Source of the DNA: Sinonovacula constricta
Taxonomy: Eukaryota; Mollusca; Bivalvia; Cardiida; Solecurtidae
Length of the DNA stretch: 64,000 nt
Direction of reading: 5' to 3'
Assembly: GCA_007844125.1 (NCBI GenBank)
Contig: CM017558.1
Coordinates: 43,024,769 to 43,088,768, forward strand
Under the pieces are notes generated by a model. That model worked only from the letters and a program-made list of their open reading frames with translations. It ran no database searches and was not told the origin of the DNA. Below are positions 1-64,000 of the stretch, piece after piece (the stretch's first letter is position 1; every line of letters begins with the position of its first letter). The position numbers and the translations under genes were made by a program.

Positions 1-1049
1 GATTTATCAGTGACTATAACATTTATTGTATTCTAAGAATATCTGGGCTTTCTCCAAACTGGGTAGCACCTATTGTCCTATTAGGTGAGAAAAATGTCAG
101 GCAATAAAACTAATGGATAACTTCAACTTCAACTTTGTACTGCCAAAAGTCAATACTGACTACATAAGGCAGGCGCAAGTCCTGAACATTGACAATTTAA
201 GACTAATCATTTAAAAAATCGATAACAGGTTATTAGGTGTGAAAATTACTGGCAACATTACAAACCGACAATGGGCATATAGGTGTGAAAAAGTGACCAC
301 TTAAAGGTCTCTAATTATCACCGTTAGTGTGAAAAAGTGACCACTTAAAGGTCTCTAATTATCACCGTTATCATGAGATTTTACATCAAATACAAATGAT
401 AATTATAAGTAATATTTTTTATTAACTGACACAAACAATACGTAAAATAAACTTCTATGCATATTTAATTACAAAATTCAGATTGGTTACGAAATGGCCA
501 GCTGAACGGCTACAAAAGGAACCATTTAGCCGCTTCTAAAATCGCACCAGTATGAAATGACTTGATCAGTTTGGATATCATACGCCATGGCTAGTTAACT
601 TCTGAAAAATACGTCCTTATGTGACGATTTATTTTAAATATGCTTATTTGTTTTTTTTTTCTTTTATCAAGACATATCTTAAAAAGCTTTTAAGTAAAAT
701 TTATTTACCTTAAGCACAATATCCTTGTGTATGACCAGAAAATGGAACAAAAATCCCAAAAGCAAATGATTTAGCAAACAGCAGTGGTTGCGGGTTTTTT
801 TCCAGCTATGTGTACGGCACAGGCTCGGTCAATCAATTCATACGTTCACCTACGCAGAGTTATCGTTCGTTATTAGCTGCCAAGATTCTTGAAGCAAATA
901 AGATATAGTTTGTTGCAGGTTTTTTTGTTTGTTTGTTGTTGTTTTTGTTGTTGTTGTTTTTTTCGTTTGTTTGTGTTGTTGTGTTTGTTTTTTTGACGTG
1001 TGTGTACATTGTGCACTAAGTGTTTAAATTAAAGAATTTCGTTTTTGTC
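1..1049. other. Non-coding AT-rich DNA with a 44-bp tandem duplication
   Basis: No gene was recognised. A 44-bp unit starting GTGTGAAAAAGTGACC is present twice head to tail at 283-326 and 327-370, with no difference seen by eye. From about 920 to 1010 the plus strand is a T/G-rich low-complexity run. There is nothing else I can name here. Confidence 0.6.
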
Positions 1050-1226
1050 TGAAAACTGACCGTTCTAAGGCGGTAAATGTTGTGTTTGCTTTGTTTGTTT
1101 ATTGACTCATCAGATTTTTTCTTACTTTTACATTTGGCTTGCATGTGACCAAATTTGTCCCGTTCCTATTCAAACTTTGGTATATGTTGCAATGCTCATA
1201 GGACTTTGTCATATTTCCATATTCAG
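1050..1226 (+). repeat. Fragment of Penelope-associated repeat unit (family 2)
   Basis: This holds the 3' half of the unit that forms the tandem arrays at 14.3-15.8 kb and 34.5-37.3 kb. It has the CTGACCGTTCTAAGGCGG core hairpin, then a GACTCATCAG block, then the ending CATAGGACTTTGTCAT. It is a diverged solo copy. The core position 'TTCTAAGG' differs by one base from the TTCCAAGG seen elsewhere. Confidence 0.65.
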
Positions 1227-1339
1227 ATTATTTAAATAACGAAACAATAACTATTGAATTATTTTCTGTACTTTCAATTCAGTGTTTATTGGCATAAAGC
1301 ATACAAGCCATTACCATAGCTACTAATATTGACCATTTC

Positions 1340-2010
1340 GAAATTACGAAATCTCGCGCGAATCTCGCTCCGCGAGATTGAGGTCAGGGGGGTTCCGTTT
1401 ATGTGCTCGCGTGTAAACATAGAACAGCTGACTTACTTTCGTTTCTTCTCTTCACACACAAAAAGAGGGACAAAGTGAATAAAATGATACACCAAAATCA
1501 GAACTTGTATTTGTATGTTTTAAATGAATTTTACTCGCTTAGATAATTTTATTTTGCTATGGGACAGAACGATTTCTGCTGTGCTGAAGGTTGTAACCAC
1601 GAGAGATATGGTATATGGCGAACAAAGACAATTGTAATACACATACACAAATATGCGGAAATGGGAGAAAAGTATGACAACATAAAATAAAATAAAATAT
1701 CGTGGAAATGCCAATTACAATATTTGACAATTTCACCATTTACTTTTATTCTCGATTTCGAATTACGAAATCTCGCGCAATCGCGTTCCGCTAGATTTGA
1801 GGTCAAGGAGGGGGGGGGGGGGGGGGGGCAGTACATAGAACAGCTGACTTACTTTCGTTTCTTCTTCACACACAAAAACAGGGACAAAAAGTGAATTAAA
1901 ATGATACATCAAATCATCAGAACTCATATTTATTTGTTTTAAATGAATTCTACTCGCTTAAATAATTTTATTTTGCTATGGGACAGAACGATGCTGTGCT
2001 GAAGGTTGTA
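1340..2010 (+). repeat. 416-bp direct duplication with a THAP-like exon start
   Basis: A block containing an inverted AATCTCGCG/CGCGAGATT motif, a CAGCTGACTTACTTTCGTTT stretch and a following start codon occurs twice, with equivalent points at 1421 and 1837 (offset 416). After the ATG of each copy one frame reads CCAEGCNH, with CNFYKIPDD further on in the second copy. This resembles the first strand of a THAP (C2CH) zinc finger. Stops follow within about 40 codons and no HxxH/CxxH partner is seen, so any THAP identity is weak. A poly-G run at 1807-1828 interrupts the second copy. Confidence 0.4.
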
Positions 2011-2199
2011 ACCATGACTGGCATGAGAGATCTCAAGGTGCCACATGCAATTTTTACAAGATTCCTGACGATATCTGCGTGGCTGACTAAAATCTCCAGA
2101 GTTGCAAAGGTTGTAAGAAATGGAAGCGTTGTCACTCAGCACTGGGTTCCAAGCAAAATTCAAGTTATCTTCCAAATTATGTCATGTTGAAGACCGCAC

Positions 2200-3108
2200 A
2201 CCACACCGCCAAGTCAAGGAAAAAAAATGGTTTAAAGTGCCAAGTATATTTTCCGATTACATTAGCAATTATTAGCAATAAGAAAGGCCACAAGATGACA
2301 ATTAAAAGACATAGCCACCTCCCCCCCCCCCCCCAAAAAAAGAACAAAAAAAAAAAAAAAGAACAAAACAACAACAAACAACAACAAAAACAACAAAAAA
2401 ACAACAAACAAAAATAACAACAACAAAAACACAGGCAAAAAAAAAAACAAACCAGACAGCCCTCTTTTATTTAAGTAATTTTTATTTTAAATAAAGTTAA
2501 TTGTTTACATGAAACTCTCTGACAAAAAAATATGTTTGTTGTTGAAGAAGAAAAAATGTTTATATTTATGTACTCTATGAGTAATCCGATATCATTTGTC
2601 GTTGACTAAAAAACTCCGGGGACTCTTACTAGTGAACATTGGAGCTGGAGTCTGTCTGCATGCAAAATTATGCAACACAAATAATGTTTATGTTTAATCA
2701 CAAACATGTATTCTGTTTTGCAGTATGCTACACTGGAAGACTGCACATAGCTTGACCCATTCTCCACTTGTTAGCTTAGATTAAGGTCATACTGTAATTT
2801 CTGATAGTTAAAATGTTGTACAGCTTAGAAATGCGGAACAGTTTGACTCAATTACTGTGTCACAACACAATAACCAAGAAAAAAAAATTGCAAATTTTAT
2901 TAGTGCCAATATTTTTTCTCTTGCATATTTCAAGATCAATCTGCATAGAAAATAAAAGTTCAGTTATCACAATATATTAGAAAGGCTAAGGGATCTGGTA
3001 ATTTTGCAGAGATGAAACTAACAAAATTATTGTTTCCTGCCAGCATAAATTTCTTTATTGTTTTTTTGTTTATAAATAATTAGATTCAATACATATACAC
3101 ACACACAC

Positions 3109-3163
<55 letters not shown>

Positions 3164-3480
3164 GGAGGAGCAATTACATATATAAATCAAAATCAAAATT
3201 AACTTTGATTCCACAACTTGTATTCTATTTCGGCTGCATTTTACACGGATGAATTACAAAACATCAACTTTATTCAAATCCTTTATGCATCCTTCACTGT
3301 ATGTGTTATGTCCATTAATGACTGTAAACATGGATCACTCTGAATACTTTGTGTTATAGGGATTCCAAGTTGATTGGCCAGCCATGTTACTTTATGATTC
3401 CTCTTTCCTTTAATTGACAGGCCAGTATGTCTTAGTACAGTATTCAGGTCACCAGCTGTCATCTGCATGATTTCCCTGAA
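2200..3480. other. Low-complexity stretch, no gene seen
   Basis: It contains a C-run then A-rich tract at 2322-2440 and a CA/TA/GT dinucleotide block at about 3100-3160. The rest is AT-rich. Short open frames here have low-complexity or unrecognisable translations and are not called. Confidence 0.55.
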
Positions 3481-3487
3481 TAACAGT

Positions 3488-3540
3488 GGAATAGGTAAAT
3501 AAGAAAAGGTCCTATCAAAACTCTAACTTATCTATAAAAA
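3488..3540 (-). repeat. Solo 3' end of core-repeat element (family 1)
   Basis: The plus strand reads AATAGGTAAATAAGAAAAGG followed by TCCTATCAAAACTC. This is the reverse complement of the constant 3' end (TAGGACCTTTTCTTATTTACC) shared by the longer copies at 17.5, 23.3, 31.8, 39.6, 55.5 and 56.5 kb. Only about 50 bp remain, which fits extreme 5' truncation with a fixed 3' end. Confidence 0.55.
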
Positions 3541-4283
3541 ATGAAAATATATCATTAAATGTAAACAACAACTGTTATTTAACTGTCACTGTAGGCAAAC
3601 ATTTTATGTCTGGTTTGTGTGACCTAAAATTTAATTACTAATAATAACCCTTTAATCCATATGTATGGGTTTTATCGCGTGTGTGATCAGTGTAGAACCA
3701 GATCAGCCAGAACATCCATTTGCTTTTGATCCATTAGGTTATTTATGTACAAGATGCAACCAGTGTGGATCAAGATCAGACAGCCCCAACGTGTCAGCAG
3801 ATATGGATCTAAACCGACCGCACAATGCAATAAAACATGTACATGTATGGAGTAAAGGGGAAGCCTGGATAATTTAAAATATATATGTCTGCAAAGATCT
3901 ACAAAATTTTTACACATTAGTGAAAGAATTTTAAAAAATTCGAGCCTCTTCTGTTGTCTTTTCTACAGGATTGGACAACAAGTGGTAAGTTTACTGCTGG
4001 GTGTAGTCAACTTGTTTACTTTCTTTACAAGCGAGTTTTTTTTTTAATTTAAAAACGGTTACAACACAACTTCTTACAAGTGCATTCTCTGCATCATCAG
4101 ATCTCTGACGTTTCTTAGGCATAACCCTTCTATTTCAGGTGTATTTTGTCGAACAATTACGTTGAAATGTTGTGTTTACATGTAGACTCAGCTCAATATG
4201 CGCGCGCAACCCCCCTGACCTACCTATTCAGGGAACTCGGTCTGGAATTTCGAAAAGGTCAATACAACATACTATTGAATAAC

Positions 4284-4330
<47 letters not shown>

Positions 4331-4433
4331 TCTTTGTGTTTGTTTTTTTGTTTTGTTTTACAAAAACAAAATATTTGACTGTAATGTTTATTTTTTTGTT
4401 TAAGTACAAAAAATGTAAAGTATAATGTTAATA

Positions 4434-4480
<47 letters not shown>

Positions 4481-4497
4481 AATAATAATAATGATAA
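3541..4497. other. No gene recognised; poly-T and GAT/AAT microsatellites
   Basis: A poly-T run spans about 4285-4324 and a (GAT)n/(AAT)n tract about 4431-4497, ending exactly where the mini-LTR element begins. An open frame at 3665-3877 has no recognisable domain and is not called as a gene. Confidence 0.5.
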
Positions 4498-4627
4498 TGT
4501 AGCCGGGTGATAGGGAGAGAATGTGTAAGCGGTCCGGTTAGCTCAGTCGGAAGAGCATTCGCCCTGTTAGCGAAGTGTCCCGGGTTCGAGTCCCTGACTG
4601 GCTGCACATTTTTCTCCCTATGTTACA
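4498..4627 (+). repeat. 5' LTR of mini LTR element, copy 1
   Basis: The 130-bp LTR has inverted halves. ATAGGGAGA, ATGTG and AGC on the left are matched by GCT, CACAT and TCTCCCTAT on the right, and TGTA/TACA close the ends. The tRNA-like sequence sits at the apex. Its only difference from the other LTR is T at 4595 (G at 4850), which breaks a pair in the T-stem. Confidence 0.85.
4532..4604 (+). tRNA. tRNA-like sequence inside the 5' LTR
   Basis: Cloverleaf parts are visible: D-arm GCTC/GAGC around AGTCGGAA, anticodon arm TTCGC/GCGAA with loop CCTGTTA, and T-loop TTCGAGT with a CCGGG/CCTGG stem (one pair broken here). Acceptor strands GTCCGGT and ACTGGCT pair imperfectly. The anticodon position would read TGT, but base 33 is C rather than T, so decoding activity is doubtful. 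The A and B boxes of a pol III promoter are recognisable (TTAGCTCAGTCGG; GGTTCGAGTCC). It is more likely a transcription or processing module of the LTR than a working tRNA. Confidence 0.6.
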
Positions 4628-4628
4628 T

Positions 4629-4646
4629 TGGCGCCCAACGTGGGGC
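4629..4646 (+). promoter_or_regulatory. Primer-binding site, tRNA-Lys type
   Basis: TGGCGCCCAACGTGGGGC lies one base after the LTR end. It is complementary to the 3' end of a tRNA-Lys and is the classic position and sequence for minus-strand priming in LTR elements. The primer tRNA (Lys) is therefore not the tRNA-like sequence carried in the LTR. Confidence 0.85.
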
Positions 4647-4752
4647 GACCCGCGGTCGTTACGTACAAGTGCTTGAAAAGTGCTTGTGAGTTGTATGTAG
4701 AGTATATAGTCTGTGGAAATTCGAGAACGAATTTCAAGTTGCCCGGGGTGTA

Positions 4753-4882
4753 TGTAGCCGGGTGATAGGGAGAGAATGTGTAAGCGGTCCGGTTAGCTCA
4801 GTCGGAAGAGCATTCGCCCTGTTAGCGAAGTGTCCCGGGTTCGAGTCCCGGACTGGCTGCACATTTTTCTCCCTATGTTACA
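4753..4882 (+). repeat. 3' LTR of mini LTR element, copy 1
   Basis: It is 129/130 identical to the 5' LTR by position-by-position reading. This copy keeps the fully paired T-stem (CCGGG/CCCGG) and so probably represents the source sequence. Confidence 0.85.
4787..4859 (+). tRNA. tRNA-like sequence inside the 3' LTR
   Basis: It has the same parts as the 5' LTR copy, with an intact T-arm. There is no intron and no encoded CCA; the sequence continues GCA. The anticodon arm has five perfect pairs (TTCGC/GCGAA). Confidence 0.6.
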
Positions 4883-5001
4883 ATAATAATAATAATATAG
4901 TAATAACATGAGCAAAGAAGTATTAAGTGTGGCAAAATGAATTAGATCTTTTTTCTCTGCAAGGTAAACACATTTGGCCAATCGCTTTAAAAGCCCAGCT
5001 A

Positions 5002-5820
5002 GTCAATAGATACCACATCATTTTCAAATAAATCAGTATTGTTTTTGATCAAATCATACCTATTGTTTACAAATAACGACAACATTATCTGTGATAATGT
5101 TTCACCTTGCTAAACACCTGTAAAACTACTGAAAAAGGGTGATCATTTACCGTTTAAACGTAGACACGTTTGCACTTGATCATACATTGTGTGCACAATT
5201 TTAATTACTTTCAAGAACAACCATACCTCATTAACTTGACTAGTATTCCATTCCTATAAACAAGGTCAAAAGCTTTTTTGAAAACAAACAAACAGCAATA
5301 TAGATTTATTGGTTCATTATTTACAACTTTATCAATGATACTATATATTTAAAAAGAAATATACAATCTATAGTGTCATCTGCAAAAAGCAGTAATAACG
5401 AACGAATTCCGTCAATAGATACCACATAATTTTATTGTAAATAAGTATTGTTTTTGATAAAATCATACATATCGTTTATAAATAACAAAATCATTATCGG
5501 TGATAATGTTTCACCTTGCTTAACACCTGTAAAACTACTGAAAAAGGGTGATCATTTACCGTTTAAACGTACACACATTTGCACTTGATCATACATTGTT
5601 TGCATAATTTTTATTACTTTCGAAGAACAACCATACCTCATTAACTTGACCAGTATTCCATGCCTATAAACAAGGTCAAACGCTTTTTTAAAAATCAATA
5701 AAAACAATATAGATTTATTCGTTCATTATTTACAACTTTATCAATGATATTATTTAAAAGATGTAAACGTTTTTCTTTCTAGAACCAAATTGATATACGT
5801 GCAAGATGGAATTTAATTTG
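5002..5820 (-). repeat. 409-bp tandem duplication inside decayed LINE
   Basis: The segment beginning GTCAATAGATACCACAT occurs at 5002 and again at 5411. Both copies run through the same RT-derived sequence. In the minus-strand reading of the second copy one frame contains GVKQGETLSPIM, the RT motif around the fingers/palm junction. The copies have diverged visibly, so the duplication is old. Confidence 0.65.
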
Positions 5821-6812
5821 TTAACCTTTTATTCAAAATTGATGGAAATATTTAGGATAATATACTTGTTAAAGCAATACCTCTATAGTTATTTACTTGA
5901 TCTAAATTCCCCTTTTTCTGAAGTGGTGCTAACATAGCTTTTAATCAGCTTTCAGGATAAATTCCTAATGGAAAATAGAATTAAACAATTTACATAAAAG
6001 AGGCGATAAAATGTCAATACAGTCTACAAATATTTCTGGTATTAAATTATCAAATCCGGAGCTTTTGCCTCTTTTTAAAGAAGAAATAGCAGATTTTACT
6101 TCATCGATTGTCTCAATTCATTTTTAATATCATCGTTTTAAAAGGAGGTTTCATTAGAGAATATACTTTTTAAATTATAAATAGTTAAATTTATTTCTGA
6201 TTTATTGCTTGTGTGTTTTTGTTTTTTACTTTGTTTATTTCACTTCAAAAATTGCTTGGGTCTGTCTTAGATAACTGATTTAGTTCTTGTTTTTGTTTAA
6301 TATTAAATGCAACTTTCGATTTTCGTATAATAGATTTGTAGTCTTCACGCTTAGCTTTAACAAATAATAAGTTTTCGTTTAATTTGTACTTTTTGTATTG
6401 TTAACAAGCGTTTCGAAAATCCTGATGTGCAGACTTACATCTTTGATCAAGATCATTTATTCATCCATTCACATTTAGCTTTTCTACTATTTTCAAATAA
6501 ACCTTTAACAATGGCATAAGATTTACCAAACACCTGCTGAGAAAATAAAACAATTTACTCGAAAGCTAATTTACCTCTTCATCAACAGACGCTGAATAAT
6601 CAAAAGCTTTATCTACTATTGAGTTTAAAATATCACCATTACTACTTATCGTTTCCTTAAAAACGTCTGATTTGGTTGCATCATAAATAAATTTACTAAT
6701 ATTATCAATAGAAACTGAATCATAATCTACACTTTCTGCATCAATAAAAACTTATGTTGTATTGGGATGTGAGATGAGCATACCGTCAAATCATGAACTG
6801 TAAAATTCGTTA

Positions 6813-7290
6813 TCAGGGAAAAAACAATTCTTTAGAGCACAAAACATAGTCAATTATACTGTTACCAGGAGACGACACGTAAGTAAACAAACCCACGCCC
6901 AAATCATCTCCTACGCGGCCATTTACAATTTTAAGGCCACTACACAAACATAAGTCTATAAGCTTTTTGCCCAAAGAGTTCACTGACTGGTCCAAAGAGC
7001 ATCTGGGTGGTAAATTATAGTTGTAAATCTTTTCATTGTTAACAACATCGCTATAATCGTCTTCATCAGGTAAGTATAAAAATCTCTCTGTTGTACCAGA
7101 ATGCTCGTGAAAGTCATGTTTTACGCCACAACGGGCATTCAAGTATCCAAGTACAGTAACATGGCCAGAGGCACTAAATAACCTTACATCGGATTCTAAT
7201 TGTTCGTAAAAACCAGGATTATGAGACAAAAAAAATGGACTATTTACGCGTGGGATATAACAGAAACAGATATAAATAGCATGCGTTGAA
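6813..7290 (-). pseudogene. LINE apurinic/apyrimidinic endonuclease fragment
   Basis: An open frame of about 160 residues contains YICFCYIPRVNSPFF, VTVLGYLNARCG (normally GDFNAR; the Asp is replaced by Tyr), SLGKKLIDLCLCSGLKIVNGR and a SPGNSIIDYVL ending, which is the order of motifs in the endonuclease/exonuclease/phosphatase fold of LINE ORF2. The open frame extends upstream to 7424, but its first 40 or so residues are antisense to the MULE exon and do not belong to it. The N-terminal catalytic Glu region and the terminal SDH motif are missing. In life this enzyme nicks the target DNA to prime reverse transcription. Here it is a fragment. Confidence 0.75.
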
Positions 7291-7315
7291 TGAAAAAATG
7301 CTTTCGTAACTTCAG

Positions 7316-7437
7316 CCGGAGATGCTTTGAGGGTCGATGCGATGAAGCTGCGCGATGAGACAATGTCCACTGCTGCCGCCAACAGAGCACAACCTGGCCA
7401 ATTGATCGCGGACAGACTTATCACCCACCCAGTTGAG
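7316..7437 (+). CDS. MULE/FLYWCH-type protein, upstream exon (partial gene)
   Basis: The frame reads GDALRVDAMKLRDET...QPGQLIADRL, which resembles the segment after the FLYWCH finger in metazoan MULE-transposase-related proteins. It is bounded by an AG at 7314-7315 and a donor GT at 7438-7439 after codon GAG (phase 0), and joins in phase to the next exon at 7722. Earlier exons, with the FLYWCH finger and the DDE core, are not in the window; upstream sequence is the LINE. The coding DNA is clearly richer in GC than its surroundings. No start codon is claimed. Confidence 0.5.
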
Positions 7438-7485
7438 GTACAATTTTAACGCTTTGATTAAGATATAAATAAAATATATACATTT

Positions 7486-7495
<10 letters not shown>

Positions 7496-7580
<85 letters not shown>
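7496..7580. repeat. (TA)n microsatellite in MULE intron
   Basis: An uninterrupted TA run of roughly 80 bp lies within the predicted intron 7438-7721. Length is likely to vary between individuals and may be misassembled. Confidence 0.9.
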
Positions 7581-7584
<4 letters not shown>

Positions 7585-7721
7585 TGGTATGAATATACTC
7601 TACGAAAGCGTATGTATACTTCCTTTTCTCCGGTAATGACAAAGAGACAAATTAAATATGTATACCAAGATAATATTAAACATTAATTTATGTTTCATAT
7701 TTTTTTTAAAAATATTTTCAG

Positions 7722-8286
7722 GTTTGTTTCTACTATCTTACGCAGGCTACCTGGCGTCGTATCCAGAGTGAGGGACTACAGGGACGATACAGAGCTGATG
7801 AAGAGGTCCGTCACTTCTGCGGCATGCTAGATGGTCTAGCATTCCTGCCCCTCCACCTGGTAGACGGCGGAATGCGTCAGATCAGAGAGAACGTCCCCGA
7901 CGAGCTAGAGACCGTTGTAGACTACTTCGACGCCAACTACGTCAGCGGGCCGTTCAGTCTGAGTCTCCGGTTCCGGCGCATACCTCCTCGCTTACCGCCT
8001 GACGTCTGGAACGTGTTCCAGGCCGAAGCCCGCACCAACAACGCCTGCGAGAGTTGGAACCACGGTTTGAAACATCTCGTGGGGCATACGAACCCGTCGC
8101 TGTGGTCGGTTGTGGAATGTATCCAGAAAGACAACGCAATGTCTGAGACAGATCTACAGAACGGAGAGAGGTGATCAGAACACGAAGAGGCTGCGACGAG
8201 GAACGAGGGCATATCAGAAGACAATGAAGAAACTGTGCGGCGAGGTGGCAGACGGAAGCAAGAGTGTGGCTGAGTTCTTAAACTAA
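7722..8286 (+). pseudogene. MULE/FLYWCH-type protein, C-terminal exon with one frameshift
   Basis: The exon follows a TTTTCAG acceptor (AG at 7720-7721). It reads VCFYYLTQATWRRIQ, HFCGMLDGLAFLPL, then RFRRIPPRLPPDVWNVF and ARTNNACESWNHGLKHLVG. These are the conserved C-terminal blocks of MULE-domain/FLYWCH proteins of animals. The frame stops at 8172-8174, but another frame continues with QNTKRLRRGTRAYQKTMKKL and SKSVAEFLN and stops at 8284-8286, the expected basic tail. A one-base excess (or two-base loss) near 8165-8176 explains this. It could be a true mutation, making the gene or domesticated copy broken, or an assembly error. GC-rich codons contrast with the AT-rich flanks. These proteins derive from Mutator-like transposases that cut DNA at terminal repeats; many copies are domesticated. 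Confidence 0.7.
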
Positions 8287-9439
8287 GTAGGACATTGTAT
8301 TCGAGTCTATGTGTGAACATATGTAACTGTGTAATAGTTAGAGACAGTACCATTATTTATATTTTGGAGTACAGTTTGTTTGCAGGTTGTAAAGTGTTTT
8401 TAGTTTGGAATTGTTTGGTTTGATGTAGATGTGCTATTGTTTGTGTCAGTATCAATGCTTACCATTGAGCAAACCGTTTGTGTTATAAAGTAACAAGATA
8501 AACATAAATATTTATAAACTATGAACCTTTACCTCGTCGTTATTCATAAAATATCATATAAAGTTAAGCATGGGAAACATGGGGGAACGAATGCCTGGGG
8601 TGGTAAAACAACGGGTGAACGAATGTCCGCCCCCTGCAGAAATCACGGGGGAACGACTGTCCGGGTGAACGAATGTCCGGGATTCACTTAAGCCAAATAG
8701 ATCTGCTTTCGTTAACTTTCTCAACAGTAAATATGCTTTACAGAAGGCTTATAGTACAGCGAGACTTCCAGCGAGACTCCACCGTGGTGACGTTTGCTAT
8801 TAACACTCTCGGCACGTGGAACCACTGTATACTCAAACCCTCTAAAACTTAAAACCACGCTTTTCCCAAATCTCGCTACAAAAAACAAAAAAACAAACTA
8901 CTTTATACTGATTTATTAAATTAAAAAAGTCGTCATCATCCAAACAATTATTTATGTATGATAAAAATCAGCACATGTTGCAAACTTATATTTTTTCCCT
9001 GTATTATGTTTGTGTGCGTGTTTGTTTTTTTTTCTTTTTTTTTTTTCTGAAAGTAATTACAGAGTAATTAATACCGCACACCGAGAATTAAATTTTCCAT
9101 AAATTGGGACACTCGGATCTTATTGTTTAAACCGTTTGCACACATTCGGCACATATTTCTTATACTTTTAAGTTTAACTTGATCTATAAAAAAATTATAT
9201 GAAAGAATTCGAACATTCGAATGCTTCAATTAGTCAATTATGCCCTTATACAAATCCATTTTTTTATTTATTATCGTACCACCAAGAAACCACAAATTAA
9301 AAAAAAACTCTTTCTTGAATTTTGTCCAAAGGTCCTTTTTTTAAATTGTGGAAAAGTCAGAGCACTACATATATACTCTACATATGAATGTTTTGTTATG
9401 TTTATGCGGTAGGCTACAGCTATGTAGTGCGCTGGCTTT

Positions 9440-9440
<1 letters not shown>
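8287..9440. other. 3' flank of MULE exon; no other gene
   Basis: At 8570-8690 there is a G-rich patch with several imperfect repeats of GGGTGAACGAATGTCCG. Nothing else is recognised up to the T-run at about 9441-9489. Confidence 0.5.
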
Positions 9441-9489
<49 letters not shown>

Positions 9490-9492
<3 letters not shown>

Positions 9493-10430
9493 GTTCATTC
9501 GGATCCTCTCGGTTATTTTGCTGTCAGAAATAGGCCTCGGAGGTAATATGGAGGAAACGTAGCCCCGACAAGATGACAGCCAATCCTCAAAGATCAAGAT
9601 ACAAAATCTATAGTCATAACACGTTGCTAAATGGCACAATATTGAAAAAAAAACAAGGATGGAGAGAGATTGGAGGAGAGGATATTTATTTCGTCGCTGA
9701 GATCTATGAACAACAATCACAAACTATGGGAAATACTGCAACAAGTATTTAAAATGTATGTCTACATTTTGTTACACGAGGTAAAACTGACATTATAAAT
9801 GAAGTCTATACGATACAAACTAAGACAATACACGTGTGTAAACGTGTTGGATACAAATAAGTATAAATGCTATTATGAGAAACCGCGCGGACCTTACAGT
9901 GTTGTGGCTTTAATCTGAGGTGAAAACTTGCGTTTTACTGTATAAGTCTGATTTGGACAGTCAATGCCTTTTTGATTATTTGAAGGCTTTTTTTTTCTAA
10001 GTGGCAACTTAACTTTCTTTTAATTCATATATGGTTTCTGAATGGACCTTTTTCTGTCGCTTAATACTCTGTGTTAATATATATGATCTTGAATTGCAAA
10101 TGTTAAAATGCTCAAAACGAGCAAAATATAACGTTTATTCTCCTCACTAACCGAACAATATATAACTAAAACCTTGCTTTCGCTTTTGTCGCCAAAGTCG
10201 ATCATAGCCGATAATTACATCGGTCATTTCCATTAAACATGCCGTAAGGAGACGGTGTCGTTGGTGATTAAATTGCAAACTATATATTATTTTAAATGTG
10301 CAGGAGCTACGTTAGGATGCAGGAAGACTAAAGCACGTACCGAGAATCCCGGGGTGTCAATGCCCTTACCTTAAAGATTCTTTTCCGAACGTGTACGAAA
10401 AGAGCCGGAGATGATTCGAATGGCTTCCAA
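9490..10430. other. No gene recognised
   Basis: AT-rich DNA without coding signal that I can support. Confidence 0.45.
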
Positions 10431-10436
10431 CGTGAG

Positions 10437-10795
10437 GAATTAAATGGCGAGCATTTTCATTTTTCAACCAAGACCCCGCAGAGATCACGCGGGGAAATGA
10501 ATGACGAGCTTCTTCAACAAAGGTGCCGCAGAAAGCAGGCACTAAGCAGGGAAATTAACAACACGCTTTTTCAAACATGGCGCCGCAGACAGCACGCTGT
10601 TACAGCAGAGAAATTGAATGACAAACCTTTTTAACCAAAGCGTCGCGGACAGCACGTTTCCAAAGCAGAGAAATTAATGGCGAGCATTTTCAACCAAGGT
10701 GCCGGGGAGCGCATGCTCCCAAAACTGGTAAATGAACGGCAAACTTTTTTCAACCGCGGAGAGCATGAGCTTTAAGCAGGAAAATGAATGAAACG
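10437..10795 (+). repeat. Degenerate minisatellite, about 60-bp unit, six copies
   Basis: Units start near 10437, 10495, 10551, 10611, 10671 and 10730. Each reads roughly GAAATTAATGRCRARC, TTTTTCAACCAAGG, YGCCGCRGA, then AGCAYG and AAGCAGG. The units vary in length (about 52-62 bp) and differ at many sites, so the array is old. The GCC/GCG-containing centre is unusually GC-rich for this region. Confidence 0.7.
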
Positions 10796-10799
10796 TTTT

Positions 10800-13700
10800 A
10801 CGGTCACATAACTAGGATCGGCATGAAGCAATAGCAGGACTCATTTGTACTAAAAGATCGATACCGGGTGTGGTTTACATTTCTTTTTCTAACAACAGTA
10901 TTTATATCTAAAACATACACGTAGATACAACAAGATAAATGAATTACTGACCTCATTTAATTTAATAATATTTAAATAATTCATCACCCATTTTTTTCTC
11001 AAGCTAAGTGTGTAGCCAATTTGAAACTTAAATTTTTGTATTCAGTCAATGAAATGTAACCCTAATTTCTAGGTCTAAATAAACTCTTAACGACAAACAA
11101 TTACTGCTTTCAGGAAGTACTTCCGATACAAAATTAGTGCTGAAAAACTTCAGGCTTTCAACTATAAAGAGTGCTTACTTCACCATATTATCTAATTTGT
11201 CTGCTTGCTGTCAGTCATTTTCGCTTAACACAAAAGAAGTAAGAATGATAGTGATAATTTTGCTGTATTATGCAATAATAAGTGCAAGGATAAACACCTG
11301 CAAATCTTTGGACTTTTGCCCTTACCGGGGTAGGGGTGATGTATTTCTAGAAAAGGCTATTCGAACGACTGTGCTTTGGCTGGGAAAGAGAGGCTATAGT
11401 TTACGTTGTGTATCACTTACATCGTTATGTTACAGCAATGTAAACATTGTAAGTATACAATATTTATGTGTTATCAATGTATAAATATGTTTAAATTCGA
11501 TCTGTAGATGGATAGGGATGTACACAAAAGCAACATCTATTGGGTATGTGAGGGCAAATAAATCAAAACTCCACGGTTATTGTGTGCGTGTGCAGTGATT
11601 CGGTAAAATAGATTCGCATTTGTTGCCAGGTTGTTCACTTAACATCGATATGTTTATAGTAAAAATGTTGGCATTAAAAAGCGCTGTTTGGGTGGTGCAA
11701 GATTTACATTGTAAGCAATTAAAGATATGCAAATAGTGCTCACTTTTAATTATCTCGTTCAAATCGATTGCGCAACCTATTGGAAAGCAGGAAAGTATTC
11801 ATGTGCAAAACAACCACCTCTTTTAAATATAACTGTTACATTGAGACAAAAGCTATGCATAGTCATTAACAACCGATTATAGAAACTATTAACTTAAACA
11901 TACAATACTTGCCATATGATTGTATTTCACAAAAACAAACAGATCTACAATAGCTAGGCCTACTCATAAGTGATACTGAACGCGACCAAAATACACAGAG
12001 TTCAAAAGTAACTGCCATGTATTAGTTACCTTGGTAAACTGCTCTTCGACAATCGCTTTGATTTATTTCATCAACACTAGCTCTGGGATCTGAATCTAAA
12101 TCCCGATTGCAAACCTGGTAGCCACAGAAAGCAGTGTCTCCATGCACAGGATATTTCATATAACATTTGCCTCACTCCTTTTGCCCCTTAAATCACGGAG
12201 ATTCCTGCACCACATTCTTCATGAATAAATTTGAATTTCATATACATCTGCATTACACAATACAGTAACGAGATCATATAGTTACAACAGATGACAAATT
12301 ATAGAATGCAAGCGACATCGCACAAAACAATACCATAAGCATACTCCTTTATTCAAATAATGGTGTTGAATGAAATTTTTACATGTTAAATTTGTACTTT
12401 ATAAAAATGTGCATAATTTGGCTCATGAGTATGGATGCTATTCTTAAGTTAACAAAAAACAACAGCATAAAACAGAGAAAAAGTGCATCAATATTCCACC
12501 AACATAACAACAATAATGTTTTGTTGTTGACATTTTTATATGTTGTAAATAGTGTTAAATTGTGTTCGTTGTGTACTCAGTACTGCAACTTTTAGATTTT
12601 AAGGTGTTTAATATTTAGCCATCTTTAAGAAGGACTTAAGTTCTTTACAAAATATGTTGTCCCTTAACTTATTTAGTATTAGTGAGACACTTCTGTATAA
12701 ATCGCTTAAAATATGTTGATGCTTAAATTTTATCAAGTTCATACAACAATATCCTTGTATAGGTCTTTTGTTCTGAAAAGGGGATGGTGCCTGGTGCCTT
12801 TGAGAAGGGATTTTTTTTTCAAAGTTTTATTAAAAAGGGGGAAATGTGCATGTGCATGTTAAACCTGCTTATTTGCTGTCATACATCCTGCTTGTTTATT
12901 AAAGGCCATCTCTCTTTTGACCTGTTCTTGGTTTCCTCCAAAAGATTATCATAGTCCAGTTCACTCAATTTTTGAAATGTATGGGAGGGGAATTGTCGTT
13001 TTTAGGGAAAAACAAGGTTTATTTCAATGGGGAAGGGGCCTTGCAACGGCCATTTCTATACAAGTTTAAAAGCCCCTGTAGTACATGTAATACAATGTTA
13101 ATGAGTTTTCTTCCTATAACATGTCTGTATAGTAATTAACTTTACCCTTGACCTTATTAAAAATAAAAAATAGTGATACATCAGGTATCACTATAACTAT
13201 TATGTTATGTGTCATACTCCTATAACTTTTGCCATATCGCTTATGTTTGAAAATTGTGCGTCCCTCAACTTGTATGACCTAGAATTTTTTAACAGGTTCT
13301 TCAAGTGCCATGCAAAAGTTTCTCATAGTTTCAACCTTTCTGATTAATCAGTGCCATCTTTCATAATAACTGCATTTCTGCAATTAATATTTTGTATCAA
13401 GCCAGTAATTCATAGTATGCATTTCTATGCGTACACCTGTTGTAAAATTTCAAAGAAAAATGTCTGCTTACACGATTCAGAAGTGTTACATTGTTTATTT
13501 CTTTATAAGCATGCCACGTTTAGAACCTTTACTGTTAAAATTAATATTTCTCTGAGAAATGTGAAATATTTCAGGACATTTTTAATATTGGGGAACCAGA
13601 TGTGTCATGTAATATAGCTTCATGTAATAATTTTGCAAATTAAATATTGAAATGAAAATACAAGCAGCTACATATACTTAGTGCTGACAATTGAACATTT

Positions 13701-14249
13701 TTAAAGTAGGAAGATTAATTATGTCATTCACTTTATATGTAACTTCACACATTGCAAGCACTGAACTGAACAGTGCCACTGATTAAATTTCTAACCTACG
13801 TTTAACCCGAAGTCAAACAGAGTCACGTGGCCTAAACAGTATGCATATATTTAAAAGATGGGAAGAAAGACTTGTAGTTGTTTAACAATACCACCTATTT
13901 TAAAGTCCGTTTTATCGCTTATACTGTTTATATGTAAAATAACATGTATAAAACAAGTTGTATCTGCTCCGGCAGCAGGGTGTTGCAGTCTATTTTAGAG
14001 CTCGACTGCGACGACAAAGAATACGATGCGAATATATCATTAACAGTTCACAAAGTGATATGTTTTATCATAAGATCTTATACAAATATAAACATGACCG
14101 CATTTGTGGCATTTTTAGTCAAACAACATGAAATAATCCGTAGCACCTTAGGTGGCAATTACCGGAAAGCTCAACATTCTCATTCTGTTGTATGGAGCGA
14201 GATTGTGATGCCTACGAACACTGTCTTTGTGAAATTAGCTTAAATATTC

Positions 14250-14280
<31 letters not shown>

Positions 14281-14289
14281 TAATATATA
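10800..14289. other. Unique-looking non-coding DNA
   Basis: About 3.5 kb with no recognised transposon or conserved coding frame. Open frames such as 11137-11484 and 13944-14243 have no domain I recognise and no convincing exon borders, so they are not called. Confidence 0.45.
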
Positions 14290-15776
14290 TGACAAAGTCC
14301 TATGAGCATTGCAACCTATACAAAAATTTGAAAAGGCACAGGACAAAGGTATTCACATGCAAGCCAAATGTAAAAGTAAGAACAAATCTGTGGTGAGTCA
14401 TTAAACAAAAAGAGCAAACCCGACGTCAGCGCTTGGACATTTATTCAAATGGATCGGTTTTCTTTTCATTGCTTGCATTCGAGAAACCCATCAGGAAGTG
14501 CGAGGTTAGAGCTCTGTAAAACCGGTTTAAGCACCCCAGTCGGCCCATATTGCCGACTGACCGTTCCAAGGCGGTAACAGTCGGGTTTGCTCTTATTGTT
14601 AAATGACTTATCGCAGATTTGTTCTCACTTTTACATTTGGCGTGCATGTGAATACCTTGGTCCTGTGTCTTTTCAATTTTTGTATATGTTTCAATGCTCA
14701 TAGGACTTTGTCTTATATATTCTTATTCATGATCACAACAATGTTACTTGTGCAGTGTGGCAGTCGTAAAAAATCTCCCCGTGCATGTAATCTATGTTGT
14801 CATTTAATTCATCCTATAAGAATTGTTACGTGTATTTCCTTTGATGGACATTGGACTTTGGTTCCTCAATTCCATCTCCGCATGAAAAGGATGCTACAAC
14901 CACTATTTTTCAATGACGTCACTACTTTCGACATAACTTGTCAAACAAAACGTCAGCGCTTGGACATTTATTCAAATGGATCGGTTTTCTTTTCATTGCT
15001 TGCATTCGAAAAACCCATCAGGAAGTGCGAGGTTAGAGCTCTGTAAAACCGGTTTAAGCACCCCAGTCGGCCAATATTGCCGACAGACCGTTCCAAGGCG
15101 GTGACAGTCGGGTTTGCTTTTATTGTTAAATGACTCATCGCAGATTTGTTCTCACTTTTACATTTGGCGTGCCTGTGAATACCTTAATCCTGTGTCTTTT
15201 CAATTTTTGTATATGTTTCAATGCTCATAGGACTTTGTCTTATATATTCTTATTCATGATCACAACAAAGTTGCTTGTGCAGTGTGGCGGTCGTAAAAAA
15301 TCTCCCCGTGCATGTAATATATGTTGTCATTTAATTCATCCTATAAGGATTGTTACGTGTATTTCCTAGATGGACATTGGACTTTGGTTCCTTAATTCCA
15401 TCTCCGCATGAACAGGATGCTACAACCATTATTTTTCAATGACGTCACTACTTTCGTCAAAACTTGTCAAACAAAACGTCAGCGCTTGGGCATTTATTCA
15501 AATGGATCGGTTGTCTTTTCATTGCTTGCATTCAAGAAACCCATCAGGAAGTGCGAGGTTAGAGCTCTGTAAAACCGGTTTAAGCACCCCAGTCGGCCCA
15601 TATTGCCGACTGACCGTTCCAAGGCGGTAACAGTCGGGTTTGCTCTTATTGATAAATGACTCATCGCAGATTTGTTCTCACTTTTACATTTGGCGTGCAT
15701 GTGAATACCTTGGTCCTGTGTCTTTTCAATTTTTGTATATGTTTCAATGCTCATAGGACTTTGTCTTATATATTCT
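14290..15776 (+). repeat. Tandem array of Penelope-associated units (family 2), about 527-bp period
   Basis: AGGAAGTGCGAGGTTAGAGC recurs at about 14493, 15020 and 15546 (periods 527 and 526). Each unit holds the core hairpins (CAGTCGGC...GCCGACTG and ACCG...CGGT), a T-rich middle and the ending CATAGGACTTTGTCTTATA. The first 135 bp (14290-14425) are the end of a unit in the opposite orientation, joined head to head at CCCGAC|GTCAGCGC. Mixed tandem and inverted units are typical of the pseudo-LTRs of Penelope-like elements. Frames inside the units that repeat from copy to copy follow the repeat and are not genes. Confidence 0.75.
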
Positions 15777-16372
15777 TATCGAAGAGTTCTTTATAGAGGC
15801 AGACGATAGAGAATATTTGTTTGAAGAACCAAATTTAAAATTATAACCAGCACTTATGAAGTTAGAGTCAGACGGATTAGTACCAATCATGTTAACTTAC
15901 AATTCCACCAAATACTAACAAATTACACCGCGGATGCGTTCTAGCAAGGTTATGTAGCATGCATGATTATTCGATCGAAGCAAATTAGACAAAACTTCGG
16001 GTAAGCGATTAGCTAAATTTAGATGAGATTTTCACCAAGAAAGAGTAATGTAATGATGTGAAACTTTAATTTACAAAAAAAAAAAAACATTTTTTTTCCA
16101 AAGAACCCAAATGATATAGGTTTAGTCCTAAATTTTGAAGTGCAAATCCCTACACGCGACGACCAACCTCCTGCTAACAGACACTTTCGATCATCGTTCT
16201 TAGAAAAACCACATATTGACGATAAGAATAAGGTATTATTAAAAGCTGATGTAATCAAAGAAGGCCGATCTCCGTACACTAATCATCACATATTCATTGA
16301 TTACAAACGTGACGGATCGAGACGTTTAGTTTATAGTGCAACTGCAGTACCCTTGAGGCTATAACAATGTCA
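15777..16372 (+). mobile_element. Internally deleted Gypsy copy (pol fragment)
   Basis: This is closely related to 51250-51800 of the plus-strand Gypsy element: both carry GAAGAACCAA, GCACTTATGAAGTTAGAGTC and CGTGACGGATC blocks. The RT N-terminal strand is readable (RDGSRRLVYS, normally RLVIDFR). At about 16345 the sequence jumps to the 3' end of the same element (CAATGTCAACAACATAA, compare 54207). Most of RT, RNase H and integrase has therefore been lost by an internal deletion. It starts abruptly at the end of the tandem array. Confidence 0.7.
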
Positions 16373-16924
16373 ACAACATAAAAGCAAACAACTAGACTGG
16401 TTAATTCTATTAACTTTAGACAGTTATTTGCATAACTAGGCCTTTTTCAACAAAATGTTGTACCATTTCATGATTACAAGCCGGATATTTTCCCCTTGTA
16501 TATACAACATGTAGAATAAGGAGGAATGGTTTAAGGACATAGAGCCCCGAATATGTCATTAAAGTACTGGATCACACGTACATATAATGTTGTAATATAC
16601 AAAAGGACATGGCCATGGGTACGCCCCTATTAAATCATTTTGTTTTCGTACTTAGACGGAAGGGATATACCTGTGACTCATACCTCTAAAATACAATAAA
16701 AGGTTTAAGAATGACAGCTCATAAATAAAGGCTTGTACTGGATCCATTGTATTTTTGAGATAAAGTGAGAGTAAAAAGTGATCAAGGAAATTCCCTAAAT
16801 AAAATTAACTTCAAGTAAAGATTTCTTTTATAAAATTCAAAAAGGTATACAACAGGGACGCATTTTGAACAGTTCTGATGACGATGATGACGACGACAAC
16901 GACGATGATGATGATAATGCTTGA
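16373..16924. other. No gene recognised
   Basis: A GAT/GAC-rich patch lies at about 16878-16917. The rest is unassigned and separates the Gypsy fragment from its matching 3' repeat. Confidence 0.4.
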
Positions 16925-17120
16925 GTTCGCAACACATTGATCTTTGCTAGTTATAAACGAAGTTGTATTAAATCAGTGATTTATTAGTCAGAGCGCAAAT
17001 CCGCATATTTTGACAGAAACTACACTTGGAAAGTGAAGACGCGCTTACCGACAAAGGTGAAATAATCGACATTTCACAGCGACGATCTAATAGCCTTTCC
17101 GATAACTATGTTGTCTGCCC
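16925..17120 (+). repeat. LTR-like dispersed repeat, partial copy (R4)
   Basis: It matches 46360-46510 and 54250-54390 in order: GATCTTTGC, AAGTTGTATTAAATCAG, GATTTATTAGTCAGAGCG, then GAAATAATCGACATTTCA. This is the 3' untranslated/LTR part of the plus-strand Gypsy family. Confidence 0.6.
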
Positions 17121-17395
17121 TTGAGTACTCTCCAAATGCGCACGCGCACTGGCGCTGATTTAACGTCCGGGGCAGAAATTTTATCAGCGTGCGTGTATAA
17201 CACAAACATCGAGTGACATGGAAAGTTTATTAAAGAAAGAAATAAAATCGAAATCGCCGAAGTATTGATGCAAATGTTAAGGTGTATATTGCGAGAGGGT
17301 GGTCAAAATAGACAGTTTCATTGCATCGATTTCCTCAAAACAAACGACTATGGCGCATTTTGGATTCAACGATGTCCCACAGAGAATTTTTAAGC

Positions 17396-17500
<105 letters not shown>

Positions 17501-17525
17501 CTTTAATTTTTTTTTTTTTTTTAAT

Positions 17526-18024
17526 CTTTATCATATATAATATGTCAACTGCGGATAAATCCTCGGCGTTTATAATATGTTTTTTAAACGATTAACTCTC
17601 ATTTGGAATTTTTTGGTTGCCGAGGCTTTTATCTACTGTACATACTGTACATATGTTGTTTTATTACTAGTTATCATGTATGTACATAAGTTCTTTATAT
17701 CTGTTTTAACTCCCGATGCAGGTGCCTACTGTTAGTTGTTTCACTTTGACGGGATATTTTTTTTACACTGTTTGTTTGATAGAAAAACCTTCAGGAAGTG
17801 CGAGGTTGGAGCGCTCCACAAACCAGGTTTAAGCACCCCAGTTGGCCCTTTTGCCGACTGACCGTTCCAAGGCGGTAACTGATGGTTTTTCTTTTTGTGT
17901 GTTATGTCTCGTCTCTGTGTTTTTTGTCACATTTACATTTACCTTGTCTGCCTTGGTCTGCAGGTAGATAAAATTTAAATATCTGTGAAAATTTTGATAG
18001 GACCTTTTCTTATTTACCTATTCA
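17526..18024 (+). mobile_element. Core-repeat element (family 1), near full length
   Basis: It begins near ATGTCAACTGCGGATAAATC, matching the 5' end of the 55.5-56.2 kb copy. It contains TCCCGATGCAGGTGC and CACTTTGACGGGATA, then the core AGGAAGTGCGAGGTTGGAGC, GTTTAAGCACCCCAGTTGGC, GCCGACTGACCGTTCCAAGG and CGGTAACTGATGG. It ends TTATTTACCTATTCA. No coding capacity and no A-tail. The 5' third is shorter than in the 56-kb copy. Confidence 0.7.
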
Positions 18025-18930
18025 TAAAAATTCAGCTATTTTGAGTTCATGTTAAAGACGAAAGAATTATATATATATCCTTTTCACAAACAACTGGGAA
18101 CATTTCAATGTCTTCAAACCAATCTTATCTTCGCCCTTTTCACACTTCGCTCTCGCCTTGTTTGACCACGCTTCGTCCATAAGTGAATCATACTCCGCCC
18201 TTGCTCAATAACATGTCGCCTTCTAATAGAAGTTTATGAGTTACACTTTACCCTTAAATTATAAATGTATCAAAAGTCAAAAATATGTACTTCTTAACTT
18301 ATAACTAATTATTTCTACGGCATTCACATAGTATTTATGTTTCTTTTGTCTTCATATACTAGAAATTATATTATGAGCATTGTTTATCCTTCTTAGCAAA
18401 ATCTACTTTTTCTTATTTTAAACTCGTCGTAAACAGGTAGAAAATCTTAATCTGAATAAAAATATACGAACGGTTACTATTCCTTGGTTTAAATGCAATG
18501 TTACTTCAAATAAAAATTATTAAAAAAGTGATAATCTAGATAATCAAATAAAATCTATACAAATACTGGAATATTACACAATTATATTAAATAAATAAAA
18601 ATTGCGTTACTTTCCTTTCCTTATTTATAAAAAAGAAAAGAAAGCGTATTTGAAGTTTATTAATTTTATATTTGAATGAATCCGCTGTTACAACGTTGTT
18701 ACTGTTCTACTTATTGGCATACGTTTTTTGTTGACCATAATTTGATAAGGTCTTCACACTCATGACAATTTGGACTATGTAGTTATTTCATAAATTCACA
18801 ACAATGCAACAAAAGTGTGATCTTTAATTAATGTTTTCCTCCCGTAATTAATGTGATGGTAGCACACGCGCTATTCTTGGTTGATAGTTAGTCCTGTATA
18901 TTGACCATTTATAAGTTTGTTAACAACTGT
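18025..18930. other. No gene recognised
   Basis: AT-rich DNA between a core-repeat element and a LINE. Confidence 0.4.
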
Positions 18931-18965
18931 TTTTAGTTGAGGTTAATTACATTCCAGACGTAACC

Positions 18966-19247
18966 ATGGTCAGGGCCTCACTGGACAACAAGTGTAATTC
19001 ATTTGGTCATAAACTATTAGACTTGTGTAAAGGGTCATGTATGCGTACAGTAAACGGTGTGGGAAAGTATACCTTTATATCTAGTCAAGGAATGTCATTA
19101 ATAGATAACCTTTTAGCCAGAGAATGTAAATTTGCACGGTTATCACCTATTAATGAATGGAGTGACCATTGTCCAATGCAGTTTGCCCTACTATCTAACA
19201 TTGATTCTACTAATGAAACATATTATGATGATGCATCTGTGAAATGA
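18966..19247 (+). pseudogene. LINE endonuclease C-terminal fragment
   Basis: A 93-residue frame with FGHKLLDLCKGSCMRTVNG, YTFISSQGMSLIDNLLA and NEWSDHCPM. The SDH motif is the catalytic C-terminal signature of LINE AP endonucleases. The first half of the domain is absent. Confidence 0.7.
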
Positions 19248-19676
19248 AATGATAATTGTAAATCGATCTTTCTTTCACCACTTATTGCAAAACTACCTTT
19301 ATTAAACAATGTAATAACGACATAAATTTAGATAAACAATCGATATTTAGCGCGGTCAGGGATTAAACTGCAGTGTATGCGTGAAGTAACTGACCCGTTA
19401 TTTGTTAAGCATATAACACGGAAACCTTCCAACAGTTTTTCGGATTTACCATTAGACAGTCGTAAAGAATAGTTTGATAAAGACTCTAATGATGCGAGAA
19501 ATCGTTATTTACATGCAAATAAAGTTTTCTACCATAATAAATCTGAGGAGAACAAAATTTCTTTACGTAATCGTAAAAAATAGTATGAATACCTAATTCG
19601 AAACAAAAAGCGTCTTACGAGAAGAAAAATATGTAATATCGAAAAGCTTAATTTCTGCAAGCCTAAACAATTTTGG

Positions 19677-20606
19677 GTGCATTTTAAAAAGCCCAAAAGA
19701 AAAGTTGAAGGAGGTTTATCATTAAATCAGTTCTATAATTACATTTCAAACTTAGAAAATGATATTTTCAAATGTCAAAATGAAGATGCGGATGCTTTTT
19801 CGAACGAATATGATTTAAAAAATTGTTCGGATAATGAAAGTTATAATAGAAAGATTACGGTTGAGGAAGTGATTTTAGCTATCAATAATTTAAACCGCTG
19901 TAAAGCCAATGGCATTGATGAGCTGATTAATGAATATTTTTTTGAAAGCAAAGATATTATTGCTGGACATGTATGTGGTATTTTAAACGCGATATTTGAC
20001 TCGGGATGTTTTCAGGAAGAATGGACAAAGGGTATTATTGTCCCCTTACATAAAAAGGGGGACAAGAATGACCCTAACAATTACTCTGGTATAGCCTTAT
20101 TAAGTGTTTTAAACAATAGAATTAATACACACACTAAGACCTATTCAAAGATAGGCGATTATCAGTATGGTTTTAGAAAAAGTCAATCGACCGTTGATGC
20201 AATGTTTGCTTTACAATCTATCGTTCATCATTATATCTTTATTAATAAACGATTATATGTAGGTATGATTGATCTAAATCGATTTATGGGTCTGTGGTTT
20301 AAATTACATAAAATTGGTATTGAAAGTAAGATGCTACGTGTACTACAGAATATGTACAGTGAAGTTAAGCTATGCGTGAGGCAATGTAATAGCTTCTCTG
20401 ATTTTGTTACTTGTTATGCAGGACTGAGGCAAGGCGAGGTTATCTCCCCTGCCCTTGTGTCATTGTTCTTGGACGACCTTGAATTGTTTTTAAGATCCAA
20501 CACAGCATCGACTATTTGCATTAATTATGTTTTATTTAGTGTCTTACTATTTGCTGATGACATGGTCATACTGGGAGATTCTCCTAAAGATTTACAAAAT
20601 AAATAA
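19677..20606 (+). pseudogene. LINE reverse transcriptase lacking palm motif A
   Basis: A 309-residue open frame. It shows ITVEEVILAINNLNRCKANG, GIIVPLHKKGDKNDPNNYSG, YQYGFRKSQSTVDAMFAL, GLRQGEVISPALVSLFLDDL and LLFADDMVILGDS, which are the LINE RT motifs in order. Between YVGMIDL and LWFKLHKIG, about ten residues that normally include the KAFD aspartate are missing, so one catalytic Asp is lost although FADD remains. The frame is otherwise long, suggesting fairly recent decay. After 20606 the thumb is broken (LLHNYCQQWSLEVN is readable just past the stop). It would copy element RNA at the nick made by its endonuclease. Confidence 0.8.
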
Positions 20607-21052
20607 GACTTACTACATAATTATTGTCAACAATGGAGCTTAGAAGTAAATGTGCTTAAGACTAAAATCATGGTTTTCCGAAATAGAGGGCGGCATTTAT
20701 CTTCTGAAAAAATACCTCAACTCAATTTTGTATAAAAGACCGTCTGTATATAAAATGTGTTTGCTGTTTGATTCAAAAGACAAGAACATACTCATCAATC
20801 TCACCCTTTTTATCAAGAAAGCAACCTTAGTAAGAAGGAACATAAGCGTTTATAATACATAAAGTTCATTCTCTAATGTTGTTTCTTTTCTTCTTTTATA
20901 ATGCAACTATCACATAAAAAGCTTAATATATTGTCATTATTATTTCTTCGCTTCCATAGTAATAACTAAACCGGATACTATATTTGTATATTGTATTTAT
21001 AATACGATGATGTACATGAGTACAAATCAGAATAAAATATGTTCTGTTCTGT

Positions 21053-21899
21053 TATTTAACTAAACATCTACGAAACCTACGTAACATGATCTACTTTATT
21101 TGAATATTGAATGTGTTATTCATTTAAAACTATGTAAATGTGCACCTCCGTGTGAATGTTTTTAAAACGTCGTCAAACAGATTTTACTTTAATTAATTTA
21201 ATTTACTATAATATAGTTCTCTACATGCGATATTAAATTGTGTTTTCTCTGACTTTTATTATTTTAACCGTAATATTAAAACTCCGTTGCAAGAAACAAT
21301 ATGTCTCTTTCATGATTTGTGCATTATTTCAAATGTCTATCAAGTAGATTTGTAAATAAAGTATAAAAGATAAACAATTTTGCACATTTTAAGTGTTTTT
21401 CTCATTCATGAATAACTTTAAGAAAAAAGAGCGAATTGTGAACATCTTTTGCCAAACAGGGACGAACCGTGAATCTCGTCTCCTTTTCATTAGGTCGAAC
21501 TGTGACCAATCAAGGGAAGGCGAAGTGTGAAAAGGTGTTCAATGGAGTTGAAATGATTTTTCTAGAAGGAAGAATAAACTGTTCAGAGTCCCTCTCCGTA
21601 TTCTCGAAGTTGAGACTCCTTTTCAATTCATATTTGTCAGTAATAGCTAGCCTGTGAGCGCCAATAATTAGCTCATAGGTCCGTCCAGACACAGTCTGTT
21701 ATTGCTAAGTGCTTTTTCCAATATGTAAGCTTGAAATGGTCCAATTCTTTATTGTTTACACGCGCTTTGTTTATCTTTTTCCGCCAATTTTTTTGTATAT
21801 TAGTTCCAAGAGGGTCATCGGCGAGTAGCCTACCTTTGAAATCTAGGGAAGTAACCGCGTCATTGGAAAGGCCAGTTGATTACAAACCTGAAAGTTTAA
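21053..21899. other. No gene recognised
   Basis: AT-rich flank of the LINE. Open frames here have no recognisable product. Confidence 0.4.
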
Positions 21900-22850
21900 A
21901 AAAGATTTATTAATGAAGTTGTAAATAGATACCGCGCGCGCGAGATTTTCATGTATAAAGTATAGTTTAATTATACATCAAATGTCATGCATTTATGATT
22001 ACAAATTATTCACGCCAATGTAGGACGTGTATATTTTTATTTTTAGGAAAATCAACATCAATACGAAGTCTATAAAATTGCGTATACATTCCATTTTCAC
22101 AAATGCTTTTTGTTTCTCTCTCATTGATATGTTTGATCGTTCGTGGATAACGCACACTATGCATAAACTACAGACACACAAACAGCAAAATAAGTACACA
22201 CTAATGCTCATGGTATACAAGCAATTAAGCCTATACAAATTATTTTCCATTAACCCCAATTAATAATTTGTATAGGACACTAAAACCCAAAGCATATGTA
22301 AAGCACTTTGTAACAGCCAAAATGAGACTGGTGCACAAAAACAAGCCTTACAGTCAGACGGGCCGGTACAGGACAGCGTAGACCGAGCAGATTGTACGTA
22401 ACCTACAAACGTCACAAATGAGATTTCGGACAAACAACCGTTTTCCACAAACAATTGCCGCAGGGTACAACATACTGAGGTTACATGGCAGTTACATGAC
22501 ATATACTTCATGTCAAAGTGATAACGCATTTTTGGAATGATGAAACATCATAACAACAAACTACAAACTACTACAACAAGAAAGTTACCAGAAATACATT
22601 TGAACATTTGTGATTATCGAATCCAATCAAGCCATATGTACACAGTAAAAAAGTATTCATCTTTTGCCGGGCAACATGAATGGTCATCGGCCAAACAACG
22701 ACACAGACATTTCGATAGTTATATAACCGCCGACGGTTAACAGACGAATTTCAACGGCCGAGGGAACGACACTTTGCAGATACGGACGTCACAAATAAAC
22801 AAAACCATCAGCTGCCAACCACCTTCATTGTCCGGCAGCTGGATATGGTT
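21900..22850 (+). repeat. LTR-like dispersed repeat (R1)
   Basis: Collinear with 46.71-47.72 kb and in part with 54.55-55.06 kb. Shared blocks include AATGAAGTTGTAAATAG, TGTAGGACGTGTATA, TTCTCTCTCATTGATATGTT, GGATAACGCACACTATGCAT, AAAGCATATGTAAAGCAC and GACGTCACAAATAAACA. In the 54-kb copy it follows the end of a Gypsy ORF, so it is probably that family's 3' untranslated/LTR sequence. The ends are not defined. Confidence 0.6.
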
Positions 22851-23248
22851 ACTGCGCACCCCTCCCCACTACACTTTTTAATGGGTACCAAAATGTACGT
22901 TCGAGTGTCTAGAAACAGAATCTCCAATGTACTTAAAATATACTCATTTTATACTGATGGTTTCCATGGCAAGCATCATGATATTTTGATAGGAGAATAT
23001 GTTAAGAAAAATGCTTATAACTTCTCAAAAAATGGTGATAGAAATATACAACTCCCCCAAACTTTATTTTGTGGCTATTCCTTGCTTTTAAATGCCTGGA
23101 TTTACAAATAATTTTGAGGTTTTTTTTCTAATTTGTAACTCAGTAAAAGACTTAGTTTGCTATTGCCACTTGTTGCCTTTTTTACCAAATTGTTCTAGTG
23201 TTTGTGCATTTGTGTTAATTAGACTTTCTTTTCCTTTTAGATGTCTTT
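22851..23248. other. No gene recognised
   Basis: Spacer between repeats; a 22845-23111 frame has no recognisable domain. Confidence 0.4.
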
Positions 23249-23564
23249 TAGATGCAGGTGCTTACTGTTAGTTGTGTCACTTTGACGGGATATTTTTATT
23301 TACACTGTTTGTTTGATAGAAAAACCTTCAGGAAGTGCGAGGTTGGAGCGCTCCACAAACCAGGTTTAAGCACCCCAGTTTGGCCCTTTTGCCGACTGAC
23401 CGTTCCAAGGCGGTAACTGATGGTTTTTCTTTTTGTGTGTTATGTCTCGTCTCTGTGTTTTTTGTCACATTTACATTTACCTTGTTTGCCTTTGTCTACA
23501 GGTAGATAAAAATTTAAATAGCTGTGAAAATTTTGATAGGACCTTTTCTTATTTACCTATTCAA
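23249..23564 (+). mobile_element. Core-repeat element (family 1), 5'-truncated
   Basis: It starts within GATGCAGGTGCTTACTG, carries the full core (GTTTAAGCACCCCAGTTTGG, GCCGACTGACCGTTCCAAGG, CGGTAACTGATGG) and ends TTATTTACCTATTCA. One extra T lies in the first hairpin. Confidence 0.75.
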
Positions 23565-24670
23565 TTGTGACACTAATGAAAACTAAAGATAAGCCATGAT
23601 AAAAATGGAGGTTGGACAAGAGGATTAGTAGGAGAGAATGGGACTGGAGTCTTGTCAGAGGGCTAAGAAGAGTCTAGATGGTCACAATGATTGCTGAAGT
23701 ATAAGAAAAATATGTGTACGCATTCTTTATATTAATTATGGCGTCTCCACAGATTTATTCTGTCTTTATTTAGTTAACTCATGCTGCTTAGAGACCTATT
23801 TTCTGTGTGCCCCCAGGCACACAGTGCAGACCCTCACTGCTGGTGGCTTTCTTTCCTTCTATCTACCCCTGTGTGCGAATACCAAACTGGCTATTTGGTG
23901 ATAATATTTACACTAGCATTAGTATTGAAAATCCAATCCATTTATAGCATTAAAATGCATTTTCAAAAAGCAAACTATTAAAAATAGTATTAATCATACA
24001 AGCTATAATAATGTCCAATTTGAAATAATAAGTTACACACTAGTTTGCTCATGCTTTGCTTTTTGTATGGTGAGTTAAAATCACTTTGTTGGATTTAACT
24101 TCATAGTCTTAACAGATTCCTTTCTAAATGCTTGTATTTTTGTAATTAAACATACTGTTAAACACTTAGAGCTCAACCTTTAGTTTGTGAATAAATGTGG
24201 ATAAGAACTTAAAATGCTTGTAAATTTTTTTATGTCTTGTACTATTCTTCAGGAAAATAAAACTGTTATATTTCGCCTTGGACCCGACTGAATGGCCTCC
24301 TTATGACTCATTCAATCACGTAGACCCCTTGATGTAGCCGTTGACCCCTTGATGTGACATCATGGTGAAGATGACAATGGTTCAGGGAAATGTACTTCAG
24401 TCAAATGCCAGTAAGTTCATTTTAGCCTAATATCTTTCCAATTAAAATTGCAATATTATCAAGATGAAAATTACCTATGTTATGGTCTTACATATGACAG
24501 CTTTAACTTTAAATAATTCTTGACTTGAAGTTGGATGCAAATCAGAGCCTATGGAGTGTATGACCAAAATGTACAAATTAAGCTAAAGAGTTCACTTCTC
24601 ATCCCAGTTGTTAGGAATTGGTTATATACACAGAAGCAAGGCGGGCTATTAATGTTGAATGGGTCTACTT
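23565..24670. other. No gene recognised
   Basis: Near 24330-24357 the sequence GACCCCTTGATGT occurs twice 22 bp apart. Nothing else is assignable. Confidence 0.4.
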
Positions 24671-24677
24671 AGGGAGC

Positions 24678-24995
24678 AAGATAAGGTAGCCCAGTCGGTA
24701 GAGTAAGGCTCCAGATACTGGAGGCCCTGGGTTCGATATCAGGCCTCAACGTAGACAGTGGTTAAAATGGTAGTGGTATAGCTCTCTTACTAACACTGAA
24801 GCAAATATAAGGGTAGTTCCACAACTGGTTGATCTGGTGTCAGGGTAATGTTAGTGGGTTTGGTATTTTCAAGGTGGTCACCATGGTATACACAGTAAAC
24901 ATGCAGCACCATAAATGCACGAAGTGGACACAGTCTCTAGGTAATTGATATACAGGTGAATTGAAGATAAACCCAACAAACACATTTACAATGGC
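24678..24995 (+). mobile_element. tRNA-derived SINE, copy 1
   Basis: The tRNA-like head GGTAGCCCAGTCGGTAGAG (A box) is followed by GGGTTCGATATCA (B box, one mismatch). Body blocks are AAAATGGTAGTGGTATAGCT, CAACTGGTTGATCTGGTGTC and AAGTGGACACAGTCTC. The tail is GATAAACCCAACAAACA. The same family is found at 25.27-25.58 kb (minus) and 30.53-30.85 kb (plus). It is copied in trans by a LINE and does not encode protein. Confidence 0.75.
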
Positions 24996-25269
24996 CGTTA
25001 ATTTTCCTAAATCTAAATTATTTGGGTTTTTTATATACGCATGACCATCTGTATTCAAATTGTGTGTAATATTTCAAAGGAATGCCTCATAGTTAAAAAC
25101 GTATAATGTAAGCAAACATAGATTTTGCATTACAGAAATATTAAGAAGTTGAACAGTGGAAACAATTGTGTAATACACTGTATGAATCATTTTGTCTTTA
25201 ATTTTACATTTTTTGTGCAACAGTCCTATTGCTTAATTTACTGATTAGAGTTACTTGTTTGCTGATTTT

Positions 25270-25584
25270 TGTATATTGAGTTTATCGTCCCCCAACAGTA
25301 TTTCAGTTATCCGGAGACAGTGTTCACTTGAAGGAGATGTAGTGCTATCTTCACTGTAAAGCATGCCATGCACACCTGGCATGATACCACACCCAGTCAC
25401 GTTATCCTGACACCAGATCAACCAGTCATGGAACTATCCTTATATTTGCTTGAGAGTTTGTAAGGGAGCTACACAACTACCATTTTTAACGATTGGTATG
25501 TCACGGCCCGGGATTGAACCTGGGACCTGTCGTACCTAACAACTGCCGTAAAGCACTACTGAATGCTCTACCAGATCCGGGGTA
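25270..25584 (-). mobile_element. tRNA-derived SINE, copy 2
   Basis: On the minus strand the head carries a perfect B box GGTTCAATCCC and the body blocks seen in copies 1 and 3; the tail is GACGATAAACTCAATATACA. The flanks carry TGCTGATTT (25260-25268) and TGCTGGTTT (25585-25593), a likely target duplication with one change. Confidence 0.75.
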
Positions 25585-25593
25585 TGCTGGTTT

Positions 25594-28500
25594 ACTGCAC
25601 GAGTTTAACATTCCAGTGTATTATTCACATATTAATAGTTAAGGCATAAAATCAGCTTCAATCCAACGCTAAATGACTCTTCTTTTTTCCAGGACATTCA
25701 GTGGATGATTACTGAGCTGGGTTCTTCAATGTGTGCACATGTTTACAAATGATGCAATCTTTGAAAATGACAATGAACACTCAAAAGTCATGCTTCAGTC
25801 AACTGATTTTTTTAATTATACTTTTTTAAGAAAAAGTTCATAGCTTTTTTATTTATTTAACAATTGCTTTTCATGTGTATGAAAATGATGTAATGCCTTT
25901 GGAATTAAATATGTTTTTTGAACTATGTTTACTTCATTTTTTGATTCCCTTTTTACACTTGAAGTTATGTTAAAAAGATGGAAACTGTGTTTGTATGATA
26001 TGTCTATCCTTTTTCAAATAATAAAAAATACACAAAGGCAAAATTATGCACCAACATGCAGCTTATCCAGACCTTTACACAGAAATAAACGAACTGTTAT
26101 TTATTGATATAAGATTGACATTTTTGGAAATAGTGACGGGAAGAAAATAAATCTAATTTTTAGATGCATTAATGATCGATGATAAATTTAGGGTCAGGAT
26201 CAGGTCAATGTTAGTGCATAACGCTTCAAAGAACAAAGCAACATAATTTTTAAGAAATACTTTTATTTTAACAAGAAACAAATTTCAATATAACAAGTAA
26301 GTTCTGCAATGATTGTTACTTTAAAATGTCTGAAAAGAAATATAGTTTACACTGAATGTTGAGATGTATATAAATTAAACGTGTTTAAAACTGCCTCCAT
26401 AACTGTATACATTTCATTGCAGTAGGAGCTTTTACTTTTTATCTTTATTTATCGTTGATAATCTACCTAAGGTGTTTCTTCTGTGCAGATTAACGAAATC
26501 TTAACTGGGGGTCTCATATAATTAGACATCGGCCTTTGGTTGGCAGCTTTTGAGCAGTAATTTGTGTAACTGAAATAAAAATATCCCGAATGAAGCATAT
26601 GCATATCATGTTTAGTGTTACTTTTAATTCCTTGGAATTGTATACAAACTGCATTAAAGGCATGACATAGATATGTCTTAAGCCTTTAAATGTCTTGACT
26701 TCAAGTCTTATGTTAATCTGTTGGATAAGACTAGCTGTAGCAAAATAATGAGCATCTGCAGTTATGTTGCAGTTAAATGGTATCATCAAAGGGGATAATG
26801 AATAATAAAAAAGTTGGATGTGAGCTATGGTACTTGTGTGTGTGTGTTGCACATTGTATCAATACAAGCTACCAATTATCCCAGTATTAAGCAAATCAGT
26901 CTTAAATTCCCATGACTTAACATTCAACACAAGACTAAAACATAATACTTAAAATTCAACACAATACTAAAACATTTAACACAAAACGTAGATCTGGAGA
27001 GCTGGCAGATCCTCTCGTTTTCAACATAAGGAGGCCTTTCATATAACTTCAAAGCATTTTGCTCGATTTGTAAGAGTGGTTATTACACCATTATGACCAC
27101 AAATGCGTAGGTAAAACTTACATATGAACTATAAATCACGCTAAATTGCAGAATAAAGCTTGAAATATCAACACTAATAAAAAGTAAACCATGCTACAAT
27201 AACAGTTTTAAAAATTGTTTCCATTATAATTAATATGTCTGAAAAGGTTTCAACTTGTACATAGCTTTAAAAGTGAATTGTTCACAGTTTGTAAAATTTG
27301 CAATATCTTTTCATTTTTGCCTCAAAAAGGCAAAAACTACTTAACTACAGATAGTAATACAATAAGTTGTTTTGATACCTCTGACCACTATATTATATGT
27401 GAAATGCTGCCCTTCAAAACTTGCGTTGAGGTTGGACAAATAATGGTGTTGCAACATTTTCCCTAGTTTTTTAACCTTACTGAGCTCAAAAACTACACTA
27501 ATTCCTCTTCAAACGGTGCATGCAGATATATTTATTAATTTGGTGTCAATAATAAACAAAATGTTGACTCATGAGTCAATAGTGATGTTGTAACATAAAA
27601 ATGCAGTGTCATGTTCCTACACTAAACTGTGACCAAGTTGTTTTAAGATGACTTAATTAATTAGCAGATGGCTGCAGCTTTGCATCCATACAATAATACA
27701 TGTTGATAGTGTACATGTATCTGGCTAAAAAGCTTCACTTATTAGTGAACCACCTTTATTAAGATAGTCAGAAGAAAGACATTTCTCAACTTAAATGTTG
27801 TCTTGATTATGAAGTATACCCACATGATGGTCTTTTAAGTTGACAACAAAGCTATAATAACAACAGATTGTCAAAAATCAAACATTGACAATTACTTCAG
27901 ATTAGGTTTGAGCCTCAGTTGGTTTAAAAACTTTCATGAAGGAAAGTAAAAAGACCTGTAATGTTTACCAAGGTATTTGTGTTAGATGATCCTCTATTTA
28001 TAACAATTGGACTGTCATAAACTGAATGTTTTCCTTAAAAACAAGAAAAAAGAACTAGGGGTTGTCCATGGACAAGGGGCCTAACTCTCCTGACTCCTGT
28101 TGGACCATAGCCTCTCACCACACTTCCAGTTCGGGTAACAGACTTGAACGGAAAAGGTTTTCAAGCTGACCTCAGGTGTACCAGTGGTACTACCCAAACA
28201 TTTTCTGGGTGCTTTATCCATCATCGCCCCTTTTCCTTCAATATATTTCTAAAACAACAACAACAATAAACAACTTACTGACAATTGTTTTGCAATATTG
28301 GATCAAGTACAATCCACTCAAATGACTTTAGCATTTGTCATCACTTCTGGAATATTCGGGTCTAGCTATATAGTGATTTTTTTCTGTCTACCAAATGCCT
28401 CAATCCAGTGATATGCTGATTCCCTTAGGTATGGCACTTAGTAATGTTTACCTGTAAAGCTGTTCAGATGAAATAAAATGTAAATAGATGTGCTCTATGT

Positions 28501-28748
28501 TATCTGTCATTAACTGGAAAACTAACGAATTGCAGTAACAAACGATCCAATATCCAACACATAATTATTTATGATGGAGGAAGACCAGAAAAAAATGTTA
28601 AGCTGCAACATTTAGCTGTGTTTACAGTTATATTAATCATTATAGTAACATCCGGTTATTGACAAATGTCTGGGTAGAACCACTGCCACACCAGTCAACT
28701 GGAAGACTTCCACTTTAAGTCCTTTATCCCATCTAAAAATCATACCCA
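25594..28748. other. Unique-looking non-coding DNA
   Basis: About 3.1 kb without recognised transposons or conserved coding frames. It may be intronic or intergenic DNA of a host gene. Confidence 0.4.
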
Positions 28749-28773
28749 TGTAACATAGGCAGAAAAATGTGCA

Positions 28774-28848
28774 GCCAGTCCGGGAATAAAAATCGGGACC
28801 CTTCAGTAACATGCCAAATGTTCTACCAACTGAGCTTACCGGACCGCT
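28774..28848 (-). tRNA. Decayed tRNA-like sequence in 3' LTR of copy 2
   Basis: The minus-strand sequence GGTCCGGTAAGCTCAGTTGG is followed by TAGAACATT and a T-arm region GGGTCCCGATTTTTATTCCC. The T-loop TTCGA is lost. It is probably non-functional. Confidence 0.5.
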
Positions 28849-29025
28849 TACACATTATCTCTCAATCACCCAGCTACATACGCCCAGGGCAAGTTGAAAT
28901 TTATCCTCAAATTTCCACAGACCATAAGCTCTATATGTAACCCACAAGCACCCCTCAAGCACCTCTACCTTAACAATCGCTGGTCATTTACGTTGGGCAC
29001 CATTGTAACACAAAGAAGAAAATGT

Positions 29026-29101
29026 GCAGTCTGACTGGGACTCGAACCAGGGACCTTCGCTAACAAGGCGAATGCTCTACCGCTTGTGCCAACCGGACCA
29101 A
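29026..29101 (-). tRNA. tRNA-like sequence in 5' LTR of copy 2
   Basis: The anticodon arm TTCGC/GCGAA has loop CTTGTTA, here with the normal U33 and anticodon position TGT (threonine type if read literally). The T-arm is CCTGG-TTCGAGT-CCCAG (four of five pairs). The D-arm is altered (GGCACAAGCGGTAGAGC). The anticodon stem is unchanged compared with copy 1 although the rest has drifted. Confidence 0.55.
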
Positions 29102-29132
29102 TTTCACACTCCCTCCCTATTACACGGCTACA

Positions 29133-29870
29133 CCCACACAGTGAGAGGCAAATGATTTGTATGAGTCACAAGTCAGCAATCCTACCCCTTGGCATCATGC
29201 TGTTAAAAACAGTATGGTATAAGTAGGAATTGCAAAGGAATTGATCTACCTGTGCATGTAGTGTTATTTGGCTTAGGTGTTAGCAGATCATGCTGGTGAA
29301 GTTTTGGACCAGAAGAGGATGTTGGGGTTTTTAATTATCTGATGCTGACACAACAAAAATGCATAATGAGGTATTTCAGAAGAGTATCCTTCGAACATTT
29401 AGCCCATTAATTGATATGCTTAAATTAATTTAGTTTATTACCTAGAATGTCGCTTATCAATAATCAAATTTAGGTGGAACATGAAGAGTATTTGATTTGC
29501 CGAAAATTGTGAAAAATGGATTATCTCTCAAAAAATAAAGATATCATTTGAATCCTCAACATCGTATGAAATCTTTTCTCTTCCGCATTATTATTTTTAA
29601 ACCACAAGCACTCACAATATTTTTCTCTTCTGTATTATTAAAAGAACAGTTTATTATAACATTAAAAGAAACAACAACAACAACAACACAATATTGACAA
29701 TATAAAAACACAAATGCAGCAACAATAAAAATGAATGGAGGTCAATTTACTGACGTGACACTTTATCACAATCTGTACTGATATACAGATTTTTACCTTT
29801 GGTGATTTACTGGCAAAGAAAACCATGGTGTTGGAGTGTCTGTACTTTCCTCCAGAAGCATTGTTTAGGT
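29133..29870. other. No gene recognised
   Basis: Spacer with a short (CAA)n patch near 29671-29690. Confidence 0.4.
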
Positions 29871-29935
29871 TCAGGTGTAGACATCACTTTTCTTCTCTTT
29901 CTTCTTTCTTTGCTGGTCTGGCATCTTTCTTGAAG
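29871..29935 (-). CDS. Possible terminal exon A (unknown product)
   Basis: On the minus strand an acceptor GCTGTCTTTTAG precedes CTTCAAGAAAGATGCCAG. Entered in phase from the donor at 33840 it reads SRKMPDQQRKKKEKKSDVYT then stop. It is a paralogue of exon B at 31346-31428, sharing the splice acceptor and SRKMP..KKK. The lysine cluster looks like a nuclear signal. Function unknown; the exon status is inferred from splice consensus only. Confidence 0.25.
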
Positions 29936-30035
29936 CTAAAAGACAGCAATACCTTTTTTATGAAGATTAACCATTGCCATCTCTAATTAGTAATATTAGA
30001 TCAACTTTCATAAAACTGAATTATGTGACATCTCA

Positions 30036-30442
30036 CAGGGGTGGCGAAATCTCAGAAATGTTTACTTGTCCACAGACAAGTCGTTATAAAAATGTACTTG
30101 TCCGTACCAATGCGCTACTTGTCCGTACATTCATTAATAAAAATACAAGTATTTTAACAACAATGATTTAATAATCACTTAAATCTGTTAAACCATAAAA
30201 CTATCATGTAATTACTTCATGTTTAGTCAAATTTATCATATCACAATTACGAACGTAAACAAATCTTTTAATGCTTTTAGTCTTATGTTTCAGTTTGGGA
30301 AATAAAAGTTATTTTTTGAAATTTCAACACTTAGAAATTGGATTTTCACTTGTCCACGGACAAGCCAATTGAAAAAAGTAACTTGTCCGGGACAAGAAAT
30401 GTACGACTCGGACAACTCGGACAATTGATTTCGCCACCCAAG
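30036..30442. mobile_element. hAT-like MITE with CTTGTCC palindromes
   Basis: The ends read CAGGGGTGGCGAAATC and GATTTCGCCACCCAAG, which are inverted over about 13 bp. GACATCTC lies one base before the left end (30027-30034) and directly after the right end (30443-30450), as expected for an 8-bp target duplication. Five copies of ACTTGTCC, some palindromic as CTTGTCCNNGGACAAG-like units, lie near both ends. Subterminal motifs of this kind serve as transposase binding sites in hAT elements. There is no transposase ORF. Confidence 0.65.
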
Positions 30443-30531
30443 GACATCTCTGTGATGCAGGAAGTCCAATGCTTTTGAGTACCATTGTATTAGTGTCCCC
30501 ACTTTAAGGCGAAGCATATCATCTACAAAGT

Positions 30532-30850
30532 ACTGGACCTGGTAGCACAATCGGTACAGCGTCGGCTCCAGGTACGGGAGGCCCCGGGTTCAATCCCGGG
30601 CCGCGACATACCAAAGTCATTAAAATGGTAGTGGCATAGCTCCCTTGCTAATGCTCCAGAACATATGAGGATAATTCCACGACTGGTTGCCCCAGTGTCA
30701 GGATAATGTGACTGGGTGTGGTGTCATGCCAGGTGTTCATGACATGCTATACACAGTGAAAGCAGCATCATATCTGCTTCAAGTGGACACCGTCTCCAGA
30801 TAACTGAAATATTGTTGCAGGGACGATAAGCCCAATAAACAATAAACAAA
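30532..30850 (+). mobile_element. tRNA-derived SINE, copy 3, with 12-bp target duplication
   Basis: It is flanked by CATCTACAAAGT on both sides (30520-30531 and 30851-30862). The head has GGTAGCACAATCGGTACAGC and a perfect B box GGTTCAATCCC. The body ends GGGACGATAAGCCCAATAAA. At 319 bp with exact duplications it is the best-preserved copy and defines the family boundaries. Confidence 0.85.
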
Positions 30851-31345
30851 CATCTACAAAGTTGTATAGAGGGGTGTATGTAAATGGTGATATGTAGGAG
30901 GTTCAAAGGTTCCTACCTGTATCACTTGTGTACAAAAATAGAATCATTTGATAGGTTATGGTCTATACTTTTGAAACAAGTGAAAATAGTAATTAGTAAG
31001 CACTTGTGTGTATTTTATGTTTTGTAAACATCTACCCTTTGTCTGACCAAGTGGTACACTATGTCCTGGTTTGAAATTCACATGTCTGTATGTAGCATAT
31101 TTCTCAAAGAATATTGATTTCACTATAATGTTATTAGTAAAAGGGACACTGCAGCATAAAGAGCATACAAATAAATGCAGCAAATCAATAGGAAAAAAAT
31201 GAAATAGTTCAACTCAGCTGAGTTAATCTACTACCATAAAGTCTATTAAAATAAGTTTTTAAACTACAATGTATATAAATATTTATACCTTTTTGTGTTT
31301 AACTGGTGCAGCAGACCATGTTGTTAGAGTGTTTGTCTATTGCTG

Positions 31346-31428
31346 TTAAGCTTCTGTTCTTGGTAGGAATCCAGGTGTAGGTGTAAGTTTTCTTTTCTTT
31401 TTTTCTGGGCCTGGCATCTTTCTTGAAG
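31346..31428 (-). CDS. Possible terminal exon B (unknown product)
   Basis: An acceptor TTGCTGCTTTTTAG precedes CTTCAAGAAAGATGCCAGGC. In phase with the donor at 33840 it reads SRKMPGPEKKKRKLTPTPGF and a few more residues to a TAA at 31346-31348. KKKRK is a classical nuclear-signal type. It is related to exon A 1.5 kb away; the two could be alternative last exons or one a duplicated relic. No homologue is recognised. Confidence 0.3.
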
Positions 31429-31840
31429 CTAAAAAGCAGCAAAACATATTTTTATTATTGGTAATGTTGAAATAAATCAAGTGGTAGTTCTATAAGATAC
31501 CTAAAGCTAACAACACATGTAATCAGATCAACTGGCACTTAGGTTAGCAATATCAATGTAGGAAATCAATCACCTTCCATAATTCCATAAGGTAAGGATT
31601 AGAAGAAAAATAACTTAGTCTGAATTGATATGCATCCTATATTTTACCATTGACTCATAACCACTCAGGGTTTTGATAAAAGAATTTACTCAAGAAAAAA
31701 TAGATGAAATATTCAAGAGATGGCATTGATAAGTCAATCAGTTACTAACTTTCACCTCTTCAATATTAAATATCACCCTCATTATGTACTTATAACAAAA
31801 CATATCCATTTATGGTGGTTATATGCTATAAAGTAAGTTT
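31429..31840. other. No gene recognised
   Basis: AT-rich spacer. Confidence 0.4.
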
Positions 31841-32125
31841 AGCAATAGGTAAATAAGAAAAGGTCCTATCAAAATTTTCACAGATATTTAAATTTATCTA
31901 CCAGTAGACAAAGGCAAACAAGGTAACTGCAAATGTGACAAAAACACAGAGACGAGACATAACACACATAAAGAAAAACCATCAGTTACCGCCTTTGAAC
32001 GGTCAATCGGCAAAAGGGCCAACTGGGGTGCTTAAACCTGGTTTGTGGAGCGCTCCAACCTCGCACTTCCTGAAGGTTTTTGTATCAAACAAACAGTGTA
32101 AATAACAACATCCCGTCAAAGTCTG
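31841..32125 (-). mobile_element. Core-repeat element (family 1), minus strand
   Basis: The reverse complement of the standard element: constant 3' end at 31841, core at about 31985-32075 (ACCGCCTTTGAACGGTCAAT, GCCAACTGGGGTGCTTAAAC) and CCCGTCAAAG at the 5' side. It runs straight into a family-2 fragment at 32130, a chimera of both families. Confidence 0.75.
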
Positions 32126-32203
32126 TCAAACTGTCGGGTTTGCTCTTTCCTTAAATGACTCATCACAAATTTGTTCTTACTTTTCGCTTGGCTTGTTTTG
32201 TAA
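32126..32203 (-). repeat. Family-2 unit fragment fused to Penelope-like RT 3' end
   Basis: Minus strand: the RT frame passes FSDHFTK and then directly enters AAGCGAAAAGTAAGAACAAA, the boundary sequence of the 650-bp array units, and on to CAAACCCGACAG. The RT and the repeat unit are thus part of one insertion. Confidence 0.7.
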
Positions 32204-33170
32204 AGTGGTCAGAAAAGTTATTGAGACCCTTAATATTCTTTAACTTGCATAAAACATTTCCATAAAATGCAGGATGGCTTATGCCTTTCTGCATCAGTGT
32301 TTTCATACTGCTATTATACTTAGAAGCAATAAAACCATTGCGGTGAAAGAATTTTGAAAACGCATTTCTTAATTTATGAAAACGAAAGCCTTGCTGTAAC
32401 AGTTTAGAAGAAATAAACAGGTTTCTAGCATTGAAATCTTCTACTTTACTACAAACTCGTGCAAACCTTGTAAGTTGTGATATGTAAATACCATAAGAGG
32501 TAGCAGGAGGGGAATCACCGTCAAGGTATGGATAATTCACAATACTAAAGTTGAAATCATCTCTCTTGTCATAAATTTTAGTAGAGACGTTGTCATTAGA
32601 AATAGCGATCTCAATAACCAGAAATGCTCCATTTAAATGTCAGTTATTTGCTTTATTAAGGGTAAGTTCTGGAGGGTAAATCAGATGGATCATTTGAGAA
32701 AAGAAAGGATTATCTATAGTAAGAATATCGTCAAGATAGCGTGACGTTAAATTGAAAGCCTCTATAATGTGGCTTTGGTTAGGAAGTTCAAAGCAGTATA
32801 AAAACAAATCTACAATCAATGGTGCACAGTTGGTTCCCATAGGAATACCAATTACTTGTCTAAATAAAATGTCACCGCATTTTAAGTAAATATTGTCTAA
32901 TAGGAAACGTAGAGCTTCACAAACATCCGAGCAAGTCCACATAGTAAACTTTTCTAAGAAAGTGTTGGTAAAAATGCATTACTTTCATGACATGCAATAT
33001 ATAGACGTTGCTCTGGAGCAAATGTTTTCTCAATAAGAGCAATCAATTTGGTCTTAATTAAATCATGAGGTTAAGAAGTGTACAGCGTAGAGAGATCGTA
33101 AGTATAAACTGCAGAGCAATGAAAGTTTAAAGTACAAAAACTTCTAAGAATTCTGAAGAATTTGTTATGA
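32163..33170 (-). mobile_element. Penelope-like RT element, copy A (truncated)
   Basis: Minus-strand frames 32942-32640 and 32540-32163 carry most of the palm to thumb of the same RT as copies B-D. Motifs seen are GIPMGTNCAPLIVDLF, SRYLDDILTIDN (catalytic YLDD) and YISQLTRFARVC. A frame break lies near 32640 and the YDFSTLY region near 33080 is interrupted. The 5' end is lost beyond about 33170. The family is abundant in invertebrates; I place it with Penelope-like elements from the RT motifs and the flanking repeat organisation. No GIY-YIG endonuclease is seen. Confidence 0.7.
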
Positions 33171-33839
33171 TTTTTTTATATTTAGCAACACTTGAAAGCA
33201 CTTTGTAATATATCATTGAGCAATATGTAAGTGATAGTTTCATGTGCACATTTCTCAGACGCAGTAACTATGAATAATAATTTCAAGTGAATAATTTGAT
33301 GAAGTCCAAAAATAATGTAACAGTGACCTTGTTTTAAACTCCAAAAACCCATTTTGACCGTGTGATGCGTCCAAATAGGTCTAAAGCCTAACTTTTTTGT
33401 GGTGGTATTGAGTTAAATCTACAATCTTATCTATCAACAGTTCATAAGAGCCACTGCCACAATTTGCCATGTTACGGAAGATTGTTTATATAGCTAGAAT
33501 ACAGCAACAAGATCTTTAATTTAATATCTAAAAATCTAACATCTACCTTTTAAAACCATTTTCGGCGCTTTTCAAATACATCATGAACTATTGTAACAAC
33601 ACCCTTTCAGTTCTAACTAAGTTGAACAATTTAAAACTGAAGAAATATAGGATAAGGGTTAAAACAATGAAAATACCGAATACAGGAAAACGTCGAAATG
33701 TGATATCGTGTTGACAATTTGTTTGAAAATATCCCTGGCGTATCTTTCAAAAATGAAGCTTGGCCAGCTACTTGTTTACTCTGATCAACAGAATGTTTCG
33801 TAAATCCATCCATTCGATAAAGCATCGTAAAAATCACAC
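33171..33839. other. No gene recognised (possible intron)
   Basis: AT-rich DNA lying between the putative first exon and the Penelope-like copy A. Confidence 0.35.
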
Positions 33840-33939
33840 CTTGTGAACGGTAGCTGCGCATGCATTCACTTCTTTCTATTTTCAACCCCGAAAATGATAT
33901 TCTTCTTGCTCTGCTCGCCATGTTGGATTTTTCGGCCAA
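33840..33939 (-). CDS. Possible first coding exon of a host gene
   Basis: Minus-strand ATGs at 33939 and 33921. The second lies in CCAACATGGCGAG, a YY1-type start context. The frame reads MASRARRISFSGLKIERS and continues to TCACAAG|GTGTGA, a usable donor (GT at 33839-33838) that leaves phase 1. Exons A and B downstream accept that phase. No protein family is recognised, and the whole gene model is an inference from signals. Confidence 0.3.
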
Positions 33940-33976
33940 TCAGATTCAAGAAAATAGTATCCACAATGCATTACGC
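33914..33976 (-). promoter_or_regulatory. Housekeeping-type promoter signals
   Basis: Three signals lie within about 65 bp. They are CTCGCCATGTTGG (YY1-like on the minus strand, overlapping the start codon), GGCCAATCAG (CCAAT box on the plus strand) and TATCCACAATGCATTACGCG, which resembles the ZNF143/SBS site (CCCACAATGCATTG-like). Such clusters mark TATA-less, often bidirectional promoters in animals. No TATA box is seen. Confidence 0.35.
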
Positions 33977-34540
33977 GTGTTACTTAGTGTTTTGTTTTGT
34001 AAACATTGTCAAGGTGTTTGAACTACGAACTTTTCAAATGTAAACACCACTTTGTCGGCTTATCAATAATAAGCCCCCCAACTTTAGGGCCGATTCGATG
34101 GGTTACATGGGATATATTAATGACCCCTAGCAGTTCATAATCAAATTATTTGTATCTATAACTCGAATTAAGTCTATATTACCCTAGGTGTGTCCCTTTA
34201 AAGGTTTTTCAATGGTCATTGTGGCCATGTCAATTATGCAAATAAGCACGTATAAATATTAAAAAAAATGAATAAGAAACTAAAAATATACTTTATTTTT
34301 GAAAAGTTGATTAGATTCCATTCATTTTAAAGCAATTTACAAACAAAACTCAACATCTTTTAAAGTTATATATATACTTCTACTTGTCTTACATATGTTG
34401 GTCTAATTTTCATATGATTTGGTTCTTTGTGATTTTTTATGATTTTTAATTTATTTTCATCCAAATTTTGCTTATTCAATCTTAATATATTATTTAGAAA
34501 TCTGCTTATAACTAACCATAACCTTAAAGAACAATTAATA
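33977..34540. other. No gene recognised
   Basis: AT-rich spacer before the 650-bp array. Confidence 0.4.
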
Positions 34541-37275
34541 AGCGAAAAGTAAGAACAAATTTATGATGAGACATTTAAGGAAAAGAGCAAACCCGACAGT
34601 TACCGCCTTGGAACGGTCAGTCGGCAATATGGACAGACTGGGGTGCTTAAACCGGTTTTACAGAACTCTAACCTCGCACTTCCGGACGAGTTTCTCAAAT
34701 GCAAGCAACGAAAAGAAAATCGATCTATTTGAAAACAAAATGTCCATGCGCTGATATTTTCTAGACGTTATGACGAAAGTAGTGACGTCATCGAAAAATA
34801 ATGTCCACAAAGTGTTCAGAAAAGGAATATGGTAGTATTTCGATTTGAAAAACAACACAAAAATGGTTGACCACAAATAAAATTAACTTTCCGAATCATA
34901 AACAAATATGACCAGAGACGAATAAATGGTTGTAGCATTCTGTTCATGTGAAGATGGAATTGAAGAACCAAAGTTCAATGTCCATCAAAGGAAATACACG
35001 TAACAATCCTTATACGATGAATTAAATGACAACATAGATTACATGCACGGGGAGATTTTTTACGACCGCCACACTGCACGAGTAACATTGTTTTGACCAT
35101 GAAAAAGAATATATGACAAAGTCCAATGAGTGTTGCAACATATACCAAACTCCGAAAAGGCACAGAACAAAGGTATTTCACATGCAAGCCAAGCGAAAAG
35201 TAAGAACAAATTTGTGATGAATCATTTAAGGAAAAGAGCAAACCCGACAGTTACCGCCTTGGAACGGTCAGTCGGCAATATGGAACGACTGGGGTGCTTT
35301 AACCGGTTTTACAGAGCTCTAAGCTCGCACTTCCTGACGAGTTTCTCAAATGCAAGCAATGAAAAGAAAAACATCTATTTGAAAACAAAATGTCTATGCG
35401 CTGATATTTTCTAGACGTTATGACAAAAGTAGTGACGTCATCGAAAATTAACGAGCACGTAGTGTTCAGAAAAGGAATATGGTAGTATTTCGATTTGAAA
35501 AACAACACAAAAATGGTTGACTAAATAAAATTAACTTTCTGAATCATAAAACAAACATGACCAGAGAAGAATAAATGGTTGTAGCATCCTGTTCATGTGA
35601 AGATGGAATTGAAGAACCAAAGTTCAATGTCCATCAAAGGAAATACACGTAACAATCCTTATAGGATGAATTAAATGACAACATAGATTACATGCACGGG
35701 GAGATTTTTTACGACCGCCACACTGCACGAGTAACATTGTTGTGATCATGAAAAAGAATATATGACACAGTCCTATGAGCATTGCAACATATACCAAACT
35801 CCGAAAAGGCACAGAACAAAGGTATTTCACATGCAAGCCAAGCGAAAAGTAAGAACAAATTTGTGATGAGTCATTTAAGGAAAAGAGCAAACCCGACAGT
35901 TACCGCCTTGGAACGGTCAGTCGGCAATATGGAACGACTGGGGTGCTTTAACCGGTTTTACAGGGCTCTAAGCTCGCACTTCCTGACGAGTTTCTCAAAT
36001 GCAAGCAACGAAAAGAAAAACATCTATTTGAAAACAAAATGTCTATGCGCTGATATTTTCTAGACGTTATGACGAAAGTAGTGACGTCATCGAAAAATAA
36101 CGAGCACGTAGTGTTCAGAAAAGGAATATGGTAGTACAGTCAACTCTCGTTATCTCAAATTTCAAGGGACCGTAGAAAATAGTTTGAGATATCCGAAGTT
36201 TGAGTAATCCGAATTTGAGGATAGTTTGTGTAAATCTTAAAAATCTTACCTGCTACATGATGACTGGTAATGACTGAAATTCCTTGTTATATCTGCCACT
36301 GTAAACTAATTTTCTGCAAGTTTGTGTGGTTTTGCATGTTTAAAGTGTTATTAGATTTTTTACAATGCAATTTAATATCAGCTGCAAGAAAGTTTAATGT
36401 CGATCTGACTATCCCCCCCAGTACTAAGACCGGGTCCTTCATCAGATTGCTCGACACTTTCTCGTGTCTGGTCTGTTGCCATAACCAATCTTATTTTTCT
36501 ATTCAATAATCAGTACTTGTATTGATGGTAGGTAGTGGAAGGATGATAAAATCACTAACGCGACCTCCCATTTTATATACAAGTTGAGAAGGCCGTGTCA
36601 AGTTCTCAAAAACTGTTACAACAACAAGAACAAACTGAAACACTTTAATCAGCGTTAATTGATTAACGAAATTGTTGTTCATTAAATCAGCTAATTAAAT
36701 AATAATCGATTAATCTCTTCTCTAAATAACGTGACATCCTGATTGCCGATAATTGGCGATAAAACTCCCGCCCAAATCTTCGCGAGTTTCACGGTAGGTG
36801 TGAAAATCACTATTGTTGCCGTTTTGCATCTTATAGCAATTTGAAGTTTGAGATAGACCAACCTTTTTCAACGCTTTTATACGTGTGGGGACAAATAATT
36901 TAGTTTGATATATCCGATAATTTGACACATCCGAATTTGAGTTAAGCGGAATCGATCTATATAGAAACTATAGGGAAAAAACGGGACCGTAGAAAACAGT
37001 TTGACATAACCGGAAATTTAAATAACCGATTTTGAGATAACGAGAGTTGACTGTATTTCGATTTGAAAAACAACACAAAAATGGTTGACCAAATAAAATT
37101 AACTTTCTGAATCATAAACAAACATGACCAGAGACGAATAAATGGTTGTAGCATCCTGTTCATGTGAAGATGGAATTGAAGAACCAAAGTTCAATGTTCA
37201 TCAAAGGAAATACACGTAACAATCTTTATAGGATGAATTAAATGGCAACATAGATTACATGCACAGGGAGTTTTT
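34541..37275 (-). repeat. Tandem array of Penelope-associated units (family 2), about 650-bp period
   Basis: GACAGTTACCGCCTTGGAAC recurs at about 34595, 35246 and 35895 (periods 651 and 649). Units read in reverse orientation to those at 14.3-15.8 kb and are about 125 bp longer because of an extra block containing AACAACACAAAAATGGTTGA. The third unit is split by a pogo-like MITE. The array runs directly into the 5' region of Penelope-like copy B near 37275-37290, and similar sequence precedes copy D at 63.89 kb, so it behaves as the element's pseudo-LTR. Repeated open frames inside are by-products of the repeat. Confidence 0.8.
36137..37053. mobile_element. pogo/Tigger-like non-autonomous element
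   Basis: 917 bp. The terminal inverted repeats are CAGTCAACTCTCGTTATCTC and its reverse complement at 37053; imperfect inverted similarity continues for about 85 bp (GGGACCGTAGAAAA appears at both ends). TA flanks both sides (36135-36136, 37054-37055). The empty site GGTAGTATTTCGATTTG is visible in the neighbouring array units (about 34829 and 35482), which proves the insertion and the TA duplication. No transposase frame remains. Confidence 0.9.
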
Positions 37276-37289
37276 TTAAGACCTCATAT

Positions 37290-39540
37290 AGATAAACAGT
37301 CTCAACATAAACGACATTTCATGAAAATCAAATACATTAATAAAGGGATTGATTTTATCGACTTACCTAGTATCTTTCGGGACAAAAATATCATCAATAA
37401 AATCCCCAGTTACTTCGAAAACAAAGAAAACCTAATGATTTGTTATAAGTACAAAAAACCCATTAGAGGTCTTATTTTTAATTACAACTAAACAGTAGCA
37501 GACCTTAACCTAAATGACCCTTCTCAAGATTCTTGTTACTGTTCAACTTCACCTTTCTGTTATGTACCTTCTGGCCATATCATTACTGGGGAATTAAACA
37601 TCATCGATGACTATAAATTGAGAAAATTACTATTTAATGGTCCGAAATATCGCCTGCCAGATGAAATAGATTTTGACCTTTGTTGCAAAGAAATTGCTGA
37701 TGCAATTAATCTGTTTGCCGATCGCTGGTGTAAGAGAGAAAACACGGATACAGTAGCACTTAATACTTGGAGTAAGCCATTTTTAAGATAATAAAAAATC
37801 GCGTTAAATTCTACCGCTCCCATACTTCTAGTTTACTTAAGAAACCTTTTTATCACTTAAAACATCTAAAACAGTCCTTTCAGAATATTCACGATAAATT
37901 TGTACTTGTACCTGCAGACAAAGCTTCAAACAACATAATTTTTGTCTGACGACTATATTACAAAAATGTACTGAGTGCTGAGGTATTCACCACCAGCTCT
38001 TAGTCTTGCACCAAACTTGACTTTCAGACAGTCATTGACAAACATAAACAGATATTGCATAATTTCAATATTAAAATAGAACCAAAGCTAGAAAAACTTC
38101 CCTCCTTGTACTGGATTTCTAAGCTTCACAAAACACCATACAAGTCACGATTCATAGCTAATTCTAACTGTAGCACCACCACTTACATATCTAAACTATT
38201 TACGTCTTGCCTTACAGCCGTTCGCAATCAAGTTGTTAAACATTGTGAAAAAGTGTATGAAAATTCAGGAATTAACATTTTTGGTCTATTATTTTTTTTT
38301 CAGAAGTCTTAGACAAGTTTCTTACTTTAAACTTTCATTGCTGTGCAGTAAATACTTACGATTTCTCTACGCTGTACACTTCTTTACCTCATGATTTAAT
38401 TAAAACAAAATTGATTGCTCTTATTGAGAAAACATTTGCTCGAGAGCAACGTCTATATATTGCATGTCATGAAAATAATGCATCTTTTACCAACACTTTC
38501 TTAGAAAAGTTTACTATGTGGACTTTCACGGATGTTTGTGAAGCTTTACGTTTTCTATTAGACAATATTTACATAAAATGCGGTGACACTTTATTTAGAC
38601 AAGTAATTGGTATCCCTATGGGAACCAACTGTGCACCTTTAATTGCAGATTTGTTTTTTTACTGCTTTGAACGTGGTTTCATGTTAACTTTATCCCCTTC
38701 AAACCAAAGCCACATTATAGAGGCTTTCAATTTAATGTCACGCTATCTTGACGATATTCTAACTATAGATAATCCTTTCTTTTCTCAAATGATCCATCTG
38801 ATTTACCCTCCAGAATTTACCCTTAATAAAGCAAATAACTGGCATTTAAATGCAGCATTTCTAGACATTGAGATCAATATTTCCAATGACAACGTCTCTA
38901 CTAAAATCTATGACAAGAGAGATGAATTCAACTTAAGTTTTGTGAATTATTCATACCTTGATGGTGATTCACCTCGTGCTAGCTCCTATGGTATTTACAT
39001 ATCACAACTTACAAGGTTTGCACGAGTTTGTACCTGTATATTTCTTCTAAACTGTTACAGCAAGGCTTTCGTTTTCATAAATTGAGAAAGGCGTTTTCAA
39101 AATTCTTTCACCGCAATGGTTTTATTGCTTCTAAGTATAATAGCAGTATGAAAACAATGATGCAGAAAGGCATAAGCCATCCTGCATTTTATGGAAATGT
39201 TTTATACAAGTTAAAGAAGATCAAGGGTCTCAATAACTTTTCTGACCACTTTACAAAACTTATCAGAAAATGTATTGCAGACGGTTACAACCCGGGAATC
39301 CTTCAATGTACTGCGTTGCTTGCAACTGACCCTTTTACAGCCAAATACTTGCTTTTAAATTACACGATGACCGGACAGTTCGTTGAGACTATATGAAAAC
39401 AGTGACTTAAAGCCATAATTGGACAGTCACTGTTGGATTTCTTGTCTCTTTATCTCTCCAGTCGTGCCCTATATAGGTGGGACAACTTGAGCATTCTCCA
39501 TACCCTTTACGTGAGATTGCACAGTAGGTATAACATTTTT
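37290..39540 (+). mobile_element. Penelope-like RT element, copy B (longest)
   Basis: Plus-strand frames cover an N-terminal region (about 37330-37790: SYFENKENLMICYKYKKP, a Cys-rich CYCSTSPFC, HIITGELNIIDDYKLRKLLF), then VLVPADKASNN near 37910, PSLYWISKLHKTPYKSRFIA, YDFSTLYTSLPHDLIKTKL, GIPMGTNCAPLIADLF, SRYLDDILTIDN and the C-terminal FFHRNGF...GISHPAFYGNV block. At least four frame breaks (about 37490, 37790, 37930, 38300) and one near 39050 inactivate it. Its 3' end is TACGTGAGATTGCACAGTAG, also at copy C. Catalytic Asp residues (YDFS, YLDD) are intact. No GIY-YIG domain was seen at either end. Confidence 0.75.
38411..39085 (+). pseudogene. Penelope-like reverse transcriptase palm, copy B
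   Basis: A 224-residue frame from IALIEKTFAREQRLYIACHE through TMWTFTDVCEALRFLLDNIY, GIPMGTNCAPLIADLF, SRYLDDILTIDN, FLDIEINISNDNV and FVNYSYLDGDSPRASSYG. It shifts frame just after YISQLTRFARVC; the continuation is in 39028-39396 (LLQQGFRFHKLRKAFSKFF ... GISHPAFYGN). Both catalytic aspartates of YLDD are present. Confidence 0.8.
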
Positions 39541-39566
39541 TGTACCTTTATCATATATAATATATA

Positions 39567-39848
39567 GGTAAATAAGAAAAGGTCCTATCAAAATTGTCAC
39601 AGATATTTAAATTTTATCTACCAATAGACAAAGGCAAACAAGGTAAATGCAAATGTGACAAAACAAGTAGACGAGACATAACACACATAAACAAACCACC
39701 AGTTACCGCCTTGGAACGGTCAATCGGCAAAAGGGCCAACTGGGGTGCTTAAATCTGGTTTGTGGAGCGCTCCAACCTCGTATTTCCTGAAGGTTTTCGT
39801 ATCAAACAAACAGTGTAAATAACAACATCCCGTCAAAGTGAAACAACT
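39567..39848 (-). mobile_element. Core-repeat element (family 1), minus strand
   Basis: Constant 3' end at 39567 (AGGTAAATAAGAAAAGG), core at about 39705-39790, CCCGTCAAAGTGAAACAACT at 39831-39850. It sits at the downstream end of the minus-strand Gypsy element. The 18-mer CTTTATCATATATAATAT lies immediately left (39546-39563) and also immediately before the copy at 17.5 kb. Confidence 0.75.
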
Positions 39849-40437
39849 ATGTAGACTAGAGTCAGTGGGATCAGTACTTGGACTTGGAGAATGTGAACAA
39901 TTGTCAGATTGTTCCAATTTGCCCGAGCAAGAGACTTATTTGTTGGGGTCTCTGAGACTACATTATAATTATGGGTATCAGGTAAGTGTTAACTTGACCT
40001 GGCAGAACTGGAACACAGACAAACATTGTCTCTTTTTCTGATGACGTTTTATCTCCCTCACTTTCATGAACATTAGATGAACAACTTGTATGTTTCATCA
40101 AAGGTTTACATCTTTGTTTACTAGAGATACACTTAGACTGTTCAGAAGCAAGATTTGGACAAGGCAAAATTAAATTTCTATGTTGAGTCTTGATAGGTCC
40201 TCTCTTATCCTCTAACTGTACTTGTACGACAGGGTTGTCTGGATTGGGAATAGAGACTACACCATAAATATCTTGGTCCCATTTGTCAGCAAGTTTCTAA
40301 GTTCCTTTTAAACCAACCTTACGTTTAGGTACGCGACCACCAACTTCTAACATGGTGTGCCACCCATACTGTTGCTTATTTTTTGCTTACTTGCTTTTCA
40401 GCTTCTTCGGCGGCTGTCCTATAAACTGTAAGCGTTG

Positions 40438-40698
40438 TTAAAAATTTCTTTGTATAGAGTGCCAGCCGTACATGAGGTAATGGGCTGCGTAGCCAGTCGC
40501 GTCATTCTTGGTCGCGTTGTACGCTTGTATGAGTAGTGCTATGTATGACTTCCAGTCGGACTTTTGATAGTTTTCTAGGGTGCCGAGCATTTTAACAGGG
40601 TTTGATTCTGCTGAACCATTACCCATTGGATGGTATGGTGTAGTTTTTGACTTCTTAATGCATGCAATCTTGCATAACTTCTTGACATTATGACTCAA
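40438..40698 (-). pseudogene. Gypsy integrase core, C-terminal part
   Basis: An 86-residue frame: KTTPYHPMGNGSAESNPVKM then DWKSYIALLIQAYNATKNDA and a YLMYGW-type GPY-like end. The catalytic Glu of the D,D35E triad sits in GSAESN (consensus G..ER.N). The upstream Asp residues fall in the frame-broken stretch 40700-40860. Confidence 0.75.
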
Positions 40699-40863
40699 GA
40701 AGTTACGGCCTTGTTCACTGTGGAGTTGTTCAGGGAAACCATAATATTGAAAGAAACCTTTATACAGAGCCTTGGCCGTTGTAAGAGCAGACTGATTGCG
40801 ACAGGAGATAGCCTGTGCAAAACGAGTAAAATGGTCTACAATAACCAGAATGTTTCAAAAGTT

Positions 40864-41133
40864 TTAAAAAGTCAATGGAACAAGCTCCATAGGCCTGGTG
40901 GTATGAATTGTCTGCAATTCTGCAAACGGTCTGGAAAATGTAGTTTTCCGACGGATACAACGTCCACTTTGTTCAACCCATCGTGAAATATTAGCATCCA
41001 TAATAGGCCAATAAAACCGTTGCTTAGCTAACCATTCCCTGGTGACCTCCATCATTATGAATGCCTCTAAGAGCATTATTCCGATGAGAAAACGGGATAA
41101 CAAGCTGCTTAACCTGACTTCCATCTGTAGCAT
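40864..41133 (-). pseudogene. Gypsy integrase zinc-binding region
   Basis: The frame contains EWLAKQRFYWPIMDANISRW and SGRCIRRK, the HHCC-domain part of Gypsy integrases (GH..K....R..YWP.M...I...V..C..C). The His pair is in another frame just upstream (LRGIHNDGGHQG), so a frameshift separates them and one Cys is replaced by Ser. Confidence 0.7.
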
Positions 41134-41384
41134 CTATAAAAAATACCTTTATCTAGGAATAGACGATCTGGATCTTTCAGACATTTCTCGCTGATGCTGA
41201 CTCCTGACTTAGTGTCTGTCTTGAAAATTTACCAGCCCTAATCAGCTCTATAATCCGCTGTAAAATTTGATCTGAACTCTGCTCTATCTTTCAGTCTATC
41301 TTGGCTACAGCCTCAGTGCTATCTTGGCTACTGTGCAATCTCACGTAAAGGGTATGAAGACTGCTCAAGTTGTCTCACCTATAT

Positions 41385-42705
41385 AGGGCACGGCTGGAGA
41401 GATGAAAAGATGAAAAAAACAAGAAATCCAACAGTAACTTCCAATTATGACTTTAGGTCACTGTTTTCATATAGTCTCAACGACCTGTTCGGTCATCGTG
41501 TACTTTAAAAGCAATGCAAGTTCTTGACTGCAAAAGGGTCAATTGCAAGCAATGCAGTACAACGAAGGATTCTCGGGTTGTAACTGTCAGCAATAGATAA
41601 GTTTTGTAAAATGGTCAGAAAAGTTATTGAGACCCTTGATTTTTTTAACGTGTATAAAACATTTCCATAAATAGCAGGATAGCTTAAGCCTTTCTGCATA
41701 CTGTTATTATATTCAGAAGCAATAAAATCATGGTGGTGAAAGAACTTTGATAACGCTTTTCTTAATTTATGAAAACGAAAGCCTTGATGTAAAAGTTTAG
41801 TAGAAATAACCCGGTTTCTAGCATTGGAATCTTCTACATTAGTACAAACTCGTGCAAACCTTGTAAGTTGTGATATGTAATTACCACAGGAGCTAGCACG
41901 AGGTGAATCACCGTCAAGGTATGGATAATTCACAATACTAAATTTAATATCATCTTTCTTGTCATAGATTTTAGTAGAGACGTTGTCATTGGAAATATTG
42001 ATCTCAATGTCTAGAAATGCTGCATTTAAATTTCAGTTATTTGCTTTATTAAGGGTACTTCTGGAGGGTAAATCAGATAGATCATTTGAGAAAAGAAAGG
42101 ATTATCTATAGTAAAAATATCGTCAAGATAGCGTGACGTTAAATTGGAAGCCTCTATAATGTAGTTTTGGTTAGAAGGGGATAAAGTTAACACGAAATCA
42201 CGTTCAAAGCAGTAAAACAACAAATCTGCAATTAAAGGCGCACAGTTGGTTCCCATAGAAATACCAATTTCTTGTCTAAATAAAGTGTCACCGCATTTTT
42301 ATGTAAATAGTGTCAAATAGTAAACATAGAGCTTCACAAACATCCGTGCAAGTCCACATAGTAAACTTTTCTAAGAAAGTGTTGGTAAAAAATGCATCAT
42401 TTTCATGACATGCAATATATAGACGTTGCTCTCGAGCAATTGTTTTCTCAATAAGAGCAATCAATTTGGTTTTAATTAAATCATGAAGCAAAAAAGTGTA
42501 CATCGTAGAGAAATCGTAACCATTAACTGCAGAGCAATAAAAGTTTAAAGTACGAAACTTGTCTAAGACTTCTGAAGAACTCTTAATAGACCAAAAAATG
42601 TTACTTCCTGAATTTCCATACACTATTTCACAATATTTAACAACGTGATTACGAACGGCTGCAAGGCAAGAAGTAAGTAGATTAGATATGTGAGTTGTGA
42701 TGATT
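41385..42705 (-). mobile_element. Penelope-like RT element, copy C, inside Gypsy element
   Basis: Frames 42623-42288, 42256-42026 and 41933-41505 give YDFSTMYTFLLHDLIKTKL, MGTNCAPLIADLLFYCF, SRYLDDIFTIDN and YISQLTRFARVCTNVED. It is 5'-truncated near 42705 (TSCLAAVRNHVVKYC is readable upstream of the first frame) and ends with the same GAGATTGCACAGTAG as copy B. It lies exactly between protease and integrase of the Gypsy element. Constant 3' end and variable 5' end are typical of target-primed insertion. Confidence 0.75.
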
Positions 42706-42825
42706 GAGCTGACAATATTCCTTGCTGTACCATATACAGTGACAGTCTAATATGGTGAAATAGATATGGTTTCCTTACCACATAATATCAATGGATATGT
42801 GTCTGAAAACAAGAATCACAGAAAT

Positions 42826-43347
42826 CTACCATTCTTCTGGAAGACTATTCCCAGCAGTTGACTCACCTAGATATGACTTACACCTTCGCAGAGCATTTGT
42901 TCCAATGATCACTGGACATGATCTGTTGAACTCATTGTCAGGGATTACTAAAATGGGGGTGTCAAGTTTAAAACAAGACAAAGATGGAATAGAGACTTCA
43001 ACCTCAGTATATCCGAGATAAATGAAAGACGAACCATCTGCAAGTGAAAGGTTTAGTCCAAGAGAATCTAGTGGATGAAGTGAAACACTTGGACTCAAAG
43101 ATCTGAACAGTGAATGACTAATGGTGGATACCATTGAACCAGTATCCAACAGACATTTGTAGTTTACCACATTAAGTAAGACAAAGTGTTCATTTTCATT
43201 ACCAATGCGTTTGTCAGCTAATACATCTTCATCTGTCTGGGCAACCCTTTTACCTACCCTCCCACTACAGAGGCGGTTATCAGTGTGTTGAGTTATTACC
43301 ATTACACCTTGCATAACGGTAGCTCTGCTGACCACGACCACCTCCAC
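42826..43347 (-). pseudogene. Gypsy retropepsin-like protease
   Basis: The frame contains YKCLLDTGSMVSTISHSLF, the DTGS active-site motif of retroviral-type aspartic proteases, followed by LGYTEVEVSIPSLS and CPVIIGTNAL, the usual C-terminal strand (ILG.N/D.L). The protein is Gypsy pol N-terminal; it cleaves Gag-Pol in particles. Upstream Gly/Arg residues come from a decayed nucleocapsid region. Confidence 0.8.
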
Positions 43348-43600
43348 GGTCTCTAAAGTTGTTCTGTGCCTGAAAAGTTACCATAGTTAGTGACATTTCG
43401 GCTAACCTCAATTCTTTGCAAAATTTGGTCTAATTTGTCATCAATCTTCTTGTCTAACTGCAATACAGTTTCGAAAGTTTCTTTTCAAGGGAGACAATTC
43501 TGTTCTCAAAAAAGACTCAGGAAGATATAGGAGTATGTTTCATTTGTTTAGAGATAGTCGCACCAGAAGACATACATGAAAGTGAGGTCTGCGTAGAACT

Positions 43601-44302
43601 CTAATTGTTCAATTCCTTTTCTAGCTTTCTTACTTCTTTCATCAGTAAATTGTAATCTGAGACCGAGTCATATTTGTGTCTAGTGTTTATCTTGAGCATT
43701 TCCGATTGCAAACCAGTCCAGAATTTGTGTCTGAGCAAATCATTCTTGGCTAATCCTGGCAACTGACCTTTGGAAATAATTGACTGTAAGAGTGTTTCAA
43801 ACCTATATGCAAATGCAGTCACTGACTTAGTAGGGTTTTGTTTACGATTGAAAAACTCTAGGATCACGTCTTCTTGAGATGCAGCATCTGCAAACATAAC
43901 TTCCCTCTTCCCAACTATTTCATCAATTGTGGCATCCTGCCCAGGTGGTATAACCATAAATCTAGCAGTGCCCCTGAGTGAACCTCTCACAACGTGCAGA
44001 ATTTGTGCCCGTGTCAAGTCATTATTACTCTGAAAGCATTGCACTTCATATTTCCAAAATTGTATAAGACACCTCACCCTTGGGTAGTAATCATCCCCTG
44101 AAAAATATGATATCTTTGGCAAAGTCTGTGGATAGGCAGTAACGGGTCTGGCTATTACAGGAGCAGAAGAAAGTAATGACTGTCTTGAATGAACATTTTG
44201 ATCTGGTGCTGCAATATTTCTCAAAGGAGTTGGCACTCTGGGTTTAGCTCCTTGATTACACACTTTTATCCACTCAGCCAAGCGAGGCCGGGGAGGAGAC
44301 AC
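43601..44302 (-). CDS. Gypsy Gag capsid-like protein
   Basis: A 233-residue intact frame. After a Pro-rich N-terminus (MSPPRPRLAEW) comes PKISYFSGDDYYPRVRCLIQ, FWKYEVQCFQSN, ILHVVRGSLRGTARFMV, EDVILEFFNRKQNPTKSV and FAYRFETLLQSI. This is the retrotransposon-Gag/PNMA-like capsid fold seen in Gypsy elements (FSG...F..W..EV motif). It ends in a charged helix (MKEVRKLEKELNN). It packages element RNA. No zinc knuckle is in this frame. It is the longest intact coding frame of this element; there is no evidence of domestication. Confidence 0.75.
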   Translation of the reverse strand: MSPPRPRLAEWIKVCNQGAKPRVPTPLRNIAAPDQNVHSRQSLLSSAPVIARPVTAYPQTLPKISYFSGDDYYPRVRCLIQFWKYEVQCFQSNNDLTRAQILHVVRGSLRGTARFMVIPPGQDATIDEIVGKREVMFADAASQEDVILEFFNRKQNPTKSVTAFAYRFETLLQSIISKGQLPGLAKNDLLRHKFWTGLQSEMLKINTRHKYDSVSDYNLLMKEVRKLEKELNN

Positions 44303-44309
44303 CTTTTAA

Positions 44310-45840
44310 GTTTTGATATTTAGACTCTCTTGTAAAGACTTGAAGTTATTATCAATGCATCTTAAAATAAGATTCAAATCGTGTTTACCATCAGTAATAT
44401 TCAGGTGCTTTTCCTCCGCACTAACATTTTTGCCTCAGCCATAGTATCTTGTGCTATCTGTCAACAACCTAAAATGTAATCTAAAATTTTATACACAATG
44501 GCAACGAAATACAATTATCAATGTTCACCACAATTCAAATATATACAAATTTGTGAACAATGATGGTTTGCAGGTTATGGATAAACATTAAAAAACCTGA
44601 AAAATAAAGAAAAACTATTAAGTTTCTATATCAACGGTTTGAAATATAGAAATCACCAAACCCAAGCACCGCTGTGAGCCATACTGGAATTTCCCAGCGC
44701 TAAAAATAGAACCTTGTGTAGCTAGCTACCTGTCAATTATCTAATACACAGCACAACTTATGCACTCTCTCTATTATCTGCTGTTCACTACTGACCTAAA
44801 TCACCCAACACACTGTAACTAGCTACTTTAAACTGTGTCCACTTACTACACTACACTTTACCTGGCCTTATCAATGGGCAATTAATTTGGGGCTCAATAT
44901 GATTCAACACATTACACATGAAAACAGTGCTAATGATGTATAAAAAGGATGATAAAATTGATCGAAGCAATATACAAAAATCTCTCACTCATTCAAGAAG
45001 AGGAAGTATATAGAGAAAGCTGAAATAGAGCAACTGTATTAATATGTCAAGACTTAGATGAGATAGAGAAAAAGAAGAATTAACAGACATAGAAATAAAA
45101 TACTATAGATAAATTCAAGCCCACAACTTACAAGTAAATTGCAAACAATTTTTTTATCTCCCTAAAGTTGGTTTGTTGATAATGTTTTTTAAAAAGAATT
45201 TACGTTAAAAAAAATGTAGTATCAAGCTACATATTAATGAATAACACACATAAATGCTCATATGAAATACTCCTGTGCAAAGTTTAAAGAAATAACTTTA
45301 TCTCTGAAAATCAGGTTTAACTGGCTTAGAATTGTAAAAAATGATATCGTCTTGAGAATATTTATCACGGAATGACTATGAAGAATTTATGAGAACATAA
45401 AATATCACATGTTTAACTCAATAATTGTAGAAAATATCATGGAATCAGGAAAAAGTAAAAAATGTAACAAATGATATCTACATAACAATTTTCTACTTAC
45501 AAATTTTAAACACTATAACACAAACACAAATGTCCACGAATGAGTCCAAATCCGAAACTCCAATGCCGACAACGAAAGCACATGTAAGGCACTTTGCGTC
45601 ACTCCATCACGGAAGAATACACTTAAAAATGTTGGCCAATGACTATTAACACAGAAAAATATTATCAAGTACAGATAATGTCAACGCGCGTAATGTGTGC
45701 ATATGAAGAAAAAAAAAGGTTGCTAGCTAGCTCTCGGAATCCGGCAAACTCACTCGTCCTCGGGGTGGAAACCTCTGGTTCGTCGAGTTGCTCAGGATCT
45801 GCTGAATACCTGTCTATACCGTAGTTTCAATCCCCCTTTC
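44310..45840 (-). other. Leader of minus-strand Gypsy element
   Basis: 1.5 kb between gag start and primer-binding site, with no coding frame of note. It is AT-rich and unusually long for a Gypsy leader, so it may contain unrecognised insertions. Confidence 0.4.
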
Positions 45841-45858
45841 CCGGTCAGGGAGCCATTT
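45841..45858 (-). promoter_or_regulatory. Primer-binding site, tRNA-Glu-like
   Basis: On the minus strand GGTTACAAATGGCTCCC is followed by TGACCGGGAA. TGGCTCCCTGACCGGGAA resembles the complement of a tRNA-Glu 3' end (one mismatch), just inside an LTR ending TTACA. It fixes the 5' border of the element's internal region. Confidence 0.55.
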
Positions 45859-45865
45859 GTAACCA

Positions 45866-46185
45866 GGGAGTTAATACCTCATGACGTCGTTTTTAGTTTC
45901 TTTATTTATTTGTAATTCATGAACGGAAATGTAATGTAATGTAATATAACCATATTAATTTGTTTTCAGTTAAATAATAATTGGTTATAATTGGTTAATT
46001 AAAGACATTGGGCCGAAGGTTAACTTAAAGAAGGACTAAGGATGACAGAACTAATAATCAAAACAAGGAAATATACTATGATGCAAGGGAAGCTAGTAAA
46101 ATAGTAATAAAGAGGCACAATCCAGGACAGTGATCGATATACACGTCAAAATATAGGCGGGAAACGTGAGTTGTGAACTTAAAAT
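45866..46185 (-). repeat. LTR of minus-strand Gypsy element
   Basis: The part next to the primer-binding site ends GGTTACA and contains AATAAATAAAG. The stretch TAATTGGTT to GGCGGGAAACGTGAGTTGTG is shared, in the same orientation, with 48480-48745. Similarity stops after GTGAGTTGTG in both, which probably marks the LTR start. Confidence 0.55.
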
Positions 46186-46280
46186 AGAAACTTCTGTTAT
46201 AAGACTAAATAGGTTTCCGCAACTAAGTACCTAACAAGGACCCATATTTGAACAGTATGATGATGATGATGATGTTTGAA

Positions 46281-46350
46281 TAGGTAAATAAGAAAAATTA
46301 CTATCAAAACTCCAACAGATATTTAAATTTTATCCACCAGTAGACAAAGG
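46281..46350 (-). repeat. Solo 3' end of core-repeat element (family 1)
   Basis: AATAGGTAAATAAGAAAAAT then ATCTAAATTTTATC-like and CCAGTAGACAAAGGCAAAC, reverse complement of the constant 3' end. About 70 bp only. Confidence 0.6.
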
Positions 46351-47725
46351 CAAACAAAACAATGATCTTTGCCAAGTTATAATGAAGTTGTATTAAATCA
46401 GTTAGCGATTTATTAGTCAGAGCGTAAAATCCGCACATTTTGACATAAATTATACTTGGATAGTAATGACGCGCGTACCGACCAGGGTGAAATAATCGAC
46501 ATTTCACAACGATGATATATTGATTAAAAAGCCGAAAACTAAGATAGGTTTTTACGTTCATCCGATAAGTACGACCCGCGTTAGGGCAGATAAAAGTTAA
46601 GTAAAGCGAAATTAACTTGTCAGAATTGTAAATAGTAGATCTACGGAAATAAGAAAAGTACGGAAATAAGAAAAGTAAGATATTATTTAGTAGAGATTGG
46701 ATCCAGAAATGACGTTGTAAATAGAGAGCGCGCTCGAGATTTTAAATGTGTAAAATATTAGTTTAATTGTATATCTAATGTCAGGCATTGACGATTGCAA
46801 ATAATTCACTCCAATGGAGGAGTTATATATATATATTTTTTTAGGAAAATCAAAATGAATACGAAGGCTATAAAATTCCGAATACAATACATTTGTACAC
46901 ATGATGTTTGTTTCTCTCTCATTGATATGTTTGATTCTTAATGGATAACGCACACTATACATAAAACACACACACAGAGCAAAATAAATATACACAATAC
47001 TGCTGATGGTATAGAAGCAATTAACAATTAATGAATTGGGGTTAATGAAAAAAATAATTTGTATAAGACACTAAAACCCAAAACATATGTAAAGCATTTT
47101 GTATAGGCCTAAAATGAGAATAGTGCACAAAACCACTATTGATTCCAAACCTTACAGTTAGAAGGGCAGGCATGTATGGAGGCGACCTCACTGAACGAAC
47201 AAATAAAAAAAGCAACAACATCAAAGCGGCAAACAACAACAACTTCAAAGGGAAGCACGACAGACCGACGAATAGACACACCGACACACAAAAGTATATA
47301 AGGAGGCGATATCATTTCAACAGAATCCACACATCAACAGAATAAACACACAACAAACAAACGCCGCAGGGTACAACATACGAAGGTTACATGCCAGTTA
47401 CATGTCAAAGTGATAACATTTTTGGAGGTGAATGATGAAACTTCTTAACAACAAACAAACAATAAACTACTACAACAGGAAAGTTACCAGAAATACAATA
47501 AACACTTATGGAATCCAGTAAAACCATATCTACGCAATAAATAAATTATCCATCCACCTTTTGCCGGTCAGCAAACAACGACAGCGTACAGCCAACGATC
47601 AACAGACGAAGGTACGACACTTCGCAGACAGACGTCACAAATAAACACAATCAACTGCCAACCGCCTTCACGCCGACATCCAACAGATACACTAACAACC
47701 AAGTGTGCGCAAACATATACAATTT
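46351..47725 (+). repeat. LTR-like dispersed repeat, longest copy (R2)
   Basis: The 5' part matches R4 (16.93-17.11 kb) and 54.25-54.5 kb; the 3' part matches R1 (21.9-22.85 kb) and 54.56-55.06 kb. It joins blocks that appear separately elsewhere, so it gives the full order of the repeat (about 1.35 kb). It is probably the 3' untranslated plus LTR region of the plus-strand Gypsy family. Frames such as 47139-47345 are not conserved between copies and are not genes. Confidence 0.6.
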
Positions 47726-48364
47726 AAAGTGTTACTTTTCCGTGTTAAATAGTAGTACTTTACTTTTAAATTGCAAGTGATCTCAATGTTACATCAAGCC
47801 GATCTTCCAGAGCGAGGGAATTGGGACGCCTTTCTCCTCATTGCTGACAACCGGCACAAGCGGCGACACTTTTATTAACGCCGACAGCCGCGAAAAATGT
47901 TTGAAAATGGAGCACAATATGGACATTCGCAATCTAAATGTAGTGTTTTTATTATCTACACTAAATGGATTTTTTTAACCAATCGGACATTTTAATTTAA
48001 AATTAGAATTGTGTTATAGACATACGTAAACTAGGTTTTGGACAATTAAAAAAATATTTTAATGGACAGTTATCGATTGTAAATTGTATTAAAACGTTTT
48101 ATACACACATATATTACATTGTATTCATACATATTGATATTATGTGGAAATGTTATGTTTCAATTTAGTTTAGTTTTTCTTTGCATTTTTATATGCTTTA
48201 AAGATTTTTATGTACAATTCACTGTTTCTGATATATTAGTAATATCAATTAGCTTTCGAGTATATTAGTAATATGTTATGAGTTTGTCTTTTTTAATTTG
48301 GTTTGATTTTGCATTTATTATATGTTACATTTAATTTATGTATGTTTTGAGGCATTTCGGTTTT

Positions 48365-48366
<2 letters not shown>
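47726..48366. other. No gene recognised
   Basis: AT-rich DNA between repeats. Confidence 0.35.

Positions 48367-48460
<94 letters not shown>
48367..48460. repeat. (TA)n microsatellite
   Basis: A TA run of about 90 bp replaces the terminal part of the adjacent LTR copy. Confidence 0.9.
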
Positions 48461-48462
<2 letters not shown>

Positions 48463-48474
48463 TTTGCAAGTAAA

Positions 48475-48745
48475 TTGTTATGTAATATTACTATATTAAT
48501 TAGCTTTCAATTAAATAATAATTGGTTAAATAATTGGTAATAATCGGTTAGTTCAAGACATCGTGCCGTTTAATTAAACTAAGTGCAAGTTAAGATAAAG
48601 CAGGACAATCAATGACATGAATAATAACATAAATGGTACAATATACATTTTGTATAACGGGGAACTAGTAAAATAGCAATAAAGAGGCATGATTCAGGAC
48701 CGTGATTGATCACACGTCAAAATATAGGCGGGAAACGTGAGTTGT
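48475..48745 (-). repeat. Partial LTR of the minus-strand Gypsy family
   Basis: Collinear with 45.94-46.18 kb (AAATAATAATTGGTTA, GGGGAACTAGTAAAATAG, AATAAAGAGGCA, CACGTCAAAATATAGGCGGG). The end next to the primer-binding site is missing. No internal region of this family is attached. Confidence 0.55.
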
Positions 48746-48854
48746 GCATTGTATGAATGACACGATCGTCAATATTGTATGCGACCCAAGTTCGAATGAG
48801 TAATTAGTTTTAGACTATATATGTTAGGAGTGCAGAATGGAGAGGGGCAATCGA

Positions 48855-48960
48855 AATAGGCTAGGGATAAGATTAGATTAGATTAGATTAGATTTTATTT
48901 ATGACTTGTACATACATTGTACCTCGTCGCAACATAAACACAAAAATATAGTACAATAAG
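48855..48960 (-). mobile_element. 3' end of a CR1/L2-like LINE
   Basis: Minus strand: GCGACGAGGTACAATGTATG, TACAAGTCATAAATAAAATC and (TCTAA)n. It is similar to the 3' end at 21.0-21.05 kb. Only the tail is identifiable; anything further 5' is not recognised. Confidence 0.55.
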
Positions 48961-50130
48961 TTATAGCATAAGTAGATATCCAAATCACAAAACATTTTCT
49001 TCTACTGTACTATGTAATATAAAAATGTGGTTCCAGGTTTCTTTCTAGACATTATTGTAATATATATTTTAACACTTTACAAATCTTGAAATTAATAAGT
49101 CAAATATTTTAATAGTAGATCAAAAGACAAGAGCCAACAGAAACTACACCGTCAACAATCTTTTACAAACATTTTAAGTTGATAGCTGAATATTTTTTAA
49201 AATGTCACGTATGTAAAACTGTAATTGATAATAATAATTACAACGGCGCATTTTCTGACGACAGTCCTCTCTGTTGATAAACTAGTACATTCGGAACTAG
49301 AAGCATATACATACATAAGCGGAACAACTAACAGTTTCGATAAAGTACATTTCGTCTTATTGTAAAGGCGTGTTTGAGAAATTTTCCCAGTTTAATCAGT
49401 TAATTTCGATAAGGGAGAGTGGATTTGGACGCGTTACAGAGAGGTATTCACGCCTCACTATTGTTAAATTGTAAAATGTAACTTTCATTATTAAAATTGT
49501 AATCATAGGATGATGCTGCCTTCTACTATGGAGCCCCGTTACGCCACACTTTTAAAGCTCTGCCTTTTCCTTTTAAGTGCACAAGCTAGAATAAGCAATA
49601 AGCTTTACTTTTTTCTTAATTCTCACCACTCTTTCCCTTTCTTCCTAACTTAATAATTTAGGTCAAGGGCTAGGCCACTCCCCAGGCATAAAATATAAAC
49701 CTGTCAGATTATCCTACTGTGTGGACAGGCACATCCTATAATAAATATGACCTATATGAAAAGTCTATAGGAGAAACCTGTAGGAGGAACATACTGTCTA
49801 GACCGGGCTTTATAGTGTCGTCCATTTTCTTTAAGCAGAAATAGGGACTGCCACGTATGGCATCGTTTTGTTTCAATCTGCTAGATAAAGAAGAAAAACA
49901 TGTACAGTTGTACATTTTATTTTTGTAAATTAATTTTCATTGCATGAATTGTGCTTAATTTGATTACAAATTCGTTATCTGGTAAAATGAAAGTCTACAA
50001 AAATCAAAACCAATTGTTGAAGTTTTTTATTTTGCAGCAACAACCAAAATACTTACGAGTTTTCGATAATGTACAGTAAGCAGAAAACATGAATAAAAAG
50101 CTATATTTAGGGAAATACCTCATTTACATT
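48961..50130. other. No gene recognised
   Basis: AT-rich DNA up to the first gag-like codons of the plus-strand Gypsy element. Confidence 0.4.
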
Positions 50131-50642
50131 TCTCTTTTTCGTCTTTAGGAAACACGCGCAAAAGACCGAACGAAAATTTTCAGTTTTTTTGTTGAAAGAT
50201 TAGTAGCACTATTGGACGAAATCTATGCAGGGTTTAGTAACAACATCGAACTTGTAGAAAATCAACTCGTAGGATTTTTCATTTAAGGTCTAGGAAATCC
50301 CGAAATCAGATTATAATTATTAAGAGAAAATCCGAAGAAATTTCAGACTGCTGTAAACAGCGCAATAGAGGAACAAGTCGTACAGATCAAAATTGAAAGA
50401 ACACAGGTTAACTATCACAATCATGAGTCAGGTTTATTTAGAATCAAGCCGACATACTCTGTCAGGGAACAATATTTTGTACCAATGGAAGTAGATCATG
50501 CAATGAGAGTAAAATTGGGTAAATTTGGCAAGTATGCAGACAATTAAAATATCAAAGTCGCAATCAACCGCGCCGCAACGATCATGTGTATTACCGTCAA
50601 GACAACCAAACTAATGACAGGACATATAATTCTACCGTAATA

Positions 50643-50684
50643 TGTTTCAAATGTGGACAAACCGGCCATATGAAACGCGAGTGT
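50643..50684 (+). pseudogene. Gag nucleocapsid zinc knuckle
   Basis: CFKCGQTGHMKREC is a perfect CX2CX4HX4C knuckle, the RNA-binding motif of Gag. The flanking gag frame is broken on both sides; helix-like residues (FVERLVALLDEI, AIEEQVVQIKIER) are readable upstream at 50190-50400. Confidence 0.75.
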
Positions 50685-51602
50685 CACCACATAGAGCGCA
50701 GAGACAATAAATCATATGGCAATTCGCGCTGAGAAAACAAATCGTACATGCGAAAAAACAGTTCTTACCCTTAGAAGGTCAAGGAAGGAACAGCTAAGGT
50801 TAACTCAACATACGCTAGATATAAAGAAACACCTAGTTTCTTGTTTGTTAAGATTCGGAAATAAAACTGTTAGAGCTTAATAAGCTATAAAGTATTGAAG
50901 AATTTAAAACAACAGCAATGCTTGTCACCTTGTAACGTCAATCTACATACCGCATCTAACTAGAAACAAATATTAACTTTAAAATCAACAAATTAGTCAT
51001 ATGTCACGAATTCAATGTTGTCACAAAATTAAATAGATCACTTATTTCAGGTCTAAATGTCCTATTTAAAACGATTGTAGAATATATTTTGATTTAATGT
51101 GCATTTATATCAAATTAAATTATATACCACTTGAAGATGACAAAATCATTACGTCAATCGTTAGATTAAAAGACACACATATCCTCAAATCAAGATCTGT
51201 AAATTATTAAGTTGGAAAAATAAAAGGAAACCCACACTAAGCAAATAACGAAGAGTTCTATATATCGACCGTAGACAGAGGTCATTTGTTTGAAGAACCA
51301 AGTTTAGAATTACAATCAGCACTTATGAAGTTAGAGTCAGATGGATTAGTACCAATCATGTCAACAAACAACTACCACAATGGTTCAAATTACGCCGCGG
51401 GTGCGTTCTAGCAAGCATGCATGATTATTCGATCGAAACAAACAATATCGACAGAACTTCACGTAAGCAATAAGCAAACAATAAACTTAATTTAGATGAG
51501 ATTGTCACACCGAAAGAGTACTATAATGAAGTGAAATTTAATTTACAAAAAACAATCTGTTTTTTTTTTCAAAACAACCAAATGATATAGGTTTAGTCCC
51601 AA

Positions 51603-52330
51603 ATGTTGAAGTGCAAATCCCCACAGGCGACGACTAACCTCGTGCTAACAGATACCTTCGATTATCGTTCTCAGAAAGACCACATATGGACGAAAAGATT
51701 AAGGTATTATGAAAGGCTGATGTTATCAAAATGGCCGATCCCTGCATTCAGCACCTGCTCTATTGATAAAAAAAAACGTGACGGATCTAGACGTTTGGTT
51801 ATTGATTTCCATCAAATAAATAAATCAGTCCTTACTAACCCAAGATCACTCCCACGCATTGATAAAGTATAAAGTTACAGTACACTTGATTTGACACAAA
51901 TTTACCATCATCTCAAAATTGCAGAAAACGGTCAATTTAAAACCTCTTGTAGCACCCACAATAATACATACGTTTACAAACGCTTACCAATGGGTCTTAA
52001 TTTGAGTTCGTTCATATTTTTAAAACCAACGTCAAGGATTATGAAAGGATTAGATGTGTATTCGTCTTTCTTGATGATTTGTTAATTATCTCAGAAACAA
52101 AAGAATAACATTTAGAACGTTTGCAAATCGTTTTAATAGACTAAAGGAAAATAACCTCAAACTGAAACTAAAGAAATGCATTTTTTTCATAGACAGTGTT
52201 CAATATTTAGGCAAAACTGTTTCAGCAGCAGGAATCAAATTTGTTGAGAGTAAAGTAGAAGCTTTGAGACAAATTTCAAAGTCAATGTCAAATAAGTAAG
52301 GTCATTTTTAGGACAGGCGGCATACTATCG
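51603..52330 (+). pseudogene. Gypsy reverse transcriptase remnants
   Basis: Three frames follow one another: RDGSRRLVIDFHQINK (51775-51822), STLDLTQIYHHLKIAENGQF with KRLPMGLNLSS (51880-52010) and VQYLGKTVSAAGIKFV then VRSFLGQAAYYRKFVKDF (52195-52355). The catalytic FLDDLL is readable near 52065-52082 in another frame. Palm, connection and fold are typical of Ty3/Gypsy RT. Stops and shifts make it non-functional. Confidence 0.8.
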
Positions 52331-52479
52331 AAAATTCGTTAAAGATTTCTCCGGTATAGTCTTCCCACTAACCAATCTAACGAAAAAACATAATAATTTA
52401 ACTGGACCCCAAAATGGCATCCCGTTTCAAAACAATTCTAGCAAAATTAGCAATTTAGCAACAATTATTAAAGAAGCAA

Positions 52480-52600
52480 TAGCTTTAGACCAAGCCGTTC
52501 AGAAATTCTGTTGCGTCCTTTACGGATCAAAATTTACAGTAAGAATAGATCAAAAGCCATTAACTCATTTACTGATGAATCCGACCCCGACATATTAATT
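52480..52600 (+). pseudogene. Gypsy RNase H fragment
   Basis: KFCCVLYGSKFTVRIDQKPL followed by THLLM matches the RNase H end of Gypsy pol (YG..F.v.TDH.pL..L). The usual Asp-His reads Asp-Gln here. A stop follows within 10 codons. Confidence 0.7.
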
Positions 52601-52815
52601 GCGCCAATAAACAATACTGATTTCCACATATCACAATAAGCCCGCGCCCCGAACCGTGTAAATGACGAAGATCGTGAATACGGTAAGATAGAAACGCATG
52701 CGCAATTATTGCATGAAAAGCGAGCAGTTTTCTGACCCTTTGATTAACAAATTGCTGGCACGCGTATGACAAAACAGACTTACTGACGCGAAAACACGAA
52801 AATGTATCTTTAAAG

Positions 52816-53548
52816 ATGATATCCTACATTATGTGTCCAGCCCAGACAATGATCACAGGTTACGTCCCATTAAAAATTAGAGACTCAGTTATCAGGGCTT
52901 ATCATGAGACATTTCACACAGGAGTACAAAAAGCCCATGATACTATAGCTAGAAAATATTACTGGCCCAAATTACTTAAGTTAACACAGTTATATATCAT
53001 TGCGTCAAATGTCAATCAGTTAATTTAAGGCAAATTAGAGCGCCAATGGAAAAAATAACAATACCGAACATTCCAGGAACAATGTGGAGTTCAGATATCA
53101 CAAGTCAATTACTTCCAACATATAGAGAAAATTCATATATTTTGACATTTACATGCCTTATTAGTAATTATCCTGAGGAACTAGCCATTAAAGACGCAAC
53201 CAGCGAAAGCGTAATAGCAGCATTTTATGAGCTTATATTTTTAGGTGGGGGTCACCTATACAAATCACTACAGATAACGGGTCTTGCTACACGCCTAACA
53301 TGTTTGAGGAAACTATGTTAGCTTTGAATATACACCACTTTAAACCTTCTCAATACCACCCTTCTAGTAATGGAAGATCTGAGAGGCTAAATTCTACTTT
53401 AAAATCCACTATCACTAAACTTATTGAGTGCAATGGAACGAATTGGGATTTAGTTTTAAAGCAAGCAGTATCCGCGATAAGATTTCATAGCAACGGTAGT
53501 TCAAAAATGAATCCATACTTTATAACGCACGAGAATACTCCCAATTGA
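52816..53548 (+). pseudogene. Gypsy integrase remnants
   Basis: The zinc-binding part YHETFHTGVQKAHDTIARKY and YYWPKLLKL (52890-52990) keeps its HH pair but reads SNVN instead of CxxC. The core follows with MWSSDITSQLLPTYRE (first catalytic Asp) and, after frameshifts near 53260, MFEETMLALNIHHFKPSQYH, PSSNGRSERLN (catalytic Glu) and NWDLVLKQAVSAIRFHSN. The second Asp (TDNG) is readable only in a third frame near 53275. Confidence 0.75.
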
Positions 53549-54239
53549 CAACCTTTTAGGACAACAATTGCAATATCTCGGTGAAAGTTACCATCAAGTT
53601 ATGTTATCTAAAACATCAAATATACCAACAAGCTTTTTTAAATATTCGTAGGGCTCAACAACAAAAATACTGACAGGGCAGCAAACTAGTCAAAAATTAA
53701 TGATCCCATTTACCTTAAAAACGTAACCAGAAAAAGTAAAATCCAAAATTACTGACTACCATATTTCTTCATAATTGACAAAATCTCAAACAAACACTTC
53801 ACAGTGAAGAACCAATTAGATAATTCAATACTTACCACTCACATTGTCCATTTACGCCTTGCAAATATTGAGAGCTGGGATATATCGAAAAATGCAGAAC
53901 AGAAGCAAGACCAACTAGGAAATGAAGATTTGTAGTACAGGACAACCCAACAAGTCATGACAGTTCGACAGACGAACCTATATCATCTAGAATGATACCG
54001 AAGATGATATACCATTAGTTGAGCTAAACGATAGGTTAATGAATGCTCAGTTCCAATCAGGACAAGCACAAGTAGACATCACGTCACAAAATGAATACAC
54101 ACATCAATCAGAAAGCGCCACAATAGGGTCCCCGCAACTACTGACAGATAGTGAAGAAAACAGTTGGGATGACAAGGTCAATTGCACTGCCCCGGAGACA
54201 TTAACAATGTCAAGAACATAATTGCACAGATCGGGACGT

Positions 54240-55060
54240 AATATTCACAAAACAATGGCCTTTGCCAAATGTTAAACAAAGTTATATGTTTGTCAGTAAG
54301 CGATTTGTAAGTCAGACCGTACATCTGCATATTTTGACATAAATTACCGACCAAGTTGAAATAATCGACATTTCAAAGCAATGATGTACTGATTAAAAAG
54401 CCGAAAATTGAGTTTTTTTACGATCATCCGATAAGTATGGTGCGATCAAAAGAGATCCATTACAGTTATGTAAAGCTAACTTATTTTGTCAGAATTGTAA
54501 ATAGTAGATCTACAGAAATAAATAACATAATATATTAGGAAGTAGAAATAGATTCATTAATGAAGTTGTAAAAAGTGCTTGAACGATAGATTTTAAATGT
54601 ATAAAATATAAGTTTAAATATATATTAAATGTCATACAGTTATGGTTGCAAATTATTTATTCCAATGTAGGACGTGTATAAATTTTTACAATTGGGGAAA
54701 ATCAATATCAATGCGAAGTCTATTAAATTGCGAATACATGACATTTGTACATATGATGTTTGTTTCTCTCATTGATATGTTTGATTTATTCGTGGAAAAA
54801 GCACACTGTGCATAAACTACACACAAAAATAGCAAAATGAGTAGACACATTATTGCTGATGGTATACAAGCAATTAACAAATAATTAATTGGGTTTAATG
54901 GAAAAATAATTTGTATAAGACACTATAATCCAAAACATATGTAAAGCACTTTATATTAGCCAAAAATGAGAATAATACACAAAATCACTATTCATTCCAA
55001 GCCTTACAATTAGACGGGCCGGTACAAGACAGCGTCAACCGATCAGATTTACGTAACGCA
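54240..55060 (+). repeat. LTR-like dispersed repeat (R3) after Gypsy pol
   Basis: Collinear with R2 but with gaps. Its position directly behind the last pol-like frame identifies the repeat as 3' untranslated/LTR sequence of this family. The matching upstream LTR is not next to gag; R2, 2.4 kb further upstream, is a candidate if the intervening DNA is an insertion. Confidence 0.6.
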
Positions 55061-55524
55061 GTTCAACATTCAAGTGATCTTAAGGTAAAACTACGACTCA
55101 CTGTACGAAGAAATTGAATCACGGCCTACAAAGCCATTCATTGCGTCTGCGTTTTCCATTAAAGCTTATTTGATGCAACACAAAGTTAAAAAATAAAATG
55201 CTTCCAAAATTAAATATATCTGACAAAAAGGCATACAGTTTAAAAACAAAAAACAAACACTTAGATGCATGGACTGCTATTCTATACGAAGTCGGTACTT
55301 CGCTCAGAAAACCACGTGACAAAATATTATTTAGAACAGTCTGTATTCAATATAACATTGTAGTCCACAATAAAAAGAGCAGGAATCTTACTGCGGCGCG
55401 TTGCGGCATCGAATGTGACTTTGAGTGAAGAAAATGGTCTAGTCTATTAAAACGAACGAATATGCGTTTGCGATATCCATCATCTCGAATGGTGATAAAT
55501 ATTATTAATTAACAGTTTTTCTTA
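55061..55524. other. No gene recognised
   Basis: A frame at 55198-55428 has no recognised domain. Confidence 0.4.
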
Positions 55525-56165
55525 GAATAGGTAAATAAAAAAAGGTCCTATAAATTTTTTCACAATTATCTAAGTTTTATCTACCTGTAGACAAAGGCAA
55601 ACAAGGTAAATGTAAATGTGACAAAAAACACAGACAAGACATAACACACAAAAAGAAAAAACATCAGTTACCGCATTGGAACGGTCAGTCGGCAAATGGG
55701 CCGACTGGGGTGCTTAAACCTGGTTTGTTGTGCGCTCCAACCTCGCACTTCCTGAAGGTTTTTCTATCAAACAAACAGTTTGACTTCCGTCAAAGTGAAA
55801 CAACTAACAGTAAGCACCTGCATTGGGAGTTAAAACAGATACACTGAAGTTATTTACATACATCAACATATGTACAGTAGATAAAGGCCTTGACAACATC
55901 AAATTTCCAAATGAGCAAGTGGCTTGAAATAAAACAGCCCAAGCGATGGAAGTATAAGAATAATTTAATGACGTCATACAATGTCATGACGTCATATGGC
56001 AAAAGTGTCAAAAATATAATGTAAAAAATACAAGAGAAATCATCGAATTTTAGAAAACAACCCAAACCAACAAAAACAATTGTAGTATTGTTAGGAGTTA
56101 ATACGTAAAAGGCATTAAAATAACATATAAAAGCCGAAGATTTATCGGGAGTTGGCATATTTTAA
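55525..56165 (-). mobile_element. Core-repeat element (family 1), longest copy
   Basis: About 640 bp. Minus strand: begins ATGCCAACTCCCGATAAATC, contains TATGACGTCATGACATTGTA (a near palindrome), TTTATCTACTGTACATATGT, CCAATGCAGGTGCTTACTG and the core, and ends TTATTTACCTATTC. A 102-residue open frame runs from the first ATG, but other copies have stops there, so coding is unlikely. Confidence 0.75.
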
Positions 56166-56526
56166 AATAAAACTACACAAAATCCCGTTTTTGTACCACC
56201 CATATAGGGCACGACTTGAGAGATGAAGAGACAGAAATCCAACAGTGACTGTACAATTATGGCTTTAAGTCACGGTTTTCATATAGTCTCAACGACCACT
56301 CGGGTCAATGTGTAATTTAAAAGCTATGCAAGTTCTTGACTGTAAAAGGGTCAATTGTAAGCAATGCAGTACAACGAAGGATTCACGGGTTGTAACCGTC
56401 TGCAATACATTTTCTGATAAGTTTTGTAAAGTGGTCAGAAATGTTATTGAGACTCTTGATTTTCTTTAACTTGTATAAAAACATTTCTATAAAATGCAGG
56501 ATGGCTTATGCCTTTCTGCATAAGTG

Positions 56527-57110
56527 TGTATTTTTTACATTTGGAACATGATGTCATGGCATTATATGCCATATTTCAATTGATCTTGTTATATATCAGC
56601 GCTTGGGCTGTTTTATTTGTTCCTAATATATCAGCGCATGGGCTGTTTTTTTTTCAAACTGATCTCTCGTTTTTGGATTTTTGTTTTTACGTTGCATAGG
56701 CTTTTATCTACTTTACATACTGTAAATATGTTTATAGTTTATTTTGTTGCTAGTTGTTATGTATATATATAAGTTCATTGTATCTTTTTTTTACTCCCGA
56801 TGCAGGTGCTTACTGATAGTTGTTTCACTTTGACGGGATGTTGTTATTTACACTGTTTGTTTGCTAGAAAAACCTTCAGGAAGTGCGAGGTTGGAGCGCT
56901 CCACAAACCAGGTTTAAGCACCCCAGTTGGCCCTTTTGCCGATTGACCGTTCCAAGGCGGTAACTGATGGTTTTTCATTATGTGTGTTAAGTCTCGTCTC
57001 TGTTTTTTTTTTTCACATTTGCATTTACCTTGTTTGCCTTTGTCTACTGGTAGATAAATTTAAATATCTGTGAGAGTTTTGATAGGACCTTTTCTTATTT
57101 ACCTATTCAT
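56527..57110 (+). mobile_element. Core-repeat element (family 1), nested in Penelope-like copy D
   Basis: Comparison with copies B and C shows that the RT sequence breaks after GCCTTTCTGCATAAGTG and resumes at TTCATTCTGCTATTG. The insert is 5'-truncated relative to the 55.5-56.2 kb copy, contains the full core (56875-56965) and ends TTATTTACCTATTCA. It therefore inserted after the Penelope-like copy. Confidence 0.8.
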
Positions 57111-57441
57111 TCTGCTATTGTACTTAGAAACAATAACACCATGCGGGGAAAGAATTTTGAAAACGCCTTTCTTAATTTATTAAAACGAAAGCCTCGCTGT
57201 AACAGTTTAGAAGAAATAAACCGGTTTCTAGCATTGAAATCTTCTACTTTAGTACAAACTCGCGTTAACCTTGTAAGTTGTGATATGTAATAAACATAGG
57301 AGCTAGCACGAGGTGAATCACCATCAAGGTATGGATAATTCACAATACTAAAGTTGAAATCATCTCTCTTGTCATAGATTTAGTAGAGACGTTGTCATTG
57401 GAAATAGCGATCTCAATGTCTAGAAATGCTGCATTTAAATG

Positions 57442-57768
57442 TCAGTTATTTGCTTTATTAAGGATAAGTTCTGGAGGGTAAATCAGATGGATCATTTGAG
57501 AAAAGAAAGGATTATCTATCGTTAGAAGATCGTCAAGATAGCGTGACGTTAAATTGAAATCCACTACAATGTGGCTTTGGTTAGAAGAGGATAAAGTTAA
57601 CATGAAATCACGTTCAAAGCAGTATAAAAACAAATCTGCAATTAAAGGTGCACAGTTGGTTCCCATAGGAATACCAATTACTTGTCTAAATAAAGTGTCA
57701 CCGCATTTTATGTAAATATTGTCTAATAGAAAACGTAGAGCTTCACAAACATTCGTGAAAGTCCACAT
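57442..57768 (-). pseudogene. Penelope-like reverse transcriptase palm, copy D
   Basis: A 108-residue frame: TFTNVCEALRFLLDNIYIK, GIPMGTNCAPLIADLF, SRYLDDLLTIDN, FSQMIHLIYPPEL. The thumb continues at 57343-57107 (YISQLTRLTRVC, RGFRFNKLRKAFSKFF). The catalytic YLDD is intact. Confidence 0.8.
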
Positions 57769-58659
57769 AGTAAACTTTTCTAAGAAATTGTTGGTAAAAA
57801 TGCATTACTTTCATGACATGCATATCTTATGACTTTGTCATATATTCTTATGCAATATATATATGTTGCTATCGAGCAAACGTTTTCTCAATAAGAGCAA
57901 TTAATTTGGTCTTAATTAAATCATGAGGCAAAGAAAGAAGTGTACAGCGTAGAGAAATCGTAAGTATTAACTGCAGAGCAATGAACGTTTAAAATACGAA
58001 ACTTGTCTTAGACTTAAGAATTTTTAATAGACCAAAAGATGTTAATTCCTGAATTTTCCTACACTTTATCACAATATTTAACAACGTGACGGCCCTGCCG
58101 GAAGGGGCATAATATTCTCAAGCTGCCGCTACCTGTAGCGGGGTAAAAACCCTCCAAAGTTAGCCCACCTGTTTGCCGTGGGTGGCGACCAAGTATCTCT
58201 ACGAATAGGGGATCCTGGGGGTTGAGGTCTTTTTTGGCTTGTCAGGATATTGACGCATAAGTCGACACTGACCAACACACTACTTTGGTCCTAAGTTGTG
58301 GGATAGACGGGCGGGGTGCTGGTCCTGTATCCCCCCTCGGCTGACCCCTAGGCCGGTGCCGGGTTAGCTTTTACTCCCTTTCGTCCCACTTTCTTGCCTC
58401 CGACTTTCCACTCCTTTTCTCACTTTTCTTCTTCAAATATACCGTGTTCCGTAAACTCCTTTTCTCAAATTTTCCCCTATTAACTATAACCCAGTTGCCG
58501 GTCGACACCCCCGTAAGGGATCAATCTGGCATTTGGTATGCTTTATTGTATATTTTATGTCAAAGTATCGCATCCTGGTATCACTGGCGTTGTGAGGTTG
58601 GAGATCCACTCCCATAAGACGTCCCCTTGTTGGGCTCCGCGGCGGATGGTTTAGCCAGG

Positions 58660-59954
58660 ATGCCGAATAATTATAATAAACTCTCATGGATCGTAAACGC
58701 AAATGCTTTGACCCTATCCCAACAATGTCTTCAGAAGACTCTGATACCGACTCTGCATCAACAAATTCAAATTTTCCTCGTTTTTTTGTTATCCAGTCAC
58801 TCGAAAAAACTCCAATATTTTTTTTCTCCTTTTGTTATCGAAAAGTCAATTAAAGGCATAATTGGAACAGTTGACTCTGTCAAGAAAATAAAAAATGACT
58901 GCCTCCTTATTAAAACTAATAGAAAACCTATTTCTGATAAAATCTTGAAACTAAATGAATTTTACTCACTTAAAGTCAAAACTTTCCCACACCATTCCCT
59001 TAGTTTTTAAAAAGGCGTCATCCGTTGCCCTGATCTTTCTGGACTTTCGGAGGAGGAGATCCTGACAGAACTCACATCACAAGGTGTGAGTGGTGTCAGG
59101 AGGATTTCCTTCTCCTAGGAAGGCTGCAGGATTTCCACCAACACATTAGTTTTAACTTTCAACAACCCAAAACTTCCATCAACAATCAAAATCGGTTATC
59201 TTCTGGTCAAAATTCAAGTCTACATTCCAAATCTATTACGCTTGTTTGAATGTCAGAAATTTGGTCACCATGAGTCTAATTGTACAAATGATATTATCTG
59301 CCGACGATGCAGTGAACCCGGTCACACCCTAAACTTTTAGTGTGAAGCTGAACCGAAGGGTCCAAATTGCACCGGACCTCACGAAAGTAGGTCCTGAGGT
59401 TGCCCAACTTGGAAATTCGAGAAAGAGGTGCTTAAAATAAAATACACCCTCAACATCTCATTTCCAGAAGCGCGTAAATATGTGCAAGAGAAACAGAAAT
59501 CTGCTGCAATTACAAAATCAAACACTTCGGTTTGCCAGGACAATTCTACTCAATATGCAATACTCTCTGGTGACTAAGTCTCTGACAAAATAGTAATTCC
59601 CACAAAATTCAAAAACACAGAGTCTTCTGGAATTACAAAAACTACCCAACCAAAACCAACTTCTACACAATCTTCTAAACCTTCCTCTACACAACCTACC
59701 AAATCCTCTTGTACCCAACCTTCAGAGCCTACTTCAAAGCAGATGAAGGCAGAAAGAAAGCTGCCGCAATGACAAAAGTTTCAAAAGAAACTACAAGCCT
59801 TGCTGGGAAAACAAGAGGACCTAGTCCTCCTAATTTCCGAAAGAAGAGAGTTGGCCGGTCCAACTCTCTCAATAGATTTGATTGTCTGATGGAGACAGAT
59901 TCTCCACCAGACAAGGACAAAGCATCAAGGTCACCTGTTAAAGCTCTAACATAA
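58660..59954 (+). pseudogene. LINE ORF1 (Gag-like) with zinc knuckles
   Basis: Broken frames give KSIKGIIGTVDSVKKIKND and LSEEEILTELTSQGVSGVRR (RRM-like region), then FECQKFGHHESNC and CRRCSEPGHTLNF, one good and one decayed CCHC knuckle. A Ser/Thr/Pro/Lys-rich tail (TTQPKPTSTQSSKPSST) ends at 59952-59954. This protein binds LINE RNA. Confidence 0.7.
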
Positions 59955-59984
59955 CCCATTTTAAATACCACTTATATTAATCCC

Positions 59985-60515
59985 ATGAAAAACAAAATAA
60001 TGCATTGGAATTGTCGGGGCCTTAGAGTCAATTTTAATGAAATTGTACTTTTATTGACCACTTTCAACCCTGCTATACTATGCCTTCAGGAGACATTTCT
60101 GAAGGAAAGAGATAATATTGATTTTAAAAGTTATTCTATATATAATCACATTCATACAATGTGTGATAGGGCGTCTGGAGGATCGACAATACTTGTCAAC
60201 GCCAAACTGCCGCATTCAAAGATTAACATCAATACTGATTTACAGGCTGTTGCCATTCGTGTAACAGTCCATAAAGTCATTACAGTTTGCTCTGTTTACC
60301 TTTCACCTAATTCAGATATTCCAAAACCAAAATTAGATGATTTAATAAACCAATTACCGTCCCCTTATATTCTTGTAGGGGATTTTAATGGACATAGCCC
60401 ATCATGGGGATGTTCTGATTATAATAATATGGGCAAAACGTTAGAGGACTTTATTTCCCAAAAAGATATATGCCTAATGAATAATAAAAAGGCAATTTAC
60501 TTACATCCTGTTTAA
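59985..60515 (+). pseudogene. LINE ORF2 endonuclease domain
   Basis: The frame opens at MKNKIMHWNCRGLRVN, the usual start of I-type ORF2, with N-C-R-G as first motif. It continues with LCLQETFL (catalytic Glu), YLSPNSDIPKP, YILVGDFNGHSPSWGC (catalytic Asp/Asn) and is stopped at 60513-60515. The remainder reads YSALDLSVCHPS, then GSGHFPVIL (the SDH-type motif with Gly for Asp). Confidence 0.8.
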
Positions 60516-61259
60516 GGACATTATTCAGCTCTTGACCTTTCAGTATGTCACCCTTCTATATATCTTGATTTTAGTTGGGATGTACGTGACGATTTATGTG
60601 GAAGTGGCCATTTTCCTGTAATATTAACCAACGATTCTGTCAACTTAAATGACAATAATACTTATTGGAGAATGAACAGAGCAAATTGGGAATTGTTCTA
60701 AATATTTTGTACTGAAGAATTGACAATTTCAACATTTGAGAATGCTGATGATAAATTACATTCATTCTCAACAATTCTCCATAGCATAGCAGAAAAGTGT
60801 ATACCTAAGACCACGACTAAGTCAAAGCGTAACAAACCTTGGTTTATTGATGAATCCAAAAAATCCATTAGGAAACGTAAAGCGGCACTTAAGTAATTTA
60901 ATATTCGTCCTACTACTGTTCATTTAAATAATATCAAAAATGAAAGGACGAAGAGTAGGCGAATCATTAAACATGCCAAAAGAACATCTTGGCAGAAATT
61001 TGTTTTTGGTATAACCAGTAAAACTTCAGTTAAAAATGCTTGGTCAGCCATTAGGAAAATTAGCGGTAAATCTTCTATACCGACAGTTAATCATCTAAAA
61101 TCTAATGACTCAATAATAACAATAATGATAAAAAAAATTCTGACACTCTTGCATAAAGTTTTGCGAAAAATTCATCTTCCGACAATTACTCGAAATAATT
61201 TCAAAATGTGAAGGAACAGGCTGAAAAAAATCAATTTTAAGTCGAAAAATAATAAAAAT

Positions 61260-61740
61260 TACAACCATCCCTTTTCCTTAAGAGAACTTAGGGAAGCACT
61301 GAACAAATCCCATGATACCGCTACTGGACCAGGTAATATTCCCTATCAATTTTTGAAACATCTATCGCATACATCATTAAATTTACTTTTTTCTATTTAT
61401 AATGAAATTTGGTTTTCTGGAACTCTACCGCATACATCATTAAATTTACTTTTGTCTATTTATAATGAAATTTGGTTTTCTGGACAAGTTCCAAATTCGT
61501 AGAAAAATGCATTCGTTATTCCTATACCTAAACAGGGAAAGAATCCAACATATGCTTCAAGTTACAGACCTATTGCTTTAACTAGTTGTATTTGTAAAAC
61601 CTTAGAACGGATGATAAATAATATACTCGTTTGGTATCTTGAATCAAATAATTTACTCACATAATTTTAAAGTGGGTTCAGAAACCAACGCAGTGCACTG
61701 GATCATCTCGTTCGATTTGAAACGTTTATAAGAGATGCCT
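61260..61740 (+). pseudogene. LINE ORF2 RT, fingers only (palm deleted)
   Basis: LRELREALNKSHDTATGPG, NAFVIPIPKQGKNPTYASSY, RPIALTSCICKTLERMIN and SGFRNQRSALDHLVRFE give RT blocks 1-3. After FIEKE (61757) the sequence jumps to ERQLQQCLNKLQTWCNN, which normally follows the YVDD block. About 150 residues with both catalytic motifs are missing. A 66-bp duplication (SLNLLFSIYNEIWFSG twice) lies at about 61372-61490. Confidence 0.8.
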
Positions 61741-61868
61741 TTATCGAGAAAGAAATAGAAAGGCAATTACAACAATGCCTCAACAAATTACAAACTTGGT
61801 GTAACAACAATGATTTTAAATTTTCACCCACCAAAACAAACTGCGTACATTTCTGTCAGAAAAGAACT

Positions 61869-62423
61869 TTGCACAACGAACCTGAGTTATTTCTTAACAA
61901 CATTCGTATTCCTGTCGTCAAGGAAACGAAATGTCTTGGTGTCATATTTGACAGTAAATTATCTTTTATACCACATATTAAATATGTCAAATCTAAATGT
62001 CTTAAAACTCTTAACCTGTTGAAATTTTTATCCCATACCGACTGGGGAGCTGATAGAAAAGTTTTATTGCAACTTTATAGATCACTAGTAAAATCGAAAT
62101 TAGATTACGGTAGCATTGTTTACGGCTCTGCCAGGAGATCATATCTCCAGATGCTTGACGTTGTCCACAACCAACGACTCCGTCTGGCCCTTGGAGCTTT
62201 CAGGACCTCTCCTGTAGAGAGCCTTTACGTTGAAGCTAATGAGCCATCATTATACCTCAGACGAGAGAAACTTGCGCTTCAGTTCATAACAAAAGTGAAA
62301 TCTAACCCTAAAAATCCAGCACATAGTGTTATCTTTAATCCGAAATATGAACACTTGTATGAGCGTAAACCAAAGGCAATTAAGCCGTTTGGTTTACGAA
62401 TGCTAGAAATTATAGACTCATGA
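61869..62423 (+). pseudogene. LINE ORF2 thumb and connection
   Basis: A 184-residue frame: RIPVVKETKCLGVIFDSKLS, LLKFLSHTDWGADRKVLLQL, LVKSKLDYGSIVYGSARRSY and QRLRLALGAFRTSPVESLYV. These are the conserved blocks after the RT palm in I/Jockey-type LINEs. It ends at a TGA (62421-62423) that separates it from RNase H. Confidence 0.8.
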
Positions 62424-62480
62424 CAACTAAATTTAAATCAAGTAATAGAAAATAATGTTTTAGAATTTCTACCATGGCAA

Positions 62481-63209
62481 TTGAAAACTCCCGAAGTCGA
62501 TTTATCTCTCAGTATAAATACTAAATCAAAAACAGACATTCTCGTACGACGCTCAAATTTTATCGAACTGCGCGACAAGAAATACTCCAACTACTTTGAA
62601 ATATATACTGATGGCTTAAATGCAGATTCATATGTCGGCTGTGCTTCCGTAAGTAAGCTTCATTGTTATAAACAAAAATTACCACCCGACTCTTCCATTT
62701 TTACAGCCGAAATTCAGGCTGTTAAGTTTTCTCTTGATTGCATTTTAAATCATCTTGGCGATAGATTTGTAGTATTTATTGACTCTTTGTCGGTTTTACA
62801 GTCTTTTAAAAATCAAAATTTTTCCACCCCCCTCATAAGAGAAGTACTTTTTAAACTTAGAGAAGTTTGTCTTAATAAGAATATTGTTTTCTGTTGGCTA
62901 CCTAGCCATATAGGCATCCGAGGAAACGAGGATGCAAATAAGAGTGCAAAATCTGCCTTAGCCCTTACTGAGACAGATCTTTGCATCCCACACACAGATT
63001 TTAAACCCCTTATCAATCGATATATTTTAACCAAATGGCAAACATGTTGGGACAATACTGTTTTTAACAAATTACACGCCATTAAACCTAACGTCGGTAC
63101 CCATATCTCTACTTGCATAGAGAGTAGGCGGGAAGACGTAGCTCTTACCCGCTGTCGCATTGGACATACCAGATTAACTCATTCATACCTTCTAAAAAGA
63201 GAAGTTTAA
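62481..63209 (+). pseudogene. LINE ORF2 RNase H domain
   Basis: A 242-residue frame. RNase H motifs: FEIYTDG (Asp), SIFTAEIQAVKFSL (Glu), FVVFIDSLSVLQSF (Asp) and WLPSHIGIRGNEDANKSAK. In the last, the final catalytic Asp of the usual GNE.AD is Asn. The C-terminal helix TDFKPLINRYILTKWQTCWD and RCRIGHTRLTHSYLL lead to the zinc motif. A TAA (63207-63209) interrupts before C..C.......H....C (ECVPCQEPLTVNHILIHC), which runs on to 63392. Confidence 0.85.
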
Positions 63210-63551
63210 CCAGAATGTGTTCCTTGACAGGAACCTCTTACAGTTAATCACATTTTAATACATTGTATTGACACAGACCATGTTCGGTCTAAGTATTTTA
63301 ATGTCAATAACATATACGAACTATTTACGACAATATCGGATGCTAAGCTTTTTTGCTTCTTAACCGAGATTAGTATTCTTAGTAAGTTATAAATTTTTAA
63401 ACTGTTTATTATGCTAACGTTATAAATTTTAACTGTTTAATATAGTAACTTGTTTTTCGTTTGTCATTCACATTTTAACCTGATTATATTCTCATGTCGT
63501 TAAACTTAAATGTATTCAGTACCGTATGACCTATCAAGTGTCGGTGTTCCG

Positions 63552-63761
63552 TTAAACCCAAAAAACAAACAAAACAATAACAACGTGATTGCGAACGGCT
63601 GTAAGGCAAGACGTAAGTAGTTTAAATATGAGAGTGGTGGTGCTAGGGCTGGCATTAGCTATGAATCGTGACTTGTATGGTGTTTTGTGAAGCTTAGGAA
63701 TCCAGTACAGTGAAGGAAGTTTTTCTTGCTTTGATTCTATTTTGATATTGAAATTATGCAA
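63552..63761 (-). pseudogene. Penelope-like RT N-terminal part, copy D
   Basis: MHNFNIKIESKQEKLPSLYW, KLHKTPYKSRFIANASPS and LLTSCLTAVRNHVV match copy B at 38055-38240. The frame ends at the LINE target duplication (63578-63588). Confidence 0.75.
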
Positions 63762-63888
63762 TATCTGTTTTTGTTTGTCGATGACTGTCTGAAAGTCAAG
63801 GATGGTGCAAGAGTAAGAACTGGTGGTGAATAACTCAGCACTCCGAACATTTTTGTAATATAGTCGTCAGACAAAAAATATGTTGTTT

Positions 63889-64000
63889 GAATCTCCCCGT
63901 GCATGTAATCTATGTTGTCATTTAATTCATCTTATAAGGATTGTTACGTGTATTTACTTTGATGGACATTGGACTTTGGTTCTTCAATTCCATCTTCACA
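63889..64000 (+). repeat. Family-2 unit fragment at window end
   Basis: ATCTCCCCGTGCATGTAATC, TTATAAGGATTGTTACGTGT and GATGGACATTGGACTTTGGT match the array units. It lies 5' of Penelope-like copy D in the same relative orientation as the array 5' of copy B, and continues beyond the window. Confidence 0.75.

Follow-up and report, generated by a model that had tools for sequence, protein, structure and literature searches.

A short, non-coding element of the Helenus type, 385 bp long and made of two LTRs and an interior, lies at positions 4498-4882 of the window, by which we mean the whole stretch of 64,000 nucleotides analysed here (Table 1). This anatomy of LTRs, primer-binding site (PBS) and interior bears out the original prediction, which saw in it a miniature LTR retroelement (TRIM). 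As predicted, the LTRs are 130 bp each, with a single difference at LTR position 98 (T vs G), and the interior of 125 bp is non-coding. The possible target duplication ATAA is a mixed case: the identical flanks are real but weak evidence by themselves, because the element lies in an ATA repeat, and the test comes from the rest of the family.

Table 1. Positions of the parts of the Helenus-type element and of its second copy in the window
Feature	Position	Strand	Basis or remark
Target duplication ATAA, left copy	4494-4497		In ATA repeat
5' LTR, 130 bp, TGTAGCC...GTTACA	4498-4627	+	Repeat comparison
Extended stem, 5' arm	4498-4526	+	Pairs with 4604-4627, tRNA at tip
tRNA-Thr(UGU)-like sequence, 5' LTR	4532-4605	+	ARAGORN; Rfam 38.6 bits; box A TAGCTCAGTCGG, box B GGTTCGAGTCC
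Extended stem, 3' arm	4604-4627	+	Pairs with 4498-4526
T5 run directly 3' of tRNA, 5' LTR	4609-4613	+	Possible pol III terminator inside LTR
Interior, non-coding, 125 bp	4628-4752	+	Most other outlined interiors 124 bp
tRNA-Lys PBS, full 18 nt	4629-4646	+	Pattern match; assigned by tRNA-Lys(CUU) 3' end
Interior hairpin GAAATTCG-AGAA-CGAATTTC	4716-4735	+	In 30 of 33 interiors, at most one base from commonest form
Polypurine-tract-like interior end GGGGTGTA	4745-4752	+	Only partly purine, weak as polypurine tract
3' LTR, 130 bp	4753-4882	+	Repeat comparison
tRNA-Thr(UGU)-like sequence, 3' LTR	4787-4860	+	ARAGORN; Rfam 46.0 bits
T5 run, 3' LTR	4864-4868	+	Run of 5 T
Target duplication ATAA, right copy	4883-4886		Flank comparison
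Second copy	28749-29132	-	5' LTR 29004-29132, interior 28879-29003, 3' LTR 28749-28878

Each LTR does hold the tRNA-like sequence that had been claimed for it: ARAGORN reports Thr(tgt) in both, and both score above the gathering score (29) of Rfam RF00005. As a tRNA it is imperfect, having a mismatch in the acceptor and, just before the anticodon, a C in place of the usual T; T33 in that place is nearly universal in tRNAs. Besides the two LTR T-runs, the window element has no run of four or more T. The predicted tRNA-Lys PBS, TGGCGCCCAACGTGGGGC, is there in its full 18 nt, one base past the 5' LTR. Its primer we take to be tRNA-Lys(CUU), identified by the 3' end of that tRNA, on which the 18 nt would run to the base before A58. 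The first 17 nt with up to three mismatches match twice in the window (0.01 expected); the other match, at 10421, has three mismatches, and inspection by eye of its surroundings showed no LTR. At the far end of the interior, AGTTGCCCGGGGTGTA, that is GGGGTGTA with its flank, closes 26 of 34 interiors and is only partly purine. Folding of the interior was dropped as a feature, since it gave z -3.2 in one window copy (A) and 0.0 in the other (B). Downstream of the element the window has a tandem duplication at 5002-5756, with a spacing of about 409 bp and 85-91% identity.

The second copy in the window is older, lies on the minus strand, is 80.6% identical to the first from end to end and has the flanks TGGG/TGGG. 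ARAGORN finds a tRNA in its 5' LTR only; three of the four window LTRs are thus labelled tRNA-Thr genes, which is a warning to tRNA annotation. A search of the 1.22-Gb genome gave at least 52 matches among those listed (1953 candidates, 40 scored). From 30 fetched loci, 32 elements were outlined, and after six had been dropped as the same places, 26 with distinct flanks were left. Exact 4-bp duplications surround 16 of these 26, as against 20 of 650 when flanks were paired across elements as a control. Five of the ten elements without an exact duplication are fusions, to which we return below, one of the five matching in three of four bases; the others are L011, L017, L014, L010 and L030. Some of the genome copies are tandem arrays of LTR and interior. 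One rearranged copy, L010, has a truncated LTR at its end, and beyond this come LTR and interior pieces in inverted orientation (L036:1841-1948), a snap-back-like arrangement. Checked on the 30 loci for shared ends, duplications, the PBS and an origin in a tRNA gene cluster, the original prediction was not refuted, though ten of the 26 elements are without an exact duplication.

Relatives in phages were considered and rejected. There were 117 matching records, and among the 20 listed the best covers 35% of the element; of these 20 listed, 16 match where a tRNA-Lys gene is annotated and three where there is no annotated feature, while one record is unannotated. The exact LTR or PBS patterns occur in none of the viral and prokaryote contigs searched. 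A looser LTR-end pattern occurs in three such contigs, where BLAST with LTR and interior gave nothing of 50 bp or more.

The supposition that there was no well-described animal family of this kind did not hold. Helenus, published in 2024 (Kojima 2024, PMC10886601), comprises TRIMs with tRNA-derived sequence in their LTRs; they come from fungi, from plants and from animals of six phyla, with bivalves represented. In the sections of that account used here, Helenus elements are 311-1263 bp long; those of animals have 4-bp duplications and a PBS region in common with Gypsy elements, and those of bivalves have tRNA-Lys among their primers and include seven families able to encode tRNA-Thr (PMC10886601). 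The window element agrees in its short, non-coding two-LTR form of 385 bp, in boxes A and B within the LTRs, in a PBS just after the 5' LTR, in the 4-bp duplication and in a PBS common to Gypsy elements, Gypsy being the only group searched. It also agrees in that the tRNA of its LTR lacks complementarity to the PBS of the element; the best match of LTR to primer is 10 of 18, on which self-priming by the LTR tRNA was rejected. A polypurine tract before the 3' LTR belongs to the Helenus description as well; in that place the window element has the conserved but only partly purine GGGGTGTA, a weak candidate for such a tract. By these described features the element is a member of the Helenus kind and not itself a new kind, the comparison with named families being one of description, not of sequence. 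In the same sections of the Helenus account we did not find fused Gypsy-Helenus insertions, 18-nt PBS footprints or the LTR T-run (PMC10886601).

Cassandra was rightly named as the plant analogue. In the parts of its description used here, it too is a TRIM, it forms tandem arrays, and its LTR has both a promoter and a terminator for pol III (PMC7215508); but this LTR carries 5S rRNA sequence where the window element carries tRNA. Ajax of nemerteans likewise has LTR sequence derived from a small RNA, but this is 5S rRNA and, so far as the sections used tell, the duplications are of 5 bp (PMC10886601). No 5S rRNA match reaches the Rfam gathering score in the window, where a tRNA was found instead. 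Retrozymes carry hammerhead ribozymes; the four hits in the window that reach the Rfam gathering score include none. They are likewise short non-coding LTR elements, with LTRs that the sections used describe as unlike those of canonical elements (PMC10886601). The bivalve biv-TRIM is again a TRIM with tandem arrays, but in the parts of its description used here its terminal repeats are 202-218 bp and its interior 77-80 bp, without a clear PBS, as against 130 and 125 bp here (PMC6934838).

A second small LTR element was seen at L024:1884-2324. Its LTR is 168 bp long (TGTAACG...GCGTTACA), has no run of four T and is accompanied by the PBS-like TGGTGGCAGCGGTGGGAT. This LTR resembles the promoter region of 5S rRNA (GGATGGGTGACCG) with a score of 36, as good as which were 11 of 1000 shuffles, in a comparison with a human 5S reference; Rfam gives 5S at only E 6.1. 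The element is possibly an Ajax-like TRIM outside the nemerteans.

What the family keeps in its LTRs bears on how it might be transcribed. The recognisable A and B boxes that had been claimed are a family-wide feature (box A TAGCTCAGTCGG in 54 of 60 LTRs, box B GGTTCGAGTCC in 51), and the T-run after the tRNA is exactly five T in 58 of 60. Counting every run of at least four T, 25 of 26 elements have exactly one in each LTR, and the remaining element has one fewer. Departures from the majority, counted per site over 54 standard-length LTRs, are 0.00 for the T-run, 0.33 for box A, 0.36 for the LTR end after the T-run, 0.73 for box B, 1.00 for the part before the tRNA and 1.30 for the whole tRNA. 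The anticodon loop, with 4.14 (mainly at one site), is the most variable LTR region measured. Since it varies most, and T-run and box A least, the conservation looks like that of a kept promoter and terminator, not that of a decoding tRNA. The suggestion that the tRNA also serves as a processing or localisation module is unsupported by this pattern.

Another potential role for the LTR tRNA has to be weighed here. The element may be the same TRIM with its full-length RNA made by pol II read-through, the tRNA being kept for some other end, for example as a protective or presenting stem. The run of five T inside the 5' LTR, which a pol III transcript would have to pass, speaks for this, and so does the extended stem that the LTR flanks form around the tRNA. 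Pairing of the flanks as good as in the 5' LTR of the element was reached by 2 of 2000 shuffles (3, 2 and 36 of 2000 for the window's other three LTRs). The stem has 23 pairs, and over 32 distinct LTRs 10 of 736 cells are broken, so that 98.6% are paired, against 36-71% in slid controls; the rows are close relatives with few informative changes, and covariation for the stem is therefore thin. The minimum-energy fold of the LTR is this long stem and not the cloverleaf, three of the four window LTRs folding better than shuffles (z -4.1, -5.2 and -3.1). However, shuffles fold as well as the old copy's 5' LTR (z -0.8, 33 of 200), among the LTR regions measured the T-run and box A vary least and the anticodon loop most, and AATAAA and ATTAAA are absent from all 26 elements examined. 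We consider transcription by pol II a possible reading, though rather an unlikely one.

Two further readings would dispense with an LTR element altogether. For a genuine tRNA-Thr gene that was duplicated in tandem together with its flanks speak the two direct tRNA-like copies, 255 bp apart, and the existence of tandem arrays; but a PBS follows one base after the first repeat, the acceptor mismatch and the C before the anticodon ill suit a real tRNA gene, and the dispersed copies with their 4-bp duplications (16 of 26) refute the idea, whose probability we regard as negligible. A dimeric SINE headed by a tRNA and moved by a LINE would agree with the tRNA head and the short length. Such SINEs have LINE-type ends and neither LTR nor PBS, in contrast to the element's PBS and LTR anatomy, with TG...CA ends, 4-bp duplications, near-identical halves and no A-rich tail; these refute the SINE, which we rate as very improbable. 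We keep to a Helenus-type TRIM with a likely promoter and a possible terminator in its LTR.

The PBS of this TRIM deserves closer attention. Of 34 outlined interiors we set aside one, an odd 60-bp piece (L020). Among the remaining 33, 31 start with a match of 13 nt (TGGCGCCCAACGT, or this with one base changed) and continue with AAA, and only the window copy and L010 have the full 18-nt TGGCGCCCAACGTGGGGC, after which the next bases differ (GACCC and CCGCGG). The 18-nt form looks derived, because AAAT is found in the old window copy as well; that it arose twice is suggested by the two junctions. Retroviral progeny, as the parts of the literature used here describe it, has a PBS that either keeps the former sequence or is copied from the primer tRNA (PMC4549124). 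Most simply, the window copy and L010 likely preserve such a copy of their primer. With 18 nt copied each round, the full PBS would be expected to spread through the family, but 31 of 33 interiors are without it. This suggests that the copied tRNA is usually shorter or is seldom inherited; Ty1 is not known to inherit its primer sequence.

The 60-bp interior of L020 stands between two Helenus LTRs and contains TGGGGGCTCGTCCGGGAT, which we take to be a PBS of the tRNA-Pro type, and GGGTTCGAGTCCCTCATTGGGCGCCA, in appearance a tRNA 3' half that includes CCA. A PBS found after another Helenus array (L035), TGGCGCCCAATGAGGGAC, is complementary to the last 18 nt of GGGTTCGAGTCCCTCATTGGGCGCCA. The interior of L020 is a possible captured primer tRNA.

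An element without genes would need the enzymes of others, and these were sought by the PBS. The pattern consisted of the 17-nt PBS and, five places upstream of it, any base but T, so that the usual end of a Helenus LTR was excluded. It occurs at 12 sites of the genome; the reversed pattern occurs at none. Ten of the 12 carry LTRs of two Gypsy families: GyA, with LTRs of 542 bp (L050, L051, L053, L056, L057 and L059), and GyB, with LTRs of 640 bp (L049, L052, L058 and L060); L054 and L055 are others. Reverse transcriptase, RNase H and integrase are encoded both by L051 (GyA), flanked by TAGA on both sides, and by L060 (GyB), flanked by AGAC on both sides. A PNMA-type gag is also present in L060, the only one of the two tested for gag. 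The LTR ends are TGTAGCCGGGTG...GTTACA in Helenus and TGTAACCAGGGTG...GTTACA in GyA (3' LTR of L051), and those of GyA are nearer to Helenus than those of L054 and L055 (TGTCAT, GTGACA). Fused LTRs aside, nothing in common was detectable between the Helenus and Gypsy loci beyond the PBS.

A broken Gypsy element lies in the window itself (39958-44305, minus strand), with a weak PNMA-like gag of 21.5 bits (cut-off 25) and an integrase core of 37.6 bits. It is related to the fetched Gypsy loci at the protein level; as a partner it was rejected, having no clear LTR pair (a 78-nt direct repeat, 88%) and no such PBS. By eye, a piece similar to the ORF at 38276 is inserted in it. Rfam SECIS_1 elements were found at 38276-39448 and 56228-56290 of the window (45.7 and 39.3 bits). 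The first comes after an ORF that seems reverse-transcriptase-like, a decayed frame with TGA codons and 7756 related proteins, for which Pfam gave no family. The combination recalls Penelope-like elements with selenocysteine.

Four of the 12 partner sites (L052, L053, L058 and L059) are fusions, in which a Gypsy LTR and its PBS are followed by an inverted Helenus LTR. In L059 and L053 the junction reads TGGCGCCCAACGTGGGGC-GCCA-(A or T)-TGTAACATAGGG; L058 departs from the simple model by one base and L052 by two. The outer flanks are exact in all four: TAGA (L052), CACT (L053), TGTT (L058) and AAAA (L059). The right end of L053 is the last LTR of a Helenus array. Three further fusions came from five Helenus loci picked by eye. 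In L028 a 327-bp LTR of a third family and its PBS precede Helenus, with flanks CTTA/CTTA. In L035 a three-LTR Helenus array is followed by a PBS for another primer, about 115 bp and an LTR of the L055 type (99.3% identity), with outer flanks TTTA/TTTC that match in three of four bases. In L024 Helenus is joined to the second small LTR element described above, with flanks CATG/CATG. New here are, then, seven insertions that join Helenus to another LTR element, six of them with exact duplications; among the papers listed by our literature search there was none on TRIM-Gypsy fusions.

It could be argued that the fused loci are nested insertions or assembly errors and not co-packaged cDNA, and all of them do come from one genome assembly. 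Yet the outer 4-bp flanks are exact in six of the seven and agree in three of four bases in the seventh. Moreover, the Helenus side of the four tail-to-tail fusions retains PBS bases past the end of its LTR. Had Helenus simply inserted into a Gypsy LTR, these bases would be missing, so the four are not such insertions. We consider nesting or misassembly improbable. Taken as products of reverse transcription, the fusions support co-packaging of Helenus RNA with several LTR elements.

The best explanation of the locus, which we hold with high confidence, is a Helenus-type TRIM that is likely transcribed by pol III from the LTR tRNA and likely copied and inserted by Gypsy enzymes of the same genome. 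Transcription is predicted to start just upstream of the tRNA of the 5' LTR and to terminate in the 3' LTR, at its T5 run; with start and end so placed, the stretch from tRNA to T5 would be R and the last 14 nt (CTCCCTATGTTACA) U5. The T5 run of the 5' LTR precedes the PBS and should stop most pol III transcripts there; because the same signal stands in both LTRs, leaky termination or pol II read-through must be assumed. The RNA would then be packaged together with Gypsy RNA, as the fused insertions suggest, and primed by tRNA-Lys, as the 18-nt PBS of the window copy and L010 supports. If two plus-strand strong-stop DNAs (LTR and PBS) meet, the 3' end GGGC of one may prime on GCCC in the PBS of the other, and the tail-to-tail product could then be integrated by its two LTR ends. 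Integration as such is shown by the exact 4-bp duplications, which are found whether copies are single, in tandem or fused; the inserting enzyme would be a Gypsy integrase. That Helenus cDNA arises in particles that it shares with several Gypsy families, and that strong-stop DNAs, both with the copied 3' end of tRNA-Lys at their tail, cross-primed and were integrated as one two-headed molecule having a Gypsy LTR end and, opposite, a Helenus LTR end, is in our opinion probable.

The partners of TRIMs with pol III promoters have so far been inferred from similarity of the PBS and, in fungi, also of the interior (LTR-1_PTrit and relatives); as far as the sections of the Helenus account used here go, it is not known by what means a TRIM stays dependent on its partner, and nothing points to the partner of Cassandra (PMC10886601). 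Fusions with duplications are physical evidence for common particles and common integration; any good assembly can be searched for them, and they make the question of the partner testable. If our reading is correct, fusions and primer-overwritten PBSs would reveal, from the assembly, the partner and the primer of any orphan TRIM, Cassandra included.
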